Notes under the pieces: generated by a model
Seen by the model: the letters and a program-made list of their open reading frames with translations, nothing else
Databases searched by the model: none
What the model was told of the DNA's origin: nothing
Position numbers and translations under genes: made by a program
Part shown: one piece after another, positions 1-64,000 of the stretch
Numbering within the stretch: position 1 is the stretch's first letter
Layout: every line of letters starts with the position of its first letter
From: Halobaculum sp. XH14
GTDB lineage: Archaea > Halobacteriota > Halobacteria > Halobacteriales > Haloferacaceae
DNA: 64,000 nucleotides
Direction of reading: 5' to 3'
NCBI RefSeq assembly: GCF_032116555.1
Contig: NZ_CP134949.1
Coordinates: 1,054,001-1,118,000 of the forward strand

Positions 1-28
1 TGCGGTTTCAACGGACCGACTTCCACCC

Positions 29-826
29 CTACCGATTCGCTTCCATCCACTCGACCCCGAAGTCGACGAGCGGCCGCTGGTCCACGAGCGTCGCGGTCGC
101 CTCGCCGACGCTCCCGCGCTCCATCCCGTATTCCCGTTCGTAGGCCGCCTCGATCTCCCGGAAGTCGTCAGGGCCGGCGACGGTCTCGAACGTCACCCAG
201 CGCCGCTCGCCGTCCACGAGCATCGGGCCGCCGTCGGACTGGAACGACTTGTCGTACTCGGCGCGACGCTCGGCGAGGTGGAGCGACGTGTTGGCCTCGA
301 CGCCCAGCCGGAGGACGGAGGCGTCCAGATCGTACAGGCGGGCGAGCGGCGACGTCTCGCCGAACGGCGGGTCGACGGCGTGGTCGGCGACGACGGCCTC
401 GGCCCCCTCTCCCCACGCCGCAAACGAGGAGGTCGGGTGGCGGCTCCGGACGACCTCCGGATGGTCGCGGAAGCACTCGGCGACCGCGCCCATCATCCTG
501 GTGGGGGTGAGTTCCGGGCGGTACGGCGGCATCGTCTCCCTGATCTCCGCGATCCAGTCGTCGGGAACCGGGGGGTTCTCCCAGTTCGACGGGTCCGAGA
601 GCTGGGTGGAGTGGGTCGGCATGGCGAGCGTGCCGACGGGGGTGACGACGTCCAGCAGGGCGTCGACGACGGCTGGCGCGCCGCCGGGTACCCACCCGAG
701 CGAGGAGAGCGAGGCGTGGACGAGCACGGCGTCGCCGGCGTCGACGCCCAGCGCGCGGAGGTCCCCGGCGATCCGGTCGGCGGTGACCGGCGCGTCGCTT
801 CGGTCGATCGCGTCCGCTTCGGTCAT
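29..826 (-). CDS. AAC(3)-family N-acetyltransferase
   Basis: A 265-residue protein of the aminoglycoside 3-N-acetyltransferase (YokD/AAC(3)) fold, which moves an acetyl group from acetyl-CoA to an amino group. Family blocks are visible: HASLSSLGW at residues 37-45, the PTHS region near 70-73, SRHPTSSFAAWG at 128-139 and GVEANTSLHLAE at 175-186, whose His is in the usual catalytic position. Length is normal for the family. Archaeal members are not known to act on drugs, and the natural substrate cannot be read from the sequence. The next gene downstream on the + strand coordinate is on the same strand with a gap of about 40 bases, but no shared function is evident. Confidence 0.85.
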   Translation of the reverse strand: MTEADAIDRSDAPVTADRIAGDLRALGVDAGDAVLVHASLSSLGWVPGGAPAVVDALLDVVTPVGTLAMPTHSTQLSDPSNWENPPVPDDWIAEIRETMPPYRPELTPTRMMGAVAECFRDHPEVVRSRHPTSSFAAWGEGAEAVVADHAVDPPFGETSPLARLYDLDASVLRLGVEANTSLHLAERRAEYDKSFQSDGGPMLVDGERRWVTFETVAGPDDFREIEAAYEREYGMERGSVGEATATLVDQRPLVDFGVEWMEANR

Positions 827-867
827 GGGTCGCCCGACGCCATCGGCCGTGAAAACGGCCCCGTTTC

Positions 868-2028
868 CTAGCTCACCGCGCAGTTGTTCGGGCCGAGCTC
901 CGCCTCGAAGGCGTCGTCGTCGTCCATCGACTCACGGCCGAGGTTCGTCGCGATGATCCGCTCGTAGTTCGAGGGTCGCGGCGGGAGGTCCGAGGCGACC
1001 CGCTCCACGAACGCCGCGCGGTCGAGTTCCAGCACGTCCATGTCGCGGAGGTCGCCCAGCGGTGCGGCGTAGCTCCCGTCGACGGCGTCGGCGTGATCTG
1101 CGTAGTGGCCCGGCGCGACGAGGGTCCCGTCGGGCAGCGTGAGCAGGCGCTCGTGGAGCGTGTCGTACCCGCGCTCGGCGTACTCGCGGGCGGCCCCGTC
1201 GCCCCGTTCGAGGTCCGGGCGGCCGACGCTCCGGAGGAACAGCGCGTCGCCGGTGAACAGCACGTCCGCGCCCTCGTCGCCGTCCCGCAGCCGGAACGCC
1301 GTGAGTTCGCTCGTGTGACCCGGCGCGTGGATCGCCTCGAGGGCCACGTCGCCCACTTGAAGCTCCTCGCCGTCCTCGACGAACTCCGCGTCGAAGGCGA
1401 GCCCGCGGTCAGACGCTCCCGCGGGGAGGACCACCTCGCCGTGGGCGCGGTCGCCGAGTTCGCGGACGCCGCTCACGTGGTCGGCGTGGACGTGTGTGTC
1501 GAGCGCGTACCGGAGTTCGGCGTTCCACTGCGGGAGGTCGTGCTCGTACCGCTCCGCGAACGCCCGCAGCGGGTCGACGATCGCCGCCTCCCCGTCGGAG
1601 GCGACGAGGTACGCGAGACAGCCCGACGATGGGCGCTGGTACTGGACGACGGTCGCCTCGCCGGCGTCGAGTTCCACGGCGAGGGCCGTCCGCGCCCAGT
1701 CGGTCATCCCGCCGGCGAGGTTGACGGCGTCGAGCCCCGATTCGCGTAGCATTTCGGCGACCTCCGCGCTCGCCTTTCCGCGGGGGCAGACGACGACGAT
1801 GGACCCGGAGAGTTCGGCCAGTTCGTCGGGAATCAGATCGGCGGGATTCCCGCGCGCGTTCGCGGCGATGAACTTCGCGTGGGGGACGAGCGCGTCGGTG
1901 ACGGTCCGCCCCTCGACGTGCCACGTTTCGTACTCGTCGCGGTTCCGCACGTCGAGGACTGCCACCCGTTCGCCGGCGCGAAGCCGCTGAGCCAGCGCTT
2001 CGGGGTGGATCTCCGTCTCGTCGGTCAT
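868..2028 (-). CDS. rhodanese domain fused to metallo-beta-lactamase-fold (persulfide dioxygenase-like) domain
   Basis: A 386-residue two-domain sulfur enzyme. Residues about 5-115 form a rhodanese domain with the active-site Cys81 in VVCPRGKASAEV. Residues about 125-340 form a metallo-beta-lactamase-fold domain with the metal motif HVHADH at 179-184, followed by APGHTSE and FTGDALF, as in ETHE1/glyoxalase II-like persulfide dioxygenases. The likely role is oxidation or transfer of sulfane sulfur. The rhodanese domain comes first, the reverse of the best-studied bacterial fusions. The frame stays open upstream, but the ATG at 2028 directly precedes the rhodanese domain, and the further extension would run into the divergent ferritin-like gene. 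Confidence 0.85.
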   Translation of the reverse strand: MTDETEIHPEALAQRLRAGERVAVLDVRNRDEYETWHVEGRTVTDALVPHAKFIAANARGNPADLIPDELAELSGSIVVVCPRGKASAEVAEMLRESGLDAVNLAGGMTDWARTALAVELDAGEATVVQYQRPSSGCLAYLVASDGEAAIVDPLRAFAERYEHDLPQWNAELRYALDTHVHADHVSGVRELGDRAHGEVVLPAGASDRGLAFDAEFVEDGEELQVGDVALEAIHAPGHTSELTAFRLRDGDEGADVLFTGDALFLRSVGRPDLERGDGAAREYAERGYDTLHERLLTLPDGTLVAPGHYADHADAVDGSYAAPLGDLRDMDVLELDRAAFVERVASDLPPRPSNYERIIATNLGRESMDDDDAFEAELGPNNCAVS

Positions 2029-2089
2029 GACCCCAGGTAGGCCCACGCACGGGGAAACGTTAACGCCGCGCAGGCGCAACCCGTCAATC

Positions 2090-2773
2090 ATGGATTCGGC
2101 CGCGCTGCGCGAGCGGGTCGAGGCGGAGAAGGCGACCGAACTGGACCGGCTCGGCTCGAACAAGTTCCTCGTCGCGCTCACCGACGCCGACCTCACGACG
2201 GACGCGGTCCTGCGTGCGGCCGCCGACAGCGAGCACGCCGCCCACGTCACGTTCGCCGGGTGGGCGGAAAACGAGAACGACCCGGCCGCGCGGGAACTGT
2301 TCGGCTGGGTCGCCGACCGCGAGGCCGACCACCGCGACCGCGTGCTGGACGCGCTCGACGGTGACCACGACCCGAACGAGCGGGCGGAGGAAACCTCCGC
2401 TGCTGACCGGACGCAGTCCGGTAACGGCGGCACGATGCACTCGTACCTCCGCGCGCGGACCGACACGGTCGAGCGGGTCGCGGCCGGGCTGGTCGGTCGC
2501 CCGCTCGTCAGCGTCCGGGCCCACCTCCAGGTCGTCAGCCACTTCGTGAACGAGGCCGACGGGTCCCGCGCGGAGCTGTTCCGCGACCTGCGCTCGGAGA
2601 CGGAAGAGGAACTGGAGCGCGGGCTGGACTATCTGGACCAGCACTGCGACGAGGAGGACGACGGGGACTGGGAATCGGCGGCGATGGTGGCGGCGTACGT
2701 GGTGCAACTGGCCTACGACGACTACGCGGACTCGCTGCGTGGGCTCGACATCGACGTGAAGCCGGTGTGTTGA
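2090..2773 (+). CDS. ferritin-like / rubrerythrin-family protein
   Basis: A 227-residue, largely helical, acidic protein. It carries Glu and His residues spaced as in ferritin-like diiron bundles (SEHAAHVTFAGWAE near 47-60, READHRDRV near 77-85, then HLQVVSHFVNEA in the second half). Rubrerythrin-like bundles usually handle peroxide or iron; this role is inferred. It is divergent from the rhodanese/beta-lactamase-fold enzyme, with starts 61 bases apart, so the two may share a stress-related promoter region. The start at 2090 was chosen over an upstream in-frame start because the latter lies within the neighbour's coding sequence. Confidence 0.7.
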   Translation: MDSAALRERVEAEKATELDRLGSNKFLVALTDADLTTDAVLRAAADSEHAAHVTFAGWAENENDPAARELFGWVADREADHRDRVLDALDGDHDPNERAEETSAADRTQSGNGGTMHSYLRARTDTVERVAAGLVGRPLVSVRAHLQVVSHFVNEADGSRAELFRDLRSETEEELERGLDYLDQHCDEEDDGDWESAAMVAAYVVQLAYDDYADSLRGLDIDVKPVC

Positions 2774-2830
2774 CGGTCGGTTCCGGCACCCCGTCATCGC
2801 GCGTCCCGACGCTTCCCGTGGCGGACTCGT

Positions 2831-3277
2831 CTACCCCATCGACCGATCCGAGAACGTCTCCTCGAGCGTCGCCGCCGTCTCGTCCTTCCCCATGCGCCGA
2901 TACGTCTCGACGAGCGCGTCGGGCGGGAGGATCGGAACCCCACGAACGCGGTCGAGTTCGACGGTTCCGAGGTCGGCGAGCGGTTCCTGGTGGTCCTTCG
3001 CGCGCTCGGCGTACACGACCTCGAGCTCTACCCCTCCGATTCGGTACTCGTCGACCTGCGAGACGCCGACCTCCCCGGTCCCGACGAACTCGGCCGCGAG
3101 CGCGTCGCGGATGCGGGCCGCCCCGGCCTCGGCGGTGAGCACGTCGACGTCGGACGGGTCGGCCTCGAGCCCGCGGAGCGCGAGGTTCGCGCTCCCGAAC
3201 ACGCACCACCTGACGTCCGCCGGGACTGTCGAGACGAGTTCCTCCAGGACCGCTTCCTGCGCGTCGGAGAGAGCCAT
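2831..3277 (-). CDS. nucleotidyltransferase-fold protein (MNT-like)
   Basis: A 148-residue protein with a nucleotidyltransferase core. The block CVFGSANLALRG followed by DPSDVDVLT matches the GSx(n)DxD active-site pattern, and a third acidic residue is likely in GGVELEVVY. The C-terminal half (PPDALVETYRRMGKDET) looks like the usual helical end. Such stand-alone domains occur in antitoxins and tRNA/protein modifiers, and no partner gene is adjacent. A second ATG lies nine codons upstream (3304). I prefer 3277 because an AT-rich TATA-like patch at 3302-3309 on the reverse strand sits about 29 bases upstream. Seven 10-base repeats lie immediately upstream of that patch. Confidence 0.7.
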   Translation of the reverse strand: MALSDAQEAVLEELVSTVPADVRWCVFGSANLALRGLEADPSDVDVLTAEAGAARIRDALAAEFVGTGEVGVSQVDEYRIGGVELEVVYAERAKDHQEPLADLGTVELDRVRGVPILPPDALVETYRRMGKDETAATLEETFSDRSMG

Positions 3278-3310
3278 GGCTGATTCGAGCGCGTGGACGA
3301 CCATGTATGT

Positions 3311-3380
3311 TGGCGGAGGTGCGCGGAGGTCGGCGGAGGTCAGCGGAAATCGGCGGAAATCGGCGGAGATCTGCGGGATT
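3311..3380. repeat. seven tandem 10-base repeats
   Basis: Seven consecutive 10-base units of the general form NNGCGGAGGT / NNGCGGAAAT (3311, 3321, 3331, 3341, 3351, 3361, 3371; the last is degenerate). They lie between the nucleotidyltransferase gene (reverse strand) and pyrB (forward strand). A period of 10 bases is close to one helical turn, so a bound protein would meet every unit on the same face. They could also be simple replication-slippage repeats. No coding function is apparent. Confidence 0.8.
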
Positions 3381-3584
3381 GCCACCGTTCGACCCGACCG
3401 ATCGAACCCGGGGTGGGTCGGGTCGGCTCTCACGGCGCCACCGCGCCGGTTCGGTTCCTCGTAGCCTCGCTTCGAATCTCGAAATCCGGGATCGGGAAAC
3501 CAGCAGGAGGATGTAAAACCGCAACCCGGCGGTACGAACCCGTACCCGAGCGATTGAAGGCCACGCCGGTCCGTCCCTCGAACG

Positions 3585-4508
3585 ATGCGACACGACCACC
3601 TCCTCTCGGCCGGCCAGCTCACCCGGGAGGACATCGAGGCGGTGCTGGATCGGGCCGCCGAGATGGCAGCCGACCCGGCGGGCGTCGCGGAGCGCCACGC
3701 CGACCGGCTGCTCGCGCTGTGTTTCTTCGAGCCGAGCACGCGCACCAAGATGTCCTTCGATGCGGCGATGAAGCGGCTCGGCGGCGACACCGTCGACATG
3801 GGCACCGTCGAGTCCTCCTCGGTGAAGAAGGGCGAGTCGCTCGCGGACACCGTCCGCGTCATCGAGGGGTACGCCGACGGCATCGTCCTCCGGCACCCGA
3901 GCGAGGGCGCCGCGAAGCTCGCCGCGGAGTTCGTCGACGTCCCGGTCGTCAACGCCGGCGACGGCGCGGGCCAGCACCCCAGCCAGACGCTGCTCGACCT
4001 CTACACGATGCGGGAGAACGCCGGGCTCGACGACCTCACGGTCGGCATCATGGGCGACCTGAAGTACGGCCGCACGGTCCACTCGCTCGCCGAGGCGCTG
4101 ACGACCTTCGACGCCCGGATGCACTTCGTCAGCCCCGAGTCGCTGAAGCTCCCGCGCGGGGTCCAGTTCGACCTCCACGAGGCCGGCGCGCGCCTCCGCG
4201 AACACACCGACCTGGCGGAAGTCCTGCCCGAACTCGACGTGCTCTACGTCACGCGCATCCAGCGCGAGCGCTTCCCCGACGAGAACGAGTATCAGAAGGT
4301 CGCCGGCCAGTACCAGATCGACGCCGAGACCCTCGATGCGGCACGGGACGACCTGACGGTGATGCACCCGCTGCCGCGCGTCGACGAGATCGCGCCGGAC
4401 GTCGACGCGAACGAGCACGCGACGTACTTCCGGCAGGCGCACAACGGCGTCCCGGTCCGGATGGCGCTGCTGGACGAACTGCTCTCCGGGGAGGGGGGTG
4501 AGCCATGA
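3585..4508 (+). CDS. pyrB: aspartate carbamoyltransferase, catalytic subunit
   Basis: A 307-residue catalytic chain of ATCase, joining carbamoyl phosphate and L-aspartate to carbamoyl-aspartate in pyrimidine synthesis. The carbamoyl-phosphate motif is seen as [18 protein letters not shown] (near 46-63), and [11 protein letters not shown] (near 132-142) and the C-terminal HPLPRVDEI (near 261-269) are conserved family blocks. The length is typical. It overlaps the regulatory-chain gene by four bases (ATGA), giving tight translational coupling and matching the 6:6 holoenzyme arrangement. Confidence 0.98.
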
Positions 4509-4966
4509 GCGAACACGAGCTCCGCGTCTCGAAGATCCGTGACGGGACGGTCATCGACCACGTCACCGGCGGACAGGCGCTGAACGTGCTCGCGGTGCTC
4601 GGCATCGACGGCGACGAGGGGCTCGGCGTCTCCATCGGGATGAACGTCCCCTCGGACACGCTCGGGAAGAAGGACATCGTGAAGGTGGAGGACCGGGAGC
4701 TCTCACAGGGCGAGGTGGACATCATCTCGCTGCTCGCGCCGGAGGCGACCGTCAACATCGTCCGCGAGTTCGAGGTGGTCGAGAAGAACCGCGTCGAACG
4801 TCCCGAGCGCGTCGTCGGTCTCCTGCGCTGTCCGAACCACAACTGCATCACGAACGGCGAGGAGCCCGTCGAGTCGACGTTCGGGGTCGTCGAGGACGGC
4901 GTCCGCTGTGAGTACTGCGGCGAGATCATCCGCTCGGACATCGGCGATCACCTCGCGGTCAGCTGA
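4505..4966 (+). CDS. pyrI: aspartate carbamoyltransferase, regulatory subunit
   Basis: A 153-residue regulatory chain. The N-terminal domain (about 1-95) binds effector nucleotides; it shows the typical start [15 protein letters not shown] and the block [10 protein letters not shown]. The C-terminal domain holds the four zinc-binding cysteines in CPNHNC (near 111-116) and CEYCGE (near 138-143), which anchor it to the catalytic chain. Its start codon overlaps the pyrB stop, so the two chains should be made in step. This predicts an allosterically controlled class B ATCase. Confidence 0.98.
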
Positions 4967-5063
4967 GCACCGACACCTGTTCCCCCGACCCCTCCACGAT
5001 ACTAGTCGCTGAATTGACCGATCGTCTCGTTCAAACCGGACCGGTCGATAGCGAGGGTGAAAC

Positions 5064-5417
5064 TCACACGTCGCGTAGGCCGAGACTGTACTCGAGTGCG
5101 GTGTCGACCTCCTCCATCCGCTCGTCGGGAACGGATCCGATCGTCTCCGAGACGCGGTGCGTGATCGACACCGTCCGAATCTGGCTGCACAGTGCAACCG
5201 AATCCTGCCGCAGCGGACACTCGTCGGCGGTCATTAACACTTCGAAGGGGTACAGTTCGTCGCCGAACGACGTCGTGAACGGAACCACGATCGTCGTTGG
5301 CGCGTTCTCGTTCCCGACGTCGTTTTGCACGACGAGACACGGACGGGTGCCTCGTTGTTCGGATCCCTCCGTCGGATCGAGCGCGACGATCACGACGTCT
5401 CCCCGGTGGACAACCAT
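5064..5417 (-). CDS. MazF/PemK-type endoribonuclease toxin
   Basis: A 117-residue protein of the MazF/PemK/CcdB-like fold. The N-terminus RGDVVIVALDPTEGSEQRG followed by RPCLVVQND is the family signature, and TTIVVPFTT (near 41-49) is the next conserved strand. Family members cleave mRNA at short sequences and slow growth. It starts three bases after the stop of the AbrB-type antitoxin gene, the usual antitoxin-first order. The C-terminal Thr/Ser and helix (VSETIGSVPDERMEEVD) also match the family. Chromosomal haloarchaeal copies are little studied. Confidence 0.9.
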   Translation of the reverse strand: MVVHRGDVVIVALDPTEGSEQRGTRPCLVVQNDVGNENAPTTIVVPFTTSFGDELYPFEVLMTADECPLRQDSVALCSQIRTVSITHRVSETIGSVPDERMEEVDTALEYSLGLRDV

Positions 5418-5420
5418 CGG

Positions 5421-5687
5421 CTACCAGTCGGGAGCCTCGCCCAGATACTCGTTCGCTTCGCGTGAGGCCCAGCGCATTTCCTCGTCGAGTTCGCGTGCCC
5501 GCGTCGCAGTCTGCCGATATCCCTCCGCGAGATCTGCTGGCGTGACTGGCTTGTCGATGATGATTCGCCCGTCTTGCTCCCGGACCACGACGTCATCACC
5601 GCCGTGGATGTCCAGCCTGTCCCGAAGCTCCTTGGGGAGCGTTACTTGGCCACGTTCACCCACCTTCCGCTTCTCGACACCGGACAT
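5421..5687 (-). CDS. AbrB/SpoVT-type (MazE-like) antitoxin
   Basis: An 88-residue protein with an N-terminal swapped-hairpin AbrB DNA-binding domain: RKVGERGQVTLPKELRDRLDI at about 7-27, then GDDVVVREQDGRIII. The C-terminal 45 residues are charged and probably wrap the toxin. It would neutralise the MazF-type toxin encoded next and repress the shared promoter. The AT-rich stretch just upstream (5690-5712) is the likely promoter for both genes. Confidence 0.9.
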   Translation of the reverse strand: MSGVEKRKVGERGQVTLPKELRDRLDIHGGDDVVVREQDGRIIIDKPVTPADLAEGYRQTATRARELDEEMRWASREANEYLGEAPDW

Positions 5688-5780
5688 ACCTATTCATATC
5701 GTATTCGTACTCAAAACCGTTTCGACCCTCGAACCACGGTTGCCCCCCTCTGAATCGAGCACCAGCACCCACCACGCAGG

Positions 5781-5803
5781 TTTATTACTTAGTAATATTA
5801 CTA
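5781..5803 (+). promoter_or_regulatory. thiC promoter with a perfect 14-base palindrome
   Basis: A TATA-like box TTTATTA at 5781-5787 lies about 28 bases before the thiC ATG, so the mRNA is probably leaderless. Between that box and the start is the perfect palindrome TAGTAATATTACTA (5790-5803). A protein bound there would sit over the initiation site. Haloarchaeal thiC is known to be controlled by the regulator ThiR, so a ThiR operator is a reasonable guess. No TPP-riboswitch core is visible. Confidence 0.7.
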
Positions 5804-5811
5804 GGTAGTCG

Positions 5812-7257
5812 ATGGCCACACAGCTCGAACGCGCCAGGGAAGGCGAGGTGACGCCGGCGATGGAACGCGTGGCGGAGCGCGAACGACGCGACCCCGAGTT
5901 CGTCCGCGAGCAGGTCGCTGACGGTCGGGCCGTGATTCCGACCAACCACGAACACGAGGGGGGAGATCCGATGGTCATCGGCGAGGCGTTCGCCACGAAG
6001 GTCAACGCCAACATCGGCAACAGCGAGGACACCAGCGGGCCCGACGAGGAACTCCGGAAGCTCCACGCGGCGGTCCACTACGGCGCCGACACCGTGATGG
6101 ACCTCTCGACCGGCGCGAACCTCGACCGCATCCGCGAGGCGAACCTCGCCCACTCGCCCGTCCCGGTGGGGACGGTCCCCATCTACGAGGCGGTCAAGCG
6201 CGCCGGATCGGCCGCCGAACTCACCCACGACCTGCTCCGGGACGTGATCGAGAAGCAGGCCGAACAGGGCGTCGATTACATGACGATCCACGCGGGCGTC
6301 CTGAGGGAACACCTCCCGCTGACCGACGGCCGGACGACGGGAATCGTCTCGCGGGGCGGTTCCATCCTCGCCCGCTGGATTGAGGAACACGGCGAGCAGA
6401 ACCCGCTGTACGTCGACTTTCCGGACCTCTGTGGGGTCTTCAGGGAGTACGACGTGACCGTCAGCCTCGGCGACGGCCTGCGACCGGGCAGTCTCGCGGA
6501 CGCCTCCGACGAGGCGCAGTTCGCCGAACTCGACACCCTGGGGGAACTGACGCGGACGGCACGGGAGCGCGGCGTGCAGGTCATGGTCGAGGGGCCGGGC
6601 CACGTCCCGCTGGACGAGATCGCCGAGAACGTGGAGCGCCAGCGCGAGGTGTGTGACGGCGCGCCGTTCTACGTGCTCGGCCCGCTCGTCACCGACGTCG
6701 CGCCCGGCTACGACCACATTACCTCGGCCATCGGCGCGACCGAAGCCGCCCGGGCCGGTGCCGCGATGCTCTGTTACGTGACGCCAAAGGAGCACCTCGG
6801 ACTGCCCGAACGCGAGGACGTCCGCGACGGGCTGGCGGCCTACCGCATCGCCGCCCACGCCGCCGACGTGGCGAACGGGCTCCCCGGCGCACGCGACTGG
6901 GACGACGCGCTCTCGGAAGCGAGATACGCCTTCGACTGGCGGCGGCAGTTCGACCTCGCGCTCGACCCCGAGCGTGCCCGGTCGTTCCACGACCGGACGC
7001 TCCCGGGTGACAACTACAAGGAGGCCCGGTTCTGCTCGATGTGTGGCGTCGAGTTCTGCTCGATGCGGATCGACCAGGACGCGCGGGAGGCCGGCGACGG
7101 AATGTCTGATCTGGACGAGGGAACCGACCTCGGCACATCACGCGCCGCGAGCGTGAACCTGCCTCCCGTCGGCACGCACGACACGGCGGGCCTGCCGAAC
7201 TGGCCCACGAACCTGGCAGGAAGCGACCGCACGGCGACCCTCGGTGACGACGACTGA
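5812..7257 (+). CDS. thiC: phosphomethylpyrimidine synthase ThiC
   Basis: A 481-residue radical-SAM enzyme that rearranges 5-aminoimidazole ribotide into HMP phosphate, the pyrimidine half of thiamine. The unusual C-terminal iron-sulfur motif CX2CX4C is present in [15 protein letters not shown] near residues 404-418. Other family blocks are [29 protein letters not shown] and [16 protein letters not shown]. It is a single-gene unit, with no thiD or thiE next to it. A palindrome in the promoter suggests thiamine-dependent control. Confidence 0.97.
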
Positions 7258-7350
7258 CCGGCGGCGACTCGTCCGGCGGGCCGGACTCCCGGGTGATTAC
7301 CTCCCGTCCGTGGCCGCAATCGATTAGTATTCGCACGCCAATCGAGAACC

Positions 7351-7455
7351 ATGTCCGGGAAAGCGAAACTCGTCCTCCTGTTCGGCATCGTCGTGCTGCT
7401 GTACCTCGTGCTCACCTCCGAGAGCGAACCCATCGAGATCGACGTCGAGGAGTAG
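7351..7455 (+). CDS. small single-span membrane protein (34 residues)
   Basis: A 34-residue open frame beginning MSGKAKLVLLFG, with one hydrophobic segment (about residues 7-22) and an acidic tail ending IEIDVEE. It has the shape of short conserved membrane peptides common in haloarchaea; function is unknown. Support for expression: a TATA-like patch GATTAGTA at 7322-7329 lies about 26 bases before the ATG, fitting a leaderless mRNA, and a GC-rich hairpin follows the stop immediately. Confidence 0.6.
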   Translation: MSGKAKLVLLFGIVVLLYLVLTSESEPIEIDVEE

Positions 7456-7469
7456 CGGGGTCGCCCCGC
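7455..7469 (+). terminator. hairpin directly after the 34-residue ORF
   Basis: GCGGGG-TCG-CCCCGC forms a six-pair stem with a three-base loop, starting at the last base of the stop codon. It has no T tract beyond the ordinary, so a role in termination or 3'-end stability is only inferred. Confidence 0.35.
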
Positions 7470-7780
7470 CGTCGACTCCCGCCGAGCGATCGATTTCCGG
7501 CCGGGGTTCGATTCCCCGGGCCGCGACCGATCGGCTCCGTAGTCACGCGTCGATTCGATCCGAACGCGTTTCCGGTCGGTCACTGCCGCCCATCGACGTC
7601 TCCGTCCACCAACTCGCGTGTCCGCGGCGGGAAGTCCCGGAGAGTCGACTGGCCGTTCCCGGGCCGGCACCCGTTCAACTCCCCACTAACCGATTGTAGT
7701 CGGCTTCACGACCCCATAACGAACTGCGCCGGCGACGACCGTCCGGTGATGAGAAGCCGTCCGTGGTCCGCCCGGGGCCG
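7470..7780. other. gap without a recognised gene
   Basis: About 310 bases between two small membrane-protein genes. I see no credible gene in either direction. It holds a hairpin CCGGGG-TTCGATT-CCCCGG (7501-7519) whose loop imitates a tRNA T-loop, but no matching acceptor or anticodon arm surrounds it. Nothing else stands out. Confidence 0.6.
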
Positions 7781-8011
7781 ATGACCCTCCGCAAACTGAC
7801 CGCGTTCGTCGTCGTCTTCGAGATGTGTGCCCTCGGCGTCGTGCTTGCCGGGATACTCGCGTACACGGCCGCCAACGGCGGCGTCCAGACGTTCACCGTC
7901 GACATGACGCTGTTCGGCGAGCTGTGGCCCGAGTACGGTGCCCTGCTGGTCCTGACGGGCGTGACGCCGTACGCGCTCTACGTCGTCGAGCGGGAGCTAC
8001 AGGGGGACTGA
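7781..8011 (+). CDS. small two-helix membrane protein
   Basis: A 76-residue protein with two hydrophobic segments (about 6-26 and 46-68), a short polar loop between them and a charged C-terminus (YVVERELQGD). No family motif is recognised. A GTG 18 bases upstream is also in frame, but the ATG at 7781 gives the normal Thr-Leu-Arg-Lys positive end before the first helix. Its 3' end faces the DUF7344-type regulator gene. Confidence 0.6.
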   Translation: MTLRKLTAFVVVFEMCALGVVLAGILAYTAANGGVQTFTVDMTLFGELWPEYGALLVLTGVTPYALYVVERELQGD

Positions 8012-8081
8012 TTCCCGGCCCCGATCGGCCCGTCGCCGTCACGGCGGAGGGCTTTCCCACGATCCGGGAGCCAGCGACGAC

Positions 8082-8633
8082 TCACTCCCGTAGCCTGTCG
8101 AGCAGTGACGGGTTGAGCGTCCGGGTGTGGAACGCCGCCGAGAGGGCGATACAGCCCAGGAACGACCCCGCGATCACGCTGACCGGGAACGCCGACACCA
8201 CGGGGACGCCGACGACGGCCGCGAGCACGGTCAACAGCCCGAGCACGCCGACGCCGAGATAGTACTCGCTCCAGGCGATCTCGTAGCCGGAGACGACCTC
8301 GAGGTAGACCGTCACGTCCTCGGCCGAGTCGCCCAGCCTGATCGCCCGCTCGTCCTCCCCGTACTCGACGATCCCGAGGTCGACGAGCCTGGGCACGTGC
8401 GTCTGCTGCAGTGAGACGTAGACGCTCTGGCGGACGTCGCGGGGGGCCGGCTCGACGCCGGATTCCCGCTCCGCGATCCGCTCGGAGAGCTCGTTCATCG
8501 TGTAGCTCCGCTCGTCCTCGGCCAGCACCGAGAGCAGCATCCGCCGCCGCTCGTTGCTCAACACGTCGTGGACGGCCGTCGCCTCGAGGGTCGAGCTATC
8601 GGTCACGGGTTCCCGAGAGAGTTTCGTTGCCAC
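8082..8633 (-). CDS. DUF7344-type winged-helix protein with two membrane helices
   Basis: A 183-residue protein. Residues about 18-110 form the haloarchaeal DUF7344-type winged-helix domain (HDVLSNERRRMLLSVLAEDE, then VSLQQTHVPRLVDLGIVEY). Residues about 120-170 contain two membrane helices. Membrane-tethered regulators of this type are frequent in haloarchaea; their targets and signals are unknown. It is divergent from the giant surface-protein gene, with about 325 bases between starts, so it is a candidate regulator of that gene, by position only. Confidence 0.8.
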   Translation of the reverse strand: MATKLSREPVTDSSTLEATAVHDVLSNERRRMLLSVLAEDERSYTMNELSERIAERESGVEPAPRDVRQSVYVSLQQTHVPRLVDLGIVEYGEDERAIRLGDSAEDVTVYLEVVSGYEIAWSEYYLGVGVLGLLTVLAAVVGVPVVSAFPVSVIAGSFLGCIALSAAFHTRTLNPSLLDRLRE

Positions 8634-8958
8634 GCTCGACAGTGGCTACGGACACCTTGCTCATCAAACTATTCTATAATGTCATTACTGGCCGAGCGGA
8701 ATTTGCCGGGCCGAGCGTTGAACCATCCCGCGATTAATCCCGAGCTTTAGCGCCGTAAGGACTCGTTTAACGGGCCGTTAAGCGGGTCATAATCGGCTCA
8801 ATAATATACCACCTTGGTACCGTTGGTGTGTTGATAGCAACCACTCCGGTCGGGCGACACGACCGAGCGTTCGGAGGAATGCTCGGGTGGGTGATCGGGG
8901 TTCCCGCGGTCGGGACTCCGGTGTCGGGTGTCGCCGGGCTATCCAGGCTCATACACAC
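8634..8958 (+). promoter_or_regulatory. divergent promoter region and long leader of the giant surface-protein gene
   Basis: An AT-rich block with a TATA-like AATAATATA at 8800-8808. It predicts transcription from about 8830, leaving a leader of some 125 bases before the ATG at 8959, unusual in a genome with many leaderless genes. The inverted repeat TTAACGG-G-CCGTTAA (8767-8781) lies about 20 bases upstream of the box, where an activator would bind. The leader can fold through CGGTC/GACCG and CTCCG/CGGAG pairings (8847-8875). ATTATAGAAT on the reverse strand (near 8672-8681) could serve the divergent DUF7344-type gene. Confidence 0.55.
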
Positions 8959-11900
8959 ATGACACAGGACTATTCACGCAAGACGCGGGCGCTCGTACTG
9001 GCGGTACTGATGACGACTTCCGTGTTCGCGGGGGTCGCCGCGTTCGGTGGAACGGCAGTTGCGGCTACGGCGAACACCGCGACGATCACGGTGGATGACG
9101 ACGGGTCGGCTGATCACTCGACGATCCAGGCCGCGATTGACGCCGCCTCACCAGGTCAAACGATTCACGTGAAGGCGGGAACGTATAATGAGCAGCTCAC
9201 GGTCGACAGCTCCGTGACGATCGTCGGTGCAGGGGAGGGTGCAACGACGATCGACGGTGGACTGAAAGTCGATAGCGCCGTCACGGGTCTGACGATACGG
9301 AACCTGACGATGGCCGGGAACCGTGGGGCATCCCGGACGTTGTACAGTACTTCGACGTTGACCGATCTTACCGTTTCGAACGTCACGTTCGACGGCCAGG
9401 ACTCGGTCGGATTCGCCATCTACGGAAACGACTTCGCGGGTGACGTCGAGATCACGCACAGCACGTTCACCGGCTACAACGATGCCTCGCAGTGGGCGAC
9501 CGTCTACGTGTCGACGAAGACGGGCATCGGGGACGTCGAGTTCTCCTCCAACGACGTCACCGACAACACCGGGATGGTCAACTTCAACGGGAACGAAGCC
9601 GCGAGCTCGGACCGGATCGACTCGCTGACCGTCACGGACAACACGTTCACCGGAACCGTGCTCGATAGCGGTGGAGCGTCCGCTGCCGCGCTGTCGGTAA
9701 AGGACGCGGACGACAGCACCATCTCGGGTAACGAGTTCAGCGGGAACTACGCCGACTTCCACTACGCGAACGCGAGCGTGCAGACGAGCGCGATCCTCGC
9801 CAACAACGACTTCCAGGCGGATGCCGTCCAGTTCAACACCTCGAACGGCTACGTCGTCTACCCGAGTTCTTCGGCCGCTCGCACCGCGCTAGCGAGCGAC
9901 GACGCGACCTACGCGGAGAACGTCGAGACGGGTGACTTCCTCGTCGCGGACGGCATGTCGATCCAGACGGCGATTGATTCGGCCGACGCGGGCGATGAAA
10001 TCCGTGTCGCCACGGGAACCTACGACGGGTTTATCGTCGACAAGGACGTTACCGTTACCGGCGAGGGAGCCGACGTCCTCATTGACGGTGGGGCCGACAT
10101 CCGCGCGGACGCGGCGACGCTCCGGAACGTCACCTGGGACGACACCTACACTGGCAGCGGACCGCTGGTGAACGTCTCCGGGGACGAGGTTCTGCTCGAA
10201 CACATCGAATTGGACAACGTTCCGACGAACCACGGCTCGTCGATCGTGATCCGGGGGGACAACGTTACTCTCACCGAGAGTACGCTGGTGCGTGGCGGTG
10301 ACGGCGGGTTCGCGCTCATCCATCTCTTCAGAGGGCCGAACTCGGTCGTGGCGACCGGATCGCCTACCGGCGTCGAGATCACGGATAACGTCATCAGCGG
10401 CGGCGACGTCGGAGTGTTCCTCCAGGCCGACCAGTCGGTCACGATCGAGGACAACGAGATCACTCCGGCTTCCAGCGACGACGATGCGATCTGGGTGACC
10501 GGGGTCGCCTACGGCTCACTCTCCGCGGACGCGACGCTGAACATCGAGAACAACGGCGAGCTGGTGGAGGTGAACAACGCGACGACCGGGACGGTCCACT
10601 ACATGACGTCCGTGTCGGCGGCGTTCACGAGCGACCAGTCGCCCATCACCGAGGGTAGCACGGTGTCGATTCCCGACGGAACGTACACGCTCTCGGAGCG
10701 GGCCGAGATTCCCGCCGACAACGTCACCGTCGAAGGGGAGTCTCAGGCGGGCGTCGTGATCGACGGCTCCGGCGTCCCGTGGCCAATCTACGCCCACAAC
10801 AAGAGCGACCTGACGCTCCGCAACTTCACGCTCTACGGAACCGAGCAACCGAACAGCGACGATTCGATCAAGGTCGCGTTCGCGGACGGCCTGACGATAG
10901 AGAACGTCGCGGTGAACGGCTCCGACGGCAACGAAATCGACCTGAACAACGTCCGGAACGCGTCACTCAGGAACCTCGAAGCAAACGGTGAGGACACCGC
11001 GGGCGTCGGCGTCGGGCTCACCGCGGTCCAGAACGCCACGCTGGAGAACGTCGACACGCGGAACAACAGCTGGGGCGGCGTCGGGCTGTACGACGTCGCC
11101 TCGGACGTCTCATCCCCCACGGGCTGGACGCTGATCGAGAACTCCGGAGACGTAACCATCGCGGGGACGAGCGACCTGTCGGAGAGCGTTTCCCTCTACT
11201 CCGATCAGGAGTACGGAGGCACCCTCGGTGATCTGTACGCGCCCGACTACGAGTACGCGGTCGAGAACCCGGACCACAGGGAGAACGTGGATCAGCGGGG
11301 CGAGGACTTCGTCTACTTCCACAGGACGGAAGCCGACGCGATCGCGTACGCACGCGGCCTCGACAACAACCAGAGTTCGACGGTCCGGACGCTGAGCAAG
11401 GACGGATCGGGCGAGATCGACCTCGGATCGACGTTCGTCGTCGAGGACGGGATGTCCGTCCAGGCCGCGGTCGACGCGGCGGACGCGGGCGACACGATCC
11501 AGGTCCGCGAGGGGACCTTCGCGGGTGACATCACCGTCGACAAGCCGCTCACCATCGAGGGCGCGGGCGCGGACGCGACCGTCATCGACACGAACGGCGG
11601 CGGACACGCGTTCACCGTCTCCGCGTCGGACGTGACGATCAGCGGCCTCAACGCCACCAACGGCAACACGGGCATCGACGTGCCGCGGACCGCCGAAGTG
11701 TCGAACTTCCACCTCGAGAACGTCGTCCTCTCGGGGAACCAGTTCGGCGTCTACGTCCACGGGGACACCGTCAACACCGACGACACCGACAACGGCGAGT
11801 TCGACGGCGTTCACTTCGAGAACGTCCACATCACCGACAGCGTGGAGAAGGGGATGTACATCGAGAAGCTCTCGAACGCGACGTTCGATGGCGTCATCGT

Positions 11901-14900
11901 CGACGGCGTCACCAGCGACACCTACGGGTTCAACAACGGGATCGACATCAACCTCAAGGACGGCGACTACGAGAACGTCACCATCCGGAACTCGGTCGTC
12001 CGGAACGTCTCGAAGGGCACGCCGTACGACGGGACGGACTCGTTCTCGGCCGCCATCGCCATCAAGGCGCGCGACGACGAGAACAAGGACTACGGAGACG
12101 ACCCCGGAACCCTTGATGGCGTTACCATCGACAACGTCACCGTCGAGAACTCGTTCAACGGCCTGCGGTTCGGCGAGCCCGGATCGACGAACAACGAGCC
12201 GACGAACGTGACGGTCCGGGACTCCACGTTCCGGAACAACGTCGGCTACCACGTGTCCATCGAGACGGAGTCGCTGAACCTCAGTGACGCGGTCACGACC
12301 TCGAACAGCTTCGGGAAGCAGGTCCTGCTCGCGGAGGGCCAGCCCGAGGACCGTGCGGACTTCACCGGCGGCATCTGGGCGAACATCGGCGACGCCGTCG
12401 AGTCGGCCGAGAACGGCGACTACGTCGTCATTGGGGCCGCCACGTACGACGAGACGGTTCGGATCAACACGGACAACGTCACGATCATCGGAGCGCCCGG
12501 CGCGACGATCGCGCCGTCCGACCAGACGATGGCGTCCACGAGTCGCGACCGCATCATCGACACCGATCGCCATTCGAACGTGACGATCCAGGGGCTCACC
12601 ATCGTCGGCACGGGAACCAAGATCGATGATCCCGTCGGCGTGACGCTCTGGGGCGCGAACAACACGGTCGAGGACGTCACGATTGAGAACGTCCTGACCG
12701 CGGTTCAGACCGCGTCAGGCGGCTCCGACAACGCGACGGTTCGGGACGTGACGGCCGTCAACGTCGGCGTCGGTATCAGCGTCCAGTCGAACGATACCGA
12801 GGTCACCTCGAGTTCGGTCGAGAATGCGAGCATCTCCGGAATCGGGGTTCTCAACGGCCGTGAGGACGTCCGCCTGATCGGGAACGAACTGACCAACGTT
12901 GACGGACCGGCTGTCAAGGTCAGCGACCACCTCGACACGACGAGCGGATCGGTCCGGATGCTCAACAACGTGTTCGGAAACGACACCGACGGGGTGAACA
13001 ACGCCGGCGGCGTTTCAGTCAACGCGACGTTCAACTACTGGGGCAGCCCAGCGGGACCGAACGCATCCGGGAACACCTACAACTCGGACGCACAGGGTGT
13101 CAACGTCACCGGCGACGTAACGTTCACGCCGTGGCTCGACAGTTCGCCCTCGACCGGATCGCCGGCCACCGGTATCGCTCCCGTGATCAACACGGACACC
13201 AACGAGACGTACGCCTCCATCCAGGCGGCAGTCAGCGACGCGAGTTCGGGTGACACGATCTACGTCACAGCGGGAACGTACGACGAGTTCGTCGACATCA
13301 GTGCGAACAACGTCACGATCGTCGCTGAGGACGGTGCGAAGATTGCGCCGTCCGAGTCGACGATAGCGAACCAGAACAGTCGTGCCTGGCTCGTTGACCT
13401 GCGTGGGCACTCGAACGTGACGATCGACGGACTCGCGTTCGAGGGCAACGGCACTGACTCCCTCGTCGGTGTGGCAGTGAACGGGGAGAACGCCACCGTA
13501 CACGGTGCTACCATCGAGAACGTTCTCACCGGCATCCAGACGCACTCGAAGTGGGATCTGGCGAACAACACGTTCGGGGAGAGCTCCTCCGACGGGGCCA
13601 GGATCCTGAACAACGACATCCACAACGTGGAGTACGGGATCAGCATCCAGTCGAACGAGGCGATCGTCTGGAACAACTCGATTTCGGACGCCAACTCCGG
13701 GGTTGCGGTCCTCAACGGCCGCGACAACGTCGTCGTGATCGAGAACGACTTCGCCGCCCTCAACGAGACGGCGGTCGGAATCAGTGACGGCTTCGTGAAG
13801 GACGGCTCGGTCGTCACGACCGGATCCGTCGAGGTGCACTGGAACGATCTCAGTGGCGGCACGCACGGAGTCAACAACACTGCCGGCGTCGACGTCAACG
13901 CCACCCACAACTACTGGGGAGCGCCGACCGGGCCCGCCGGCGAAGGGCCCGGCGCGGGCGCGAACGTCAGCGAGAACGTCACGATCGTTCCGTTCTACAC
14001 GGACGCGGCGCTGACCGAACTCTCGACCGAGCCGCCGCGACTCTCGGCCGTCTCGCTGATCGACGAGACCGACGGCAACGGCGTGGTCGACTCGGGTGAC
14101 GTACTCAACGTGAGCGCACGTGTAGAAGACGGAAGCGGCGTCGACACCGTCGTCGTCGACGCCCAGCCGTTCGGCGGCAGCGGGACGCTGGCGCTGACCG
14201 ACGAAAACGACGACGGCGTCTACGACGCGGCGTTCACGGTCGACGCCGACGCGGCGACTTCACCCGACAGCAGCTTGTCGCTGGGGGTGACCGCCACCGA
14301 CGCCGGCGGCGCGAACGCCAGCGCGTCGACCAACGCCGTCACGCTCGAGACCGACTCGGAGACGACGACGACCTACACCGTCTCGGACACCAGCCCGCTA
14401 AGTTCCGAGGTGGTCTCGGTGAACGTCACCGTCGCCAACGTCGGCAACCGCTCGGCCGACCGGACCGTCACGCTGCTGGTCGACGGTTCGGCGGTCGCGA
14501 CCCGCTCGGTCTCGGTGGCCGAGGGTGCCAACCGGACGGTGACCTTCGAGCGGAAGTTCGCCTACGGCGAGCACGTCGTCACCGTCAACGACTCGGTGAG
14601 CACGCTGGTGAACACGACGGTCACCGCCGTGCGGCCGACCAACCCGAACGCCGACGTGGCGATCACCTCGCCGAACGCGGGCGAGTCCTTCGCCAGCGAC
14701 TCGGTCACCGTGGAGTACGACCTGACCGACGTCGACTCCGGCATCGCGAACCTCACCTACGCGGTCGACGGCGGGTCGGCGACGACCGTCACCGACCTGA
14801 CCCGGTCCAACGTCACCCTGACCGCGCTCCCGGACGGTGAGCACACCGTCACCCTGACGCTCGTGGACAACATCGACAACACGGTCGCGAGCGACACCGT

Positions 14901-17817
14901 CACGTTCGACGTCGACTCCACGGAGCCGGTCGTGACGATCCAGCCCGGACGGGACGGGAACGTCAGCGCGAACCGGTCGGTCGACGTCGACCTCGCGGTC
15001 GACGAGGAGAACCCGGGAACCGCGACGTTCGAGGTCCGGGACGGCGGAACGACCGTCTACAGCGAGGACGTGAGCGACGAACTCGCCGACGGCTCCGAGA
15101 CGCTGACCTGGGACGCGACGAACGACGCCGGCGACAAGGTTGCGACGGGCGAGTACGACCTCGTCCTGAACGCGACCGACGCGGGCGGGCTCTCGAACGA
15201 GACGACCGCGACGGTCAGCGTGGACAACACGCCGGCCTCGGTCACCAGCATCACGCCGGACACGACCGACCTCGGCAGCGGTGACTCGGTGACCGTCACG
15301 GTCGACGCGACCGACGCCCACTCGGGCGTCTCGAACGTCTCGGTGACGCTCGTCGCCGACGACGTGAACTACCGGACGACCGCCGACGCGACCCGGAGCG
15401 GCGGGTCGTGGGAAGCGACGTTCGACGTCGCGAACCTCTCGGTCGACGGGAGCTACAGCGTGCACGCGACCGCGACCGACGCGGCGGACAACGATGGAAC
15501 GGACGTGAACGCGGGCGCCCTCGACGTGGACACGACCGCGCCGACGGTGAGCGCGATCATCGACACGAAGAACGACACTCACGGGTACGTGAACGTCACA
15601 GTCGCCGACGACGTGGCGGGCACGGGCGATATTGGACTCAACCTGACTCGCGGAGGAAATTCGGTGACCGTCACTGGCCTCTCCCAGGTAGATAGCTCGA
15701 ACACGTACTCTGGGACATTCCCCCTCAGCTCCGGCAATTACGTTCTCGAGGCCAACGCGACCGACGCGGCCGGAAACCTCGGAAACGCCACCGCGAGCGC
15801 GAACATCACGGCCGGCCTGAACGGGCCCGCCGGTGACACGAAAACGATCTCCGGAGCGGACGGCACGGAGATCGAATTCAACTTCAACGAGTCCTACTCC
15901 GACGGGCAGGCCGCGCTCACTACGTCCGGGACGGCGCTCGCTGACCTCGGGACCAACGTGGGGTCGACGTTCCTCAACGGCGAACTCAACGAGAACCTCA
16001 CCGACGCGCTCGACAACGCGACGATCCGCATCCCGGTTCAGGGCAACGTGCCCGACGGGGTCGACGAGGAGAACGTCACCATCAGCCGGTACAACGAGAC
16101 CGCCGGCGAATGGGAGCAGCTCGATACGACGGTCGAGGGTGACTACTTCGTCACCACGGTGGAGCACTTCTCCACCTACGGGCCGGTGAACCCCGACACG
16201 ACGGCGCCGAGCATCGACGCCTCCGACGTGTCGCCCACCTCGCCCACCTACAGCACTGACACGGTCGACGTGACCGTCGAGTACAGCGACAACAACAACG
16301 TCGACGCCGGGAACGTCACCGTCCGGTTCGACGGCACGGACGTGACCGCCGCCGCCGCGACGAGCGTCTCGCCGACCGAGGTGACCTACTCGGCCAGCGG
16401 CCTCGTCGGCTCGGGGACCCACTGGCTGAACGTCACCGTGGTCGACACGGCCGGCAACAGCGAGACCAGCAACGTCAGCTTCATCGTGCCCGAGGACACC
16501 GAAGCGCCGGACGTGACCGCCGAATTCGCGGACTCGTACGCCTACGGCACGACCACGGTCCCGATCGAGTTCAGCTTCGACGACGCGCTGAGCGGGGTCG
16601 ACGCGAGCAGCGTGACGCTGACCGTGGACGGGACGAAGGTCGCCGACGCGGACGCGACGATCACCGAGGACGGCGTGCAGTACGACGCGACCGGGCTCGC
16701 GTCCGGAAGCCACACCGCGAAGGTGACCGTCTCGGACGAGGACGGGAACCCGGTGACCGAAACCGTTTCGTTCACCATCGCGAGCGACACCGACACCCCG
16801 CGGGTGACCGACTCGACGATCTCGCCGACGCCCGACGACGGCGTCCTGGCGCTCGGGACCACGCAGGCAACGATCAGCTTGGACTACACCGACGACACCA
16901 GCAGTATCGACGCGGGCGCCGTCGAGGTCACCTTCGACGGCACGGACGTCACGGACGAGGCGGTCGTCACCGCCACCGGGCTCGAGTACACGGCCGTCGG
17001 GCTCGAGAACGGCAGCAGCTACACCCTCTCGGCGAAGATCGTCGACGACGGGGGCAACACGATCACCGAGAACGTGACGGTCGAGGTCGCCGCCCCGCCG
17101 TCCGACGACTCCGGTAGCGTCGGTGGGACGACCGGTTCCACCGGCGGCAGCGGCTCGGCACCGACGAGCCGCGTGACGACCTCGCTCGTCGGCGGGCAGG
17201 CTCACATGACAGTCGGCGGGAGCGTCTCCGACGTGAGCATCCACTTCAGCGGGGGCGGCAGCGGGGGTTCGGTCTCCGCACAGCCGCTCTCCGAGCGGCC
17301 CGACTCCGTCCCGGCGATTCCCGACGCCGACGGCTTCGCGTACGTCGACCTGAGCGTGCCCGCCGACCGGGCCGACGCCAGCGCCACGCTGGAGTTCACG
17401 GTCAAGTCGAACGCCATCGGCGACACGGCCCCGAGCCAGCTCACCGTCTACCACTACGGCGACGGCGAGTGGTCGGCCCTGGAGACGACGGTCGTCTCCT
17501 CGGGCGGCGGGGAGGTCGTGCTGGAAGCCACGACGCCCGGCTTCTCGCTGTTCGCGGTCGGCGCACAACAGCAGCAGACCGACCAGCCGGACGACACGAC
17601 TGACGCGCCCGACGACACGACGGACCAGCCGGACGACACCACCGACGCGCCGGACGACACGACGGACCAGCCCGACGACGGCACGGACGCGCCCGACGAC
17701 ACGACCGACGAGCCGGTCCAGGAGCCCGGCGGGTTCGACTTCGGCGCGCTCGCCGTGATCCTGCTGGTCATCGTCGTGCTCGTCGCCGGATACGCAGTCT
17801 GGACCCGGGCCGAGTAA
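8959..17817 (+). CDS. giant beta-helix surface protein with Ig-like domains and PGF-pre-PGF region
   Basis: A 2,952-residue secreted protein. The first 35 residues are a haloarchaeal S-layer-type signal peptide (RKTRALVLAVLMTTSVFAG, cut near AVAAT). Six parallel beta-helix modules begin near residues 44, 326, 550, 825, 1137 and 1410, each with a pattern like IQAAIDAA..G..I.V..GTY. Modules 5 and 6 end in matching NYWG blocks. Next come a CARDB-like domain (about 1805-1885), Ig-like repeats, and two PGF-pre-PGF-like segments (about 2290-2415 and 2715-2870). Six QPDDTTD-type repeats form a stalk, and a single membrane helix forms the end. There are very many N-glycosylation sequons. It is likely an adhesin or carbohydrate-binding surface fibre. 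The start at 8959 fits the signal peptide. Confidence 0.9.
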   Translation: MTQDYSRKTRALVLAVLMTTSVFAGVAAFGGTAVAATANTATITVDDDGSADHSTIQAAIDAASPGQTIHVKAGTYNEQLTVDSSVTIVGAGEGATTIDGGLKVDSAVTGLTIRNLTMAGNRGASRTLYSTSTLTDLTVSNVTFDGQDSVGFAIYGNDFAGDVEITHSTFTGYNDASQWATVYVSTKTGIGDVEFSSNDVTDNTGMVNFNGNEAASSDRIDSLTVTDNTFTGTVLDSGGASAAALSVKDADDSTISGNEFSGNYADFHYANASVQTSAILANNDFQADAVQFNTSNGYVVYPSSSAARTALASDDATYAENVETGDFLVADGMSIQTAIDSADAGDEIRVATGTYDGFIVDKDVTVTGEGADVLIDGGADIRADAATLRNVTWDDTYTGSGPLVNVSGDEVLLEHIELDNVPTNHGSSIVIRGDNVTLTESTLVRGGDGGFALIHLFRGPNSVVATGSPTGVEITDNVISGGDVGVFLQADQSVTIEDNEITPASSDDDAIWVTGVAYGSLSADATLNIENNGELVEVNNATTGTVHYMTSVSAAFTSDQSPITEGSTVSIPDGTYTLSERAEIPADNVTVEGESQAGVVIDGSGVPWPIYAHNKSDLTLRNFTLYGTEQPNSDDSIKVAFADGLTIENVAVNGSDGNEIDLNNVRNASLRNLEANGEDTAGVGVGLTAVQNATLENVDTRNNSWGGVGLYDVASDVSSPTGWTLIENSGDVTIAGTSDLSESVSLYSDQEYGGTLGDLYAPDYEYAVENPDHRENVDQRGEDFVYFHRTEADAIAYARGLDNNQSSTVRTLSKDGSGEIDLGSTFVVEDGMSVQAAVDAADAGDTIQVREGTFAGDITVDKPLTIEGAGADATVIDTNGGGHAFTVSASDVTISGLNATNGNTGIDVPRTAEVSNFHLENVVLSGNQFGVYVHGDTVNTDDTDNGEFDGVHFENVHITDSVEKGMYIEKLSNATFDGVIVDGVTSDTYGFNNGIDINLKDGDYENVTIRNSVVRNVSKGTPYDGTDSFSAAIAIKARDDENKDYGDDPGTLDGVTIDNVTVENSFNGLRFGEPGSTNNEPTNVTVRDSTFRNNVGYHVSIETESLNLSDAVTTSNSFGKQVLLAEGQPEDRADFTGGIWANIGDAVESAENGDYVVIGAATYDETVRINTDNVTIIGAPGATIAPSDQTMASTSRDRIIDTDRHSNVTIQGLTIVGTGTKIDDPVGVTLWGANNTVEDVTIENVLTAVQTASGGSDNATVRDVTAVNVGVGISVQSNDTEVTSSSVENASISGIGVLNGREDVRLIGNELTNVDGPAVKVSDHLDTTSGSVRMLNNVFGNDTDGVNNAGGVSVNATFNYWGSPAGPNASGNTYNSDAQGVNVTGDVTFTPWLDSSPSTGSPATGIAPVINTDTNETYASIQAAVSDASSGDTIYVTAGTYDEFVDISANNVTIVAEDGAKIAPSESTIANQNSRAWLVDLRGHSNVTIDGLAFEGNGTDSLVGVAVNGENATVHGATIENVLTGIQTHSKWDLANNTFGESSSDGARILNNDIHNVEYGISIQSNEAIVWNNSISDANSGVAVLNGRDNVVVIENDFAALNETAVGISDGFVKDGSVVTTGSVEVHWNDLSGGTHGVNNTAGVDVNATHNYWGAPTGPAGEGPGAGANVSENVTIVPFYTDAALTELSTEPPRLSAVSLIDETDGNGVVDSGDVLNVSARVEDGSGVDTVVVDAQPFGGSGTLALTDENDDGVYDAAFTVDADAATSPDSSLSLGVTATDAGGANASASTNAVTLETDSETTTTYTVSDTSPLSSEVVSVNVTVANVGNRSADRTVTLLVDGSAVATRSVSVAEGANRTVTFERKFAYGEHVVTVNDSVSTLVNTTVTAVRPTNPNADVAITSPNAGESFASDSVTVEYDLTDVDSGIANLTYAVDGGSATTVTDLTRSNVTLTALPDGEHTVTLTLVDNIDNTVASDTVTFDVDSTEPVVTIQPGRDGNVSANRSVDVDLAVDEENPGTATFEVRDGGTTVYSEDVSDELADGSETLTWDATNDAGDKVATGEYDLVLNATDAGGLSNETTATVSVDNTPASVTSITPDTTDLGSGDSVTVTVDATDAHSGVSNVSVTLVADDVNYRTTADATRSGGSWEATFDVANLSVDGSYSVHATATDAADNDGTDVNAGALDVDTTAPTVSAIIDTKNDTHGYVNVTVADDVAGTGDIGLNLTRGGNSVTVTGLSQVDSSNTYSGTFPLSSGNYVLEANATDAAGNLGNATASANITAGLNGPAGDTKTISGADGTEIEFNFNESYSDGQAALTTSGTALADLGTNVGSTFLNGELNENLTDALDNATIRIPVQGNVPDGVDEENVTISRYNETAGEWEQLDTTVEGDYFVTTVEHFSTYGPVNPDTTAPSIDASDVSPTSPTYSTDTVDVTVEYSDNNNVDAGNVTVRFDGTDVTAAAATSVSPTEVTYSASGLVGSGTHWLNVTVVDTAGNSETSNVSFIVPEDTEAPDVTAEFADSYAYGTTTVPIEFSFDDALSGVDASSVTLTVDGTKVADADATITEDGVQYDATGLASGSHTAKVTVSDEDGNPVTETVSFTIASDTDTPRVTDSTISPTPDDGVLALGTTQATISLDYTDDTSSIDAGAVEVTFDGTDVTDEAVVTATGLEYTAVGLENGSSYTLSAKIVDDGGNTITENVTVEVAAPPSDDSGSVGGTTGSTGGSGSAPTSRVTTSLVGGQAHMTVGGSVSDVSIHFSGGGSGGSVSAQPLSERPDSVPAIPDADGFAYVDLSVPADRADASATLEFTVKSNAIGDTAPSQLTVYHYGDGEWSALETTVVSSGGGEVVLEATTPGFSLFAVGAQQQQTDQPDDTTDAPDDTTDQPDDTTDAPDDTTDQPDDGTDAPDDTTDEPVQEPGGFDFGALAVILLVIVVLVAGYAVWTRAE
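17581..17706 (+). repeat. six 21-base repeats encoding an Asp-Thr stalk
   Basis: Six consecutive 21-base units encode alternating DQPDDTT and DAPDDTT heptads near the C-terminus of the giant surface protein, just before its membrane helix. The fifth unit has DDGT in place of DDTT. The segment is acidic and Thr-rich, like the O-glycosylated stalks of haloarchaeal S-layer proteins, and likely holds the domains away from the membrane. Copy number could vary between strains by slippage. Confidence 0.9.
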
Positions 17818-17847
17818 CCGACGCTCGGACCGCGGGTTTCGGCGCGT

Positions 17848-18741
17848 TCAGGTCGCCGGAGACGAGATGTCCATTTTCCGGGGTGCGATCTGGAAGGTGA
17901 CGTACGGGACGATGTAGCCGAAGCAGTAGCCCAGCAGGTGCAAGAACAGGTTGAGGACGGTGCCGTCGCCGGTCACCACGTTCGGGAACGCTGCGAACTG
18001 GAGCAGGACGAACACGCAGGTGCCGAGCGCGAGCACCGGGAGCGGGTCACGCTCGCGGCCGCCGTCGGCCCGAACGTGGCCGAGCGGGACGGTGCGACTC
18101 CCGAGCAGGCTGTGGACGCACAGCCCCACCACGACGAGGTTCGCCGCGCCGACGAGCAGGCTCTCGACACCCGGCGGTACCGCCCTGAACGTGATGACGG
18201 TCGCACCCATGAAGAACGGGAGCGGCGACCGCGAGAGGTTCGCGCCGGGGACCGTGTCGTCGAAGTAGCCCGCCAGCGCGTGGGGAAGGAACCCGAGGAA
18301 CGCCATGTTGAGCCCGGAGAACCCGAAGCCGATCCGCGGCCTGGTGAGCAGGACGTTCATCGCCGAGAGCGCGAACGGGAACGCGACCAGCACGGTGAGG
18401 AACGTGACGAAAAATCGGCCCCGGTGGCCGCTCCGAACGCTCACGAACCAGGCGAGCGGGACAACCGTGAGATACACGGCAATGTTCGTCAACAGGTGTC
18501 CCGAACCCAGGTGGACGAAGTGGGAGGTGTACATCGTCACCACCGTCGGCTCGACGTACGAGAGCGTGAACGAGAGCCGAACCGGCCGCGGAAGCGACGC
18601 GACGCCGAGCAGCAGCGCCGGCACTCCCAGTATCGTAGCGACGTCGAGCGGTGACGCGCCGCCGCGTCGGAGGGGCGAGCGCAGTCCGCCCACGCTATCG
18701 ACCTCCCCGGGCCGGCCCGGTGCCCGCACTCGCCGCTCCAC
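17848..18741 (-). CDS. rhomboid-family intramembrane serine protease
   Basis: A membrane protein of up to 297 residues with about six or seven helices. Rhomboid features are present: FVHLGSGHLLTNIAVYL (the HxxxN element), the catalytic serine in GFGFSGLNMAFLGF, and the partner His in LNLFLHLLGYCFGYIVPY followed by GYxxG. Rhomboids cut membrane-anchored proteins within the bilayer. The N-terminus is uncertain: the first possible codon is GTG and the first 35 residues look non-conserved. It converges on the giant surface-protein gene (31 bases between stops); any role in processing that protein is speculative. Confidence 0.85.
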   Translation of the reverse strand: MERRVRAPGRPGEVDSVGGLRSPLRRGGASPLDVATILGVPALLLGVASLPRPVRLSFTLSYVEPTVVTMYTSHFVHLGSGHLLTNIAVYLTVVPLAWFVSVRSGHRGRFFVTFLTVLVAFPFALSAMNVLLTRPRIGFGFSGLNMAFLGFLPHALAGYFDDTVPGANLSRSPLPFFMGATVITFRAVPPGVESLLVGAANLVVVGLCVHSLLGSRTVPLGHVRADGGRERDPLPVLALGTCVFVLLQFAAFPNVVTGDGTVLNLFLHLLGYCFGYIVPYVTFQIAPRKMDISSPAT

Positions 18742-18967
18742 GCCGGCTGCTCGTGAACCCGGTCACACGCGTTCGACTGCGGACGGAGGGTGGTTCGCTC
18801 GCCCCGCGGCTCTGAAACCGCATGATGCTCTGATGTCCCGACCGAGCCCGTCAGGGCTTATCTACGCTCCGCCCGAATTATCGGAGCTGATACCATTCTT
18901 CGCCGGGGCCCGGTGTCGGGACTCAGTTCCGAGAGACTTACCCACACACCGACCGTAGCCGCCCGCA

Positions 18968-19825
18968 ATGACCGACTACGGGGTCGTCACGCGAAACGCC
19001 GAGGAGGTCGCGTGGCCCGAGTTCGACCGCGGCTTCTACGAGGTGAAGGACGTCACCGGCCGCTCGGCCGAGCCGCTGGAAGACGCCGTCAACATGGTGT
19101 CCTGCTTCGGCGACAACGCGGCCGCCGAGTCCACCCCCGACCTCGTCCCGGTGAACGACGCCGGCGAACCCGCGACCCGCGACCGCACGTACTTCGACTG
19201 GGCGTACGTCTGCCCGACCCACGACGACTACCGCCGCGGCCTGCTGGAGATCATCGAGGACTGCGCCGAGGTGAACGGCGACGTCCGCCTCGACGACGTG
19301 GGGTTCCCCCGCCAGGGCTACTGCCGGTGTGACCGCTGTCGGCGGCTGTTCGAGGAAAGCGAGCACGAGGAGTGGGCGGACTGGCGCGCGGAGGTCATCA
19401 CGGCGTTCGTCGCCGAGGCGACCGAGCGGATTCCCGGCCGCGCGTACCTCACGCTCTACCCGGACCCCTACCCGGGACACCTGTACGAGCGCGCCGGCCT
19501 CGACCTCGACGCGCTGGCCGACCACGTCGACGAGTTCGTCGTTCCGCTGTACGACACCCACTACGGGACGACGTACTGGCTCGAGACCATCGCGAAGGGG
19601 TTCGTGAGCCGCCTTGCCGACCTGGACGTCGAGTTCTCCGTGGAACTGTACGCCGTCGACGTCGACATCGACGACCTGGTCCACGCGACGGAGGTCGCGG
19701 AGGCGTACGCGAGGGAGGTGTTCTTCGGCTACGACGCGGGACAGGCGTCCGCGATGATCCGCCGAAAACGGGCCGATTCGAGGGAGGGCGAATCGTTCGG
19801 GAGCGATGGCGAGCGAACGGAGTGA
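18968..19825 (+). CDS. TIM-barrel hydrolase-like protein of unknown substrate
   Basis: A 285-residue protein. Its central part (VRLDDVGFPRQGYCRCDRCRRLFEE, near 100-124) resembles the Asp-strand-plus-CxC..C segment of putative glycoside hydrolases with a TIM barrel. Further strand-like blocks are GRAYLTLYPDPYPGHLYE and VDEFVVPLYDTHYGTTYW. The enzymatic role is not established. The last roughly 20 residues (DSREGESFGSDGERTE) come from a repeat-like hairpin CGATTCG/CGAATCG at the DNA level and are probably not functional. An ACTTAC patch about 30 bases before the ATG supports the start. Confidence 0.7.
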   Translation: MTDYGVVTRNAEEVAWPEFDRGFYEVKDVTGRSAEPLEDAVNMVSCFGDNAAAESTPDLVPVNDAGEPATRDRTYFDWAYVCPTHDDYRRGLLEIIEDCAEVNGDVRLDDVGFPRQGYCRCDRCRRLFEESEHEEWADWRAEVITAFVAEATERIPGRAYLTLYPDPYPGHLYERAGLDLDALADHVDEFVVPLYDTHYGTTYWLETIAKGFVSRLADLDVEFSVELYAVDVDIDDLVHATEVAEAYAREVFFGYDAGQASAMIRRKRADSREGESFGSDGERTE

Positions 19826-19874
19826 GCGAGGGTGAGCGACCTGAACACCGTCGCTCCCACGCCGACCGATGCCG

Positions 19875-20549
19875 CTACCGGTTCTCCTCGACCGTCTCGC
19901 CGCCGGAGCCGAGCGTCGTCGCCGTCGGGAGCCGCCAGTCGAAGCGGACCGCCGCCAGCCGGACCAGCACCGTCACCGCCGCACACGTCGCCGCGGCGGT
20001 GCCGGCGGCTCCGCCCAGCCCCGTCACGAGCACGTGCGTCCCGCCGCCGAGCACCGCACAGCTCGCGTAGAAATCCTCGAACAGGATGAACGGCGACCGG
20101 TCGAGCAGCAGGTCGGCGAACGCGCCGCCGCCGACCGCGTTGATGGTGGCGACGGCGACGACGCCGAACGTCGGGAGACCGAACTCGACCGCCACGATGG
20201 CCCCGGCCGTCGTGAACGCCGCGAGCCCCACGGCGTCGGCGACGCGGGTGACGGCGTGGTCGTCCGGCGAGTCGAGCACGACGCTCAGTCCGAGCGCCAG
20301 CCCCACCCCCAGCAGCCCGAGGGCCATCTCGCCGGTCGACTGCAGCGCCAGCGGGATGCGACCGACGAGCACGTCGCGGGTCGCGCCGCCGGCGAACGCG
20401 GTCGCGAGGCCGACGACGGCGACCCCGAACAGGTCGAACCCCTCGCGGATCGCCTTGGCCGCGCCGACCAGCGCGAACGCGACGAGTCCGACCGTGTTCA
20501 TCACCGCGAACGGGTCGCCGAGCAGCGTCCCGCCGAGTTCCTGAACCAC
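19875..20549 (-). CDS. TRIC / UPF0126-family cation channel protein
   Basis: A membrane protein of about 224 residues with seven helices arranged as two similar halves. The glycine-rich signatures FAGGATRDVLVGRIP and NAVGGGAFADLLLDRSPFI are characteristic of prokaryotic TRIC channels (YicG/UPF0126), which conduct monovalent cations. The GTG at 20549 (VQELGGTLL) gives the usual N-terminal length; another GTG at 20585 is possible. It is divergent from the HAD-family gene. Confidence 0.85.
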   Translation of the reverse strand: MVQELGGTLLGDPFAVMNTVGLVAFALVGAAKAIREGFDLFGVAVVGLATAFAGGATRDVLVGRIPLALQSTGEMALGLLGVGLALGLSVVLDSPDDHAVTRVADAVGLAAFTTAGAIVAVEFGLPTFGVVAVATINAVGGGAFADLLLDRSPFILFEDFYASCAVLGGGTHVLVTGLGGAAGTAAATCAAVTVLVRLAAVRFDWRLPTATTLGSGGETVEENR

Positions 20550-20667
20550 TGGCTCGGCCCTCGAACGGGCGCGTAATGAGCACACCGCTTCGACCGCGTG
20601 TGACCGTCCGCCCGTGCCGGTCGGCCCGCCGGAATCGACCGACTCGCAGTTTCGCCCCGCGAGTTGG

Positions 20668-20674
20668 TTTTATT
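20668..20674 (+). promoter_or_regulatory. TATA box deciding the HAD-gene start
   Basis: TTTTATT lies 27 bases (centre to start) before the in-frame GTG at 20698. In haloarchaea that spacing means transcription begins at or next to the start codon. This favours the GTG over an ATG 84 bases further upstream, which would lie before the promoter. Confidence 0.6.
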
Positions 20675-20697
20675 CGGACCCGCCACGAACGGCGTTC

Positions 20698-21960
20698 GTG
20701 GACCTGTACGACCGGCTGTACGAACTGTACGCGGAGTTCGACACCGAGACGCTGCGCGCCTACCGGGAGTTCGTCGACCTGTTCCCGCCGCTCGGCTCCC
20801 GCGTCGCGCTCGACCGCTGGGACGAGGCCAACGGGGCGCTCGCGGAGCGACACGCCGGCATCGAGGCGGCGTTCGAGGACGGCGACGTCCTCGCGTCCAT
20901 CGCCCAGCGGGCCGACCGGGAGGCCGCCTTCACCGCGCTCGACCTCCGGGGGAAGTACGGCCGCGCGGTCAACGCGCTCGTGCTCGACGTGGACGAGACG
21001 CTCCGCTCGGCGGGCGATACGGACAACGAGATCCCCCGCGAGACGCTCCACCTGCTGACCGAGTTCGCGGAGAACGGCGTCCCGCTCGTCATCTGCACCG
21101 GCCAGACGCTGGAGAACGTGAAGGGCTTTCTCGTGCAGGGGCTCGGGAGCGAACTCGTCCACTCGGGCGACGTGTCGGTCGTCTACGAGGCCGGCGCGGG
21201 CGTGTTCACGCCCGGTCGCGGCGCGGACACGAAGCGCCTGCTGTACGACGACCTCGACGGGGACGTCCGCGGCGTCGTCGACGACGTCCGCTCGCGCGTG
21301 CTCCGCGAGGCACCGGAGTCGGTCCGTCGCGGCTGTCACCTCCAGGGAAACGAGTTCAACGTCACGCTGAAGCCGAACTACGAGACCGGAAGCGACCGCG
21401 CGGACGAGGTGATCGACGGCGGGATGGCCCACCTGCTCGCGCTCGTCGGCGAGGCGGCCGCGGAGCGACTCGACGGCGGGGGGACGGACGCCGGGGGCGA
21501 CGGCGGAACGCTCGACGGCCCGGCCGCCGCCCGCGCGTTCTACGCGGACGCCGACCCCGAGATCGAGGCGTCGCTCCGGCGTGCCGGCGCCGGGATCCCC
21601 GACGAGGTCGACTCCGACGCGGCCGCGCTGTTCGAACGCCTGGAGGTCGCGCTGTACCGCGCCGACGCGGCGGAACTGGCCGCGAGCGACCTCGACAAGG
21701 CCGCGGGCGTCCGGGCCGGACTGGACGCGCTCGGCGTCGACGACCCGTTCGTCTGCGTGATGGGCGACAGCAAGTCCGACCTGCGGCCGATGCGGTGGGC
21801 GACCGAGACGGGGTCGGGGATCGCGGCCGCCCCGGCCCACTCCTCCGAATCGGTGCTCGAGCACGTCCGCTCGACGGACGACCTCGTGTTCGCGCCGGGC
21901 GGTGCCGACGAGATCCTCCGGACGGTGTACGCGCTGAACCGGCTGGCCGGCCTGGAGTAA
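20698..21960 (+). CDS. HAD-superfamily hydrolase
   Basis: A 420-residue protein. After a helical N-terminal region (about 1-95) comes the HAD nucleophile motif in ALVLDVDETLRS (DxDxT), then VICTGQTLENVKGF (motif II Thr), a Lys in the second half (DLDKAAGV), and motif IV in CVMGDSKSDLRPM. The overall layout is of the Cof/sucrose-phosphatase type with a large cap. It is probably a phosphatase, but the substrate is unknown. The start is a GTG chosen from the promoter position. The N-terminal helical domain is additional to the usual HAD core. Confidence 0.8.
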   Translation: MDLYDRLYELYAEFDTETLRAYREFVDLFPPLGSRVALDRWDEANGALAERHAGIEAAFEDGDVLASIAQRADREAAFTALDLRGKYGRAVNALVLDVDETLRSAGDTDNEIPRETLHLLTEFAENGVPLVICTGQTLENVKGFLVQGLGSELVHSGDVSVVYEAGAGVFTPGRGADTKRLLYDDLDGDVRGVVDDVRSRVLREAPESVRRGCHLQGNEFNVTLKPNYETGSDRADEVIDGGMAHLLALVGEAAAERLDGGGTDAGGDGGTLDGPAAARAFYADADPEIEASLRRAGAGIPDEVDSDAAALFERLEVALYRADAAELAASDLDKAAGVRAGLDALGVDDPFVCVMGDSKSDLRPMRWATETGSGIAAAPAHSSESVLEHVRSTDDLVFAPGGADEILRTVYALNRLAGLE

Positions 21961-22132
21961 CACCGCGGCCGACGCCCCGTGAGTCGGCGGCGTCGCTCCC
22001 ACGTCACGCGTCCGTTTCGACCGTCCACCCGGAGCCGCTCGACGCCTCAATCGCCGATCCCGCCTCCCCATCGAAGTGTCACGTATCCAAAGACATATTG
22101 TCGTCAGCTGCGAACCATTTGTGGAACGTCAC

Positions 22133-23035
22133 ATGTCGCCCGTGACCCGGCTAGAGGAGAGTCGGTTCATCTCCGACGACCGGCCGAGCGTCGCGGTCGT
22201 CCGGAGCGTCGCCAGCACGCTGGAGGTGAATCCGACCGACGTGCCGATCGTCTCGAACGTCGTCGACCCCGAGGCGCTCGACGCGGTCGTCGAGGGGGAG
22301 CCGACCACGAGCGTCACCGTCCCCCTGGCCGGGCTCTCCGTGACGGTGAACGGCTCGATGGAGGTCGTCGTCCGCGATCCCGGCTTCCGAGCGACCCTGG
22401 AGCGGTTACGCCGCGCGCCCTCGAACGTCCTCGTCCTCGGAACGCCTGAGATCCCGCTGGATCGGGTGCTGTGGTCCGACCCGTTCGTGGAGCGAGGGGG
22501 CAACCGGGGGCCACTCGTCACGGTGGTTCCGGCGGAGTCGGGTGCGGCCACCGGCACCCACGTCCCGGGGACGCGGTCCAGGGTGGCCGTCGTCATCGTC
22601 GGCGACTTCGTCCGGTCGAGAACGTCGGAGCCGGATTCGGCGCCCGAGACCCCGGAGAACCTGACGATCCGGTCGATCGGGCGGCCCTCCGACCTCACTG
22701 CGCTCGGACTGTCCGTCCACGAACAGCTCTCCGTCTGGGCCGACGCGGACCGGCCGACGACTGTCCGCGTCTCCGCCATCGAACAGCTGCTCGACGAGGT
22801 CGAGACGGCCCGGCTGTTCCGGTTCCTGCACCTCCTCGTCGGGCGCGTCCGGCTCGACGGGGGCCGCGGTCGCTACTTCGTGGACCCCGAGCGGGTCGAC
22901 CGGACGGCGCTGCGAACGCTGGAGCCGCTGTTCGACGCCGTCGTCACGGTCGAGGAGAACGGCGACCGGACGATCGAGGTCCACGACCCGACCGTCACCG
23001 CCGGGGTCGACGGCACCGACCTGCGGCTCGGGTAG
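22133..23035 (+). CDS. HalOD1-type output domain protein
   Basis: A 300-residue protein. Residues about 20-90 (SVASTLEVNPTDVPIVSNVVDPEALDAV, then VTVPLAGLSVTVNGSMEVVV) match the HalOD1 output domain found on haloarchaeal signalling proteins. The remaining about 200 residues resemble the RecA-like domain without nucleotide-binding motifs often found in haloarchaea (DUF7504-like); I see no Walker A. It is probably a sensory or regulatory protein. Its 3' end faces a DUF7344-type regulator gene, a pairing that hints at one signalling module. Confidence 0.7.
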   Translation: MSPVTRLEESRFISDDRPSVAVVRSVASTLEVNPTDVPIVSNVVDPEALDAVVEGEPTTSVTVPLAGLSVTVNGSMEVVVRDPGFRATLERLRRAPSNVLVLGTPEIPLDRVLWSDPFVERGGNRGPLVTVVPAESGAATGTHVPGTRSRVAVVIVGDFVRSRTSEPDSAPETPENLTIRSIGRPSDLTALGLSVHEQLSVWADADRPTTVRVSAIEQLLDEVETARLFRFLHLLVGRVRLDGGRGRYFVDPERVDRTALRTLEPLFDAVVTVEENGDRTIEVHDPTVTAGVDGTDLRLG

Positions 23036-23120
23036 TGCCGCTCGGGCAGCTACCCGGCCGGTCGCTGCGACGATGTGTCACCGTGACCGAACGGGTCGGC
23101 CGCGACTCCGAGGAGACGAC

Positions 23121-23426
23121 TCAGGGCCAGTCGCCGGGGAGCGACTCGGCCGACTCGTCGAGCAGGACCAGCAGCGGTTCGAAGTCGTCGAACGCCGGCC
23201 CCCGGCTGACCCGGTCATCGGTCCCGTTCCACTCGACGTATCCCGACTGGGCGAGCATCGGAAGGTGTGTGTGGTGGAGGTCGAGTCGGACCTCGTCGTC
23301 GCTCACCTCGCCCGACGAAACGATCGGGAGGGCCCGGATCGCCTCGTTCTCACCGCGTTCGAGCAGTTCGGCCAGGATTACGCGTCGAGTCCCGTGGGAC
23401 AGCACGTGGAACAGCTCATCGAGCAT
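23121..23426 (-). CDS. DUF7344-type winged-helix regulator
   Basis: A 101-residue single-domain winged-helix protein: MLDELFHVLSHGTRRVILAEL, then VRLDLHHTHLPMLAQSGYVEW. Unlike the related gene at 8082-8633, it has no membrane helices. It is likely a small transcription factor with unknown targets. It is divergent from the sugar-acid dehydratase gene, whose upstream region carries several symmetrical DNA sites. Confidence 0.8.
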   Translation of the reverse strand: MLDELFHVLSHGTRRVILAELLERGENEAIRALPIVSSGEVSDDEVRLDLHHTHLPMLAQSGYVEWNGTDDRVSRGPAFDDFEPLLVLLDESAESLPGDWP

Positions 23427-23768
23427 GACCCGTCTGTGCGACCGGCGATGAAATGGGTGTCGCCCCGGCTATCAGTTCGTGTATCTCGCGGCTTCCACGC
23501 CGCTTTTTCGCCGTATCGTTTCTTCGCCGCCTCGCTTCTCTGCCGTATCACTGCTTCGTCACGTCGCTTCTCCAAAACCCGATGTCGCTCGCGGCGTGTC
23601 CACCGGCCGACCTCGACGGCGCTCTCACGTCCATTTCCCGAGTTCCGATCCCACCCGGCCGGGTGGGAAACTCGAACGTGCCCCCGAAACCGTTACGTGC
23701 CCCGATACGGTTCGCGCGTGCCCCGCCTCCGACCGAAGATTTACCTGCAGCCGAGTAAATCACGACCC
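23427..23768 (+). promoter_or_regulatory. regulatory region upstream of the sugar-acid dehydratase
   Basis: About 340 bases without a gene. A pyrimidine-rich stretch (about 23500-23575) has imperfect repeats built from CGCTTCT and GCCGTATC. The 20-base perfect palindrome TCCCACCCGGCCGGGTGGGA is at 23649-23668. CGTGCCCC occurs three times (23677, 23696, 23717), about two helical turns apart. GATTTAC (23738-23744) and GTAAATC (23755-23761) form an inverted repeat that ends seven bases before the ATG at 23769 and overlaps the expected TATA position. This density suggests tight control. Confidence 0.6.
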
Positions 23769-25007
23769 ATGAGCCGGAACTACGAGTCGCTCCACGACCC
23801 GAACGCGGAGTACACGATGCGGGAGCTCTCCGCGGAGTCGATGGACGTGCGGGCGAAACGCGGCGGCGGCCGCGACGTGGAGATCACGGACGTGCAGTGT
23901 ACGATGGTGGACGGCAACTTCCCGTGGACGCTCGTGCGCGTCTACACCGACGCCGGCATCGTCGGCACCGGCGAGGCGTACTGGGGCGCGGGCGTCCCCG
24001 AACTCGTCGAGCGCATGACGCCGTTCGTCGTCGGCGAGAACCCGCTCGACATCGACCGCCTGTACGAGCACCTGATCCAGAAGATGTCCGGCGAGGGCTC
24101 CGTCGAGGGCGTCACCGTGACGGCCATCTCCGGCATCGAGATCGCGCTCCACGACCTCGCGGGCAAGATCCTCGACCTCCCCGCCTACCAGCTGCTCGGC
24201 GGGAAGTACCGCGACTCGGTCCGGGTGTACTGTGACTGCCACACCGAGGAGGAGGCCGACCCCGAGGCCTGCGCGGACGAGGCCGAACGCGTCGTCGAGG
24301 ACCTGGGCTACGACGCGCTGAAGTTCGACCTCGACGTTCCCTCCGGGTATGAGAAGGACCGCGCGAACCGCCACCTCCGCCCGGGCGAGATCCGGCACAA
24401 GGCAGAGATCGTCGAGACAGTCACCGAGCGCGTGAAGGACCGCGCGGACGTCGCGTTCGACTGCCACTGGACGTTCTCGGGCGGGTCGGCCAAGCGCCTG
24501 GCGAACGCCATCGAGGAGTACGACGTCTGGTGGCTCGAGGACCCCGTCCCGCCGGAGAACCTGGAGGTACAGGAGGAGGTCACCAAGTCCACCGTGACGC
24601 CCATCACGGTCGGGGAGAACCGCTATCGCGTCACCGAGGAGCGCCGCCTGATCGAGAACGGCGCGGTCGACATCATCGCGCCCGACCTCCCGAAGGTCGG
24701 CGGGATGCGCGAGACCCGGAAGATCGCCGACGTGGCGAACCAGTACTACGTCCCGGTCGCCATGCACAACGTCGCCTCGCCGGTGGCGACGATGGCCTCC
24801 GCACACGTCGGCGCGGCCGTCCCCAACGCGCTCGCCGTCGAGTACCACAGCTACGAGCTCGGCTGGTGGGCGGACCTGGTCGAGGAGGACGTCATCGAGG
24901 GGGGCTCCATCGAGATCCCCGAGGAGCCGGGGCTCGGCGTGACGCTCGACATGGACGCCGTCGAGGCGCACATGGTCGAGGGCGAGACGCTGTTCGATCC
25001 GGCATAG
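23769..25007 (+). CDS. enolase-superfamily sugar-acid dehydratase (gluconate/xylonate-type)
   Basis: A 412-residue member of the mandelate racemase/muconate-lactonising group. The N-terminal capping domain is about 35-150. The barrel carries acid-base and metal residues in DALKFDLDVPSG, VAFDCHWTFSGG, WWLEDPVPPEN and ITVGENRYR, and a late His in VAMHNVASPVA. Haloarchaeal members of this length include gluconate dehydratase of the semi-phosphorylated Entner-Doudoroff pathway and xylonate dehydratase; sequence alone does not decide between them, though I lean to gluconate. The ATG lies just after an inverted repeat, and a perfect hairpin spans the stop codon. Confidence 0.85.
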   Translation: MSRNYESLHDPNAEYTMRELSAESMDVRAKRGGGRDVEITDVQCTMVDGNFPWTLVRVYTDAGIVGTGEAYWGAGVPELVERMTPFVVGENPLDIDRLYEHLIQKMSGEGSVEGVTVTAISGIEIALHDLAGKILDLPAYQLLGGKYRDSVRVYCDCHTEEEADPEACADEAERVVEDLGYDALKFDLDVPSGYEKDRANRHLRPGEIRHKAEIVETVTERVKDRADVAFDCHWTFSGGSAKRLANAIEEYDVWWLEDPVPPENLEVQEEVTKSTVTPITVGENRYRVTEERRLIENGAVDIIAPDLPKVGGMRETRKIADVANQYYVPVAMHNVASPVATMASAHVGAAVPNALAVEYHSYELGWWADLVEEDVIEGGSIEIPEEPGLGVTLDMDAVEAHMVEGETLFDPA

Positions 25008-25018
25008 CCGGATCGAAC
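24992..25018 (+). terminator. 12-pair hairpin spanning the dehydratase stop codon
   Basis: GTTCGATCCGGC-ATA-GCCGGATCGAAC is a perfect 12-base inverted repeat with a three-base loop, and the TAG stop lies in the loop and first stem base. The left arm encodes the last residues of the protein. It is a strong candidate for a 3'-end stabilising or terminating structure. The left-arm sequence occurs again as a direct repeat at 25089-25100. Confidence 0.6.
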
Positions 25019-25100
25019 TCACGGCGCGAAGCGCCGGGTAGTTCGAGGAAGCGTAGCTCCCTCAGACTCGCCGAGCTCGCTCGGCGTCGTTCGATCCGGC
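25008..25100 (+). repeat. partial relative of the 344-base structured repeat (5' hairpin module)
   Basis: The segment GAACTCACGG-hairpin-CCGGGTAGT matches the 5' part of the copy at 28136, but the stem is CGGCGC/GCGCCG (25022-25036) instead of CGGGACC/GGTCCCG. Two further hairpins follow, one around AGC-GTA-GCT and one of CGCCGAG/CTCGGCG (25067-25084). The whole is bounded by direct repeats of GTTCGATCCGGC at 24992 and 25089. The GACTGAAAG core and the GGGGCTTTCGAGGC tail are absent. Confidence 0.5.
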
Positions 25101-25279
25101 GTGTTCCGGTTCGTCCTCCCCGACGAGCGCGTCGGTCCAGATTCGAGCGGCCGAGCCCCGAGTCGGCCGTGCTTGCGTGCGGACTCTCACTTGCATGCGA
25201 TTGCCGGGCTGGTCTCCAAGCGGCTGGGCCCCGTAGGTCAGCAGAGAGTTCGAATGAGCCCGTCGTGGACGGAGTCGGC

Positions 25280-26257
25280 ATGAGTTCGAGTTCGGGCGTC
25301 GTCGAGAACCCCATCAAGCGCTGGCTGCTGCTCACCGGAAGCCGTTTAGTCATTTCGCTCGTGGTTATCGTCGGTATCGTCGCCCTGACGGCGGCCCTGA
25401 CCGTCACCGGCGTGCTCTACGTGGGGGCCGGAAGCAACCTCTCGACGGTGCTCGCGAGCGGGATGCTCTCGGGACTGCTCACGCTGGTCACGGTCGCGCT
25501 CTCCATCAACCAGCTCATCCTCTCGCGGGTGTTCGGCACCCCATCCGACCTGAGCGACACGGTCGAGGGGAGCATCGAGTTCCGCCAGCGGGTCGAGGAC
25601 ATCGCAGACCGGCGGGTGAGCCCGAACGAGCCCTCCGAGTTCCTGGCGCTCATGGGGCGGACGCTGACCGATCGGGCGGAGTACCTCCGCGCGAACCTGG
25701 ACGGGAACGTGAGCGACGCCGCGGCCGCCCGACAGTTCGTCGACGGCCTGACCGACTACGGCGACCACGTCGCGAACGCCGGTGACACAACGGACGCCTT
25801 CGAGGTCATCCGGATGTCGCTCGGGACGACGTACGCGGAGTTCCTGACGGACGCCCGTCGGCTCAAGCCCTCCGCACAGGTCCTCTGGGACGAGGAGGCG
25901 GATGCGCTGGAGGAGGTGCTCTCGCTGCTGAAGGCGGTCGCGACGATGCGCCAGTTCTACAAGACGCTCGCCATCCAGCAGGACCTCGCCCGGCTGTCGC
26001 GCCGGCTCATCTACACCGGGTTCGCGGCCGTCCTGGTCTCGCTCTACCTCGCACAGGTGTACACGGCGTCGTCGTCGCTCCCGACGACGCTTCCCGAATC
26101 CGTGATGCCGGTCGTCGTGAGCGCGGCATTCGGGGTTCTCCTCTCGCCGTTCGTGGTGCTCGTCGTCCACCTGCTCCGGGTCGCGACCGTGACGTTGTAC
26201 ACGGCCTCCGTCGGCTCCTTCATCCCGCCCGTCGAGAGCTTCGAGGAGACGGAGTGA
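25280..26257 (+). CDS. four-helix membrane protein of unknown function
   Basis: A 325-residue protein with two N-terminal membrane helices (about 20-45 and 55-80), a helical soluble middle of about 150 residues, and two C-terminal helices (about 250-270 and 280-310). No enzymatic motif is visible, and I recognise it only as a haloarchaeal conserved membrane-protein type. The ATG at 25280 was preferred over a GTG five codons upstream. The 270 bases before it hold the partial repeat and a degenerate tRNA-like stretch. Confidence 0.7.
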   Translation: MSSSSGVVENPIKRWLLLTGSRLVISLVVIVGIVALTAALTVTGVLYVGAGSNLSTVLASGMLSGLLTLVTVALSINQLILSRVFGTPSDLSDTVEGSIEFRQRVEDIADRRVSPNEPSEFLALMGRTLTDRAEYLRANLDGNVSDAAAARQFVDGLTDYGDHVANAGDTTDAFEVIRMSLGTTYAEFLTDARRLKPSAQVLWDEEADALEEVLSLLKAVATMRQFYKTLAIQQDLARLSRRLIYTGFAAVLVSLYLAQVYTASSSLPTTLPESVMPVVVSAAFGVLLSPFVVLVVHLLRVATVTLYTASVGSFIPPVESFEETE

Positions 26258-26350
26258 GGCGGATCGCTGGCAGGTCGCCTCCGCCCCCGGTCGGGTCGGC
26301 AACCATCCCCGACGGGCGGATTTATCGGCCTCCGCGCGTACTATGTTACC

Positions 26351-27328
26351 ATGCAACAAGATGGCGTCGCGGCGGACGGCTACACGGTCGACCATCGACT
26401 CTCGGACGCGGAGGGGAACATCCATCGGGCGTGGGACAACTCGCTGGACCCGGTGCTCACCGTCGAGTCCGGCGAGGTCGTCCGGTTCGAGTGCCGTGAC
26501 GCGGTCGACCGCCAGATCGACGTGGAGACGACCGCCGAGGACGTGCCGGACGTCTCGTTCGATCCGGTCCACCCGCTCACCGGACCGGTGTACGTCGAGG
26601 ACGCCGACCCCGGGGACGTCCTCGAGGTCGAACTGCTCGACCTCCAGCACAAGGGCTGGGGGTACAACACGTTCTTCCCGGGCGAGATGGGGCTCGGGCT
26701 GCTCCCCGAGGAGTTCGACGAGCCTGGCATTCACGTCTGGGACCTCCAGGGCGACGTGGGGAAGTTCGTGAACGGGATCGAGGTTCCGCTCGACCCGTTC
26801 CCGGGCGTCATCGGCAACGCCCCGGCCAACGCAGGCGAACACGACACGCTCCCGCCCCGTGACGTCGGCGGCAACATGGACGTCAAGCACATGACCGCGG
26901 GATCGACCGTCTACCTCCCGGTCGAGGTGGAGGGCGCGCTGTTCTCGACGGGCGACTGTCACGCCGCCCAGGGCGACGGCGAGGTGTGTGTCACGGGCGT
27001 CGAAGCGCCGATGTTCGTCACCGCGCGCTTCTCGGTCAGGACCGACATGGACGTCGAGCAGCCCCAGCTGCACACGGGCGGGCCGTTCACGCCGACCGGC
27101 GCGGACGAGCCGATGTACGCGACGACCGGCATCGACCCGGACCTCATGGAGGCGACGCGGAAGGCGACCAGGCACATGATCGATCACCTGCACGAGCATC
27201 GTGGGCTGACGCGTGGCGAGGCGTACCTGCTCTGCTCGGCGGCGATGGACCTGAAGATCAGCGAGGTCGTCGACGCGCCCAACTGGACCGTCACGGCCTA
27301 CGTCGCGGACGGCATCTTCCCGGAGTGA
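26351..27328 (+). CDS. acetamidase/formamidase family protein
   Basis: A 325-residue protein of the FmdA/AmdA fold, which hydrolyses short amides such as formamide to acid and ammonia. Typical blocks are NIHRAWDNSLDPVLTV (near 23-38), GNAPANAGEHDTLPPRDVGGNMDVKHM (about 155-182) and LFSTGDCHAAQGDGEVC (about 197-213), which contain the metal-binding His and Asp residues. TTTATC at 26321-26326 lies about 27 bases before the ATG and supports a leaderless start. No amide transporter is adjacent. Confidence 0.9.
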   Translation: MQQDGVAADGYTVDHRLSDAEGNIHRAWDNSLDPVLTVESGEVVRFECRDAVDRQIDVETTAEDVPDVSFDPVHPLTGPVYVEDADPGDVLEVELLDLQHKGWGYNTFFPGEMGLGLLPEEFDEPGIHVWDLQGDVGKFVNGIEVPLDPFPGVIGNAPANAGEHDTLPPRDVGGNMDVKHMTAGSTVYLPVEVEGALFSTGDCHAAQGDGEVCVTGVEAPMFVTARFSVRTDMDVEQPQLHTGGPFTPTGADEPMYATTGIDPDLMEATRKATRHMIDHLHEHRGLTRGEAYLLCSAAMDLKISEVVDAPNWTVTAYVADGIFPE

Positions 27329-27364
27329 GGCGGGCAAACGGGGGAAGCGGTCGCTGGCGCGCCG

Positions 27365-27895
27365 CTACTCGCCGCCGTCGCCGCGCAGTCGGTCGACGAT
27401 ACGCTCGCCCATCCCGCGGGCGTCGGGTTCCAGCAGGTCGAGTTCGTCGCCGACCGATAAGGGGCCCGCATCGAGCACGTCCACACAGATGCCGCCCCGG
27501 CGCTCCTTCAGCGCCCGCGCGACGCCCTTCTCCCCCGCGACCTGCTCGACGTGCGCGCACGGCGGTCGGGGTCGCGTCCCGCGGAACGTCGCCCCGCCGA
27601 TCCGGAACTTAGCGCCGAGCAGGTCGTGGAGTTCGTCGGTGCCGACGCCGCGGAGGACGACGTTCCGGCGGTGGCGGCCGTCGGTGAGGTCGAGGTCGAA
27701 CGCCTCGCGGATCTCGTCGACGGCCTCGGCCGCGACGAAGGTGACCTCACAGACGTCGAACGGCGAGTAGTAGCCGGTCCCGAGCAGGTAGCGGTCCCCC
27801 TCGATGCCGCCCTCGACGCACTCGACCCGGTCGTACCGGACCATGGGGGCCGAGTCCTCCGGCGCGGTGAACAGCGCCTCTACGTGGGGATCCAT
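27365..27895 (-). CDS. MOSC-domain protein
   Basis: A 176-residue stand-alone MOSC domain (the sulfur-carrier C-terminal domain of molybdenum cofactor sulfurases). Blocks seen are GGIEGDRYLLGTGYYSP near 29-45, RNVVLRGV near 77-84, and the Cys-bearing PRPPCAHVEQV near 108-118. Such proteins may take part in detoxifying reductions or sulfur transfer; no molybdenum gene is near. Its 3' end faces the acetamidase gene. Upstream lies the first full copy of the structured repeat. Confidence 0.85.
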   Translation of the reverse strand: MDPHVEALFTAPEDSAPMVRYDRVECVEGGIEGDRYLLGTGYYSPFDVCEVTFVAAEAVDEIREAFDLDLTDGRHRRNVVLRGVGTDELHDLLGAKFRIGGATFRGTRPRPPCAHVEQVAGEKGVARALKERRGGICVDVLDAGPLSVGDELDLLEPDARGMGERIVDRLRGDGGE

Positions 27896-28135
27896 GCTAG
27901 AATCATCTTCACGGATTCGGTTAGTTCTTCGTCGGTTTCGGATCGTGGTTCGTCGCTGGGTCTCGCTGGTCGCGACCGTGGAAGCCCCCGGAAGGATGGG
28001 AATCGGTGGTGGCTCAGTCACTGGATAGCAGTTCTCGAACGCCCCCGACTGGGTCCGCTCCCACGGAACGCGGCCGCCGCGTGCCAGGTGGCTCGTCCAG
28101 TCGAGTGCGGTGGCGCGCGGCCGACGGACCTCCGT

Positions 28136-28479
28136 TCACGCGAGCGAGCCTGCGAGCGAGGGTGAACTCACGGGACCGCAGGTCCCGGGTAGTGCCCGCC
28201 GCCGTCGCGCGAGGGATGAGGGAGCGTAGCGAGCGAAGCGAGCCGAGCGAACGAATCGGCTGGGGAGGCGTGTGGCTGTGCGGGGCGGTGGGTGGGACTG
28301 AAAGGGGCCGCATCTGTGGGCGATGGCGCGGACCGTCAAGCACCGCAGGAGGGAGGCCGCAGGCCGACCGACGAGGAGCGCAGCGGCCGCACCGAGCCGA
28401 CAGGTGCGGGGGCTTTCGAGGCGTGCGCCACGACCACTGAGCCACCGAATGAATCGATAGATGCGGGGGCTTTCGAGGC
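28136..28479 (+). repeat. structured 344-base dispersed repeat, copy 1
   Basis: A copy of the family also found at 52211-52554. Shared blocks in order are TCACGCGAGCGA; a hairpin CGGGACC-GCA-GGTCCCG (28171-28187) flanked by CACGG and GGGTA; TCGGCTGGGGAGGC; GGTGGGACTGAAAGGGGCCGC (from 28291); CGTCAAGCACC.CAGGAG; CGACGAGGAGCGCAG; and the 18-base tail TGCGGGGGCTTTCGAGGC at 28405, repeated at 28462. It lies 72 bases past the 3' end of the gdhB-type gene, on the opposite strand if read in this orientation. Open frames through it look accidental. The surrounding 27896-28135 and 28480-28550 hold no gene that I can support. Confidence 0.8.
28299..28418 (+). ncRNA. candidate structured RNA core, copy 1
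   Basis: The core folds as one long hairpin. TGAAAG (28299-28304) pairs with CTTTCG (28413-28418). Then GGG faces GGG (28305-28307 and 28410-28412), and CCGCATCTGT (28308-28317) pairs with ACAGGTGCGG (28400-28409) with one G-U. The second copy keeps the same layout with a different stem sequence, as expected if the RNA fold matters. Transcription and strand are not shown by the sequence. Confidence 0.45.
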
Positions 28480-28550
28480 TGTACTGTCGAAACCAGTCCT
28501 CAAACTCCGAAGCTCGATTCAAACAACGAATCAGAAGAACCCGACCAGGA

Positions 28551-29807
28551 CTAGGGCCAGTTGCCGTTGTCCATGTACGCGTCCACCACGCGCTGGATCG
28601 CCACCACGTAGGCCGCGGTCCGGAAGTTCGGCACGTCGAGCGCCTCGTAACAGTCGATCAGGTCCTCGAACGCCGAGACGATCTGGGTCTCCAGTTCGTC
28701 GTTGACGCGCTCCTCGCTCCAGTAGAAGCGCTGGCGGTTCTGCACCCACTCGAAGTAGGAGACGGTGACGCCGCCCGCGTTGGCGAGGATGTCCGGAAAC
28801 ACGGCCACGTCGCGCTCGGTGAGCACGTCGTCGGCGTCGGGCGTGAGCGGCCCGTTCGCGGCCTCGACGACGACGTCGGCCCGCACGTCGCGCGCCAGGT
28901 CGCCGTCGACGGCGTTCTCCAGGGCCGCGGGAACGAGCAGGTCCACGTCGAACGTGAGCAGGTCCTCGTTGGAGAACTGCTCGTCGGCGCCCCCGTAACC
29001 CGTGACCGACCCCGTCTCGTTCTTGTGTTCCTTCACGTCGCGGGTGTCGAACCCGTGCTCGTGGTAGATCGCGCCCGAGGAGTCAGAGACGGCGACGACG
29101 TCCGCGCCGAGGTCCTCGAGGAGGTAGGCGGCGATGTGGCCGGCGTTGCCGTACCCCTGGACGGCGACGTCGGCGCCCTCCATCTCCTTGCCGAGGTAGT
29201 CGAACGCCTCGCGCGCGGTGAGCATCGTCGAGCGTCCCGTCGCCTCGACGCGCCCCTCGCTGCCGCCCGATTCGAGCGACTTCCCGGTGACGACGCCCGG
29301 CTCCGTGGTGTTCTCCAGCGTCTCGTAGGTGTCCTTGATCCAGTTCATCTCTCGCTGGCCGGTGTTGACGTCCGGCGCCGGGATGTCCGTGTCCTCGCCG
29401 ATGAACGGGCGCAACTCCTCGGCGAACGAGCGCGTAATGCGTTCGAGTTCGGCCGCCGAGTACTCCGCCGGGTCGACGTCGATGCCGCCCTTCCCGCCGC
29501 CGTAGGGGATGTCGACGACGGCGCACTTGTACACCATCCACCCCGAGAGCGCCTTCACCTCGTCGCGGCTGACGCCCGGGTGGTACCGGATGCCGCCCTT
29601 GTACGGTCCGCGGTCGCCGTTGAACTCCGAGCGGAACGCCCGGAACCGCCCAACTGAGCCGTCGTCGAGGTCGACCGAGAGGTTGAGTTCGAGCACCCGC
29701 TCGGGGTGTTTCAGGCGCTCGAGGACGTCGCCGCTCACGTCGAGATACGCCGCCGCGTCGTCGACCTGCTCTTGCAGGCTCTCGAAGGGGTTGGCCTCGC
29801 CTGACAT
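28551..29807 (-). CDS. gdhB: glutamate dehydrogenase (GdhB type)
   Basis: A 418-residue Glu/Leu/Phe/Val dehydrogenase interconverting glutamate with 2-oxoglutarate and ammonia. The substrate domain has [11 protein letters not shown] (near 66-76), PYGGGKGGI with the catalytic Lys, and IPAPDVNTG. The Rossmann domain has [16 protein letters not shown] (near 213-228). The length and the start [14 protein letters not shown] match the haloarchaeal GdhB group. It is divergent from a second, about 60% alike by eye, dehydrogenase gene. The coenzyme preference cannot be fixed from the motif alone. Confidence 0.95.
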
Positions 29808-30040
29808 GGTGCGCGATTCATGGCTTCGGGTGTTAGGTCTGTCGGCGACCGTCGCGGAGTGCCCCGCCGCTGTCGGTCGATTCCCTGCCCACCGATGACT
29901 AGTGACTAGCGGGGGAAATCTATAGTATACAAATGTGTATTATGACCTTATCTCTCTCAGTATCATCAATATTTTATCTACGCGGCGGCGAGCGGGGGTA
30001 TCGACCGCCGTTCCGCGCGGCGACGCGTCGACACAGCACC
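29808..30040. promoter_or_regulatory. divergent promoter region between two glutamate dehydrogenase genes
   Basis: An AT-rich island (29915-29980) in an otherwise GC-rich region. It includes the inverted repeat ATACA-AATG-TGTAT (29927-29940), the paired ACTAGT/GACTAG words at 29897-29909, and ATTTTATCTA (29970-29979), a good TATA box for the rightward gene. A site between the two promoters could switch which isoenzyme is made; Lrp-type regulators often do this for glutamate genes, but the regulator is not identified here. Confidence 0.55.
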
Positions 30041-31363
30041 ATGTCAACCGGAACTGCAGACACGACCGAACAGGAGTCGACCGACGGCGACGCGACGCCG
30101 GCCGACGGGCCCGAGGAGCCCGAGACGGCCCTGGAGACCGCTCGCCGGCAGCTCGAACACGCGGCCGCACACCTCGACGTCGACCCCGGCGTCATTGAGC
30201 GCCTGAAGCACCCGACGACGGTCCACCGCGTCGCGGTGCCCCTCGAACACGACGACGGCAGCGTCGAGGTGTACACCGGCTACCGCGCCCAGCACGACGA
30301 CGTGCGCGGCCCGTACAAGGGCGGCCTGCGCTACCACCCGCACGTCAGCGAGGAGGAGTGCGTCGGCCTCTCGATGTGGATGACCTGGAAGTGTGCCGTG
30401 ATGGACCTCCCGTTCGGCGGCGGCAAGGGCGGCGTCGTCGTCGACCCCCGCGAACTCAGCGACGGGGAGAAGGAGCGACTCACGCGCCGGTTCTCGGAGG
30501 AGCTCCGCAAGTTCGTCGGCCCGAAGAAGGACATCCCCGCGCCCGACATGGGCACCGACTCCCAGACGATGGCGTGGTTCATGGACGCCTACTCGATGCA
30601 GGAAGGCGAGACCATCCCCGGCGTCGTCACGGGCAAGCCGCCGGTCGTCGGCGGCAGCGAGGGCCGCGAGGAGGCGCCCGGCCGCAGCGTCGCGCTCGTC
30701 ACCCGCGAGGCGGCCGACTACTTCGACTACGATCTCGAGGGCCTCACGGTCGCGGTGCAGGGGTACGGCTCGGTCGGTGCCAACGCGGCGCGCCTGCTCG
30801 ACGACTGGGGCGCGGACGTCGTCGCCATCTCGGACACCGGCGGCGCCATCCACGACCCCGACGGACTCGACACCCACGCCGTCCCCTCGTTCGCCGAAAA
30901 GCAGAACGCCGTCACCGAACACGACGCGCCCGAACTGCTGGAGGACGGGAACGACGTCCTCGAACTTGACGTCGACGTCCTCGTTCCCGCGGCCGTCGGC
31001 AACGTCATCACCACCGAGAACGCGGCCGACGTCGACGCGGACATCGTCGTCGAGGGCGCGAACGGCCCGACGACGTTCGCGGCCGACGCCATCCTCGCCG
31101 AGCGCGGCGTCCACGTCATCCCCGACATCCTCGCCAACGCTGGCGGGGTCACCGTCTCCTACTTCGAGTGGCTCCAGGACATCAACCGGCGCACCTGGAC
31201 GCTCGAAGAAGTGAACGAGGAGCTCGAATCCGAAATGCTCTCGGCGTGGGACGACGTCCGCCGCGAGGTCGAAGCGCGCGACGTGACGTGGCGCGACGCG
31301 GCCTACATCGTCGCGCTCGACCGCATCGCGGAGGCCAAGAGCGTCCGCGGCCTCTGGCCGTAA
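30041..31363 (+). CDS. glutamate dehydrogenase, second isoenzyme
   Basis: A 440-residue Glu/Leu/Phe/Val dehydrogenase. Conserved blocks match those of the neighbour: [38 protein letters not shown] and [17 protein letters not shown]. An extra acidic N-terminus of about 35 residues ([21 protein letters not shown]) precedes the enzyme. Upstream in-frame ATG codons exist (for example 29933), but they lie inside the promoter region, so I chose 30041. Two isoenzymes back to back suggest opposite duties, ammonium assimilation versus glutamate catabolism. Confidence 0.95.
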
Positions 31364-31423
31364 GTCGGGCGTTCGGCTCCCGGTTCGGGGTTCGATCCTG
31401 ACCGTGTCCCGCCCGTCCTCCCC

Positions 31424-32299
31424 CTATTCGTCGCCGTTCCGTTCGCCGGTTCCTCGCTCGTCCGCCAGCCGCGCGTACTCCAGGATCCGCTCGGCCTGCG
31501 CGACCAGCGGCGCGTCGATCATCTCCCCCTCGACCTCGAACACGCCGCGATCAGCGGCGGCCGCCTCCTCGCGCGCGGCCAGCACGCGCTCGGCCCACTC
31601 GACGTCGGACTCGGCGGGCGTGAACGCCTCGTTGATGACCGGCACCTGCGCGGGGTGGATCGCCATCTTCCCGTCGTAGCCCAGCCCCGCCGCGAACTCG
31701 GTCTCCTCCCGCAGGCCATCGGCGTCCTCGAACTCCGTGAACACGGTGTCGACGGCGTCGACGCCGGCGGCCGCGGCCGCGACGACGACCTTCTCGCGGG
31801 CGTACAGCACCTCCGTTCCCTCCGTCGTCCGCGTCGCGCCGACGTCGGCAGAGAGGTCCTCCGCGCCGAACAGCAGGGCGTCGGTCGCGTCGGCGTCCGC
31901 GATCCCGGCGGCGTTCAGCACCCCCCGGGCGGTCTCGACCAGCGCCAGGACCGGCACGTCGCAGTCGTGTTCCCGCAACTGATTCGCGAGGTGGTCGACC
32001 GCGTCGGCGGACTCGGTTTTCGGGAGCATCACCGCGTCGAAGTTCCCCGGCCCCTCGTCCGCCAGCGCCTCCAGGTCGCCGTACGCGTCGACCCCGCTGA
32101 CGCGGACGCACACCTCGGCGTCGGGGTCGAACGCCGGGTCGGCGAGCACGTCGCGGACCGCGGTGCGGGCCTCCTCCTTCCGCGCCGGCGCGACGGCGTC
32201 CTCGAGGTCGAAGACGATCGTGTCCGCGCCCGCGCTCGGCGCCTTTCGCATGAGTTCCGGGCGGTCGCCGGGGGAAAAGAGGACGCTGCGTCTCACCAT
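31424..32299 (-). CDS. CitE-like (HpcH/HpaI) acyl-CoA lyase
   Basis: A 291-residue TIM-barrel lyase of the citrate lyase beta/malyl-CoA lyase group, which splits 3-hydroxy-acyl-CoA thioesters. Signature blocks are TIVFDLEDAVAP (near 28-39), VMLPKTESADAV (near 88-99), ALVETARGVLNA (near 118-129, catalytic Glu) and LLFGAEDLSADVG (near 138-150, metal Asp). Possible substrates are (methyl)malyl-CoA or citramalyl-CoA. The MaoC-type hydratase on the other strand, about 225 bases away, is the kind of enzyme that would supply the hydroxyacyl-CoA. Confidence 0.88.
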   Translation of the reverse strand: MVRRSVLFSPGDRPELMRKAPSAGADTIVFDLEDAVAPARKEEARTAVRDVLADPAFDPDAEVCVRVSGVDAYGDLEALADEGPGNFDAVMLPKTESADAVDHLANQLREHDCDVPVLALVETARGVLNAAGIADADATDALLFGAEDLSADVGATRTTEGTEVLYAREKVVVAAAAAGVDAVDTVFTEFEDADGLREETEFAAGLGYDGKMAIHPAQVPVINEAFTPAESDVEWAERVLAAREEAAAADRGVFEVEGEMIDAPLVAQAERILEYARLADERGTGERNGDE

Positions 32300-32523
32300 G
32301 GCGTGAGGTTCGTGTGGGCCGGATTTCAATCCTCCCGTCTCCGACCTGTCCAGTAGTGGTGTCGGATCTTCATCTCTCGCGACGATGGCGGACACGGAGG
32401 TTCGCCAGCCACGCGCCGACTGCGTTCGACCAGCACCATTGAGCGTCGTCCGGATGGGTCACGTCTCGAAACGTCCGAGGTCGGTTCCCCCACGGTTTTG
32501 GTCCCCGGCGGCGACCCTCGCGC

Positions 32524-33039
32524 ATGGCCGGGAAGTACTACGAGGAGTTCGAGGTCGGCGAGACCATCGAGCACGAGAAGCGCCGCACGGTGAGCGAGCG
32601 CGACAACCAGGCGTTCTGCGACATGACGATGAACCAGCAGCCGCTCCACCTCGACGCCGACTTAGCCGCCGACACGCGGTTCGGCGAGCGACTCGTCAAC
32701 GGCATCTACACGATGGCGCTGGCGACCGGGCTCTCGATCCCGGACACGACCGACGGCACCATCGTCGCCAACCTCTCGTACGACGACGTCGAGCACCCGA
32801 ACCCGGTGTTTCACGGCGACACGATCTACGCGCGCTCGACCGTGCTCGACAAGCGCGAGACGAGCGACGGCGAGCGCGGGGTCGTCACCATGCGCGTCGA
32901 GGCGTTCACGGTCGGCGACGGCGACGCGGAGGCTGACGGCGGCGGCGGTGACGGCTCCGACGGCGACGCGGAGGACGACACGCTCGTCTGTGAGTTCGAG
33001 CGGACGGTGCTCAGCCTGAAGCGCGAGAACGCCGAGTGA
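32524..33039 (+). CDS. MaoC-family (R)-specific enoyl-CoA hydratase
   Basis: A 171-residue single hot-dog domain. The start KYYEEFEVGETIEHEKRRTVSE, then the hydratase residues in DNQAFCDMTMNQQPLHLD and FGERLVNG, match the MaoC family. It hydrates an enoyl-CoA to a hydroxyacyl-CoA. The acidic Gly-rich insert near 140-157 (DADGGGGDGSDGDAED type) is a halophilic loop. Haloarchaeal mesaconyl-CoA hydratase is described as longer and two-domained, so this is more likely a related hydratase. Its neighbour is a CitE-type lyase. Confidence 0.85.
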   Translation: MAGKYYEEFEVGETIEHEKRRTVSERDNQAFCDMTMNQQPLHLDADLAADTRFGERLVNGIYTMALATGLSIPDTTDGTIVANLSYDDVEHPNPVFHGDTIYARSTVLDKRETSDGERGVVTMRVEAFTVGDGDAEADGGGGDGSDGDAEDDTLVCEFERTVLSLKRENAE

Positions 33040-33130
33040 GTTCGGCCGCGGTTCCCTCGGCGACCGAGCCCCGACCGCGGGCGTGACGCTGTCGCATGGG
33101 TTTATACTGTCCCGCCCGCCACCATCGGCC

Positions 33131-33802
33131 ATGGCTTCACCCTCCACGGACGACTCGCTCCCGGATGACTCGCTTCCGGACGGATTCGATTGGCTAACCC
33201 TCGACCCCGACGAGGACGTCGTCTGGACCGGCATCCCGCACAAGCTCAGCCTGGTCCCCGCGCTCGTCGTCGGGGTCCCGCTGTCGGTGGTCGTCGTCGG
33301 CATCCCGATCATCGTCTCGGCGTACCTCAGCCGCGAGAACACCGAGTACGTGCTGACGACCGACGCGCTGTACAAGAAGCGGGGCATCCTCTCGCGTGAC
33401 GTGAAGCGGATCGGCTTCGAGAAGGTCCAGGACACCTCCTACTCGCAGGGCTTTTTCGGCACCCAGTTCGGCTACGGCACCGTCGAAATCTCGACCGCCG
33501 GCGGCTCGGGCGTCGAACTCAGCTTCGACAACGTGCCCGAACCCAAGCGGGTACAGGAGCTCGTGAACGAGCGCATCCGCACCCGCGAGGGGGGACGGAC
33601 CGACGGGGAGACGAAATCCGACGTGCTCTCGGACATCCTCGCCGAACTGCGGGCGATCCGGACGGTGGTCGAGGGTGACGCCGTCGATGGCGACGCCGTC
33701 GGGGCGGACGCGACCGACGGAGCGGCGACGGACGAGGACGCGACCGACACCGAGGTGGCGGAGGCGACCGACTCCTTCGACTACCCGGACGCGGAGGAAT
33801 GA
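33131..33802 (+). CDS. PH-domain membrane protein (YdbS/YdbT type), first of a pair
   Basis: A 223-residue protein. Two membrane helices (about 39-72) precede a bacterial PH-like domain (DUF304): TEYVLTTDALYKKRGILSRDVKRIGFEKVQDT, then FGTQFGYGTVEIST. The last roughly 60 residues are an acidic Ala-Asp-Thr tail. TTTATACT at 33101-33108 lies 27 bases before the ATG, fixing a leaderless start. It overlaps the next PH-domain gene by four bases. Paired YdbS/YdbT-like proteins form membrane complexes of unclear function. Confidence 0.85.
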   Translation: MASPSTDDSLPDDSLPDGFDWLTLDPDEDVVWTGIPHKLSLVPALVVGVPLSVVVVGIPIIVSAYLSRENTEYVLTTDALYKKRGILSRDVKRIGFEKVQDTSYSQGFFGTQFGYGTVEISTAGGSGVELSFDNVPEPKRVQELVNERIRTREGGRTDGETKSDVLSDILAELRAIRTVVEGDAVDGDAVGADATDGAATDEDATDTEVAEATDSFDYPDAEE

Positions 33803-34377
33803 CCGACGCCGAGGCTCCGCCGGCGCTCCCGCTCGCGGACGACGAGCCGGTGGGCTGGACCGGCCGGCCGCGGCTCTCGGCGGCGATTCCCTCGGCGCTC
33901 GTCGGGTTCGTCGTCGCCGTGGTCGGCGTCGGCTGGTGGGCGCTCCCGGCGGTCTCGACTCGGCCGCCGCTCCTGCTGGTCGTCGCCGCGGTACTGCTCG
34001 GCGTCACGGTTCCCGCGGTCTCGCTGCTCTCGCTCGTGAACACGCGCTACGTGGTGACCGACCGCGCCGCGTACGTCAAGCGCGGCGTCCTCGGCCGCCG
34101 GGTCTCACGGGCGCGGCTCGCCAAGGTGGAAAACACCGCGTACAGACAGTCCGTGACGGGCTCGCTGTTCGGCTACGGGACCGTGGAGCTGCAGACGGCC
34201 GGCGGGTCGTTCACCTTCCGTCGGGTCGACGATCCGGCGTCGGTCCGCGCGACGGTGGACGAGCGCACGGGCGGGTCGGGCGACGCGGACGAGCCGGTTC
34301 CGGGCAGCCTGCGGGAGTGGCGGGCGGTCCGTGAGGAGGTCCGGGCGCTCAGGGCCGGATTCGAGGGGGGCGGCTGA
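33799..34377 (+). CDS. PH-domain membrane protein, second of a pair
   Basis: A 192-residue relative of the preceding protein, with two membrane helices (about 26-75) followed by the same PH-like core: TRYVVTDRAAYVKRGVLGRRVSRARLAKVENT, then SLFGYGTVELQTAGGSF. Its start overlaps the upstream stop (ATGA), so the two proteins are coupled and likely work as a hetero-complex. The acidic tail of the first protein is missing here. Confidence 0.85.
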   Translation: MTDAEAPPALPLADDEPVGWTGRPRLSAAIPSALVGFVVAVVGVGWWALPAVSTRPPLLLVVAAVLLGVTVPAVSLLSLVNTRYVVTDRAAYVKRGVLGRRVSRARLAKVENTAYRQSVTGSLFGYGTVELQTAGGSFTFRRVDDPASVRATVDERTGGSGDADEPVPGSLREWRAVREEVRALRAGFEGGG

Positions 34378-34529
34378 GACCCTCAACTCGCGGCGCCGGC
34401 TGACGGACGGCGACAGGGCGGCGCGAGCGCGGGACGGGTCGCCGTGCGAGTGCGTGGCGTCTCACGGTAGTCGGTCAGCGCACGGTCGGGCCGGTCCAGC
34501 CTTCGTATTTGAACCTCGGTGACGTTCGT

Positions 34530-36323
34530 CTACAGCACCGTGCCGTGCTTCTTGTCGGGGACGGACTTCTCGATGTCCGCGTAGAAGTCGAACCGCTGGA
34601 CGAGTTCTTCCCGTAGCTCCGAGGGCGGCACGATCTCGTCGATGACGACCTCGCTCGCCATCCGGTGGACGTCGATGTCGCGGCGGTACTCCTCGCGGAG
34701 TTCGGCCTCCCGCTCCTTTCGCTCCGCCTCGTCCTCGATGTCGTTCAGCTTGTTCGCGTAGACGGCGTTGATCGCGGCCTCGGGCCCCATGATGCCGATC
34801 TCGCCCGACGGGAGCCCGATGACCGATTCGGGCTCGTAGGCGGGCCCGCCCATCGCGTAGATGCCCGCGCCGTACGCCTTCCGGACGACGACGGTCTGCT
34901 GGGGGACCGTCGCCGAGGAGGTGGCGTAGATGAACTTCTTCCCCTTCTCGAGGATCGCGTCCTTCTCGACGTCCGAGCCGGCCATGAACCCCGGCGTGTC
35001 ACAGAGGTACAGCAGGGGAACCTCGTAGGCGTCGCAGGTCCAGATGAACTCGGCGGCCTTCTCGGCGGCGTCGGGGAAGATGGCGCCCGAGCGCTGGGTC
35101 GGCTGGTTCGCGACGACGCCGACCGGGCGGCCGTCGATGCGGACGAACGCCGTGACGATCTCCGTGCCGTACTCGGGTTTGAGTTCGAAGACGGACTCCG
35201 CGTCCGCGACCCGTTCGATCAGGTCGTGGACGTCGTAGGGGAGGTTCGGGGCCTCGGGAATCAGTTCGTCGATGCCGCCGGGCGAGAACTTCGGCGGTTC
35301 GGCGTCCGAGCGCGGCGGCTTCTCGCCCGCCTTGTCGGGAAGGTACGTCATCAGTTGGGAGACGAGTTCGCGCGCGTGCTCCTCGTCGCGGGCGACGAGG
35401 TCGGCGCTCCCCGAGTACTTCGCGTGGACGTCCGGGCCGCCCAGTTCCTGCATGTCGATCTCCTCGCCCGTGACCATCTTCACCATCCGCGGCGAGGCGA
35501 TTGCCATCGCGGACATCCCCTCGACCATGACGGTGAAGTCGGCGAAGACGGGGGTGTAGGCCGCGCCGGCGATGCAAGGGCCGTACAGCACGCAGATCTG
35601 TGGGACGCGCCCCGAGAGCATCGAGTGGTTGTAGTAGTACTTCCCGATCCCCTCGCGGTTGGCGAAGAATCCGGTCTGCTGGTCGATGCGCCCGCCCGAG
35701 GAGTCCATCAGGTACAGCACCGGCTTCCCGTTCTTCAGCGCGCGCTGTTGCATCCGGAGGAACTTCTCGACCCCGCGGCCGGCCATCGACCCCGCCTTCA
35801 CGGTGAAGTCGTTCGCCATGAAGTGGACGTCGCGGCCCCCGAACTCGGCGGCGCCCGTGATGAGTCCGTCCGCGGGGACGCGGTTCGACTCGTCGTACTC
35901 CTCGACGTCCGGCGAGTTGCGGTGATACGAGTCGAAGTTGGCGAACTTCCCGTCCTCGAACTTGAGGCCGTCCGTGGCTCCCTCGGCGTCCGCGTCGCCG
36001 CCGCCGCCCTCGCCGCCGCCGCCGAACCAGAGGTCGAGGCGGTCGCGGACGAACAGTTTCCCCTGCTCGGGCAGCCGCTGCTTGTACTTCTCGGGGCCGC
36101 CCTGGAGGATGTCGGCGATCTCCTCGCGGAGCGTCGCCTCCCGGTCGGTCGGGCCGAGGTCGTCCGCAAGCGGGTACTCCGGTTCCGGCGGTTCGGCGAC
36201 GGCCGCGGGGTCGTCGCGCTCGCCCGCGAACACCTCGATGTCGACGCCGAGGTGTTCAGCGAGCGCGGACGCGATGGCGCCCGCCTCCTCCTCGCTCGCC
36301 CCGGCACCCACGTGGACCTTCAT
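34530..36323 (-). CDS. acyl-CoA carboxylase, carboxyltransferase subunit
   Basis: A 597-residue carboxyltransferase that passes CO2 from carboxybiotin to an acyl-CoA (acetyl-, propionyl- or methylcrotonyl-type). After a non-typical N-terminal region of about 75 residues, the crotonase-fold halves follow. The first has FTVKAGSMAGRGVEKFLRMQ, LMDSSGGRIDQQ and GPCIAGAAYTPVF; the second has NQPTQRSGAIFPDAAEKAAEF, DTPGFMAGSDVEK and SGEIGIMGPEAAI. A Gly/Asp-rich insert lies near residue 100-115. No biotin carboxylase gene is adjacent, so partners must be elsewhere. The N-terminal extension resembles a small subunit domain, but I cannot name it. Confidence 0.9.
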   Translation of the reverse strand: MKVHVGAGASEEEAGAIASALAEHLGVDIEVFAGERDDPAAVAEPPEPEYPLADDLGPTDREATLREEIADILQGGPEKYKQRLPEQGKLFVRDRLDLWFGGGGEGGGGDADAEGATDGLKFEDGKFANFDSYHRNSPDVEEYDESNRVPADGLITGAAEFGGRDVHFMANDFTVKAGSMAGRGVEKFLRMQQRALKNGKPVLYLMDSSGGRIDQQTGFFANREGIGKYYYNHSMLSGRVPQICVLYGPCIAGAAYTPVFADFTVMVEGMSAMAIASPRMVKMVTGEEIDMQELGGPDVHAKYSGSADLVARDEEHARELVSQLMTYLPDKAGEKPPRSDAEPPKFSPGGIDELIPEAPNLPYDVHDLIERVADAESVFELKPEYGTEIVTAFVRIDGRPVGVVANQPTQRSGAIFPDAAEKAAEFIWTCDAYEVPLLYLCDTPGFMAGSDVEKDAILEKGKKFIYATSSATVPQQTVVVRKAYGAGIYAMGGPAYEPESVIGLPSGEIGIMGPEAAINAVYANKLNDIEDEAERKEREAELREEYRRDIDVHRMASEVVIDEIVPPSELREELVQRFDFYADIEKSVPDKKHGTVL

Positions 36324-36435
36324 ACAACTGTCTGTGCAAGAATTGCCCTAAGGAGTTTCCATGCGCGCCGGGCGTCGCTCGCCGGATCGGTCCCGGAAGC
36401 CGACTCGGTCGGTCGACCGCACCGTCGCCCCATCC

Positions 36436-36449
36436 GTAAATATGTTTAC
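36436..36449. promoter_or_regulatory. inverted repeat between carboxylase and peptidase genes
   Basis: GTAAA-TATG-TTTAC is a five-base inverted repeat with a four-base spacer, the only AT-rich symmetrical site in the 180-base divergent gap. It is about 55 bases before the S9 peptidase start and 113 bases from the carboxylase start. It may be a regulator site or simply a TATA region. Confidence 0.4.
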
Positions 36450-36503
36450 AGGAGGGCGCTTCTGGAAGGTATCAAGTCGCTCCCGACCGACGTTCCCCTC
36501 GCA

Positions 36504-38393
36504 ATGGCCGACACCCTCCAGGAACTGGCGGAACTGCCGACGATGGCGCACCCGACCGTCGCGCCGGACGGGGCCGAGATCGCGCTGTACTACGACGTCG
36601 ACGGCCGGAACGAACTGTATCGGCTCGACCCGGAGACGGGCGAGTTGACCCAGTGGAGCGACGGCAACGTACCGAAGAACGTGGTCCACGGCTTCGAGTG
36701 GGGCGCGGACGGCGACCGGGTGTTCTTCCATCTGGACGAGGACGGCGACGAACAGAACGACCTGTTCGCCATCGACCGCGACGGCGACGTCGACCCGATC
36801 GTCCAGCAGGACGCCCAGGTGATGCTCCAGTCGGTCGGCGAGGACGGCGAGACGCTCCTGTTCGGCTCGAACCGCGACGGCCAGATGAACGTCTACCGGC
36901 ACGACCTCACGAGCGGCGAGACGACGAAGGTGACCGGGTACGACCGGGCCGTCTGGACGGCCGAACTCTCGCCCGACTGCGACCGGGTCGCCTACGCCAC
37001 GAACGAGTCCGACGACTACGACAACGTGGACACCTTCGTTGCGGACGCCGACGGCTCGAACGCCCGCACCCTCGACGTCGGCGAGACGGGTGCGGAGGCG
37101 AGCCCCGCGGACTGGCACCCCGACGGCGACGCGCTGCTGGTGTCGGACAACTCGCCCGGCCTCACTCGGGCCGGCGTCTACGACCTCGACGCCGACGAGG
37201 TGACGTGGCTCGGCGACGGCACACGCGAGGAGGAGCCCGCGTTCTTCCTGCCGGACGGCGACCGCGTCGTCGTCTCCCGAACCAGGAACGCGGAGGTCGT
37301 CCCGGTCGTCTACGACGTCGAGACGGGCGAGGGGCGCGAGTTCGACGTCCCCGACGGCGTCGCCACGTTCGGCCGCGGCGGCGCTGGCGGCGAGTGGGTC
37401 CTCGACGACGGGCGCGTCCTCCTGATGCACACGACCCCCACCCGCCGGGTCGAACTCCTCGCGTACGACCTCGAGACCGACGAGTACGGGACGGTGCTCC
37501 CGGCGGAGTACGGCCCGTTCTCGCCGGCGGAGTTCGGCGACGCGGAGTACTTCACCGTCACCTCGGACGGCGTCCCCGAGACGCCCCAGCGCGCGGTCGA
37601 ACACGACCCGTACGAGGAACTGGAGATCGGCGCGATCCTCTACGACTCGGGCGAGCGACCGTCGCCGCTGGTGGTCAACCCGCACGGCGGCCCCCGCCAC
37701 CGCGACAGCCTCTCGTTCGGCTACCGGACGCAGTTCCTGCTCTCGCGCGGCTTCTCCGTGCTCCAGGTGAACTACCGCGGCTCGACCGGTCGCGGCCGGG
37801 AGTTCGTCGAGGAACTGTACGGCGACTGGGGCGGGGCCGAGCAGGGCGACGTCGTGACCGCGGCCGAGCACGTCCTCGACGAGCACGACTGGCTCGACGA
37901 GGACCGCGTCGTCGTGTACGGCGGCTCCTACGGCGGCTACTCGGCCTACTGGCAGCTGGTCCAGTTCCCGGACCTGTACGCCGCCGGCGTCGCCTGGGTC
38001 GGCCTGAGCGACCTCGAGGACATGTACGAGAACACCATGCCCCACTTCCGCTCGGAGCTGATGGTGAAGTACCTCGGCGAACCCGACGAGAACCCCGACC
38101 TCTACGAGGAGCGCTCGCCGGTCACCCACGTCGACAACGTCGACGCCCCGCTGCTGATGGTCCACGGCGTCAACGACCCGCGCGTGCCGGTCTCGCAGGC
38201 GCGCATCTTCCGGGACGCGATGGACGAGGCCGGCTACGAGGCGGGCGCGGACTACGAGTACGAGGAACTGGGCGAGGAGGGCCACGGCTCCTCGGACATC
38301 GACGACAAGATCCGCAGCCTCCGACTGCTCGACGAGTTCCTCGACCGTCGCGTCGGGACGGTCGACGCGGGGACGCCAGCCGCGGACGACTGA
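36504..38393 (+). CDS. S9-family (prolyl oligopeptidase-type) peptidase
   Basis: A 629-residue protein. The N-terminal roughly 350 residues form a beta-propeller with TolB/WD40-like repeats (SPDCDRVAYATNE, FEWGADGDRVFFHLD, DWHPDGDALLVSDN). The C-terminal alpha/beta-hydrolase domain carries the triad: Ser in VYGGSYGGYSAYW (near 472), Asp in VHGVNDPRVPVSQ (near 558), and His in GEEGHGSSD (near 594). It likely trims peptides in the cytoplasm, since no signal peptide is seen. The start at 36504 excludes a long upstream extension that is only antisense to the carboxylase gene. Confidence 0.92.
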   Translation: MADTLQELAELPTMAHPTVAPDGAEIALYYDVDGRNELYRLDPETGELTQWSDGNVPKNVVHGFEWGADGDRVFFHLDEDGDEQNDLFAIDRDGDVDPIVQQDAQVMLQSVGEDGETLLFGSNRDGQMNVYRHDLTSGETTKVTGYDRAVWTAELSPDCDRVAYATNESDDYDNVDTFVADADGSNARTLDVGETGAEASPADWHPDGDALLVSDNSPGLTRAGVYDLDADEVTWLGDGTREEEPAFFLPDGDRVVVSRTRNAEVVPVVYDVETGEGREFDVPDGVATFGRGGAGGEWVLDDGRVLLMHTTPTRRVELLAYDLETDEYGTVLPAEYGPFSPAEFGDAEYFTVTSDGVPETPQRAVEHDPYEELEIGAILYDSGERPSPLVVNPHGGPRHRDSLSFGYRTQFLLSRGFSVLQVNYRGSTGRGREFVEELYGDWGGAEQGDVVTAAEHVLDEHDWLDEDRVVVYGGSYGGYSAYWQLVQFPDLYAAGVAWVGLSDLEDMYENTMPHFRSELMVKYLGEPDENPDLYEERSPVTHVDNVDAPLLMVHGVNDPRVPVSQARIFRDAMDEAGYEAGADYEYEELGEEGHGSSDIDDKIRSLRLLDEFLDRRVGTVDAGTPAADD

Positions 38394-38475
38394 CCGGGCC
38401 GAGCGACCCGTCCCGACCGAGCGGGGTCCCCGTCGCCGCCCTCCCGGTCTCGCCCGCTCCGTTCGCTCGACCGGT

Positions 38476-38703
38476 TCAGTCGAACATCCGGTCGTCGAAC
38501 TCGGGGATGTCGAAGCCGCCGTCGCCGCCCCAGCCGTCCATCACGCGGCTCTGGTACAGCGCCATCGCGACCTGGGGTACCGCCTGCGGCGGGACGGGCG
38601 AGGGCTCGTCGAACGCCTCGCCCGCCCACTCGTTGTACCCGTCGACCACGTCCATCGCGTCCTTGAACGAGCGCAGCATGAGTTCCTTGTAGCGATCTCT
38701 CAT
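38476..38703 (-). CDS. small protein of unknown function (75 residues)
   Basis: A 75-residue, mostly helical, soluble protein starting MRDRYKELMLRSFKDAMDVVDGYNEW and ending in a Gly-Asp-rich tail (PEFDDRMFD). There is no motif I recognise. The clean start, the absence of membrane segments and the balanced composition suggest a real gene. It lies between the S9 peptidase (convergent) and fbp (same strand, 45 bases away), so it may be the last gene of the aldolase-fbp transcript. Confidence 0.55.
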   Translation of the reverse strand: MRDRYKELMLRSFKDAMDVVDGYNEWAGEAFDEPSPVPPQAVPQVAMALYQSRVMDGWGGDGGFDIPEFDDRMFD

Positions 38704-38748
38704 TGCCCCGACCTTGGGAGGGGCACGGGAATCGCTTTCGGGACGCGG

Positions 38749-39600
38749 CTACCGCGAGACGGCGGATTCCAGTCGCTCGATCAGGCCGCGGTTGCCGACG
38801 TGGACCGGGGTCCGCTGGTGCAGTTCGGTCGCCTCGACGTCGAGCAGCGAACCCCCACCGTCCGAGGACGCCCCGCCGGCGGCCTCGACGATGTAGCCGA
38901 TGGGCGCGCCCTCGAACACCAGGCGGAGTTTCCCGTCCGGGCTGGACGCCAGGGCCGGATACGCGAACACGCCGCCGTAGGTGAGCACCTGGTTCACGTC
39001 GCCGATCATCGAGCCGCCGTACCGGAGCTTCAGCTCCCGTTCCACCTCTTCGACGTACCCCGAGAAGTCGTCGGGCCAGTCCGGGACGCGGCCGCCGAAG
39101 CCGTACACCGTCGGCTCCTCGGGGAGTTCCACGTCGCGGAGTTTCTCACGGTCGCCGTCCTCGGTGACGAGGAACTCCGTGGGGGTGCCCTCGCGGGCCA
39201 CGACCATCGTCGTGATGGGGCCATAGAGGACGAACGCGGCCGCGACGAGGTCGCGGCCCGACGCCGGCAGCGGGGCGTCGTACACGCCGACGATGGTGCC
39301 CATCGTGTTGTTCGGCTTGAGGTTCGAGGAGCCGTCGAGCGGGTCGCAGGCCACCGAGAGCCCCTCGCCGGCGTTGACGACGCCCTCGCGCTCCTCGCTG
39401 GCGTACGCGCCGACGCCGTCGACGGCGGTCAGTCGCTCCTCCAGCAGGTCGTCGGCGTAGACGTCGGCGTCGAGCATCGATTCGCCGGAGGGGTTCTCCT
39501 CGTCGAGGTACGACCTGCGGCCCGCGAGCGCATCGCGGACGTCGGGTGCGGCGCGCGAGACGACGTCGACGATCCGGGCGAGGGCGTCGTCGCTCCCCAT
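38749..39600 (-). CDS. fbp: fructose-1,6-bisphosphatase, class I
   Basis: A 283-residue phosphatase that removes the 1-phosphate from fructose 1,6-bisphosphate in gluconeogenesis. The metal-binding motif is present as [18 protein letters not shown] near 87-104, with ASEE upstream and [14 protein letters not shown] and [20 protein letters not shown] downstream. It starts one base inside the aldolase stop (TGATG), so translation is coupled to the aldolase, the preceding step. The allosteric AMP-site residues of eukaryotic enzymes are not evident. Confidence 0.95.
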
Positions 39601-40415
39601 CAGTCGTCCGCGACCGCCGCGTTGCCGGTCCGTTCGAGCGCCTCCTCGGCGGTCGCCTCCTCGTAGATGACCGCCTCCAGCGCGTCGAGGATCTCGACGG
39701 GGTTCTCGCGCTGGAACACGTTCCGGCCGACCGCGAGCCCCGCCGCCCCGGCCGACACCGCGCTCTCGACCGTCGAGAGGAACGCGCGGTCGTCCGTCTT
39801 GGACCCCCCGGACATGACGACCTTCGCCGGGCCGGCCATCTCGCAGGCCTCGGCCATCGCCTCGGGCGAACCGGGGTACTTCACCTTCGCCACGTCGGCG
39901 CCGAGTTCGAGCCCCTGCCGGGCGGCGTACGCGATGGTCCGCGGGCTGGTGTCGTTTTTCATCCCCTGGCCGCGCGGGTACGACCACAGCACGACGCCCA
40001 TGTCGTGCTCGCGGGCGGTCTCCTGGGCCTCGCGGAACTCTTCCGCCATCTCGACCTCGTTGTTCGAGCCGCCGTACAGCGTGAAGCCGATCGCGTCGGC
40101 CCCCAGATCGGCGGCGTACTCGGCCGACCAGTTCACCGCCGAGTCGGGTTCGCCCATCCACATGTTCGAGGTGCCGTTCAGCTTCGCGAGCAGCGACACG
40201 TCCTCGGAGTACGACGGGTAGTACGCCTCGGCGATCCCCTTCTGGACCGCGAACGCCGACACCGCGTCGTGGGTGGCGAGCTCCCAGACCGCCTCGGGAT
40301 CGGCGGTGTCCGGGTTCGGGTCGAAGTCGACCGGTCCGTGTTCGAGGCCGTGGTCGTACGCGAGGATGAGGGCCTTGCCGTCACGGGTGATCGCGTCGTC
40401 CGCGTGGGGAAGCAT
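39600..40415 (-). CDS. class I fructose-bisphosphate aldolase (DhnA family)
   Basis: A 271-residue archaeal-type class I aldolase. The Schiff-base lysine is expected in [14 protein letters not shown] (near 173-186); other family blocks are [11 protein letters not shown] (near 18-28), [15 protein letters not shown] and [12 protein letters not shown]. It would make fructose 1,6-bisphosphate from triose phosphates. The tight coupling to fbp supports gluconeogenesis. The related enzyme ADH synthase (archaeal aromatic amino acid route) has the same fold and is the main alternative. TTTATG on the reverse strand near 40443-40448 gives a leaderless start. Confidence 0.88.
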
Positions 40416-40530
40416 CTCGTAAAACGGTCGCGCGTCGCGTCACATAAAGCGTCCGGTGGTGGCGGGCGTGAAATTAACTCGAAATCGAATAGCGACTTCG
40501 CCGCGTCGTCGGCTCGTTCCGGCGGTCGGT

Positions 40531-41157
40531 CTATCCCAGATAGTTGCTGGCCGCGTCCCGAAGGCTCGTGACGCGGTCCGCGTCGCGGTCGAGCGCCTCC
40601 GCGACCTCGCCGGGGTCCGCAGTGGAGAGCGATCGGACGGAGGTGATCCCCGCCTCGGCCAGGTCCGTGATCGTCTCGTCGTCGAGGTCCTCGAGCTCGG
40701 ACAGCGGCGTCGGGGCCGAGCGCTCGCGCCACGCGGATTCGGCCGCGACCGGGTCGCCCGACCCGTCGGCCTCCGTCGCCTGTTCGGCGTTCGAGGCCGA
40801 CGCCGCGACCCACGCCGCCTCGTCGTCGGCCCCGTCCTCCGAGGGGGTGAGGTCGCGCTCGCTCCAGTCGTCGGAGGCGGCGGCGACCCACGCGCGCTCG
40901 GCGTCGCCCAGCCCGCGAACCTGGGAGGACCGTCGCCGGAGGTCGTCCGGGTCCTCGGACTCGAACGACCACGACAGCGAGTGCTCGCGGCGGATCTTCG
41001 CCGCGACCCCGGGGTTGACGCCCACGTCGAGGAGCATTCTGAACGAGACGTTCTTCGAGCGAACGTCCGCCGCGTCGAACGGGGCGTCGGCCAGCACCGC
41101 GGCCGTCGCCGGTCCGACGTACTTGATGTCGGTGGGGTCAGGTGCGTCCTCTGTCAC
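40531..41157 (-). CDS. helix-hairpin-helix protein of unknown function
   Basis: A 208-residue protein. The N-terminus (DIKYVGPATAAVLADAPFDAADV) and the C-terminus (ELEDLDDETITDLAEAGITSVRSLSTADP) each look like a helix-hairpin-helix pair, as in DNA-binding or polymerase-tail domains. The middle (about 85-150) is acidic and low in complexity (SEDGADDEAAW, SNAEQATEADGSG). It probably binds DNA non-specifically; no partner gene is adjacent. Confidence 0.7.
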   Translation of the reverse strand: MTEDAPDPTDIKYVGPATAAVLADAPFDAADVRSKNVSFRMLLDVGVNPGVAAKIRREHSLSWSFESEDPDDLRRRSSQVRGLGDAERAWVAAASDDWSERDLTPSEDGADDEAAWVAASASNAEQATEADGSGDPVAAESAWRERSAPTPLSELEDLDDETITDLAEAGITSVRSLSTADPGEVAEALDRDADRVTSLRDAASNYLG

Positions 41158-41380
41158 GAGCGCTCACCAGTTGGCAGTGCCTTGGACCCCGGGTCCTTAA
41201 CCTTTCTGTGCCGGTTATCGAATACGAATAATTCGACCGACAGATCCGCCGGAGTCACCGATATTTGGACGGATGACGTGCGAACGAGACTACTCGATGA
41301 CAGGAACGTCGCTCGGGCCCCGCTGGTCTCCCGGCGGCGGCTCCGCTACGCTTACGGCCTCCCGCCCGGCATCACTGGTC

Positions 41381-42238
41381 ATGCGCGGACTCTCCGAGGT
41401 CGACACCGTCGCCGTCATCGGGGCGGGGACGATGGGCAACGGCATCGCTCAGGTCGCTGCGACCGCAGGCTACGACGTGCTCGTGCGCGACGTCGAACGG
41501 GAACTCCTCGACGAGGGCTTTGCCGCCATCGACTCGTCGCTCTCGCGGCTCGCAGGGAAGGACGAACTGGACGAGGACCCCGAGGCGATTCGCGGCCGCA
41601 TCACGGGGACGACGGATCTCGCGGACGTCGCCGACGCCGACCTCGTCGTCGAGGCTGCCGTCGAGAACATGGACGTGAAGCGTGACATCTTCGCCGACCT
41701 GGACGAGGTCACGGACGAGGGCGTCGTGCTGGCGACGAACACGTCGACGCTCTCGATCACCACCATCGCCGCGGCGACCGACCGTCCCGACCGGGTCGTC
41801 GGCCTGCACTTCATGAACCCGGTGCCGATCATGGCCGGCGTCGAGCTCGTCGTGGGGGAGAAGACTGCTCCGGAGGTGACCGCGTTCGCCCACGAGTTCG
41901 CGGAGGACCTGGGCAAGGAGACGTGGGAGAGCGACGACAAGCCCGGCTTCGTGACGAACCGCGTGCTGATGCCCTGGATCAACGAGGGCATCCGTGCCTA
42001 CGACGAGGGCGTCGCCTCGAAGGAGGACATGGACCGCGGGATGAAACTCGGGACGAACGTGCCGATGGGTCCGCTCGAACTCGCGGACCACATCGGGCTC
42101 GACGTCTGTCTCGACGCGAGCCGAACGCTCCACGAGGAACTGGGCGACCGTTACAAGCCCGCCTACCTCCTCAAGCGGAAGGTCGACGCCGGCGACCTCG
42201 GGAAGAAGACGGGGAAGGGGTTCTACGAGTACGAATAG
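41381..42238 (+). CDS. 3-hydroxyacyl-CoA dehydrogenase
   Basis: A 285-residue single-function enzyme oxidising (S)-3-hydroxyacyl-CoA with NAD. The Rossmann motif is in [18 protein letters not shown] (near 9-26), with the catalytic His in [13 protein letters not shown] (near 142-154) and the C-terminal block [16 protein letters not shown], then [11 protein letters not shown]. Its length fits the stand-alone HBDH type. In-frame ATGs upstream would add a poor extension; 41381 starts right at the fold. It may serve beta-oxidation together with the acyl-CoA genes near 31-36 kb. Confidence 0.93.
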
Positions 42239-42380
42239 GGAGTTCACATACGGGGTGAGACGACTTTTCGGGTGGCGCGCGTGACTGCGAGCGAAGCCGA
42301 ACGAGTTCGAGCTCACGGACATCGTCTCCCCCGCGGAGCCATCCGGAACGACTAACCCCGCCCCGGCCGGTCGGGCGGAC

Positions 42381-43373
42381 ATGAAGGCGACCGCGACGGC
42401 CCACCCCATCCAGGGCCTCGTCAAGTACCACGGGATGCGCGATCCGGACCTCCGGCTCCCGTACCACGACTCCATCAGCCTCTGTACGGCCCCATCGCGG
42501 ACGACGACCACCGTCGAGTGGGAGCCGGACGGAAGCGATGACGGCTACCGCATCGACGGCGACGAGGTCGACGGGCGCGGCGCCGAACGGATCGATCACG
42601 TGGCCGACCACGTCCGCGATCTCGCCGGGTTCGACCACGCGGTCCGCGTCGAGTCGGAGAACTCGTTCCCGTCGAACGTCGGGTTCGGCTCCTCCTCGTC
42701 CGGCTTCGCCGCGCTGGCGACGGCGCTCGTGGAGGCCGCCGGACTCGACATGACGCGACCCGAGGTCTCGACGGTCGCGCGCCGCGGCTCCTCGTCGGCC
42801 GCCCGCGCCGTCACTGGCGCGTACTCGCACCTCTACGCGGGGCTGAACGACCACGACTGCCGCTCCGAGCGCATCGAGACCCGGCCGAGCGAGTCGTTCG
42901 ACCCGGAATCGGACCTCCGGATCGTCACCGCGCTCGTCCCCGCGTACAAGGAGACCGAGGAGGCCCACCGCGAGGCGGAGGCCAGCCACATGTTCGACGC
43001 GCGCATGGCTCACGTCCACGAGCAGATCCAGCGGATGCGCGACGCGCTCCGCCGCGGCTCGTTCGACGACGTGTTCGAACTCGCCGAACACGACTCGCTG
43101 TCGCTCACGGCGACGACGATGACCGGCCCGTCGGGCTGGGTGTACTGGCAGCCCGAGACCATCGCCGTGTTCAACGCCGTCCGGGAGCTCCGTCAGGAGG
43201 CTGACGTGCCCGTCTACTTCTCGACGGACACCGGCGCGAGCGTCTACGTGAACACGACCGCGGAGTACGCCGACCGGGTAGAGGAACGCGTCGCTGCGGT
43301 CGGCGTCGAGACCGACGTCTGGGAGCTCGGCGGCCCGGCGCGCGTGCTCTCGGAGTCGAAGGCGCTGTTCTGA
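42381..43373 (+). CDS. mvaD: phosphomevalonate decarboxylase
   Basis: A 330-residue GHMP-kinase-fold decarboxylase. The ATP-binding region is ENSFPSNVGFGSSSSGFAALA near 94-114, followed by RRGSSSAARAVTGAYSHLY and the C-terminal VYFSTDTGASVYV. Haloarchaeal MvaD homologues have been shown to act on mevalonate 5-phosphate, giving isopentenyl phosphate, which IPK then phosphorylates. This supplies the archaeal isoprenoid lipids. The start at 42381 gives the usual N-terminal KATATAHPIQGLVKYHG. Confidence 0.95.
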   Translation: MKATATAHPIQGLVKYHGMRDPDLRLPYHDSISLCTAPSRTTTTVEWEPDGSDDGYRIDGDEVDGRGAERIDHVADHVRDLAGFDHAVRVESENSFPSNVGFGSSSSGFAALATALVEAAGLDMTRPEVSTVARRGSSSAARAVTGAYSHLYAGLNDHDCRSERIETRPSESFDPESDLRIVTALVPAYKETEEAHREAEASHMFDARMAHVHEQIQRMRDALRRGSFDDVFELAEHDSLSLTATTMTGPSGWVYWQPETIAVFNAVRELRQEADVPVYFSTDTGASVYVNTTAEYADRVEERVAAVGVETDVWELGGPARVLSESKALF

Positions 43374-43571
43374 ACCGGGAGGATCGAATCGCCCCGGCGC
43401 GGCCGCCATCGAGTTGGCGAACTGGCGGAACCGGCGGCTCCCGTGGCGGCGTTCCGCACGACCGCGCCACGCCACGGGGCGTTCGTCACGTCACGGGGGC
43501 GCTGGTCGGGTTCCGGTACAAAAACCCTCGCCGCTACCTACTTTCCGGTGGCCCACCAAGCGCGGACGTCA

Positions 43572-44714
43572 ATGCACGTCGTCGTCCTCGGAGCCGGGTA
43601 CGCCGGTCTCTCGCTCGTCCGTCGCCTCGAATCCCGACTCCCGCCGGCGGTCGACGTCACGCTCGTGAACGACGGGGCCGAGCACGTGTTAATCCACGAG
43701 GCGCACCGGGCCATCCGCAGGCCGGCCCTCGCGGACGCCATCTCGGTGTCGATCCCGGACGTGCTGGACCGGACCGAGTTCGTGAACGCCCGGGTGGACT
43801 CGGTCGAGTTCGATGCCGGGCGGGCGGTACTGGACGACGGCGAGGCGCTCTCGTGGGACTACGGGGCGGTCTGTCTCGGGTCGGAGACGGAGTACTACGG
43901 CATCGAGGGGCTCCGCGAGCACGCGACGCCCATGAAGTCGCTCGCGGACGCGGCGACCATCCGCGAGGGGTTCCGCTCGGTGCGTGAGGCCGGCGGCCGC
44001 GCGGTCGTCGGCGGCGCGGGGCTCTCGGGCGTGCAGGTGGCGGGCGAACTGACCGCTCTCGCCCGCGAGGAGGAATTCGCGGTTCCCGAGGAGGTCGAGG
44101 TCGTCCTGCTCGAACGGTTCGACGGGGTCGCCCCGAACTTCCCGGCCAACTTCCGACGTGCAGTCCACGATGAACTCCTCGAGCGGGACGTGGACGTGCG
44201 GACGGGGACGGCCGTCGAGCGGGTCGGACCGGAACGTGTCGTGACGGAGGAGGGAGAACTCCGGTACGATCAGCTGATCTGGACGGGCGGAATCACCGGA
44301 CCGGCGGCAGCGGACGGAAACAGACCGACCGTCCGCGCCGACCTCCGCGCGGCCGACCGGACGCTCGCGCTGGGGGACGCCGCGCGCATCGTCGACGCCG
44401 ACGGGGAGCCGGTTCCCGCGAGCGCCTCGGCGGCCATCCGCGAGGCGAAGACGGCCGCCGAGAACCTCTCCCGACTGGTCGAGGCGGATCGCTCGGAATC
44501 CGTCGAGGCGTTCCGTCCCCGCCTCTCGCAGTACAGGTTCGACGTGCCCGGCTGGATCGTCTCGATCGGCGAGGGCACCGTCGCGCAGGTCGGCTCGACG
44601 GTGCTCCGCGGAAGCGCGGCGAAGGCTGCCAAGGCCTCGGTCGGCGCGGGCTATCTGACGTCCATCGGGGCCGCCAGGAACGCCGGATCGCTCGCCGAGG
44701 AGGAACTTCGGTGA
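43572..44714 (+). CDS. FAD-dependent NADH dehydrogenase-like oxidoreductase (NDH-2 type)
   Basis: A 380-residue two-dinucleotide-binding oxidoreductase. The FAD motif is at the N-terminus (VVVLGAGYAGLSLVRRL), the NAD(P)H motif is GGRAVVGGAGLSGVQVAGEL (near 142-161), and the second FAD contact is RTLALGDAARIVD (near 262-274). It resembles NDH-2 enzymes that pass electrons from NADH to quinone without pumping. The C-terminal amphipathic end (SSAAKAAKASVGAGYLTS type) could touch the membrane. Sulfide:quinone reductases are similar, but their paired cysteines are not seen. Confidence 0.88.
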   Translation: MHVVVLGAGYAGLSLVRRLESRLPPAVDVTLVNDGAEHVLIHEAHRAIRRPALADAISVSIPDVLDRTEFVNARVDSVEFDAGRAVLDDGEALSWDYGAVCLGSETEYYGIEGLREHATPMKSLADAATIREGFRSVREAGGRAVVGGAGLSGVQVAGELTALAREEEFAVPEEVEVVLLERFDGVAPNFPANFRRAVHDELLERDVDVRTGTAVERVGPERVVTEEGELRYDQLIWTGGITGPAAADGNRPTVRADLRAADRTLALGDAARIVDADGEPVPASASAAIREAKTAAENLSRLVEADRSESVEAFRPRLSQYRFDVPGWIVSIGEGTVAQVGSTVLRGSAAKAAKASVGAGYLTSIGAARNAGSLAEEELR

Positions 44715-44844
44715 GAGCGATGTCTGGACGATCGGAAATAACCAAAATAAATAGACGAACGTTCAGTAACTCCATATAAGGTAACTATACTGTGGGATGA
44801 TGGGCAAGGAAACGTTTACTCGTCGGGCCACGGTACGTCGTCAC

Positions 44845-44994
44845 ATGCCAACCTCCGAGATCGATCCGTACACGCCGTCGGGGGGGCTGTTCGAGTGCGT
44901 CGTCTGCGGGGCGCGCGAGCGGTCGAGCAGCAACCCGGGGACCTGTTCGTCCTGTGGCGGCGCGGTGCAGAACATCGCGATCGCTCGGGAGTGA
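44845..44994 (+). CDS. zinc-ribbon (rubrerythrin-like) small protein
   Basis: A 49-residue protein with two Cys pairs, FECVVCGARE and CSSCGGAV, forming a zinc ribbon or rubredoxin-like knuckle. Haloarchaea carry many such small rubrerythrin-like peptides of unknown role. TTTACT at 44815-44820 lies about 28 bases before this ATG, so I prefer it to an ATG 48 bases upstream. The 130-base gap before the gene is AT-rich (44735-44795), the likely control region. Confidence 0.8.
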   Translation: MPTSEIDPYTPSGGLFECVVCGARERSSSNPGTCSSCGGAVQNIAIARE

Positions 44995-45087
44995 GCCCCC
45001 GTTCTCGCCGCGGTCGGGGTCCGGGAGGGACCGGACCGGCCCGCCGGGAGCGCGGGGCTTAACCCCCTCGCACCGCAATCCGCTCCA

Positions 45088-47979
45088 ATGAGTGACGCGG
45101 CGCGGGCGGGGGGAATGGACGCCTTCGCCGCGCTCGGCGACGCCGTCAGGACGGCCCTCTCCGAGCGCGGGTTCACGACGCCCACCGAGCCACAGCGCCG
45201 CGCCATCCCGCCGCTCGCCGCCGGGAGGGACGCGCTCGTCATCGCCCCGACCGGGACCGGGAAGACGGAGACCGCGATGCTCCCCGTGTTCGATTCGCTG
45301 GTGCGGGGCGAGGGGGCCGACGGCGACGCCGCGGCCGCTGAGACGGCGGCGGGCGATGCCGGCCCGCCCGAGGGCATCGGCGCGCTGTACGTCACGCCGC
45401 TGCGGGCGCTGAACCGCGACATGCAGGAGCGGCTGGAGTGGTGGGGTGAGACCCTCGACCTCGACGTGCAGGTCCGCCACGGCGACACGACCGACTACCA
45501 GCGGAGCAAGCAGGCGAACGACCCGCCGGACGTGCTCATCACGACGCCCGAGACGGTGCAGGCGATGCTGACCGGCGAGAAGCTCCGGAAGGGGCTCTCG
45601 GATCTGCGCCACGTCGTCGTCGACGAGGTCCACGAACTCGCCGCCTCGAAGCGGGGCGCGCAGTTCACCGTCGGGATGGAGCGGCTGCGGGCGCTCGCGG
45701 GCGACTTCCAGCGGATCGGCCTCTCGGCGACCGTCGGCGACCCCGACGAGGTGGGCAAGTTTCTGACGGCCGATCGGGGCTGTGAGATCGTCGAGGCCGA
45801 CGGCGGGACGAACGCCCAGTTCGACGTGCTCTCGCCCGAGATCACCGACGAGGACGAGCGGCTGGCCGGCGAACTGGCGACGGACGCGACCGTCGCCAGT
45901 CACGTCAGGGCCATCCGGGACGTCGTCCGGGACCACGAGTCGACCCTCGTGTTCGTCAACACCCGCCAGTCGGCCGAGGCGCTCGGCTCCCGGTTCAAGA
46001 AACTGGAGGAACCGGTCGGCGTCCACCACGGATCGCTCTCGAAGGACGCCCGAATCGAGGTCGAGGAGGCGTTCAAGGCTGGCGAGGTCGACGGGCTCAT
46101 CTGCACCTCCTCGATGGAACTCGGCATCGACGTGGGACGGGTCGACCACGTCGTCCAGTACAACTCGCCCCGGGAGGTCGCGCGCCTGCTCCAGCGCGTC
46201 GGGCGCGCGGGCCACCGACGCGGCGAGACCTCACACGGCACCATCATCACCGACCACCCCGACGACACCATGGAGGCGCTCGCCATCGCCCGGCGCGCTG
46301 CCGCCGGCGAGGTGGAGGACGCCGGCATCCACCACGCGAGCCTCGACGTCGTCGCCAACCAGACGGTCGGCCTGCTGATGGACTTCGACGAGATCGACGC
46401 CCGCGAGGCGTACGACCTCCTGACGGGCGCGTACCCGTTCCGCGACCTGACCGAGGAGACGTTCCGGGAGGTGGTCCGGGAACTCTCCCGAAACCGCCTC
46501 GTCTGGATCGACGAGGAGCGGGACGTCCTCGAGTCCTCGAGCGGCACCTGGCAGTACTTCTACCGGAACCTCTCGATGATCCCCGACGAGGAGACGTACG
46601 AGGTCACCGACATCTCTTCGCGCCGCCAGATCGGCACGCTTGACGAGCGCTTCGTCGTCAACTTCGCCGCGCCGGGCGAGACGTTCATCCAGCGCGGCGA
46701 GATGTGGCGCATCAACGACATCGACGACGAGGAGGGCGAGGTGAACGTCGCGCCGATCGAGGACCCCGCCGGCGAGGTGCCGTCGTGGACGGGCCAGGAG
46801 ATTCCGGTCCCCCGCGCGGTGGCGGGCGAGGTCGGCGAGATGCGCGGCGTCGCCGAACCGCAGTTCGCCGGCGGCGCCTCGGCGGACGCCGTCGCGCGGG
46901 AGTTCGCCTCCCGCTACCCGACCGACCGGCGGACGGCCCGGGTCGGCCTCGAACAGGTCGAACGCCAGGTCGAGACCGGCGGGCCGATGCCGACCGATCG
47001 ACGGATCGTGCTGGAGGGCCGGGGCCGCTCCGTCGCGCTCAACGCCGCGTTCGGCCACGAGGTAAACCGGACGCTCGGCCGCCTGCTCTCGGCGCTCATC
47101 GGCCAGCGAACCGGCTCCTCGGTCGGGATGGACGCCGACCCGTACCGCGTCGAACTCGAGGTCCCCTCGTCGGTCGACCCCGGGACCGTCATCGAGGTGC
47201 TGGAGGAGACGGACCCCGGGCACGTCGAGGCGCTGCTGGAACTCGCGCTCAAGCGGTCGGACACGCTGAAGTTCACCCTCACCCACGTCGCCGCGAAGTT
47301 CGGGTCGCTGAAGCCGTACCAGGGGAAAAAGCGGTTCGGCGCGGACCGGCTGATGGCCGCCCTGGAGGACACGCCCGTGTTCGAGGAGGCGATCAGGGAG
47401 GTGTTCCACACGGAACTGGCCGTCGAGGAGACGGCCGACCTGCTCGCGGATATCCAGTCCGGCGAGGTCGAACTGGTGGCCGCGCGCGAGCGAACGCCGA
47501 TCGGGTCGGGCGGACAGTCCTCGGGCCGCGAGTTCCTCGTCCCCGAGAACGCCGACGCGTCGGTCATCCGGACGATCAGGGAGCGCATTCTCGACGACCG
47601 GGTGATCCTGCTGTGCATGCACTGCCGGGGCTGGACCCACACGACGAAGGTGCGTCGCGTCCGGGAGACGCCGCGCTGTCCCGAGTGTGAGTCGACCCGC
47701 GTCGCCGCGCTGAACCCGTGGGACGAGGAGGCGGTGCAGGCGGTCCGGGCCGACGAGAAGGACGAGGAGCAGGAGCGGCTCACCCGGCGCGCGTTCCGCT
47801 CGTCGAACCTGGTGCAGGCACACGGCAAGCAAGCGATCGTCGCGCTCGCCGCGCGCGGGGTCGGCCCGCACAACGCCGCCCGCATCATCGGGAAACTGCG
47901 CGAGGACGAGGACGACTTCTACCGTGACATCCTCGCACAGGAGCGTCAGTACGCCCGGACCCAGAGCTTCTGGGACTAG
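45088..47979 (+). CDS. Lhr-type superfamily 2 DNA helicase
   Basis: A 963-residue helicase. Walker A is in VIAPTGTGKTETAML (near 52-66), DEVH in HVVVDEVHELAA (near 176), the SAT motif in RIGLSATVGDP, and motif VI in LQRVGRAGHRRGE (near 371). After the two RecA domains comes the long Lhr-type winged-helix and core region (YPFRDLTEETFREVVREL; YFYRNLSMIPDEETYEV). Four cysteines near the end (CMHCRGW near 843 and CPEC near 865) form a zinc finger. Lhr proteins act in DNA repair. The start at 45088 is the first ATG after the gap. Confidence 0.93.
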   Translation: MSDAARAGGMDAFAALGDAVRTALSERGFTTPTEPQRRAIPPLAAGRDALVIAPTGTGKTETAMLPVFDSLVRGEGADGDAAAAETAAGDAGPPEGIGALYVTPLRALNRDMQERLEWWGETLDLDVQVRHGDTTDYQRSKQANDPPDVLITTPETVQAMLTGEKLRKGLSDLRHVVVDEVHELAASKRGAQFTVGMERLRALAGDFQRIGLSATVGDPDEVGKFLTADRGCEIVEADGGTNAQFDVLSPEITDEDERLAGELATDATVASHVRAIRDVVRDHESTLVFVNTRQSAEALGSRFKKLEEPVGVHHGSLSKDARIEVEEAFKAGEVDGLICTSSMELGIDVGRVDHVVQYNSPREVARLLQRVGRAGHRRGETSHGTIITDHPDDTMEALAIARRAAAGEVEDAGIHHASLDVVANQTVGLLMDFDEIDAREAYDLLTGAYPFRDLTEETFREVVRELSRNRLVWIDEERDVLESSSGTWQYFYRNLSMIPDEETYEVTDISSRRQIGTLDERFVVNFAAPGETFIQRGEMWRINDIDDEEGEVNVAPIEDPAGEVPSWTGQEIPVPRAVAGEVGEMRGVAEPQFAGGASADAVAREFASRYPTDRRTARVGLEQVERQVETGGPMPTDRRIVLEGRGRSVALNAAFGHEVNRTLGRLLSALIGQRTGSSVGMDADPYRVELEVPSSVDPGTVIEVLEETDPGHVEALLELALKRSDTLKFTLTHVAAKFGSLKPYQGKKRFGADRLMAALEDTPVFEEAIREVFHTELAVEETADLLADIQSGEVELVAARERTPIGSGGQSSGREFLVPENADASVIRTIRERILDDRVILLCMHCRGWTHTTKVRRVRETPRCPECESTRVAALNPWDEEAVQAVRADEKDEEQERLTRRAFRSSNLVQAHGKQAIVALAARGVGPHNAARIIGKLREDEDDFYRDILAQERQYARTQSFWD

Positions 47980-48084
47980 CTCGCGGAGATCACGGGCACG
48001 ACACCGAGGCCGACGGCGTTCGGACGGTGGCACCGACGGCCCGACCGAGCCGTTTTTCCGCGGGTTCGGCCTACCTGGTTCCAG

Positions 48085-49371
48085 ATGGCGGACCGGACCA
48101 GACGCGACGTGCTCGCCGCCGGTGTCGGGGCGCTCGGGGCCTGCGCGCTCGGATCGGGGGCGGTCGGGACCGTTCGAGCCGACGCCCCGCGGGTGTCGGT
48201 CGCCACGCGCAACTGCTATCTCGGCGCGGACCTCTTCCGGCTTCTCGCCGCGGCGACGGTCGGGGAGGGGTCGGTCCGGGACGCGATCGGCGAACTCGTC
48301 GCGGCGGTCGACCGGAGCCACGTCGAGCGACGCCTCGACGCCGTCGCCGCCGAACTCGGCCGGACGGAGCCGGATCTGGTCGGGATCCAGGAGGCCGCGC
48401 TGCTCCGGACGGGCCCCCCGAGCGAGGGGACGACGCCGACCGCGACCGACGTCCGGTACGACTTCCGGGAACTACTGGTCTCTGCGCTCGACGAGCGTGA
48501 CCTCCCATACCGGGTCGTCGCCGCGGCCGAGACGACCGACGTCCAGCTCCCCGGGAGGGTCGACGGGGAACGGCGCGACGTGCGGCTGACCGACCGGGAC
48601 CTGATCCTCGCACGCGAGGGGGTCACGACGACCGAGCCGGTCACCGACACCTTCGACGCGGCGTTCTCGGTGACGCAGAACGAGCGCACGCTCACGGTCG
48701 AGCGAGCCTACGGCATCGTCGACGCGACGGTCGGCGACGGACGGCTCACGTTCTGTAACACGCACCTCGAGGCGGCCTCCGCCGAGACGCGGGCCGAGCA
48801 AGCGGCGGAGCTCCGGGCGGCACTCGGGGACGTCCGGGACCCCGTCGTGCTCGTCGGCGACCTGAACGACGGCCCGGGTGGGTCGGACGGGGCGTACGCG
48901 CGCCTCACGGAGACGTTCACGGACGTCGCGGGTGGCAGCGGCCCGACCTGCTGTCACGCCGCCGACCTCAGGAACCCGGAGCCGTCGCTGGGGTCGCGGA
49001 TCGACCATGTGCTCGTCCGCGGGGAGCTACGCGCGACCGGCGTGACGCGCGTCGGCGTCGACCCCGCGGAACGGATCGCCGTCGACGGCGACCGGCTCTG
49101 GCCCGCCGATCACGCGGGCGTGGTGGCGACGCTCGCGCCCGGCACCCAGGCCGCGTCGGCCACGACCGAACCCGCGACGGCGACGACGTCCGCCCCTGCC
49201 ACGACGACGCCGATGGACGCGGCTACTGGCGCGACGACTGCCGAGACGGACGCCACCGGCACCGACCCCGACGCGGATTCGGCCACGACCGCCCCCGGGT
49301 TCGGCGCGGCGACGGCGCTCGGCTCGCTCGTCGCGGCGGCGCTGGCCGCCCGCAGTCGGTCCGCGGAGTGA
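48085..49371 (+). CDS. Tat-exported nuclease/phosphatase-fold protein with PGF-CTERM anchor
   Basis: A 428-residue endonuclease/exonuclease/phosphatase-fold protein. The N-terminus has a twin-arginine signal (DRTRRDVLAAGVGALGACALG). The catalytic fold shows ATRNCYLGADLF, LVGIQEAAL (metal Glu), FCNTHLEA, LVGDLNDGPGG and the final SRIDHVLV and ADHAGVV. A Thr/Ala-rich linker (about 345-400) leads to APGFGAATALGSLVAAALAAR, a PGF-CTERM signal for archaeosortase. It is thus likely an extracellular, lipid-anchored nuclease or phosphodiesterase. Phosphate or DNA scavenging is a plausible use. Confidence 0.9.
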   Translation: MADRTRRDVLAAGVGALGACALGSGAVGTVRADAPRVSVATRNCYLGADLFRLLAAATVGEGSVRDAIGELVAAVDRSHVERRLDAVAAELGRTEPDLVGIQEAALLRTGPPSEGTTPTATDVRYDFRELLVSALDERDLPYRVVAAAETTDVQLPGRVDGERRDVRLTDRDLILAREGVTTTEPVTDTFDAAFSVTQNERTLTVERAYGIVDATVGDGRLTFCNTHLEAASAETRAEQAAELRAALGDVRDPVVLVGDLNDGPGGSDGAYARLTETFTDVAGGSGPTCCHAADLRNPEPSLGSRIDHVLVRGELRATGVTRVGVDPAERIAVDGDRLWPADHAGVVATLAPGTQAASATTEPATATTSAPATTTPMDAATGATTAETDATGTDPDADSATTAPGFGAATALGSLVAAALAARSRSAE

Positions 49372-49383
49372 CGACGGTCGAGC

Positions 49384-50760
49384 CTACTCCCCGTCCACGC
49401 CGGCCCCGTCCACGTCCTCCCGGTCGGACAGTTCGTCGAGCCGGACCGTCGACACCCGAGCGCCGTCCACTCGCTCGATCTCGAGCACGTGGCCGTCGAC
49501 CTCGACCACGTCGCCGACCTCCGGTGCGCGCCCGAGCCGGTCCAGCACGAGGCCGCCGACGGTGTCGAACGACTCCGCCTCGAACCCGGTGCCGACCGCG
49601 TCGTTGACCGCCGCGATGGTGACCCCGCCGTCGAGGACGTACGACCCGTCGGGCCGCGGCTCGATGTCGGGTTCGCGCTCGTCGCTGTCGAACTGGTCGC
49701 GGAGGTCGCCGACGAGCACCTCGACGACGTCCTCGACGGTCGCGATGCCCTCGAAGGAGCCCCACTCGTCGATGATTGCGGCCATCTGGACCCGCTCGCG
49801 CTGGAACTCCGCCAGGAGGTCGTCGATGCGGCCGCTCTCCGGGATGACGGGGAGCTCGCGGGCGAGGTCTCCGGCCGTGATCGCGCCCTCGTCGCCGTCG
49901 CGCCCTTCGCCGCCGTCGAGCGACTCTCGCGCACGGAGCACGTCCTTCACGTCGACGAACCCGACCACCTGCTCGGCGTCCTCGGCGTCGATGACCGGGT
50001 ACCGGGTGTGGCCCGAGTCGATGATCAGGCGACGCAGCTCCGGGAGCGGGAGATCGGACGGGACGCTCACCACGTCGGGACGGGGCACCATCACCTCGCG
50101 GACTGACGTGTCGTCGAGCTCGAACACGCGCTCGATCATCTCCACCTCCGACTTGTCGACCTGGCCCTCCCGGCCCGAGCGCGTCAGCACGAGCAGGATC
50201 TCCTCCTCCGTGAACGTCTCCTCGGACTCGGAGGCGGGCGGGATGCCGATCAGCCGGGTGAAGAAGTTCGCCGTCCCGTTGAACACGATGATGCCCGGCA
50301 CGAACAGGTAGTAGAACGCCCGCATCGGCGCGGCGACGAGCAGCGACACGCGCTCGGCCCGTGCGATTGCGATGGTCTTTGGCGCGAGCTCGCCGAACAC
50401 GACGTGGAGGAACGTGATGGTGCCGAAGCCGAGCGCGAACGCGACGAGGTGGATGACGCTCCCGGGGAGGACCGGTTCCAGCACGGGTTCGATGAGCGCC
50501 GCGACGGCGGGCTCGCCGATCCAGCCGAGCCCGAGCGAGGAGAGGGTGATGCCGAGCTGGGTGACCGCGAGGTAGTCGTCGAGGTTCGCCATCGCGTCCT
50601 GGAGCATCGTCGCGCCCGGCGCGCCCTCCGCGACGAGCTGGTCGACCGCGGTCGAGCGGATGCGCACGTAGGCGAACTCGGCGGCGACGAAGAAGCCGTT
50701 CAGGAGCACGAGCACCAGCGCGAGGAGCAGTCGCCCCGCCGAGAGCGCGAGGTCTACCAT
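49384..50760 (-). CDS. CNNM/CBS/CorC-type membrane transporter (hemolysin family)
   Basis: A 458-residue protein. The N-terminal CNNM domain has four membrane helices (about 8-30, 60-85, 95-125 and 135-160) with GFFVAAEFAYV and FGELAPKTIA. Two CBS domains follow (MVPRPDVVSVPSD to FVDVKDVL, then LLAEFQRERVQMAAIIDEWG). The C-terminal CorC/HlyC domain includes DGSYVLDGGVTIAAVNDAVG. Related proteins export Mg2+ or other divalent ions, with the CBS pair as nucleotide sensor. Despite the family name, no haemolytic role is implied. The start at 50760 matches the usual hydrophobic N-terminus. Confidence 0.92.
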   Translation of the reverse strand: MVDLALSAGRLLLALVLVLLNGFFVAAEFAYVRIRSTAVDQLVAEGAPGATMLQDAMANLDDYLAVTQLGITLSSLGLGWIGEPAVAALIEPVLEPVLPGSVIHLVAFALGFGTITFLHVVFGELAPKTIAIARAERVSLLVAAPMRAFYYLFVPGIIVFNGTANFFTRLIGIPPASESEETFTEEEILLVLTRSGREGQVDKSEVEMIERVFELDDTSVREVMVPRPDVVSVPSDLPLPELRRLIIDSGHTRYPVIDAEDAEQVVGFVDVKDVLRARESLDGGEGRDGDEGAITAGDLARELPVIPESGRIDDLLAEFQRERVQMAAIIDEWGSFEGIATVEDVVEVLVGDLRDQFDSDEREPDIEPRPDGSYVLDGGVTIAAVNDAVGTGFEAESFDTVGGLVLDRLGRAPEVGDVVEVDGHVLEIERVDGARVSTVRLDELSDREDVDGAGVDGE

Positions 50761-50953
50761 CCCGCCACTCCCGTCGACCGGGGTCGCCCGGGTCGGTCCC
50801 GCCGACCAGCCAACTGACGACGGACGGCACGAACAGTTCGAGTCATGGCTTCGATACTTCGCGGCCTCACAAAACGGTGGCGTCCTGACGGCCCGGGCCG
50901 GCCACCCCGAGTCCGGGCCAGCAGGACCGGGTCCGGCCGGTCCACCCGACCAG

Positions 50954-51337
50954 TCAGGCTTCCCACTCGGCCAGCGTCGCGGTCAACGCGTGGGCGAGCG
51001 CGTCGAAGTCGCGCAGTTCCACGCCGTCGGTCGTCACGAACACGCCGGTGTTCTCGCCGCCGACGCGGACGAGGTAGCCGTTCTCGAACACGCGGAGCGT
51101 GTATCGGTACCCCCCGAGCTCGGACCCGCGGTAGGCGTCGGTCGTCGTGTTGAAGTCCTGGCGCTCGTTGCCGATGAAGCCCATCAGGTCGGCGTCCTGC
51201 TCCAGGTCGTCGCGGAGGTACACCTGCTCGAAGTCGCTCCGCGTGAAGTACGTCACCGACCGGAGGTTGTCGCCGACGGTGGTCCGACAGGTCGCGATGA
51301 GCCGCTCGGTCGCCTCCTCCGGCAGCAGTCCGTCCAT
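50954..51337 (-). CDS. conserved haloarchaeal protein of unknown function
   Basis: A 127-residue soluble protein of mixed alpha/beta type (VTYFTRSDFEQVYLRDDLEQDADLMGFIGNE, then YRYTLRVFENGYLVRVGGENTGVFVTTDG). It looks like a small haloarchaeal family whose function I do not know. It starts at an ATG inside a short gap before the divergent methyltransferase gene, with which it may share control. Confidence 0.65.
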   Translation of the reverse strand: MDGLLPEEATERLIATCRTTVGDNLRSVTYFTRSDFEQVYLRDDLEQDADLMGFIGNERQDFNTTTDAYRGSELGGYRYTLRVFENGYLVRVGGENTGVFVTTDGVELRDFDALAHALTATLAEWEA

Positions 51338-51456
51338 GCCTCCCCCTCACGCTCCGGGGGGTTGACCGCACCGGTCGGCGAGAGCCTTGCCGAGTCCATG
51401 CGACTCAGTACCAGTTCTCACGCAGGTTTACGGTCGCACTCGGCCGAGGGGGAGCC

Positions 51457-52167
51457 ATGTCCGACCCGTTCGGTCGCGCCATCCGCGACTTCCACCGGGA
51501 CGAACAGGACGAACCGCTCCGCCAGATCGACGGCGAGGAGGTGCTCGAACACCCGATCGAGCGGTTCTACTTCGACGACCGGGACCCGGAGGACGAGCGG
51601 ACGCGGTGGCTCGAATCCCGCCTCTCGGGGCCGCTGCTCGACCTCGGTGCCGGCGCGGGCCGGGACGTGCTGTACTTCCAGGAACGGTTCGAGACGGTCG
51701 GGCTGGAGGTCAGCGAGCACCTCGTCGAGACGATGCGCGAGCGCGGCGTCGAGCGAGCGGTCCGGGGCGACATGTTCGACCTGCCGGCGACGTTCGACCG
51801 GGACCGCTTCGCGTCGGTGCTCGCCCACGGCACGCAGCTGGGGCTGGCCCGGCCGGACCACCGTCTGCGGGAGTTCCTCGCGGACCTCGCGTTCGTGACG
51901 ACCGACGACGCGACCGCGGTGCTCGACAACTACAACCCCGACGCCGAAACCGCGCAGAACCTGCTGGGGTTCCGCGAGGACCCGGAGCCGGGGATGGGCT
52001 ACCGCGTGATGCACTTCGAGTACGAGGGCGACCGCGGGGAGACGCTGCTGTTCCGGCCGTTCACGCCGGGCGTGCTCCGGGACGCTTGCGTCGGGACCGG
52101 GTGGGACCTCGCAGAGGTGGAGTTCAGCAACGAGCACCACTACCACGCCGTGCTGGAGAAACGCTGA
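51457..52167 (+). CDS. class I SAM-dependent methyltransferase
   Basis: A 236-residue enzyme. The SAM motif I is LLDLGAGAGRDVLYFQERF (near 63-81), the acidic end of strand 2 is VGLEVSEHL, and motif II/III blocks are RGDMFDLPATF and VLAHGTQLGLA. The substrate is unknown. A TATA-like GTTTAC (51426-51431) about 29 bases upstream and a GAGGGGGAG purine run (51446-51454) both support the ATG at 51457. The second copy of the structured repeat begins about 44 bases after its stop. Confidence 0.85.
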   Translation: MSDPFGRAIRDFHRDEQDEPLRQIDGEEVLEHPIERFYFDDRDPEDERTRWLESRLSGPLLDLGAGAGRDVLYFQERFETVGLEVSEHLVETMRERGVERAVRGDMFDLPATFDRDRFASVLAHGTQLGLARPDHRLREFLADLAFVTTDDATAVLDNYNPDAETAQNLLGFREDPEPGMGYRVMHFEYEGDRGETLLFRPFTPGVLRDACVGTGWDLAEVEFSNEHHYHAVLEKR

Positions 52168-52210
52168 GACTTCGGCATCCACGACGTCGCCAGTCCCAGG
52201 GCGGTGGCGG

Positions 52211-52554
52211 TCACGCGAGCGAAGCGAGGGTGACGTCACGGGACCGGTGGTCCCGGGTAACGCGTGACTGCGAGCCGTAGGCGAGCAGACGCGCGCGAGG
52301 GACGAGGTCCCGACCGCAGGGAGGGGCCTCGTCGGCTGGGGAGGCCGTGGCTGCGGTGCGGTCGCGGCGGGTGGGACTGAAAGGGGCCGCTGGGGTCGAC
52401 GACGGCGGACCCGTCAAGCACCACAGGAGCGAGCGAAGCGAGCGACGAGGAGCGCAGGCGCGGTCCCCCGAGTCGACCCCAGCGGGGGCTTTCGAGGCGT
52501 GCGTCACGACGACCGAGAAAACGTCAGAGTAGAGCACTGCGGGGCTTTCGAGGC
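52211..52554 (+). repeat. structured 344-base dispersed repeat, copy 2
   Basis: This matches copy 1 (28136-28479) block for block: TCACGCGAGCGA; hairpin CGGGACC-GGT-GGTCCCG (52239-52255); GCGTGACTGCGAGC, also found alone at 42279-42292; TCGGCTGGGGAGGC; GGTGGGACTGAAAGGGGCCGC; CGTCAAGCACC.CAGGAG; a variable hairpin GCGAGCGAAGCGAGCG; CGACGAGGAGCGCAG; and the tail GCGGGGGCTTTCGAGGC at 52482, repeated with one G fewer at 52538. It fills the gap between two convergent genes and ends 49 bases before the CDC48 stop. The flanks 52168-52210 and 52555-52602 hold nothing else that I can support. Confidence 0.8.
52378..52494 (+). ncRNA. candidate structured RNA core, copy 2
   Basis: TGAAAG (52378-52383) pairs with CTTTCG (52489-52494). 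GGG faces GGG (52384-52386 and 52486-52488). Then CCGCTGGGGTCGAC (52387-52400) pairs perfectly, 14 pairs, with GTCGACCCCAGCGG (52472-52485). Only the first four pairs of this stem match copy 1 in sequence; the rest differ but still pair. Between the arms, two conserved blocks surround a small hairpin. The functional strand is unproven. Confidence 0.45.
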
Positions 52555-52602
52555 GGCCCAACTACCAAACCAAGCCTGCCAAAACACCAACGCGACGGAA
52601 AC

Positions 52603-54861
52603 CTACGACGACAACGAAGGCGAAACCGACTCCAGCGCGGCCTCGAAGTCCGCCATCGTCACCGACAGCTCGTCGGCGTGCTCGTTGGCGTCGTCCCCGA
52701 ATTCATCAGCTACCCGCTCGACAGCGCGCATCGTCGCGTCCCGGGTGACGGCCGTCAGGTCGGCACCGGAGTACCCGGCCGTCCGCGAGGCGAGCTCGGC
52801 CAGATCGACGTCGTCAGCCAGCGGCTTCTCCGCGGTGTGGACCTCCAGAATGCGGAGCCGCGCGTCCTCCCCGGGCGCGGGGACCTCGACGTGGCTCTCC
52901 AGCCGGCCGGGACGGAGCAGCGCGTCGTCGAGGCTGTTCCGTCGATTGGTCGCGGCCAGCACGGCGAGGCTCGGGTTCTCTGCCGCGCGGTCGAACTCGG
53001 TGAGCAGCTGGGAGACGACCCGCTCGCCGACGCCCGAGTCGCCGCCGGCGAAGTCACGGTCGCCCGCGAGTGCGTCGATCTCGTCGAAGAAGACGATGAC
53101 CGGGGCGGCCTGCCGGGCGCGCTCGAACAGCTCCCTGACCGCCTTCTCCGACTCGCCGACGTAGCGGTCGAGCAGCTCCGGCCCGGCGACCTGGATGAAG
53201 TTCACCTCCGACTCGCCGGCGATGGCCCGCGCGAGCAGCGTCTTCCCGGTGCCGGGCGGGCCGTACAGCAGCACGCCCGTCGGCGGGTCCGCGTCCGCGG
53301 CGTCGAACAGCGGCCCGTAGGTGAGCGGCCAGGTGACGGCCCGCTCCAGCGTCTCCTTCGCCTCCGTCAGCCCGCCGACGTCCGCGAACGTCGTCGAGGG
53401 CTTCTCGGCGACGTACTCGCGCATCGCCGACGGCTCGACGCTCGCCATCGCCGACTCGAAGTCCGCGCGGGTCACTTTCACGCCCCCCAGGTCCGCGTCG
53501 GCGTCGTCGTGGCGGACGCGACGGAGCGCGGTCAGCGCCGCTTCGGTGGTGAGCGAGTCCACGTCCGCGCCGACGAACCCGTACGTCCGGGCGGCGAGGC
53601 GGTCGAGGTCCACGTCCTCGGCCAGCGGCATCCGCCGCGTGTGGACCTCGAGGATCTCCCGACGGCCGGCCTCGCCGGGCACGCCGATCTCGATCTCGCG
53701 GTCGAAGCGCCCGCCGCGCCGGAGCGCGGGGTCGAGCGCGTCGACGCGGTTCGTCGCGCCGATGACGATCACGTCCTTCCGGGCGTCGAGCCCGTCCATG
53801 AGCGAGAGCAACTGGCCGACGACGCGGTTCTCCATGTCGCCGCCGTCCTCTCGCTCGCCCGCGATGGAGTCGATCTCGTCGAAGAAGATGATGGCGGGCG
53901 CGCTGTCGTCGGCCTCCCGGAAGATGTCGCGCAGGCGCTCCTCGCTCTCGCCCTTGTACTTCGAGGTGATCTCCGGGCCCGACACCGAGATGAACGTCGC
54001 GTCCACCTCGTTGGCGACCGCCTTGGCGATGAGCGTCTTCCCGGTGCCGGGCGGCCCGTGGAGCAGGACGCCCTTCGGCGGGTCGATGCCGAGCCGGGTG
54101 AACACCTCCGGCTCGGCCAGCGGGAGTTCGATCGTCTCGCGCACGAGATCGAGCTCCTCGTCCAGGCCGCCGATGTCCTCGTAGCTGACGCCCGCGGCCG
54201 CGGGGGTCGACTGTGCGGGCGTTCCGGTCGTTCCTCCCGTCCCCGTGCCGCCGCCCGCGGCGTGATCGCTCCCGCCGACGCTCGTCCGCGTCGACCCCGA
54301 GGTCGAGCGCGTCCGGTCGCCGGCGTCCTCTCCCCCGCCGCTCTCGCCGCTGCGCCGGACGGTCAGCCGCGTCCCGTCGCCGATCTTCACCGGTCCGTCG
54401 GGCGACGTGGAGGCCACGACGAACACGTTCCCGCCGAGGTGTGGCAGCCGGACCTGCTCGCCGGCGGTGACGGGCCGGCCGTCGAGGTCCCGTTTCGCCG
54501 CGCGCGAGAGCGTGGCGTCCTCGATGTCCACGTCGTCGAGCGTGGTCGGCGCGGTCAGGGTGACCGAGTCGGCCGGCCCGACGCTCTCGGGGGTCACGCG
54601 GACGGTCTCGCCGATCTTCGCGCCGGCGTTGGCCCGCGTGTCGGCGTCGATGAGGAGTTCGCCGTCGCCGGCCTCGGTCCCGGCGGGCCAGACTTTCGCC
54701 GCCGTCTCGCGCTCGCCCGCGATGCTGACCGTCTCGCCCGAGAGCACGCCCAGCGCGCTCATGGCCGCGTCGGGGAGGCGCGCGATACCCCGGCCCGCGT
54801 CCCGTTTCGCCGCCCCGCGGACCTGGAGGGAGATCCCGTCGTCGTCGCCGTCGTCGGTCAT
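52603..54861 (-). CDS. CDC48/p97-type AAA ATPase
   Basis: A 752-residue unfoldase with an N domain (about 10-180: double-psi barrel start [19 protein letters not shown]) and two AAA modules. The first has Walker [14 protein letters not shown] (near 270) and [13 protein letters not shown]; the second has [13 protein letters not shown] (near 537) and [13 protein letters not shown]. Arginine fingers are in ALRRGGRFD and LLRPGRLE. An unusual Gly/Ser/Thr-rich linker of about 55 residues (near 185-240) separates the N domain from the first module, longer than in the common archaeal enzyme. It extracts and feeds proteins to the proteasome. Confidence 0.95.
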
Positions 54862-54960
54862 GTCGCGTCGTTGGAATGGCTGGGGTTTACCCCTTTCCAC
54901 TGGCCGGACGCCGCGGTCGGCGGTGGAACTTACTCACGCTGGCGCGAACGGCCGACCGAG

Positions 54961-55392
54961 ATGACGACTCCCGCCGACCACGTCGAGCGCATCGAACGCC
55001 TCTTTCGGGGGGTGTGGAACGGGGAGAACCCGGCCGTCGCGGACGACCTGGTGGGTCCCGACTACCTGATCCACGACCGCGACCTCGCGGCGGAGCTTCG
55101 CGGGCCCGACCTGTACCGGGAACTGGCGGCGGGGACGCGGGCCGTCTTCCCGGACATGGCGTTCACGATCGAGGACACCGTGGCTGACGGCGACGAGGTC
55201 GCCGTCCGCTGGACGATGACGGGGACTCACGAGGCCCCGGCGTTCGGCGTCGAGCCGACCGGCCGTTCGGTCGAACTGACCGCCGTCGAGATCAACCGGT
55301 TCGCGGACGGCCTGCTCGTCGAGACGTGGACTCGGAGCGACATGCTCGGTCTGATGGAACAGGTCGGGGCGCTCCAGTCCGGCGACGAGTAG
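54961..55392 (+). CDS. SnoaL-like ester-cyclase-family protein
   Basis: A 143-residue alpha+beta-barrel protein of the SnoaL/NTF2-like group: VERIERLFRGVWNGENPAVADDLVGPDYLIHD, then FPDMAFTIEDTVADGDEVAVRWTMTGTHEAPAFG. Members include polyketide cyclases, but most haloarchaeal copies have unknown substrates. It is divergent from the CDC48 gene (100 bases between starts). Confidence 0.85.
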   Translation: MTTPADHVERIERLFRGVWNGENPAVADDLVGPDYLIHDRDLAAELRGPDLYRELAAGTRAVFPDMAFTIEDTVADGDEVAVRWTMTGTHEAPAFGVEPTGRSVELTAVEINRFADGLLVETWTRSDMLGLMEQVGALQSGDE

Positions 55393-55470
55393 CACGCCGC
55401 CGGGCGAGTGGCCCGAACCGCGCCGCGAACTCGAGTGTTCGTCGCTCGCACCACCGTCTCGGAGCGTGCC

Positions 55471-56781
55471 TCACGCGAACGGGCTGTCGCCGCCCGTGTG
55501 GCCGATGCCGTCGCCGGCCGGGACGTCCGCGCCGCAGGCGTCGTCGGGGTCGCCGTGGGTCTCGCCGTCGTACTCGTTGCCACAGACGATCCGCTGGTCG
55601 GCCTGTCCCTGGCCGTCGGAGCGGTACGGGAGGCTGAGCGCGAGCCCGTCGTTCCCAGTCAGCCGGTTGCCGTAGATCGCGTTGTTCGAGCCGCCGGCCG
55701 CGGCGGCCGGCGGCGGGTCCTCGGACGCCGCGGCGTCACAGTCGATCTCGATCCCCGCCTGCGCGCCGTCGGCGAGGACGTTCCACCGGACGGTGACGTC
55801 CGTTCCCGCGATGACGACCGCGCCGCCCGTCGTGTCGTCGGCGATCACCTCGTTCGAGCCGCCCGCGTCGGTGCAGTACTCGATCGTGACGTCCGAGAGC
55901 CCCGGCTTGCAGTCGACGAGTTCGGCGTGCGGGATGCCGGCGCTGTTGTCGATGTGGTGGACGTGGATGTCGTGGGACTGCTCGGGCGGGTAGCCGTCGC
56001 CCGGCCACGAGATGCCGAGGTAGACGATCTCCGAGTTGTGACCCGTCTCGTCGCCCTTCAGGAACTTCGCGCCGGCGACGCCGAACGTCTCGAACTCGCC
56101 GATCTCCACGTCGTTCGCGTACTGGTGTTTGATCAGGTCGGCCCGGCAGTTGCCGATCCGGTCGGGTTTGACGACGACGTCCCTCAGGTACGCCGAGTCG
56201 TCCATCCGCTCGGGCGGGTTCTCGACGTCGGTGGCGAGGTTCTCCGCCCGGGGGTTGATGGCGATGAGCCGCTCGACGTACGACTCGGGATCGTCGGGCC
56301 GGTCCGGGGTGTGCAGGCCGTCGAACGTCAGCCCGCGGAGGTGGACGTGGCTGTGGTTGATCAGGAACGCCTCCCCGCGCTCGGGGGCGAACACGGCGTC
56401 CGGGGGACCGGTGACGGTGATCGGCGCGTCCGGTTCGCCGGCCCCTCTCGTCTCGACGTTTCCGGAATGCCGCCCGGGGCGGACCCGGATCGTGTCGCCC
56501 GGTTCGGCCGCCCGGAGCGCGTACTGGATCGTCGCGACCGGGTCGTCCGCGGCGCCGGACCCGTAGTTGCTCCCCGCCTCGGCGTCGACGAAGATGGCGT
56601 TCGGCTGCTCCCGTGGGGTCGCGGTCGGCTCCGGTTCCCCGGTCGACGTCGGACTCGTCGTCCGGGACCGGGTCGGTTCGGTCTCGCTCGGTTCGGCCGT
56701 TCCGGACCCGCCATCGCCCGCACAGCCGGCCGAACCGGCCGTCCCGAGCGCCGCGAGTTCGAGGAATCGGCGTCGGTCCAT
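55471..56781 (-). CDS. Tat lipoprotein with right-handed beta-helix domain
   Basis: A 436-residue exported protein. The N-terminus carries a twin-arginine signal with lipobox: DRRRFLELAALGTAGSAGC, with the lipid-bearing Cys near 19. A Thr/Ser/Pro/Glu-rich linker (about 25-60) is followed by a pectate-lyase-type parallel beta-helix: ATIQYALRAAEPGDTIRVRPG, then repeated INHSHVHLRGLTFDG-type coils. Its first coil resembles those of the giant surface protein, so carbohydrate binding or cleavage is likely. The substrate is unknown. Confidence 0.88.
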   Translation of the reverse strand: MDRRRFLELAALGTAGSAGCAGDGGSGTAEPSETEPTRSRTTSPTSTGEPEPTATPREQPNAIFVDAEAGSNYGSGAADDPVATIQYALRAAEPGDTIRVRPGRHSGNVETRGAGEPDAPITVTGPPDAVFAPERGEAFLINHSHVHLRGLTFDGLHTPDRPDDPESYVERLIAINPRAENLATDVENPPERMDDSAYLRDVVVKPDRIGNCRADLIKHQYANDVEIGEFETFGVAGAKFLKGDETGHNSEIVYLGISWPGDGYPPEQSHDIHVHHIDNSAGIPHAELVDCKPGLSDVTIEYCTDAGGSNEVIADDTTGGAVVIAGTDVTVRWNVLADGAQAGIEIDCDAAASEDPPPAAAAGGSNNAIYGNRLTGNDGLALSLPYRSDGQGQADQRIVCGNEYDGETHGDPDDACGADVPAGDGIGHTGGDSPFA

Positions 56782-56837
56782 GGGCGGACGATACTACGGG
56801 TTGACAAAAATCGCACGGTGCCGGCGACTCCCGAGCG

Positions 56838-57470
56838 TCACTGTCCGTCAGGGTCGGCGTCGGCGAGCAGGGCGTCGATGACCGCGTCGAGGTCGCCGGG
56901 CCGGACGCCCCCGGTTCCCGCGTCATCTGGTTCGTCCCGTTCGGCTTCGTCGTCCGTGGGTTCGCTCTCGTCTGCTTCGCGCTCGCCGGCATCGTCGCCC
57001 AGGGACTCGCCGTCGCCGCCGTCGGCCCCGACACGCTCGGCGTACCACCGGAGTGCGGTGGCGAGCACCTCCGCCGGGTCCCCGCCCGCAACCTGGATGC
57101 TCGCCGTCCCGTCGTCGGCCTTCCCGGCGAGCGCGAGGCCGTACGGCGCGCTCAGCGCGTCGAGTTCGGCCGCGAGGGCGTCGAGGTGCGGGCGGTCGTC
57201 GTCGGGAACGTCGGGTGACCCCGCCTCGTCGCTCTCCCCGGCCGTTTCAGCGTCGCTCCCGTCGTCGTCCCGGTCGTCGGCCGGCGGGTCGTCGACCGCG
57301 GCCCCGCCGTCCTCGGTGGAGATGACGTACCGTCCGTCACCCTGCTCGGACACGCCGTCGTGCTCGCGGATGTCGAGTTCGTCCGGGTCGAGGACCCCGT
57401 CCCTCTCCGCCGGTTCCGACGTCGACTCGTCGGTCCAGTCGCTCACGGCGAGCGCTCGGATCCCATCCAT
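56838..57470 (-). CDS. acidic haloarchaeal protein of unknown function
   Basis: A 210-residue, very acidic protein. The N-terminus (SDWTDESTSEPAERDGVLDPDELDI, then GRYVIST) and a central domain (LAAELDALSAPYGLALAGKADDGTASIQVAGGDPAEVLATALRWYAERV) look conserved, while the rest is Asp/Glu-rich low-complexity linker (about 60-90 and 150-190). The tail DLDAVIDALLADADP may be a short helix motif. I recognise no enzymatic residues. It is divergent from ileS. Confidence 0.65.
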   Translation of the reverse strand: MDGIRALAVSDWTDESTSEPAERDGVLDPDELDIREHDGVSEQGDGRYVISTEDGGAAVDDPPADDRDDDGSDAETAGESDEAGSPDVPDDDRPHLDALAAELDALSAPYGLALAGKADDGTASIQVAGGDPAEVLATALRWYAERVGADGGDGESLGDDAGEREADESEPTDDEAERDEPDDAGTGGVRPGDLDAVIDALLADADPDGQ

Positions 57471-57640
57471 CTTAGTTCCTCACCCCAGGCTATCAGCGTT
57501 GAGAGCGACCGCGAGGCTCCCGGCTCGGTCGGCTCATCGGTCGTACTCCGGTCGGTCGTCGCGGCAGTCGCCCGCGGGCCCGCGTACAGCCAACACTGCG
57601 ACACCACGGTTTTCATATGCGCCGGGCCGGTTCTCCCGGT

Positions 57641-60600
57641 ATGGACGACAGCGACGTCTCGGACCAGTACGCGCCGGGGGCGGTCGAGGACGCCGTCACG
57701 GAGCGCTGGGACGAGGAGGACGCCTACGAGGCGGCCACGGCCGCACACGCCGACGACCCGGCGTTCTTCTTCGTGGACGGCCCGCCGTACACGACCGGAC
57801 AGATGCACCTCGGCACGGCCTGGAACAAGACGCTGAAGGACACCGTCATCCGGCACAAGCGGATGACCGGCCACGACGTCACCGACCGGCCGGGCTACGA
57901 CATGCACGGGCTCCCCATCGAGACGAAGGTGGAGCAGGAGCTCGGCTTCGACACGAAGCGTGACATCGAGGAGTTCGGCATGGAGAACTTCATCGAGGAG
58001 TGCCGCGAGTTCGCCGAGCGCAACCGCGAGAACATGGACGAGGACTTCCAGTCCATCGGCGCGTGGATGGACTGGGACGACCCGTACAAGACCATCTCGC
58101 CCGAGTACATGGAGGCGGCCTGGTGGGCGCTCTCGCGGGTCCACGACCGCGGGCTCGTCGAACGGGGCAAGCGCGCCATCTCGCAGTGTCCCCGCTGTGA
58201 GACGGCCATCGCCAACAACGAGGTCGAGTACGAGGAGATCGAGTCGCCATCGATCTACGTGAAGTTCCCCCTGCGCGAGCGTGAGGGGAGCCTCGTCATC
58301 TGGACGACGACGCCCTGGACCATCCCGGCGAACGCGTTCGTCGCGGTCGGCTCCGACCTCACGTACCAGGAGGTCAGGGCGACGAAGGACGGCGAGACGG
58401 AGACGCTGTTCCTCGCCGAATCGACCGTCGAGGACGCGCTCGGCCGCGGCCGCTACGACGACTACGAGGTCGTCGCCGAGTACGGCGGCGAGGACCTCGT
58501 CGGCTGGACGTACGAGCACCCGCTGGCCGAGGAAGTCCCCGACCACGCCGACTTCGAGGGCGCGGGCGAGGTGTACACCGCCGACTACGTCGAGGCCGAC
58601 CGCACCGGCCTCGTCCACTCCGCGCCCGGCCACGGCCAGGAGGACTTCGAGCGCGGGCAGGAACTCGGCCTGGAGACGTTCTGCCCGGTCGGCGGCGACG
58701 GCACGTTCACCGACGAGGGGGGGAACTACGCCGGCCAGTTCGTCCGGGACGCCAACGACGACATCACCGCCGACCTGGACGCGAAGGGCCTGCTGCTCGC
58801 GAACGAGACCCACACCCACAGCTACGGCCACTGCTGGCGCTGTGACACGCCGATCGTGTTCCTGGCGACCGACCAGTGGTTCATCCGCATCACCGAGGTG
58901 AAGGAGGAACTGCTGGCGAACATCGACGACAGCGAGTGGCACCCCCACTCCGCCCGGGAAGGTCGCTTCCGCAACTTCGTCGAGGAGGCGCCCGACTGGA
59001 ACATCTCCCGGCAGCGTTACTGGGGCATCCCGCTTCCCATCTGGGTGCCCGAGGGCGAGGAGAACCCGAACATGGACGACCTGCTCGTCGTCGCCACGCG
59101 CGAGGAACTCGCCGAGCGCGCGGACCAGGACGTCGACCCCGAGACCGTCGACCTCCACCGGCCGACCGTCGACGACCTCACCATCACCGAGGACGGCGTC
59201 ACCCACGAGCGCGTGCCGGACGTGTTCGACGTCTGGTTCGACTCCTCGGTCGCCACGCTGGGCACCATCGGCTACCCGTCGGATCAGGAGACGTTCGAGC
59301 GATTGTGGCCCGCCGACCTCATCATCGAGGCCCACGACCAGACGCGCGGCTGGTTCTGGTCACAGCTCGGCATGGGCACCGCCGCGCTCGGCGAGTCCCC
59401 CTACGACGAGGTGCTGATGCACGGGTTCACGACGCTGGGGGACGGGACGAAGATGAGCAAGTCGCGGGGCAACATCGTCACCCCGGAGGAGGCGATCGAG
59501 GAGGTCGGGCGCGACCCGCTCCGGTGTTACCTGCTGGGTCACGAGCAGCAGGGTCAGGACCTCGCGTTCGAGTGGGACGGCCTGCACGCGATGCAGTCGA
59601 CGCTCAACATCCTCTGGAACGTGTTCCGCTTCCCGCTGCCGTACATGCGTCTGGACGGGTACGACCCCGCCGACCCCGACCTGGACGACGGCGACCTGAC
59701 CGTCGTGGACGAGTGGGTCCTGAGCCGGCTCCAGACCACGAAGGCCGAGATGGCCGACGCCTGGGACGACTACGAGGTGGACGACGCGCTGAACGCGCTG
59801 CTCTCGTTCGTCACCGAGGACGTCTCGCGCTTCTACGTGAAAGCCATCCGCGAGCGGATGTGGGAGGACGAGGACTCCGCGAGCAAGCGCGGCGCGTACG
59901 CCACGATGGCGACGCTGCTCGACGAGACGACGCGCCTGCTCGCGCCGTTCGCGCCGTATCTCACCGAGCGGATGTATCAGCACCTCGATGGGGGGAAGAC
60001 GACGGTCCACCAGCTGGACTCCCCCGAGGCGGACGAGACGCTGCGGGACCCCGACCTGGAACGCGACATGGCGGTCCTCCGCGACGTGGAGGAGGCGGCC
60101 GCGAACGCCCGCCAGCGCGCCGAGCGCAAACTGCGCTGGCCGGTCACCCGCGTCGTCGTCGAGAGCGCCGACGGCGACGTCCGCGGGTCGGTCGAGACGC
60201 TCCGCGACCTGCTCGCCGAGCGCGTGAACGCCCGGACGGTCGACGTGACCGACTCCTACGGCGAACTCGTCGAGGTCGCCGAGCCCGAGATGTCGAAACT
60301 CGGCCCCGCGTTCGGCGGCGACGCCCAGGGGATCATGGACGCCATCAGTGGCAGCGTCCGCGCGGACCTCGAGGCGGGCGACGGCCTCTCGGTCGCGGTC
60401 GAGGGCGAGACGTACGAGCTCGACCCCGAGATGGTCAGCTTCCACTCGCAGGCACCCGAGGGCGTGGTGAGCGCCGAGTTCGACGGAGGGACCGTCTACG
60501 TCGACACGGAGCTCACGGAGGCCATCGAGTCGGAGGGGTACGCCCGCGACGTCGTGCGACGGATCCAGGAGATGCGCAAGGACCTCGACCTCGACGTCGA

Positions 60601-60835
60601 CGAGCCGATCCGCGTCTCGCTCGACGTCGCCGACGACCGCGTCGCCGGCTTCGTGGACGAGCACCGCGAGTACGTCGCCGAGGAGACGCGGACCGCGGAG
60701 TTCGTGGACGGCGTCGCGGAGCGACGCGAAACGGCCGTCGCCGGGGAGTTCGACCTCGTCGAGGAGTGGACCGTCGAGGGCGTCGCCGTCACCATCGGCG
60801 TCGCCCGCGTCGCCGCCGAGCAGCAGGCGGACTGA
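57641..60835 (+). CDS. ileS: isoleucyl-tRNA synthetase
   Basis: A 1,064-residue class I synthetase charging tRNA-Ile. The HIGH-type motif is GQMHLGTAWNK (near 54) and the KMSKS motif is intact in TKMSKSRGN (near 603). The editing domain contains IWTTTPWTIPANAF and TGLVHSAPGHGQEDFE. The C-terminal anticodon region and the tail DLDLDVDEPIRVSLDV match archaeal/eukaryotic-type IleRS. TTTTCATAT at 57610-57618 lies about 27 bases before 57641, so I chose that ATG over one 24 bases upstream that overlaps the box. Confidence 0.97.
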   Translation: MDDSDVSDQYAPGAVEDAVTERWDEEDAYEAATAAHADDPAFFFVDGPPYTTGQMHLGTAWNKTLKDTVIRHKRMTGHDVTDRPGYDMHGLPIETKVEQELGFDTKRDIEEFGMENFIEECREFAERNRENMDEDFQSIGAWMDWDDPYKTISPEYMEAAWWALSRVHDRGLVERGKRAISQCPRCETAIANNEVEYEEIESPSIYVKFPLREREGSLVIWTTTPWTIPANAFVAVGSDLTYQEVRATKDGETETLFLAESTVEDALGRGRYDDYEVVAEYGGEDLVGWTYEHPLAEEVPDHADFEGAGEVYTADYVEADRTGLVHSAPGHGQEDFERGQELGLETFCPVGGDGTFTDEGGNYAGQFVRDANDDITADLDAKGLLLANETHTHSYGHCWRCDTPIVFLATDQWFIRITEVKEELLANIDDSEWHPHSAREGRFRNFVEEAPDWNISRQRYWGIPLPIWVPEGEENPNMDDLLVVATREELAERADQDVDPETVDLHRPTVDDLTITEDGVTHERVPDVFDVWFDSSVATLGTIGYPSDQETFERLWPADLIIEAHDQTRGWFWSQLGMGTAALGESPYDEVLMHGFTTLGDGTKMSKSRGNIVTPEEAIEEVGRDPLRCYLLGHEQQGQDLAFEWDGLHAMQSTLNILWNVFRFPLPYMRLDGYDPADPDLDDGDLTVVDEWVLSRLQTTKAEMADAWDDYEVDDALNALLSFVTEDVSRFYVKAIRERMWEDEDSASKRGAYATMATLLDETTRLLAPFAPYLTERMYQHLDGGKTTVHQLDSPEADETLRDPDLERDMAVLRDVEEAAANARQRAERKLRWPVTRVVVESADGDVRGSVETLRDLLAERVNARTVDVTDSYGELVEVAEPEMSKLGPAFGGDAQGIMDAISGSVRADLEAGDGLSVAVEGETYELDPEMVSFHSQAPEGVVSAEFDGGTVYVDTELTEAIESEGYARDVVRRIQEMRKDLDLDVDEPIRVSLDVADDRVAGFVDEHREYVAEETRTAEFVDGVAERRETAVAGEFDLVEEWTVEGVAVTIGVARVAAEQQAD

Positions 60836-60921
60836 CCGCCGGCTCTCCCCGGCGACCGTCCCACCCCCCGTCAGTACCGGACTCTGGGTCGTCCCCTCCC
60901 TTGCAACGGTCGACCGCCGAG

Positions 60922-61131
60922 TCAGGAGCGCAGCGAGACGACGAGGAACGAGAGCGACGTCAGGACCGCGGTCGTGACCCACACGGCATCGATCTCGGAA
61001 CGGAGGAGGTGGGAGACGAACAGTCCGCCGAGCAGGGAGCCGAACGGGGCGACGACGATCGGCAGACACACCGCGACGACGGGGTCGACCTCGGAGAGGC
61101 TCAGTCGCTCGGAACCGGGAACGGTGGTCAT
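60922..61131 (-). CDS. small two-helix membrane protein
   Basis: A 69-residue protein with two hydrophobic segments (about 17-39 and 47-67) and a short polar N-terminus (TTVPGSERLSLSEVDP). An ATG eight codons upstream (61155) is also possible. No family is recognised. It converges on ileS and lies 53 bases past the methyltransferase gene on the same strand. Confidence 0.55.
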   Translation of the reverse strand: MTTVPGSERLSLSEVDPVVAVCLPIVVAPFGSLLGGLFVSHLLRSEIDAVWVTTAVLTSLSFLVVSLRS

Positions 61132-61184
61132 GGCCGCCGATGTGCTCGCCGCCATGAAATCGGTTCCGGACCGTCCCTGCCGTC

Positions 61185-61937
61185 TCACTCCGCGGACGCG
61201 GACGGCGACCCGACGAGGTAGCAGTACCACGAACCGCCGCGGCTCACCTCGCCGCTGGCGATCACCTCGAACCCCTCGTCCGCCAGCACCGCCTCCCAGT
61301 AGCCGATCACGTCGTCCGTCCGCTCGTGGGTCACGTGAGGCTCCAGCAGGCCGATCTGGCCGCCGTCGGCTAGCACTCGCCGGGCCTCCCGGAGCGACGC
61401 CACGGCGTCCGGGCGCGGGAGGTCGTGCAGGAGCAGACACGCGGTCACGACGTCCTGAGAGCCGCTCCGGACCGGGAGCCGCGTCGCGTCGCCCGCGACG
61501 GCCGCCGCGTTCAACCCCACAGTCGCCGCGTTCCGCCGGGCGTACCGCGCCCCGTTGCCGAGGATGATCCGCGCGTCGAACGTGTCGAGCGCCGTGACCC
61601 GGGTGTCGTTCACGGGCTCGGCGTCCGACCCGACGTCGTCCCCGGCGAGCGCCACGAGCGAGCGCCCCGTCCCGCAGCCGACGTCGAGCCATCGGTCGGC
61701 CCCGTCGAGGTCGAGCGCGTGTCGGAGCGGCACGTACGGCCAGCGCTCGGACTGCCACGGTGCCGGGACGAGCAGCCGCTTCAGCGCCGACTGGCCGTAC
61801 CAGAGCCCCGCGAACACCAGCGCGAGTCCGGCCACGTAGGCCGGGCCGGTGGCGACGACGGTGCCCAGCGCCAGGCCGGCAACCGCGACGGTCACACCGA
61901 TGCCGATGCGGCGGAAGCGACGCCGCCAGTGGTACAC
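61185..61937 (-). CDS. membrane-anchored SAM-dependent methyltransferase
   Basis: A 250-residue protein. Two N-terminal hydrophobic segments (about 11-30 and 32-50) precede a class I methyltransferase domain with motif I WLDVGCGTGRSLVALAG (near 84-100), VAGDATRLPV and VVTACLLLHDLPRPD. It resembles small-molecule or lipid methyltransferases acting at the membrane, such as quinone methylases, but the substrate is not determined. It ends 53 bases before the small membrane protein. Confidence 0.82.
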   Translation of the reverse strand: MYHWRRRFRRIGIGVTVAVAGLALGTVVATGPAYVAGLALVFAGLWYGQSALKRLLVPAPWQSERWPYVPLRHALDLDGADRWLDVGCGTGRSLVALAGDDVGSDAEPVNDTRVTALDTFDARIILGNGARYARRNAATVGLNAAAVAGDATRLPVRSGSQDVVTACLLLHDLPRPDAVASLREARRVLADGGQIGLLEPHVTHERTDDVIGYWEAVLADEGFEVIASGEVSRGGSWYCYLVGSPSASAE

Positions 61938-62023
61938 GCCGAACTAGTAGCGGAACACGGCTGACCGTCCCGTGCGTCCACCTTCGTTCCGTCGGTCACG
62001 GCCGGGTACCGGCGAGTTCCCGC

Positions 62024-63601
62024 TCACTCGTCCGCGTCCCGTGCCCAGTCGAGCGAGCGCTCGACCGCCTCGCCCCACCGCTCGTACCGGCTCCCCGTCG
62101 TCGCGCCGTCCTCGGGGTCGAACGTCCGGTCAACCCGCCGGTTCGCCCGGAGCGCGTCGAGGTCGTCCCAGTAGCCGACGGCGAGGCCGGCCGCGTAGGC
62201 CGCGCCGAGCGCGGTCGTCTCCCGCACGGCCGCGCGGACGACGTCCGCGCCGAGCACGTCCGCCTGCACCTCACAGAGGAAGTCGTTGTCCACCGCGCCG
62301 CCGTCGACCCGGAGCGCGTCGAGGTCGACGCCGGCGTCGGCCGCCATCGCGTCGGTCACGTCGCGGGTCAGGAACGCGATGGATTCGAGCGTCGCCCTGA
62401 CGACGTGCTCCCGGCGGGTGCCGCGCGTGAGCCCCATAATCGTGCCGCGGGCGCGCTGGTCCCAGTGGGGCGCGCCGAGCCCCGCGAACGCCGGCACGAC
62501 GTAGACGCCGTCGGGCGAGTCGACCGACCGCGCGAGCCGTTCCGTCTCGGCGGCGTCACCGACGAGCGAGACGTCCTCGAGCCACTCGACGGCCGCGCCG
62601 GTGACGAACATCGACCCCTCCAGCGCGTACTGGACCGGCTCGCCGGAACGCTGGAACGCGACCGTCGTGAGCAGGCCGTGCTCGCTCTCGATCGCCTCCG
62701 AACCGGTGTTCAACAGGACGAAGCTCCCGGTGCCGTAGGTGTTCTTCGCGTCGCCCGGGTCGAAGCAGGCCTGGCCGAACAGCGCCGCCTGCTGGTCGCC
62801 GAGCGCGCCGGCGACCGGGACCGACGCGCCGAGGAACCCGTCCGGGTCCGTGTGCCCGTAGCGGTCGGCGTCGCTGGAGGGTCGTACTTCGGGGAGACAG
62901 CCGCCGGGCACGTCGAACCGCGCGAGCAGGTCGTCGTCCCAGTCGCACTCGTGGACGTCGTACAGCATCGTCCGCGAGGCGTTAGTCACGTCGGTCACGT
63001 GCGCGCCGCCGCCGGTGAGGTTGTAGACGAGCCACGAGTCCACGGTCCCGAACAGTACCTCGCCCGCGGCGGCGCGGGCGCGGAGGGTCCCCTCGTCGTT
63101 CGTGTCGTCGCCGCCTCCGCCTGCATCGCCACCGTCACCCTCCGCCCCATCGCCGCTTGCGTTGTCGAGGAGCCACTCCAGTTTCGTCGCCGAGAAGTAG
63201 GCGTCGGGGTTCAGCCCCGTCTTCGCCCGGATCTCCGCCCCCGTCCCGTCGGCGTCCAGTTCCTCGACGCGCTCGGTGGTGCGGCGGTCCTGCCAGACGA
63301 TCGCCCGGTGGACCGGCTCCCCCGTCGCCGCGTCCCACAGCACCGTCGTCTCGCGCTGGTTCGTCACCCCGATTGCGGCGAGGTCGGCGGCGTCGATGCC
63401 GGCCTCCTCGAGCGCTCCGGCGACGACGAGCTTCGTGTTCGCCCAGAGCTCCGTCGCGTCGTGTTCGACCCAGCCGGGTTCGGGGTAGTGCTGCTCGTGG
63501 GTCTCGTAGGCGGTCGCGCGGGCCCGACCGGCGTGGTCGAACACGACGAACCGGGTCCCGGTCGTCCCCTGGTCGATCGCGCCGACGTATTCCTCGGACA
63601 T
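62024..63601 (-). CDS. glpK: glycerol kinase
   Basis: A 525-residue FGGY kinase that phosphorylates glycerol. The ATP/phosphate motif is [16 protein letters not shown] (near 7-22), with [20 protein letters not shown] and [13 protein letters not shown]. An acidic Gly/Asp-rich insert (about 148-171) interrupts the region after LEWLLDN and is absent from typical bacterial enzymes. It is divergent from a glpA-type dehydrogenase gene; together they convert glycerol to dihydroxyacetone phosphate, the main entry of Dunaliella-derived glycerol in salt lakes. Confidence 0.95.
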
Positions 63602-63756
63602 TGGTTCCCGGCCGCGTCCGCCGAGCGGCGGCGTCCTCGCGCGTCGGCTCCGGCGGCTCGCGGTTTCCAGTACTGGCGACGGCCGGCGAGTTAAGTGTTG
63701 GTCGGGGGCGACCGGGACGCCGACACCGACAAGTCGCCGGCCCCGAACGAACCGGT
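63602..63756. promoter_or_regulatory. divergent promoter region of glpK and glpA
   Basis: This 155-base gap must hold the promoters of both glycerol genes. It is GC-rich, with only GAGTTAAGT (63688-63696) as an AT-rich patch. Placed more than 80 bases from glpK and 60 bases from glpA, it would leave leaders on both. No clear symmetrical operator is seen. Confidence 0.35.
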
Positions 63757-64000
63757 ATGGAGACGGACGTGCTCGTCGTGGGCGGCGGGGCGACCGGCGT
63801 CGGCGTCGCGCGGGACCTGGCGATGCGCGGCGTCGACGTGACGCTCGCCGAGCGCGGCGGCCTCTCGGCCGGAACGACCGGGCGCTCACACGGGGTGCTC
63901 CACTCGGGCGCGCGCTACGCCGAGTCGGACCCCGACGGCGCGGCCGAGTGCATCGAGGAGAACCGGGTTCTGCGGCGGATCGCGGCCGACTGCGTCGCCG
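63757..64000 (+). CDS. glpA: glycerol-3-phosphate dehydrogenase, subunit A (partial)
   Basis: The first 81 residues of a FAD-dependent dehydrogenase, cut by the window end. The FAD motif [21 protein letters not shown] (residues 5-25) and the block [22 protein letters not shown] (near 36-57) are characteristic of the anaerobic-type GlpA subunit. It oxidises glycerol 3-phosphate made by the divergent glpK. glpB and glpC would be expected to follow beyond the window. Confidence 0.88.

Follow-up and report, generated by a model that had tools for sequence, protein, structure and literature searches.

A covarying folded core in dispersed intergenic repeats of Halobacteria, related to IS6-type miniature elements

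The window, i.e., the whole 64,000-nt stretch of the Halobaculum sp. XH14 genome analysed here, carries two like segments, 28133-28479 and 52208-52554, which align over about 347 bp with 72% identity (E 1.4e-41). The pair reported by the first-pass annotation is therefore real, and its statement that neither segment holds a transposase, a terminal inverted repeat or a credible gene was borne out for both. The 18-mer GGTGGGACTGAAAGGGGC occurs at exactly two sites, 28291 and 52370 (0.02 expected in shuffles), and GCGGGGGCTTTCGAGGC is found at 28406, 28463, and 52482, with a copy carrying three mismatches at 52538. The features of the two copies are as follows.

28136..28479, forward strand: copy 1, the whole segment as delimited by the first-pass annotation; 72% identical to copy 2 over 347 bp
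27365-28021 and 28551-29807, both reverse strand: genes flanking copy 1, which is intergenic
28136..28291, forward strand: arm upstream of the core in copy 1, with GC-rich hairpin modules (...GCTGGGGAGGCGTGTGGCTG...) common to many Halobaculum paralogs
28292..28417, forward strand: folded core of copy 1, from GTGGGACT to CTTTC; match to covariance model R1 at 28291-28421, E 5.0e-10
28300..28304, forward strand: 5' strand of stem P1 of copy 1, GAAAG, pairing with CTTTC at 28413-28417; covariation seen in other copies
28308..28320, forward strand: 5' strand of stem P2 of copy 1, pairing with 28397-28409 in 12 of 13 pairs; sequence read directly
28397..28409, forward strand: 3' strand of P2 of copy 1, from the sequence read directly and the family pairing
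28413..28417, forward strand: 3' strand of P1 of copy 1, CTTTC, directly after the GGG of the GGG/GGG internal loop
28463..28479, forward strand: extra 3' unit of copy 1, GCGGGGGCTTTCGAGGC, 57 nt past the first unit
52208..52554, forward strand: copy 2, between the convergent genes 51457-52167 (forward) and 52603-54861 (reverse)
52371..52493, forward strand: folded core of copy 2, from GTGGGACT to CTTTC; R1 match at 52370-52497, E 3.1e-12
52387..52399, forward strand: 5' strand of P2 of copy 2, pairing with 52473-52485 in 13 of 13 pairs; sequence unlike that of copy 1, read directly
52538..52554, forward strand: extra 3' unit of copy 2, 56 nt past the first unit

Two divergent glutamate-dehydrogenase-like paralogs sit side by side, 28551-29807 (reverse) and 29933-31363 (forward), and copy 1 follows immediately downstream of the former. 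Elsewhere in the window, 9009-17817 is a single open reading frame of about 2900 codons that resembles a large surface protein; towards its end, at 17557-17745, comes an acidic repeat of seven residues (DDTTDQP/DDTTDAP-like).

The first-pass annotation had counted two full copies, which is a large undercount, as about 70 are present genome-wide. In the genome (3.68 Mb, three contigs), the 17-mer GTGGGACTGAAAGGGGC has 61 exact and 108 near-exact copies on both strands, while its reversed pattern, serving as a control, gave no match in the whole genome. The R1 model returned 70 genome matches at E<=1e-4. These include both window copies, which match over the whole model and belong to the haloarchaeal folded-core family that R1 defines. 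The copies are nearly all chromosomal, with one exact copy on contig C3. The covariance model detected the family in 232 out of 292 Halobacteria genomes, which represent 63 of 76 genera and include several Haloarcula and Natrinema species; 124 genomes belonging to other classes of this phylum gave no match. Further copies, without which the first-pass reading would have been hard to maintain, are thus plentiful in this genome and its relatives. The number of copies per genome ranges from 0 to about 75, and 60 of the 292 Halobacteria genomes have no match; therefore, the family has no essential function.

No Rfam family matched at the gathering score, none matched over copy 1 even at E<=10, and the matches elsewhere in the search were chance matches only, all under the gathering score; a known RNA family was rejected on this basis. 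Literature searches on the core motif (in full text) and on the terminal repeat described below retrieved nothing relevant. Viral carriage was rejected, since viral contigs gave no exact match to the motif. As for plasmid carriage, a search with one Halobaculum copy, a query that would miss distant subfamilies, matched two Halobaculum plasmids only. A CRISPR array was also rejected, as the copies are dispersed, singly or in pairs, between unrelated genes, and do not form regular repeats with unique spacers beside cas genes.

Copies were examined as excised genome stretches. The core of about 115 nt forms one long imperfect hairpin, in which the stems are almost free in sequence yet paired, and the loops GGG/GGG, GAA/GA, and GACGYAA/GCARCGA are near-fixed. 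In copies from other genera, the order from the outside is GTGGGACT, P1 (GAAAG/CTTTC), the GGG/GGG internal loop, and P2 (13-14 bp of free sequence), followed inwards by the loop GAA/GA, P3 (2 bp, a mismatch, and 4 bp), and the loop GACGYAA/GCARCGA, and innermost by P4 (GCACC/GGAGC or GGACC/GGACC), the loop GCA/GA, and a variable hairpin. RNAalifold run on alignment A1 returned the same structure without prompting, with changes on both sides in 21 of 31 pairs. In A1, 97.8% of the cells were paired, and the covariation score was 0.573, against 0.158 (sd 0.011) in shuffles, none of 500 of which reached it, and 0.06-0.08 in slid controls. For 121 model matches the score was 0.572 against 0.147 in the control. 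The A1 sequences had been chosen partly for pairing, and the P2 test was therefore redone without that choice, taking copies by the 5' motif and the first GGGGCTTTC after it. In this unselected sample, the 135 copies from outside Halobaculum formed on average 12.1 of 13 P2 pairs, compared with 7.5 when arms were swapped between copies, and the 42 Halobaculum copies formed 11.4, compared with 8.5. P1 covaries as well, being GAAAG/CTTTC, GGAAG/CTTCC or GAACG/CGTTC in different copies. The base pairs thus covary beyond chance, as in a structured RNA, and of the two readings offered by the first-pass annotation, that of a structured element holds for the family: the stems covary both in A1 and in the unselected sample, so the refuting outcome named there, a lack of covariation, did not occur.

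The mismatches in the paired columns reveal which strand folds. On the strand as written, G-T mismatches numbered 101 and A-C mismatches 25, a ratio of about 4:1, and in the unselected sample they numbered 87 and 23; the sequences counted are related and not independent, though the direction was the same in each set. If both strands of a DNA hairpin mattered equally, equal counts would be expected. Therefore, the strand as written is the folding strand, and what is kept is this strand in its folded, single-stranded state, be it RNA or DNA. The same counts bear on the proposal that the covariation is a by-product of DNA repair, in which template switching in quasi-palindromes copies one arm to the other and the fold has no function. 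P2 is overwhelmingly Watson-Crick, as arm-to-arm copying would make it, and in one copy (L268) a stem has been lost between GGGGC repeats, so the hairpin has been acted on as DNA. On the other hand, such repair would act alike on both strands, yet G-T outnumbers A-C fourfold, and it would erase the fixed loops that do not pair, although these are conserved more than any other part of the core. The near-fixed loops thus argue against arm-copying repair as the whole cause, and we regard this explanation as quite unlikely.

In other genera the core is carried by IS6-type miniature transposons, some with a single core (about 200-220 bp) and others with an outward-facing pair (300-530 bp). The outer ends, as seen in genomes G230 and G082, read GG(T/C)(A/G)GTGTTCAGATA ... 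TTATCTGAACACTACC, and pairs of terminal repeats were present in 49 of 200 non-Halobaculum copies. An 8-bp target duplication is the rule in the IS6 family. Duplications of 8 bp with at least six matching positions flanked 24 of the 49 end pairs, a count in which paired-core elements enter once per core; permutations gave a mean of 0.9 and a maximum of 6. The duplication is exact in L118, L134, and L290. Genes with the IS6-family transposase domain PF13610 were found in 10 out of the 14 genomes searched, for example in G082, where near-identical copies exist. In the relatives, these genes sit in 697-bp elements with matching ends (GGTAGTGTTCAGATAAGCTG / GGCGGTGTTCAGATAAGGAT) and exact 8-bp duplications. 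Judging from the ends and 8-bp duplications shared with these IS6 elements, the unit in other genera is an IS6-type miniature element moved in trans, and as in IS6-type MITEs it is short and has no transposase gene. The small element moving in trans, the second reading of the first-pass annotation, is in this form also correct for the family. Where two cores lie close together, 48 of 49 pairs are divergent and none is convergent, and the centre between the cores measures 19-32 nt in most other genera; the complete form would thus be two outward-facing cores between terminal repeats. In G082, four near-identical copies show a recent spread.

The Halobaculum copies are different in that none of 91, the window copies included, has IS6-type ends, and PF13610 has no match in the window's genome, so the window copies, which have no definable ends, are linked to IS6 by descent only. 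By the model they are members of the core family, and thereby, on sequence criteria, relatives of IS6 MITEs but not intact IS6 MITEs; presumably the Halobaculum copies descend from a form with ends. They have additional hairpin arms upstream and, in many cases, further 3' units, spaced by 57 nt in 13 of 18 steps among the first 30 genome copies. In Halobaculum copies such as the two of the window and L004, L005, L017, L018, and L024, one to three decayed units, each made up of the 3' arm of P2 and GGGGCTTTCGAGG, follow the core on its 3' side. A coding reading of the 57-nt repeats (GAFEA frame) was discarded because of in-frame stops and the lack of a codon-position pattern. At the locus of copy 2, both sister species have the same two genes directly adjacent, about 20 bp apart, with the element absent, and at that of copy 1 both have the orthologous interval without the core. 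Such a distribution may reflect either gain in one line or loss in the sister lines.

Similarity between Halobaculum paralogs ends right after CTTTCGAGG, and this stop could reflect another route of spreading in the genus. It raises the question of whether the folded single-stranded DNA is what a recombinase or an HUH transposase recognises, which would provide a second kind of mobility besides IS6, comparable to REP sequences, IS200/IS605 ends or attC sites. REP/BIME and attC sequences are likewise imperfect hairpins in which the folded single strand counts and the tip varies, and BIMEs contain inverted pairs. The core fits this idea: its imperfect hairpin is strand-specific, the loops are fixed and the terminal part is free, and in Halobaculum it has spread without IS6 ends. 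However, REP sequences are 20-40 nt long, attC sites have their own box motifs, and both use HUH or tyrosine enzymes, whereas the end-bearing core copies have DDE-type terminal repeats and 8-bp duplications, which HUH transposition would not be expected to produce. Furthermore, a search for an autonomous version, whose stem would hold an open reading frame, found none. Recognition as single-stranded DNA is, in our opinion, very unlikely to be the explanation.

The endA locus of Natrialbaceae allows the core to be followed at one position. Here, the core lies between the same two genes in several genera, and the interval is empty in many relatives. Similar distances to endA in most genomes suggest that these copies trace back to a single old insertion. 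In the copies with a stem of normal length, the P2 arms differ between genomes at 5.7 of 14 positions on average, yet P2 forms 12 to 14 of 14 pairs, and 13 or 14 in nine out of ten. No other observation speaks as strongly for retention of the fold itself. Among the variants, L261 is a remnant, and L268 has lost the stem exactly between GGGGC direct repeats; compared with L270 of the same genus, the loss of the whole stem leaves CTGAAAGGGGCTTTCAG. A role as a cis-regulatory element of a certain gene was rejected, as a common neighbour exists only at this one inherited locus, empty in many relatives.

Retention at endA is also what an independent structured RNA would predict, one with a host function, trans-acting or cis-regulatory, for which transposons are carriers and each copy is a selected locus. 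The core and its fold have outlasted the ends in Halobaculum, and the wobble asymmetry is RNA-like. However, the family has neither a consistent gene partner nor a consistent orientation, its copy number varies from none to dozens, many genomes do not have the element at endA, and no promoter-like conserved box was seen upstream. We therefore consider such an RNA unlikely.

As to position, 253 of 255 copies fall between genes. Where a single core separates two co-directional genes, it was sense in 58 cases and antisense in 34, a weak bias to which endA orthologs contribute 6 of the 58 sense cases; paired cores, as expected, had no bias (26 to 27). The sense bias is compatible with a role in read-through RNA, though no proof of it. 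That the fold acts as RNA by read-through transcription is, in our estimation, a little short of an even chance.

Taken as a whole, the family is probably best explained as a non-autonomous mobile family of the class Halobacteria, moved by IS6, whose core is kept because the single strand must fold. The complete form, known from other genera, would consist of an IS6-type terminal repeat, a leftward core, a short centre, a rightward core, and a second terminal repeat. It would insert between genes in trans by means of an IS6-family transposase, leaving an 8-bp duplication, and the single-core and core-only copies would derive from it. In Halobaculum, the recognisable outer ends would have been lost and the core kept, since the single strand as written would have to fold, with exchangeable base pairs and fixed non-pairing loops. 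The core would most likely work as RNA, arising from transcription of neighbouring genes that runs on across the insertion. Because paired cores always face outward, a transcript arriving from either side would meet a sense core just before leaving the element. We infer selection on the fold and, likewise, any effect on transcripts. More tentatively, the core may be a new, Halobacteria-specific class of structured RNA that was spread by IS6 miniatures and that the host retained once the ends had decayed, for instance as a signal for processing or termination; if true, such a signal would render intergenic insertions harmless or useful.

Several known systems come close to the family. MITEHarch3, an ISfinder entry named in PMC6807381, is haloarchaeal by its ISfinder name, of about the same size, and filed under IS6. 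Judging from name, size, and filing, it may be a member of the folded-core family. Two IS6 MITEs of 227 and 336 bp have also been reported (PMC7986276); the window copies differ from IS6 MITEs in being without ends. No mention of a conserved fold, covariation, paired cores or a class-wide range was found in either source (PMC6807381, PMC7986276). The archaeal IS6 group of ISH14, ISH15, and ISH29 comprises elements of 696-698 bp with a 211-aa transposase and mostly an 8-bp duplication (PMC6807381, table 5). The 697-bp elements with GGTAGTGTTCAGATAA ends fit this group and are likely to be the transposase source for the core elements; elements of this type differ in encoding a transposase, and the core was not found in them. 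The PATEs, MITEs, and SMRs of Haloquadratum walsbyi, as described in an extract of PMC3119063, are similarly small, transposase-free, and present in many copies, and core deletion between internal direct repeats occurs in them as in L268. According to the same extract, PATEs differ in having no terminal repeats and in being tied to IS605, and SMRs in having no target duplication, and no conserved covarying fold is described there for any of the three. The family was not assigned to the IS605-derived PATEs, as copies from other genera have terminal inverted repeats and target duplications.

The family is real and widespread, and consists of IS6-type miniature elements that carry a conserved, covarying, strand-specific fold. 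Large and class-wide as it is, with a strongly covarying fold, it matched nothing in Rfam, and the literature searches did not turn it up. It makes up a fair amount of the intergenic DNA of haloarchaea. Miniature transposons are usually deemed empty shells; here a single-stranded fold outlives the transposon ends, which gives a direct route to asking whether an RNA carried by a transposon has a job. Since each genome can hold dozens of natural compensated variants, the fold is testable in tractable haloarchaea. Recombination between inverted copies is also a possible cause of some chromosome inversions.

In genome G082, the inverted copies L285 and L286 (contig C7, near 1577200 and 1814200) have traded terminal repeats and the 8-mers beside them, the pattern that an inversion of the intervening segment of about 237 kb by recombination would produce. 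In some Halorussus copies and others (L084, L100, L121, L046), P3 and P4 are swapped for another stem, GGTCGTCT...ACTATT...AATAT...GAGCGACC, above an unchanged base of P1 and P2. Further hairpin modules (TCGTTCGAAAATC...GATTTTCG... and GAGAGAGC...GCTCTCTC) are nested in the loop or arms of the core in L011, L021, L022, L038, L047, and others, also in other genera; these are perhaps another mobile repeat that targets the core element.
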